From the NCBI GenBank assembly GCA_023130215.1, contig JAGMAN010000043.1:1-8677 (forward strand): 8,677 bases of DNA. Reading direction: 5' to 3'. The translations under genes were made by a program, and so were the position numbers. The notes under the pieces were generated by a model that saw nothing but the letters and a program-made list of their open reading frames with translations, did no database searches and had not been told where the DNA came from. The stretch comes from a bacterium (GTDB lineage: Bacteria; NPL-UPA2; JAGMAN01). Position 1 is the stretch's first letter; every line of letters starts with the position of its first letter. Shown one piece after another: positions 1 to 8,677 of the stretch.

Positions 1-419
1 TCCCGGAGAGCTCTCTTGAGGGCTTCTTTCAAGATGGGCCAGAGCTTTTTCAAACTCTCTTTCTTCTCCTCAACCCTAACCATCTCCGGGAAATTGACCA
101 ATAGCTCCATACCAATGCCACCTGGAAGATTAAGCTCCCTTTGCAAGGCTTTCATCTCCCTATAATACTGCCTGGCCAGCCCTCTATCAATCTTAACTTG
201 CCTTGGCTTTTCTCTCTTCCAACTGACAAAGAGGCTTAGAGCTCCTCGCTCTATCCTCTTCTGGAGACAACTCCTCAGCCTTGGTTCCAAAGCTACCAGC
301 TCCGGGGGAAGTTTTGTCTTCAAGTCAAAGAAACGATGGTTAACTGCTCTCAACTCCACTAAAAGATTCCCATGGGGACTCTTAATTTCAGCTTGCCCAA
401 ACCCAGTCATACTTTTCAT
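1..419 (-). CDS. yicC: YicC/YloC-family endoribonuclease, N-terminal part (cut by window edge)
   Basis: The first 139 codons are visible; the rest lies beyond position 1. The protein opens with MKSMTGFGQAE, the hallmark MTGFG start of the YicC/YloC family, followed by VELRAVNHRFFDLKTKLP and a basic helix containing RLRSCLQKRIERG, both typical of the YicC N-terminal domain. Family members are about 290 residues, so roughly half is present. E. coli YicC is reported to be an endoribonuclease affecting RNA turnover; a role here is inferred from homology only. The start codon lies one base after the pyrE stop (TAA-T-ATG), with an AGGA Shine-Dalgarno inside the end of pyrE (430-433) ten bases upstream, so translation is probably coupled to pyrE. 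In many bacteria yicC is followed by gmk and rpoZ, which may lie just outside the window. Confidence 0.9.
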   Translation of the reverse strand, partial: MKSMTGFGQAEIKSPHGNLLVELRAVNHRFFDLKTKLPPELVALEPRLRSCLQKRIERGALSLFVSWKREKPRQVKIDRGLARQYYREMKALQRELNLPGGIGMELLVNFPEMVRVEEKKESLKKLWPILKEALKRALR

Positions 420-420
420 A

Positions 421-990
421 TTATCTTGATCCTGGTTTGTCTAAGGGAATATTCTCCTTGCACAATGGACAGTCCTCAGGCAAATAAGTCTTTAGCTCAA
501 GCTTAATCAGGATTTCCCATCTCACTCCAAAGTCAGCCTTTCCCCCACTCCGATCAACTAAGGAACCAACTGCCACGACGGCTCCTCCCCCTCCCCTCAC
601 CGTTTCCATCGTCTCTCGGACCGAGCTTCCAGTGGTAACTACATCTTCAACTACTAATACCCTTTCCCCCTTCTCAATGCGGAAACCCCTTCGCAAACTT
701 AAGCGGGCGCCTTCCCTTTCAGCAAATATGGCCCTGGCTCCCAAAGCCCTACCTACCTCCTGGGAGAGAACAATTCCTCCCATAGCTGGCCCGATGACCA
801 AGCCTATCTTCTCATTCCTGAAGCGCTCGGCCAGAGATGAGGCCAGGCGACTGGCATAATCCGGGAACGATAGGGCTAAAGCACACTGGATGTAGTCTGC
901 GCTGTGAAGTCCAGAGGAGAGCTGAAAATGTCCCTTAAGAAGCGCTCCCGTCTTTTTAAGGATTGATAAGATTTCTTCTTCCCTGAGCAT
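421..990 (-). CDS. pyrE: Orotate phosphoribosyltransferase (PyrE)
   Basis: Transfers the phosphoribosyl group of PRPP to orotate, giving orotidine 5'-phosphate; cytosolic, fifth step of UMP synthesis. The PRPP-binding signature VLVVEDVVTTGSS is at about residues 111-123, and the N-terminal segment GHFQLSSGLHS is the usual PyrE start region. The tail contains CPLCKENIPL, a Cys pair seen in many PyrE proteins. Two starts are possible: ATG at 999 (192 aa), where AGGA directly abuts the codon and cannot act as its ribosome binding site, or ATG at 990 (189 aa), nine bases from that AGGA (1000-1003). I prefer 990, which gives the usual MxREE-type beginning. The gene follows pyrF by 11 bases (2 bases if 999 is used) and precedes yicC by one base. 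Function is secure; the start is less so. Confidence 0.95.
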   Translation of the reverse strand: MLREEEILSILKKTGALLKGHFQLSSGLHSADYIQCALALSFPDYASRLASSLAERFRNEKIGLVIGPAMGGIVLSQEVGRALGARAIFAEREGARLSLRRGFRIEKGERVLVVEDVVTTGSSVRETMETVRGGGGAVVAVGSLVDRSGGKADFGVRWEILIKLELKTYLPEDCPLCKENIPLDKPGSR

Positions 991-1001
991 TTCCGCCATT
1001 C

Positions 1002-1721
1002 CTAACTTGCTTTCTCCATCTCTTCTAATATCTTGTTGGCTGCCTTTAATGGATCAGCCGCTTGAAGAATTGGTCTTCCTACCACTAAGAAATTAGCTCC
1101 CGACTGTACGGCTTCGCCAGGAGTCATTGTCCTCCGCTGGTCGTCTTTCCCTGCCCAGTCTGGTCTTATGCCCGGGGTTAAGATAATAAAGTCTTGTCCA
1201 CACGCCTTTCGGATAATCCCAATCTCCTTGGGGGAAGCGACAACCCCGTCCAGGCCAGCCTTTTTAGCCAGGCTTGCTAAATGGGCTATCTCATCTTCCA
1301 TATTCCTTCCAATTCCCATTTCTCTCCCCAGCATCTTTTGGTCAATACTGGTCAAAATGGTTACTCCTAAGATAATAGGTCTCCTTACCCCCAGCTCCTC
1401 GGCCATCTTCCGGGTTGCCTCTACAGTCATAGCCATCATTTCGTAACCGCCCATGGCATGCACATTAAACATATAGACACCCAGACGCGTGGCCATCCTC
1501 CCGGCATTGGCTACTGTATTAGGGATGTCATGGTACTTGGCGTCTAAAAAAACATTGGCTCCGGCCTCTTGGACAAGACGGATGATTTCCGGACCCTCCC
1601 GGGTGAAAAGCTGGAGCCCCACCTTAAAAATACTAATAGATCCTTTCAGTTGATTGACCACTCTCAAAGCTTCATCCCGGCCATCCACATCCAGAGCAAG
1701 AATTAATTTATCTTTAACCAT
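1002..1721 (-). CDS. pyrF: Orotidine 5'-phosphate decarboxylase (PyrF)
   Basis: Decarboxylates OMP to UMP, the last step of the pathway; cytosolic TIM-barrel homodimer. At 239 residues the length is normal. The sequence has LILALDV (D11), FKVGLQLF (K33) and the catalytic tetrad motif LDAKYHDIPNT with D60, K62 and D65. The phosphate-binding segments TPGIRP (182-187) and VVGRPI (from about 213) are also present. The ATG at 1721 has only a poor, too-close AAGG upstream. Unlike the other pyr genes, pyrF is preceded by a 141-base A+T-rich gap, because the TcmP/SPL insertion separates it from pyrD. It may therefore depend on read-through from pyrD or on a promoter in that gap. The stop TAG lies just before pyrE. 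Confidence 0.96.
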   Translation of the reverse strand: MVKDKLILALDVDGRDEALRVVNQLKGSISIFKVGLQLFTREGPEIIRLVQEAGANVFLDAKYHDIPNTVANAGRMATRLGVYMFNVHAMGGYEMMAMTVEATRKMAEELGVRRPIILGVTILTSIDQKMLGREMGIGRNMEDEIAHLASLAKKAGLDGVVASPKEIGIIRKACGQDFIILTPGIRPDWAGKDDQRRTMTPGEAVQSGANFLVVGRPILQAADPLKAANKILEEMEKAS

Positions 1722-1862
1722 AGCCTTTGCGAAAATAAAACGCCATCTTCAAATTTATATAATCCCTTATATTGCAATAAGTTATAAGCAATAAACCTGC
1801 CCTAAATTTTTTATTATCATCCCTCTATGAAAATAAATCTACCTCCAGCTTAACACAATAGA
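1722..1862. other. A+T-rich intergenic gap upstream of pyrF
   Basis: This 141-base spacer between the TcmP/SPL gene and pyrF is clearly richer in A and T than the pyr genes. On the minus strand it has a GGAGG with no well-placed start codon after it. It also has a weak promoter-like pair, TTGTGT, 17 bases, then TATTTT. No hairpin with a T-run and no RNA gene is evident. It could hold a secondary promoter for pyrF-pyrE-yicC or simply be the edge of the inserted block. Confidence 0.4.
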
Positions 1863-3893
1863 TTACCAGATACAATTACATTTTATCTCTCTATAATCCA
1901 TGCCTAATTTGTGCCACATCGCCTTAGTTTCTTTACAAAGCGCTATTTTATCATACTTATGTTTTTTCTTTAGATAACTGATGATGTCCAAATACATCTT
2001 TAGACGTGTTGTAAAATCTACCTTTTTGCCCCAACTTGAACTCTCTTTTAAATATTTTTTCCAAGAATTATCTTTAGTACCGTTAAGCGTGCTTTGCAAA
2101 CCTCTTAATGAGCCGAAAGTTATCCTTTCCGGGATAAAATTCAAAAAAATCAAATCGATTAGCTCCTTATAACAGCCTTGCCAGTTTTCTATTGGAACCA
2201 GCGGGTCTATCCTTATTCTAATTTCATAATTCTCCTTGCTTAGCTTCTTTGCCGCTTCAATTCTGTTTACGACCCCTGGCGCTCCTTTTTCCCATTTCTC
2301 TGCTACAGGGATAGCATTTAAACTAAAACTTACAATAACTTGGTCGTGAGGGTTTATCTCTAAAAGATTTTTGATTCTGTCCGATTTTGTGACAAATAGC
2401 ACTTTGTGCTTTTTTCGTCTTTCAAACATTGGAATTATGAATTTAGAGAAAGCGGATGTGCCATTTTCATACATAAGGGAATCAGCGATTTCACCCGTAT
2501 TTAGAATCTCCGGCTCATCCACTTTCTCAAGAAATTCCTCAACATGCAATCTTGTCTTATCATAATCCTTAACTTTAAATCCGGGCAGGATCTTACCATT
2601 ATGAAATCTAAAAGTTCCCTTTAAGTAACACCACGCGCAGTTATAAGGACACCCATAAGCCCATTTAAGTTCAAGAAAATGAGGGCAGATTACATCGGTA
2701 AGCTTCTTAGGCAAAGGAGTTTTATCAAAGCGCGTAATAATGGAACCATCGTTAACATGACTTACTAATAATCTTTTTGTCTCATCAATAAGATTGTATT
2801 CCTTATAATTTATTTTTACCTTCTTGTTAATAATAACTGGTACTTCCAGTAAAGTATTTTCATATTTGTGAGAGGTAGACTCTTTCAAAAGTAGAGAATC
2901 TGAGTTGTGTTTAGGAAAAGTCAAAAATGGATTATGTTTTTGCCTCGGATTCTCGATCTTTTCAGCACCAATATTTTTTAGTACTTTTTCTAAATCTTTA
3001 GCAAGATAGTCTGTTTCTTGCAAAACAAAACCTAAAACTTCATTATATTCAATAAATTTCTTCCTTTTATATTTACTGAAAATTTCTTTTTGAAAAGTTT
3101 GAAAATCTACTTCTGCAAATAGTGAAGGCTCAAAGTATCTTCTACTTTGTTCACTAAACATTACGTCTTTCATTATTTTAAATCCTGTTATATTTTTCGT
3201 AGCATATACTAAGTAATAAAAAGTCCTATTCTTCTTAGGAAATTTATTCCTAAAATCCCAAACAAAAGCACCTGTTTGTTTAATCTGCTCTTTGTATAGC
3301 TTTATCAAATCTTTTTCTTTCTTGGCTTTTTTGTAATCTGATGTGCCGAATAGTTTGGTTATAGTGCTTTCAACTTTCGGTGCTTTAAGCCACCTTTGAA
3401 TTGCATTATATTGGAAGTTTATAAGAATTTCTTTATGAGGCAAATTCAATATAGCTTCTATTTTATCAAAACCCACTCCCGAAAATCCTTCGGGATCAAT
3501 GAAAAAGAATGCTGGGGATTTGTTGATTTTCTTTAATATAGTGTCTATATAGGTTAAAAATTCACCCCTGTGCTTCCGAATATCCAATTTTTCTTCAGAT
3601 TGTTTGAGCGAATTTTCTAAAATGTTGTATCGTTTTGAATCTCTTTCAATACAAATACAATGAAGTTTGCATGTAGGCTTTTGGTATTTAAGCAAAATGT
3701 TAGCAGCAATAACTGGTGATCCCATTTCGCCAGTTTTATATTTACCTGTTCCGGCAAAAGCATCTACATAATAAGCATCTTTAACCCAAGGGCGGTTTGA
3801 AATAATTTTTACCCAAGGCTCCAAATAATTTTCAAAAATACTATGCTTAGAAACGGTTTGGATTCCTTTTTGTTGAAACAAATCCTTTTTCAA
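1863..3893 (-). CDS. Fused TcmP-like (three-Cys-motif partner) and SPL-like radical SAM protein
   Basis: A 676-residue protein with two domains. Residues 1-340 resemble TcmP: KHSIFENYLEPW near the start, a Rossmann-type motif YYVDAFAGTGKY (41-52) followed by GSPVIAAN, and FFFIDPEGF (129-137), like motif IV of SAM-dependent methyltransferases. A probable winged-helix-like stretch runs from about 277 to 330. Residues 350-676 resemble spore photoproduct lyase: the radical SAM cluster motif GCPYNCAWCYL gives CxxxCxxC at C415, C419 and C422, followed by KVLFVTKSDRI, VIVSFSLNA, NRIEAAKKL and a tail with ALCKET and CNC. In other genomes TcmP is a partner of a separate radical-SAM-like three-Cys protein; here the pair is one chain. 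The TTG start has AGAGGG (3899-3904) five bases upstream and overlaps the stop of the HsdS remnant (TTGA). Composition suggests horizontal origin. Substrate unknown; nucleic acid modification or repair is my inference. Confidence 0.8.
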   Translation of the reverse strand: MKKDLFQQKGIQTVSKHSIFENYLEPWVKIISNRPWVKDAYYVDAFAGTGKYKTGEMGSPVIAANILLKYQKPTCKLHCICIERDSKRYNILENSLKQSEEKLDIRKHRGEFLTYIDTILKKINKSPAFFFIDPEGFSGVGFDKIEAILNLPHKEILINFQYNAIQRWLKAPKVESTITKLFGTSDYKKAKKEKDLIKLYKEQIKQTGAFVWDFRNKFPKKNRTFYYLVYATKNITGFKIMKDVMFSEQSRRYFEPSLFAEVDFQTFQKEIFSKYKRKKFIEYNEVLGFVLQETDYLAKDLEKVLKNIGAEKIENPRQKHNPFLTFPKHNSDSLLLKESTSHKYENTLLEVPVIINKKVKINYKEYNLIDETKRLLVSHVNDGSIITRFDKTPLPKKLTDVICPHFLELKWAYGCPYNCAWCYLKGTFRFHNGKILPGFKVKDYDKTRLHVEEFLEKVDEPEILNTGEIADSLMYENGTSAFSKFIIPMFERRKKHKVLFVTKSDRIKNLLEINPHDQVIVSFSLNAIPVAEKWEKGAPGVVNRIEAAKKLSKENYEIRIRIDPLVPIENWQGCYKELIDLIFLNFIPERITFGSLRGLQSTLNGTKDNSWKKYLKESSSWGKKVDFTTRLKMYLDIISYLKKKHKYDKIALCKETKAMWHKLGMDYREIKCNCIW

Positions 3894-4048
3894 TTTGTCC
3901 CTCTCGAAATCATCTTTTCGACTTTTTGTTTAGCTTCTTCTAAAAGTCCTTTTGCCTTTTTGCGTGCTTCGTGAGATTGGCAAATGAGTAAGGCAATTTT
4001 TTGTTGGGTAGATTTTTGAGCTTCGATTACTTTATTTTTAAGTTCTAT
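3890..4048 (-). pseudogene. C-terminal remnant of a type I restriction specificity subunit (HsdS)
   Basis: Directly after the pyrD stop, in the same frame, 52 codons remain open and end in TGA at 3892-3890. They encode a charged coiled-coil tail with QQKIALLI, QSHEARKKAKGLLEEAK and QKVEKMIS. This matches the C-terminal helix typical of HsdS proteins (I/V-x-ES-x-x-x-RK-x-x-LLEEAK-x-x-VE), which pairs the two target-recognition halves in type I restriction-modification. There is no start codon and no target-recognition domain, so it is a 3' fragment, not a gene. Its stop overlaps the TTG start of the TcmP/SPL gene. It suggests that the inserted block was excised from a restriction-modification locus. 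The assignment rests on recognising the tail motif over about 50 residues. Confidence 0.65.
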
Positions 4049-4978
4049 CTACTTTTTCCATCTCGCTCCATAATCTCTCAACTTATTCACATCCCGGATT
4101 TTGTTTTTGACCAGATACTCCTCAATTCCCCGGGAAATTTCTAAGGCTGCGCTGGGATTGACGAAATTAACTGTTCCCACTGCTACCGCCGTAGCCCCGG
4201 CAAGGAGAAACTCAATTGCGTCCTCAGCGGTCATAATTCCACCCATCCCGATAATGGGCAGCTTCACCATGTTGGCCACCTCCCAGACCATTCTGAGAGC
4301 AACGGGCTTGATGGCTGGCCCGGACAATCCACCAGTGACGTTAGCTAAGCTGGGTTTGCGCCGCTCAATATCAACGGCCATTCCTAAAGGAGTATTTATT
4401 AGAGACACTGCATCGCCTCCGCCATCCTCAGCCGCCTGGGCAATGGCAGTTATATCGGTGACATTTGGGGTTAATTTGATGATAAGGGGGAGCTTGGTAA
4501 CTTTCCTGACCTTGCTCACTAATCGGCGCACAGTCCCCGTTTCCCTTCCAAACTCCATTCCCCCTTTTTCAACATTTGGGCAGGAGACATTGACCTCCAG
4601 GCCGGACACTGCCTCCACTTTGTCTAAACGTTCAGATATATGGACATACTCCTCTTCCTTTTCTCCACAGATGTTAACGATAATCGGTGTGTTGAATCTC
4701 TGGAGAAAAGGCAGCTTCTCCTTTATGAAAATCTCCAGGCCGACATTCTCTAAGCCAATGGAATTGAGCAGGCCGGAAGAAGTCTCTACAATCCGCGGTG
4801 GAGGATTTCCCTTGCGAGGCTGGACAGTAATGCCTTTGGTGACAATTGCCCCCAACTGGTTCAAGTTGACTAATGGCTCGTATTCTTCTCCGTAACCAAA
4901 AGTTCCAGAGGCAACCATGACCGGGCTGCGCATCTTTATCCCAGCCACCTTCACTGAAAGATTTACCTTCGGTTCCAC
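4049..4978 (-). CDS. pyrD: Dihydroorotate dehydrogenase B, catalytic FMN subunit (PyrD, class 1B)
   Basis: Oxidises dihydroorotate to orotate on FMN; with PyrK it forms the cytosolic class 1B enzyme that passes electrons to NAD+. The 309-residue protein shows ASGTFGYGEEY (23-33), TKGI with K48, NSIGLENVG (72-80), the catalytic-cysteine motif NVSCPNV with C133, and IIKLTPNVTDI. It also has the FMN-site segments SLINTPLG (N195), IGMGGI (243-248) and AVAVGT. A class 1 Cys, not the class 2 Ser, fits the adjacent pyrK. The start is GTG at 4978, overlapping the pyrK end by 16 bases; the ribosome binding site is weak, consistent with translational coupling. The C-terminus looks complete (RDYGARWKK), so the inserted block begins right after the TAG stop without damaging the gene. 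Confidence 0.95.
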   Translation of the reverse strand: MEPKVNLSVKVAGIKMRSPVMVASGTFGYGEEYEPLVNLNQLGAIVTKGITVQPRKGNPPPRIVETSSGLLNSIGLENVGLEIFIKEKLPFLQRFNTPIIVNICGEKEEEYVHISERLDKVEAVSGLEVNVSCPNVEKGGMEFGRETGTVRRLVSKVRKVTKLPLIIKLTPNVTDITAIAQAAEDGGGDAVSLINTPLGMAVDIERRKPSLANVTGGLSGPAIKPVALRMVWEVANMVKLPIIGMGGIMTAEDAIEFLLAGATAVAVGTVNFVNPSAALEISRGIEEYLVKNKIRDVNKLRDYGARWKK

Positions 4979-5847
4979 ACTACTTCATCAGCCCCAAACA
5001 CCGGTCCGTCCTTACATATTCTCTTATAACTAAAATCTGCTTCTTCCATCTGTCCGCCATCGGCGGGACTATCTTTCCCCTTGCCTTTTGAATTTTTCAC
5101 TTTTATGGCGCATCCCAAGCAAGCTCCCACCCCACAACCCATCCGCCCCTCCAGGGAGAGCTGAGCGGGAATTTTCTTCTCCGATGTGATCTCAGCTATT
5201 TTCTTGAGCATAACCTCAGGGCCACAGGCGTAAACAGTTAAAAGTTCAAAGTTTAAAGTTGAAAGCAACTCCTTGAAAAGACCTACTGCTGTCCCACTGT
5301 AACCAAGACTTCCATCTTCAGAAGCCACCCTTACCTGACAACCCAGTTCTTTAAACTCTTCTTCGCACAGGACCAATTTCTTCATCTTGGCTCCGATAAT
5401 CACATGTACTTTCTTGCTTTGAACTTTGAGCTTTGAACTCTGAACTATCTCTTGAGCCAGAGCCAGGAGGGGAGCCACTCCAATTCCTCCGGCTATTAGG
5501 ATAGCCGTTTCCATGTCTCCCGGGAGATCAAATCCGTTACCCAGCGGGCCCAAAATATCCAGCTCCTCTCCTACCTGCCTCCCCGACAATATCATTGTGC
5601 CTTTCCCCGCTACCTCATAAAGTATTTCAACATTTTGCAACCTTGAATCTTTAACCTTAAACTTTTCACTAATTCTGTGCACACTGAATGGCCTCCTCAG
5701 AAGAGGGGAATAACCTACTACAACCCTGACATGAAGAAACTGCCCTGCTCTTGCCTCCCCGGCTATCTCGGGAGCCTCCAGTCTCATCCTGAAACAGTCA
5801 GGGGCAACCTCCTCATTGGATAAGATCCTTACCTTCCCTTGCCACAT
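4963..5847 (-). CDS. pyrK: Dihydroorotate dehydrogenase B, electron-transfer subunit (PyrK)
   Basis: FAD and [2Fe-2S] subunit that relays electrons from PyrD to NAD+. The ferredoxin-reductase-like FAD motif RRPFSVH is at 51-57, and ILGPLGNGF and the nucleotide-binding loop IAGGIGVAPLLAL follow (98-130). YACGPEVM is at 206-213. The cluster ligands are C238, C243 and C246 (GCGVGACLGC) plus C278 (ICKDGPVF). At 294 residues it is some 30 longer than usual. The excess falls in low-complexity, repeat-like segments at about 61-74, 136-146, 195-204 and 251-270, the last enlarging the loop between cluster ligands 3 and 4. The frame stays open and all ligands remain, so the protein is probably functional. 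The ATG at 5847 is 19 bases after hicB and has no clear ribosome binding site. Confidence 0.93.
   Translation of the reverse strand: MWQGKVRILSNEEVAPDCFRMRLEAPEIAGEARAGQFLHVRVVVGYSPLLRRPFSVHRISEKFKVKDSRLQNVEILYEVAGKGTMILSGRQVGEELDILGPLGNGFDLPGDMETAILIAGGIGVAPLLALAQEIVQSSKLKVQSKKVHVIIGAKMKKLVLCEEEFKELGCQVRVASEDGSLGYSGTAVGLFKELLSTLNFELLTVYACGPEVMLKKIAEITSEKKIPAQLSLEGRMGCGVGACLGCAIKVKNSKGKGKDSPADGGQMEEADFSYKRICKDGPVFGADEVVWNRR
5052..5069. repeat. GC-rich palindrome inside pyrK
   Basis: GTCCGCC-ATC-GGCGGGAC forms a stem (CCGCC at 5054-5058 with GGCGG at 5062-5066, outer bases pairing with one bulge). It encodes SPADGGQ in pyrK, in the extra loop between the third and fourth cluster cysteines. 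It looks like a small dispersed palindromic unit tolerated in frame; copies elsewhere in the genome are not visible here. Confidence 0.55.
5236..5265. repeat. Heptad-like A+T-rich repeat, copy 1 (inverted relative to 5417-5446)
   Basis: A run of AAGTTCAAAGTTTAAAGTT-like units inside pyrK, encoding STLNFELLT. Its reverse complement matches 5417-5446 at 25 of 30 positions. The encoded residues look like a repeat-derived in-frame insertion in a surface loop. Confidence 0.6.
5417..5446. repeat. Heptad-like A+T-rich repeat, copy 2 (inverted partner of 5236-5265)
   Basis: CTTTGAACTTTGAGCTTTGA-type sequence inside pyrK, encoding QSSKLKVQSK. It is the inverted partner of 5236-5265 (25 of 30 identical), with about 150 bases between them. 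A related, more degenerate stretch lies at about 5628-5667 (SEKFKVKDSRLQ). Such SSKLKVQS-like peptides are a common sign of short dispersed repeats entering coding sequence. Confidence 0.6.
5628..5667. repeat. Degenerate AAGTTTAAGGTTAAAG-type repeat in pyrK
   Basis: Read on the minus strand this stretch has AAGTTTAAGGTTAAAGATTC and encodes EKFKVKDSRLQNVE. It resembles the units at 5236-5265 and 5417-5446 but is less regular. It falls between the FAD-binding RRPFSVH motif and the next beta strand, where other PyrK proteins have a short turn. Confidence 0.4.
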
Positions 5848-5866
5848 AAGAACAATCTCTGACAGC

Positions 5867-6169
5867 TTAACCGTGCGAAGTTTCGGTTTTAGTGCCTTCG
5901 CAGATTTTTTCTTGAAGCATCATCCTCAGTTGTGGAACAGAATATTCACGGTTCGATGGAATAGCAAGACGATGTCCTAATTTAAGTCCTACAAGAATCC
6001 AATCTTCCAAAGTAGAACGTAATTCATCCTCACATTCTCGCAAGGATTTTGCAAAAGCAATCACCCCTTTACATTTTGGTATTCGCCCTGCAAAAGAACC
6101 ATCCTCAAGTTTGTCATAGTCAGCATACGCCAAGGCACAATTAATATAATCTGTCAAAGTAAATTCCAT
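5867..6169 (-). CDS. Solo HicB-family antitoxin-like protein
   Basis: A 100-residue protein. Residues 12-68 match the HicB antitoxin fold: ALAYADYDKLEDGSFAGRIP, then GVIAFAKSLRECEDELRSTL and EDWILVGLKLGHRLAIP, the last ending the degenerate RNase H-like domain. HicB proteins normally neutralise the small mRNA interferase HicA and repress their own promoter. No HicA gene of about 60 codons is visible on either side, and the C-terminal 30 residues are too short to be recognised as a ribbon-helix-helix or HTH domain. An in-frame ATG exists seven codons upstream (6190), but the strong AGGAGGTGA at 6174-6182 fixes the start at 6169. The gene lies between pyrC and pyrK, co-directional with the operon. 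It may be an orphan antitoxin or a regulator; a role in pyrimidine metabolism is not supported. Confidence 0.75.
   Translation of the reverse strand: MEFTLTDYINCALAYADYDKLEDGSFAGRIPKCKGVIAFAKSLRECEDELRSTLEDWILVGLKLGHRLAIPSNREYSVPQLRMMLQEKICEGTKTETSHG
5874..5902. repeat. Hairpin at the 3' end of the hicB-like gene
   Basis: TGCGAAG (5874-5880) and CTTCGCA (5896-5902) form a perfect 7-bp stem around a 15-base loop that holds the left inverted repeat. A T-run (5905-5910) follows only on the plus strand, where no gene reads toward it, so I do not call it a terminator for the operon. Confidence 0.45.
5878..5892. repeat. Inverted repeat, left copy, at the end of the hicB unit
   Basis: AAGTTTCGGTTTTAG. 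The first 12 bases are the exact reverse complement of 6282-6293, and three more match if one T is skipped. It lies within the last codons of the hicB-like gene. Confidence 0.55.
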
Positions 6170-6173
6170 CTGT

Positions 6174-6182
6174 TCACCTCCT
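6174..6182 (-). promoter_or_regulatory. Strong Shine-Dalgarno of the hicB-like gene
   Basis: AGGAGGTGA on the minus strand, four bases before the ATG at 6169. It lies between the two candidate starts and so decides for the downstream one. It is much stronger than the ribosome binding sites of pyrK, pyrD or pyrF, suggesting an independently evolved expression unit. Confidence 0.8.
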
Positions 6183-6207
6183 ATATTCAATGTTGGCTAA
6201 CAATTGA

Positions 6208-6231
6208 TTGGTTTGCGTTTTTGCAAACCAA
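6208..6231. repeat. Perfect 9-bp hairpin upstream of the hicB-like gene
   Basis: TTGGTTTGC, loop GTTTTT, GCAAACCAA. It lies in the 126-base leader between the pyrC stop and the hicB-like start. A second, weaker dyad (TGTT-GGCT-AACA, 6191-6202, with CAA/TTG flanks) lies between it and the Shine-Dalgarno, a position that could serve as an operator. No T-run follows on the minus strand, so it is not a standard terminator. Confidence 0.55.
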
Positions 6232-6279
6232 CCCCGTATTTAGCGCATTTCTTTGCAAAGCTAATCTTTAGTAGACGGG

Positions 6280-6293
6280 CTAAACCGAAACTT
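6280..6293. repeat. Inverted repeat, right copy, next to the pyrC stop
   Basis: CTAAACCGAAACTT, the inverted partner of 5878-5892. It begins two bases after the pyrC stop codon. Together the two copies bracket about 415 bases holding the hicB-like gene and its upstream hairpins. Confidence 0.55.
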
Positions 6294-6295
6294 AA

Positions 6296-7582
6296 TTACG
6301 GACAGAACTTGCCGTCCTTCATCACTATCTTTCCCCCCACTATGGTGGTGGAGGCAACACCTTTTAATTTCCAGCCGATGAAAGGGGAGTTCCTGCTTTT
6401 AGACTGAAATTCTTCCGGCCTGACTGTCCTCTCCTTGCTGAGGTCAATAATAGCAACGTCCGCATCAGCTCCCACCGATAAGGTTCCTTTCCCGATTCCT
6501 AAAATCTTAGCTGGATTTATGGACATCTTAGCTATGGCGTCCGTTAAAGTTAAGAAACCTTCCTCAACCGCCTTGAGCACTAAGGGTAGAGCTGTCTCCA
6601 GCCCAATTATCCCGAATGGGGCAAGATTATATTCTACCTCTTTCTCCACTATCGTGTGAGGAGCATGGTCAGTGGCAATTACATCTATCGTCCCATCTTT
6701 CAAGCCTTCCTTAATGGCCTCCACATCCCCGGCCGTTCTCAAGGGAGGGTTCATCTTGGTGTTGGTGTCAAAGGTGCGCACCGCCTCATCGGTTAAGCTG
6801 AAATAGTGAGGAGCTGTCTCGCAGGTTACTTTTATACCGCCTGCCTTAGCCTGTCTTACTAACTGCACTGATTTAGCTGTGCTGATATGAGCGATATGGA
6901 TATGACTTCCCGCCAGGTGGGCCAAAGAGATGTCCCGGGCTACCATAACTTCCTCTGCTTCCCTGGGTATACCGACAAGTCCCAGGAGAGTGGAGCTATA
7001 TCCCTCGTTCATCACGCCCTCTGCACTCAAATCCTTATCCTCGCAATGAGAAATAATGGGTAGATCAAACATCTTGGCATACTCCAGGGCTCGGCGCATA
7101 ACCTCTGAATTTCTCACTGGTTCCCCATCATCGGAGATAGCCACTACGCCCGAATGCTTAAGCTCACCAATTTCAGAAAGCTCCTCGCCCCGAAGGCCTT
7201 TGGTTACGCTGCCAATGGGATAGACATTGACGGCGCCTGTTTTCCTGGCCTGAGAATAGATAAACTCCACTGTGCCTTGATTATCTATAACCGGGGTGGT
7301 ATTGGCCATACAGGCGACGCTGGTGAATCCTCCCGCCGCCGCGGACCGGGTGCCAGTTTCGATTGTCTCCTCATCTTCTCTGCCCGGCTCTCGAAGATGG
7401 ACATGCATATCCACTAAGCCAGGACAGACTACCTTCCCCTTGGCTTCTATGGCCCCGGCTCCCTTATTGGAAATCTTTTTCTTGAGAGCGACAATCTTAC
7501 CATTTTCAATGAGAAGGTCAGAGACTTTATCCAGACCACCTGCGGGGTCAATTACCCTTCCGCCTTTAATTAACAGCTTCAC
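6296..7582 (-). CDS. pyrC: Dihydroorotase (PyrC, class I, zinc amidohydrolase)
   Basis: Cyclises N-carbamoyl-aspartate to dihydroorotate, third step of the pathway; cytosolic. From the GTG at 7582 the protein has 428 residues, the size of B. subtilis-type PyrC. The metal and catalytic residues are visible: [10 protein letters not shown] with H60 and H62, ISDDGEP with D151/D152, ISHCED with H179, HIAHIST with H232, and ATDHAPHT with D305. NTKMNPPLR and the C-terminal amidohydrolase strands (ADVAIID) are also present. The frame extends 17 codons upstream to an ATG at 7633, but that segment has no family similarity, whereas AGGAGG lies five bases before the GTG and the protein then begins [13 protein letters not shown], as is usual. 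The gene overlaps pyrB by 17 bases. Confidence 0.96.
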
Positions 7583-8501
7583 CCTTTCCTCCTGCCAGTA
7601 GATAGAGCACAGCCATTCTGATGGCCAATCCATTGGTTACCTGGTCCAGGATTACGGAATAAGGACCATCGGCTATATCTGGGTCTAACTCCACTCCGCG
7701 GTTTATCGGACCCGGATGCATAATGAGAATATCAGGGCGAGCTACTTTAAGACGCTCCCGGTTTATTCCAAAGAGCTGGCTATATTCCCGAATAGATGGG
7801 AAGAGACTACGATGCTGCCGTTCCATCTGAATCCTTAACACATTAATGACATCTGCAGACTTAATTGCAGGCTCCACCTGGTGGTAAACCTTAACTCCCA
7901 TTCTCTCTACCTCAGGAGGGATGAGGGTGGCAGGACCAGCTACGGAAACTTGCGCTCCTAATTTACAAAGTCCCCAGATGTTAGAGCGGGCTACCCGGCT
8001 GTGAGCAATATCGCCAACGATGGTTACCTTAAGTCCCTTGATTTTTCCCTTCTTCTCCCTCATAGTGAAAATATCCAGGAGTCCCTGAGTAGGATGCTCA
8101 TGAGCCCCATCGCCAGCATTAACGATGGAAGGGGTAACCTCCTTAGCCAAGAGATGGGGTGCCCCGGGCATGGAATGGCGCATGATGATGATGTCCACTT
8201 TCATGGCTTCAATATTACGAGCGGTGTCCTTGAGTGTCTCTCCCTTAACTACGCTGGAAGTGGAAGCAGATATACTTACCGTATCGGCAGAGAGCCTCTT
8301 AGCGGCTAACTCAAAAGAGGTTCTGGTTCTGGTGCTCGGCTCGAAGAAAAGATTGACAATGGTCTTCCCCCTTAAAGCAGGCACTTTCTTAATAGGACGA
8401 AGGCTGATCTCTTTAAAGGATTCAGCCGTATCTAAAATAAAGTTAATTTCTTCAGCCGTTAATTCCTCCAGCCCCAAAAGGTCTTTTCTCTTCCACTGCA
8501 T
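7566..8501 (-). CDS. pyrB: Aspartate carbamoyltransferase catalytic subunit (PyrB)
   Basis: Condenses carbamoyl phosphate with aspartate to N-carbamoyl-aspartate, the committed step; cytosolic trimer. The 311-residue protein has the carbamoyl-phosphate signature [13 protein letters not shown] (52-64) and SSVVKGET (82-89, donating Ser and Lys to the neighbouring active site). It also has HPTQGLLD (136-143), the aspartate-binding VLRIQMERQ (221-229) and MHPGPINRG (261-269). The downstream gene is pyrC, not the regulatory subunit gene pyrI, consistent with an unregulated Bacillus-type trimer. The ATG at 8501 lies three bases after the pyrR stop, with a GAGGGG ribosome binding site in the pyrR end. 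The 3' end overlaps pyrC. Confidence 0.97.
7588..7593 (-). promoter_or_regulatory. Shine-Dalgarno that sets the pyrC GTG start
   Basis: AGGAGG on the minus strand inside the last codons of pyrB (encoding the AGG of LLAGGKG), five bases before the GTG at 7582. It supports the GTG start over the upstream ATG and allows reinitiation by ribosomes finishing pyrB. Confidence 0.8.
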
Positions 8502-8504
8502 ATC

Positions 8505-8677
<173 letters not shown>

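Follow-up and report, generated by a model that had tools for sequence, protein, structure and literature searches.

A TcmP domain fused to an SPL-like radical SAM domain: a candidate two-step nucleic-acid modification enzyme

The window, i.e., the whole 8,677-nucleotide stretch of DNA analyzed here, carries a gene whose product joins a TcmP domain to a radical SAM domain related to spore photoproduct lyase (SPL). The best reading of this fusion is a mobile two-step nucleic-acid hypermodification enzyme working in restriction or anti-restriction, and we give this reading about an even chance of being correct. The open frame lies on the minus strand and runs from a TTG at 3893 to a stop at 1863, i.e., 676 codons; the longest open frame after shuffling of the stretch was 169 codons (200 shuffles, six frames). 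As put forward in the original prediction, a TcmP half and a radical SAM half share this single frame, and all the named motifs are found in place: DAFAGTG at residue 44, FFFIDPEGF at 129, Cys415, Cys419, and Cys422, VLFVTK at 498, FSLNA at 523, and RIEAAKKL at 544. The gene and its parts are as follows.

1863–3893, minus strand: fused TcmP–SPL-like radical SAM gene (676 aa, TTG start)
3159–3893, minus strand: TcmP, predicted RlmJ-like Rossmann methyltransferase, residues 1–245 (TIGR04474, invariant columns, RlmJ fold, hhalign)
2916–3122, minus strand: winged-helix domain, residues 258–326 (weak here, clear in L017; helices and strands in the model)
2823–2915, minus strand: low-confidence linker between the halves, residues 327–357 (pLDDT <50 for 330–355)
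1866–2822, minus strand: SPL-like radical SAM half, residues 358–676 (Pfam SPL, profile match, fold)
2628–2651, minus strand: C-x3-C-x2-C, predicted [4Fe-4S]/SAM site, residues 415–422 (motif)
2490–2492, minus strand: Glu468, in the column of the SPL hydrogen donor Cys140/141 (alignment to SplB)
1872–1937, minus strand: Cys653 and Cys672-Asn-Cys674, residues 653–674, with Cys403 a possible second metal or cluster site (conserved in the clade)

The source, a small uncultured bacterium, is represented by a draft metagenome assembly of 136 contigs, which could favor an assembly artifact or a chance join of two adjacent genes. However, complete fusions of the same order and length come from other assemblies, namely five further genomes, with 48–71% identity to the window gene: L002 (a WOR-3 genome, 71%), L003 (a planctomycete, 57%), L005 (49%), L013 (a Coatesbacteria genome, 49%), and L017 (G063, 48%). 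The L002 fusion also starts with TTG, at the same residue. Furthermore, dN/dS is about 0.07–0.10 for both halves in comparison to L002 and L006, with dS high and near saturation; both halves are under strong protein-level constraint, which likewise speaks against an artifact. Because five fused homologs exist, an artifactual or chance join was rejected, and we consider it next to impossible.

The survey of fused versus split forms proposed at the outset shows, in addition to the recurrent fusion, split pairs in both gene orders. The three-Cys partner, fused to TcmP in the window, is a separate neighboring gene in L008, L012, L067, and L101; TcmP precedes the SPL-like gene in L008, L009, L019, L021, and L040 and follows it in L012, L067, and L101. 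A second TcmP–radical SAM fusion, of 584–601 residues, is present in three genomes (L035:1453–3228, plus strand; L121:533–2287, minus strand; L122:289–2094, minus strand). The NCBIfam family nearest to its radical SAM branch is rSAM_PA0069/Rv2578c, and the PA0069/Rv2578c-like pair has a split form in L020 and L103. Since the first fusion is real and recurrent, and a separate second fusion family exists, physical coupling between TcmP and its radical SAM partner can, as predicted, be soundly inferred.

The TcmP assignment is firm: the NCBIfam model TIGR04474 matches residues 12–245 with 176.2 bits (E = 1.2e-51), far above its cut-off of 53. This half contains the motifs K16-H17, D44-x-F-A-G-x-G, G58-S-P60, and D133-P134. 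In an alignment of 26 highly divergent TcmPs, Lys16, Tyr23, Asp44, Asp133, and Pro134 are invariant, and the residues of the SAM-binding motif are invariant or nearly so. The best fold match of the modeled half is RlmJ (Z 18.3, RMSD 2.9, 207 residues), whereas methyltransferases outside the RlmJ family score Z ≤ 14.8. A PF04378 search among the relatives found no true RlmJ; therefore, E. coli and plasmid records served as the source of RlmJ sequences. The profiles of 26 TcmPs and seven RlmJs were aligned by hhalign over Lys-His, DxxAGxGxY, GSP, and Asp-Pro with a probability of 95.9 (E = 6e-9), in comparison to a probability of 0.3 for the control, TcmP against RsmJ.

RlmJ is a 23S rRNA adenine-N6 methyltransferase (m6A2030) and acts on RNA. 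Residues ~4–256 of the fusion share its fold (PDB 7P8Q, 4BLV), and the TcmP half has the Lys-His before the first strand, DxxAGxGxY, GSP, and the catalytic Asp-Pro in common with it. In RlmJ, Tyr4, His6, Lys18, and Asp164 are required (PMC3814359). Lys18 and Asp164 correspond to Lys16 and Asp133 of TcmP in the profile alignment, but Tyr4 and His6 are absent, with Lys2 and Asp4 standing there by an ungapped count from Lys16. In addition, DPPY is replaced by DPEG at residues 133–136 (DPxG in TcmPs), the inserted subdomain of RlmJ is missing from the TcmP alignment, and the TcmP half has an added winged helix. The invariance or near-invariance of the catalytic Lys, Asp, and SAM-motif residues suggests that catalysis is kept in TcmP. 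Yet, as RlmJ acts on RNA and Tyr4, His6, and DPPY are not kept, both methyl transfer and its target atom are only predicted. The TcmP half is accordingly described here as a predicted RlmJ-like methyltransferase, which is a new lead on TcmP.

The winged helix that follows is weakly matched in the window gene (GMT-wHTH, 14 bits, below the cut-off) but clear in the fused homolog L017 (41.7 bits, above the cut-off). The AlphaFold2 model of the fusion has a mean pLDDT of 89.7 and a pTM of 0.59, with a floppy linker at residues 330–355. The individual halves of this model can be trusted, but their mutual placement is uncertain, as the pTM value indicates.

For the radical SAM half, the predicted SPL membership is confirmed by Pfam SPL (PF20903), which matches residues 411–582 with 55.4 bits (gathering cut-off 27), and CxxxCxxC is present. 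The general radical SAM model PF04055 stays below its cut-off (16.9 versus 29.5 bits); nonetheless, the fold and CxxxCxxC are there. A profile match links this half to 4fhg (6e-27), and among solved structures, spore photoproduct lyase is nearest to it in fold (Z 23.8); RlmN, a radical SAM RNA enzyme, also matches the fold. CxxxCxxC is invariant in the alignment of SPL-like halves. Cys403 and Cys653 are present in nearly all SPL-like relatives, and the C-terminal C-x-C (Cys672, Cys674) is found in 27 of the 48 SPL-like rows. Judging from this conservation, the four cysteines may hold a second cluster.

TcmP is ordinarily paired with DUF5131 (phage Gp37/Gp68), and the PADLOC A components corresponding to TcmP are matched by the fusion (PDC-M30A, 95 bits; PDC-M41A, 50 bits). 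The comparison of the radical SAM half with DUF5131 proposed at the outset gave no match: neither DUF5131 nor PDC-M30B/M41B was found in the fusion in Pfam and PADLOC searches. A model of DUF5131 built from eight relatives (pLDDT 80) has spore photoproduct lyase as its best solved fold (Z 13.2, next group 11.0), although Foldseek gives an E-value of only 1e-3 for this match. The three-Cys partner DUF5131 thus probably belongs to the SPL-like radical SAM proteins, with altered cysteine spacing: DUF5131 has C-x6-C-x2-C, whereas the SPL-type branch of the window has C-x3-C-x2-C. The SPL-type partner also differs in its extra cysteines (C403/C653/CxC) and in being fused to TcmP. In both kinds of pair, TcmP is the A component and the partner is a three-Cys radical SAM protein. 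Given its predicted SPL-likeness, DUF5131 makes the SPL-type partner a relative of the known one and not a foreign protein. The proposal of the SPL superfamily as a source of TcmP partners therefore holds insofar as the SPL-like domain is fused to TcmP or encoded next door, but calling it a new kind of partner requires caution. The window fusion is a variant of the known candidate TcmP pair (PADLOC PDC-M30/PDC-M41). PADLOC has no model for the SPL-type partner, no family for the fused protein was found in PHROGs, and literature searches on TcmP, three-Cys-motif, DUF5131, and GMT-wHTH returned no functional study among the papers searched.

The two halves have quite different histories. Between the fused L003 and the split L008, which come from different phyla, the SPL halves are 84% identical, whereas the TcmPs are 20% identical, and SPL-half identity exceeds TcmP identity in most locus pairs compared. 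The two sets of identities are weakly correlated (Mantel r 0.35, p 0.003, relatedness not removed). The SPL half of the window is 81% identical to the SPL protein of L006. Both L006 and L007 have an SPL gene without an adjoining TcmP, and the L006 genome encodes another TcmP elsewhere, with an SPL-like neighbor of its own. In the tree of SPL halves, fused, split, and lone forms interleave, and well-supported branches force at least three changes; no single tidy fusion event therefore emerged. By these comparisons, conservation lies in the SPL half, and TcmP is the variable, faster-evolving part. Such a pattern resembles a common catalytic unit (SPL) combined with changeable recognition units (TcmP).

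The gene lies within a pyr operon, where the following features surround it.

1722–4051: inserted low-GC segment between pyrD and pyrF (sister species G001 without it; GC)
4049–4978, minus strand: pyrD (dihydroorotate dehydrogenase, named by sequence), insert flank, upstream in the operon
1002–1721, minus strand: pyrF (orotidine 5'-phosphate decarboxylase, named by sequence), downstream flank
3890–4045, minus strand: 3' tail of a type I specificity subunit (HsdS; alignment to the HsdS of L007)

The pyrD and pyrF genes of the sister species G001 overlap with nothing between them, whereas a distance of 2.3 kb separates them in the window; the GC content of the insert is 27–37% versus 45–52% in the surrounding DNA. 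The HsdS tail is located upstream of the TTG of the fusion, in another frame, and its stop overlaps the fusion start by 4 bp (TTGA). Of this tail, 40 residues align with the L007 HsdS at about 60% identity (score 116 versus ≤50 in 500 shuffles); as a short query, it gave no match in plasmid records. The insert thus carries the scar of a restriction operon. We infer that the fusion module moves horizontally and that it entered the pyr operon with the HsdS tail. Elsewhere in this operon, a UPF0150/HicB-like gene is situated between pyrC and pyrK (window:5867–6190, minus strand), and pyrE, which separates pyrF from the YicC-like gene in the window, is missing from this place in the sister species (L069:3122–3175).

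Several relatives are found among restriction or DISARM genes. In L104, TcmP and the SPL-like gene belong to one operon (L104:887–11665) with DrmD (E = 2e-199), DrmMI, a UvrD-like helicase, and a Ser/Thr kinase, in a DISARM-like arrangement. The L105 operon (L105:1372–9149) contains TcmP, the SPL-like gene, a type III Mod, and a ResIII protein of 1017 residues with a weak TnsA-like nuclease stretch. A type IIG enzyme is encoded 25 bp upstream of the split pair in L008, the L013 fusion adjoins type II methyltransferases and an EcoO109I-like nuclease, a type I HsdM is nearby in L065, and a TdeIII system stands beside another TcmP–radical SAM pair in L103. Split SPL-type pairs are thus operon members or immediate neighbors in loci of DISARM class 1 and of type III and type IIG restriction (L104, L105, and L008), although the libraries searched do not list TcmP or SPL-like proteins as parts of these systems. 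For the anti-phage helicase Hna of S. meliloti, a putative transcription unit is listed that also includes a TcmP gene (PMC12445080). No defense gene was found within reach in L002, L003, L005, L102, and L106. A pooled neighbor scan matched 188 PADLOC families with 80 proteins from 14 loci, versus 27 families with 117 proteins from 13 control loci (ParB-linked SPL loci). Restriction–modification or DISARM matches were present in about 5 of the 14 loci and at least one type I system in the 13 control loci, both being small sets. This enrichment is suggestive and amounts to support, not proof, as the loci are few and no significance is claimed. The defensive context suspected for the fusion is supported by these neighbors.

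A profile scan of viral sequences yielded five viral loci with relatives. An initial scan of viral sequences revealed nothing related to the protein as a whole, and phage and plasmid records contained only single halves with <35% identity and no whole fusion. On viral contigs L064–L066 (L064:7983–11261), two SPL-like paralogs, about 60% and about 40% identical to the clade of the window, and a TcmP lie beside major head and portal-like genes. On viral contig L067, ParB-like, SPL-like, and TcmP genes are consecutive (L067:7204–9895), and lone SPL-family genes also seem often to have a ParB-like neighbor (L024, L028, L051, and L060). Further neighbors include GHKL ATPase and B12-binding radical SAM genes directly before the SPL-like gene and TcmP in L101 (2903–8795) and a QueH-like gene that immediately follows the SPL-like half in the related genomes L004 (1562–2137) and L010 (988–1554). 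In three Chloroflexota, a methylthioadenosine-phosphorylase-like gene directly follows the SPL-like gene (L008:8977–9846, L009, and L011). Such enzymes can clear 5'-deoxyadenosine, but this neighborhood may be lineage synteny only.

Taken as a two-step modification enzyme, the fusion would, by sequence and predicted fold, present two distinct SAM-using active sites on one polypeptide. The winged helix and the methyltransferase cleft of TcmP would bind the nucleic-acid target, and TcmP would methylate it by SN2 transfer, most likely at the amino group of an adenine or at another exocyclic atom of similar kind. The SPL-like half would then cleave SAM to a 5'-deoxyadenosyl radical and modify the same target further, with the fusion and its linker tethering the halves and keeping both steps together. 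If the target is DNA, as the neighbors suggest, the modification could serve as restriction self-marking in cells and as anti-restriction in viruses. A more specific form of this proposal is DNA hypermodification to an undescribed base, e.g., a radical-altered N6-methyladenine, which would be the self mark of DISARM-like or restriction systems and a viral anti-restriction device, with TcmP as interchangeable recognition and SPL as chemistry; this form is a tentative possibility, well short of an even chance.

Three other explanations have to be considered, from more to less likely: that the substrate is RNA, that TcmP only confers specificity, and that the enzyme carries out repair. An RNA hairpin in tRNA or rRNA, as in the case of the RlmJ substrate, might be methylated by TcmP and changed a second time by the radical SAM half. 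An rRNA methyltransferase is indeed the solved structure nearest in fold to the TcmP half, RlmN matches the fold of the other half, and radical SAM enzymes such as RlmN and MiaB act on RNA. In that case, the defense neighbors would point to an immune or anti-immune role that targets translation, or simply to residence in islands. However, a gene for housekeeping RNA modification would not be expected to be so patchily distributed or to sit in an insertion that the sister species lacks, the split relatives are embedded in DNA-targeting operons, and winged helices are commoner on DNA; we regard an RNA substrate as rather unlikely. A slightly lower standing is assigned to TcmP as an inactive SAM-binding or nucleic-acid-binding specificity subunit, with the radical SAM step as the sole chemistry. 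DPxG in place of DPPY and the missing RlmJ residues Tyr4 and His6 are in line with this idea, as are the conserved SPL halves beside TcmPs that diverge and swap as specificity subunits do and the SPL genes without a TcmP neighbor (L006 and L007). Against it stand the (nearly) invariant SAM-motif residues and catalytic Lys and Asp of the 26 TcmPs.

DNA lesion repair, in which the SPL-like half would reverse a base lesion with TcmP guiding or assisting, is suggested by SPL, which among families of known reaction is the closest in both fold and sequence. The fusion and spore photoproduct lyase SplB (PDB 4FHC and others) share the radical SAM core, the fold, and CxxxCxxC, and Tyr98, Lys174, and Ser195 of SplB are kept as Tyr423, Lys503, and Ser524. 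Yet, Cys140/141 is the essential hydrogen donor of SPL (PMC3742179), and the SplB Cys140 column holds Cys in 0 of 47 aligned SPL-like rows and mostly Glu, with Glu468 in the window gene. Thymine-dimer repair is unlikely because Glu468 stands at this essential position, and SplB-type repair by the fusion was rejected. Moreover, Tyr96 of SplB is Trp421 in the fusion, the fusion half has a different N-terminal part and extra C-terminal cysteines, and TIGR04070, the equivalog model of true spore photoproduct lyase, is far from reached (71.6 bits versus a cut-off of 400). Repair is therefore highly improbable. Of the two-step modification or repair enzyme originally envisaged, modification remains plausible in view of the RlmJ-like fold, the retained Lys and Asp, and the radical SAM core, but repair in the SPL sense does not stand.

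TcmP and DUF5131 are widespread gene names without known function, and the fusion shows their joint action. The predicted folds name each half, an RlmJ-like methyltransferase and an SPL-like radical SAM domain, and point out residues to mutate; the new leads are an RlmJ-like TcmP and partners of both types that are SPL-like. This makes an orphan pair accessible to experiment as a two-step nucleic acid modification that may act in restriction and in viral counter-defense.
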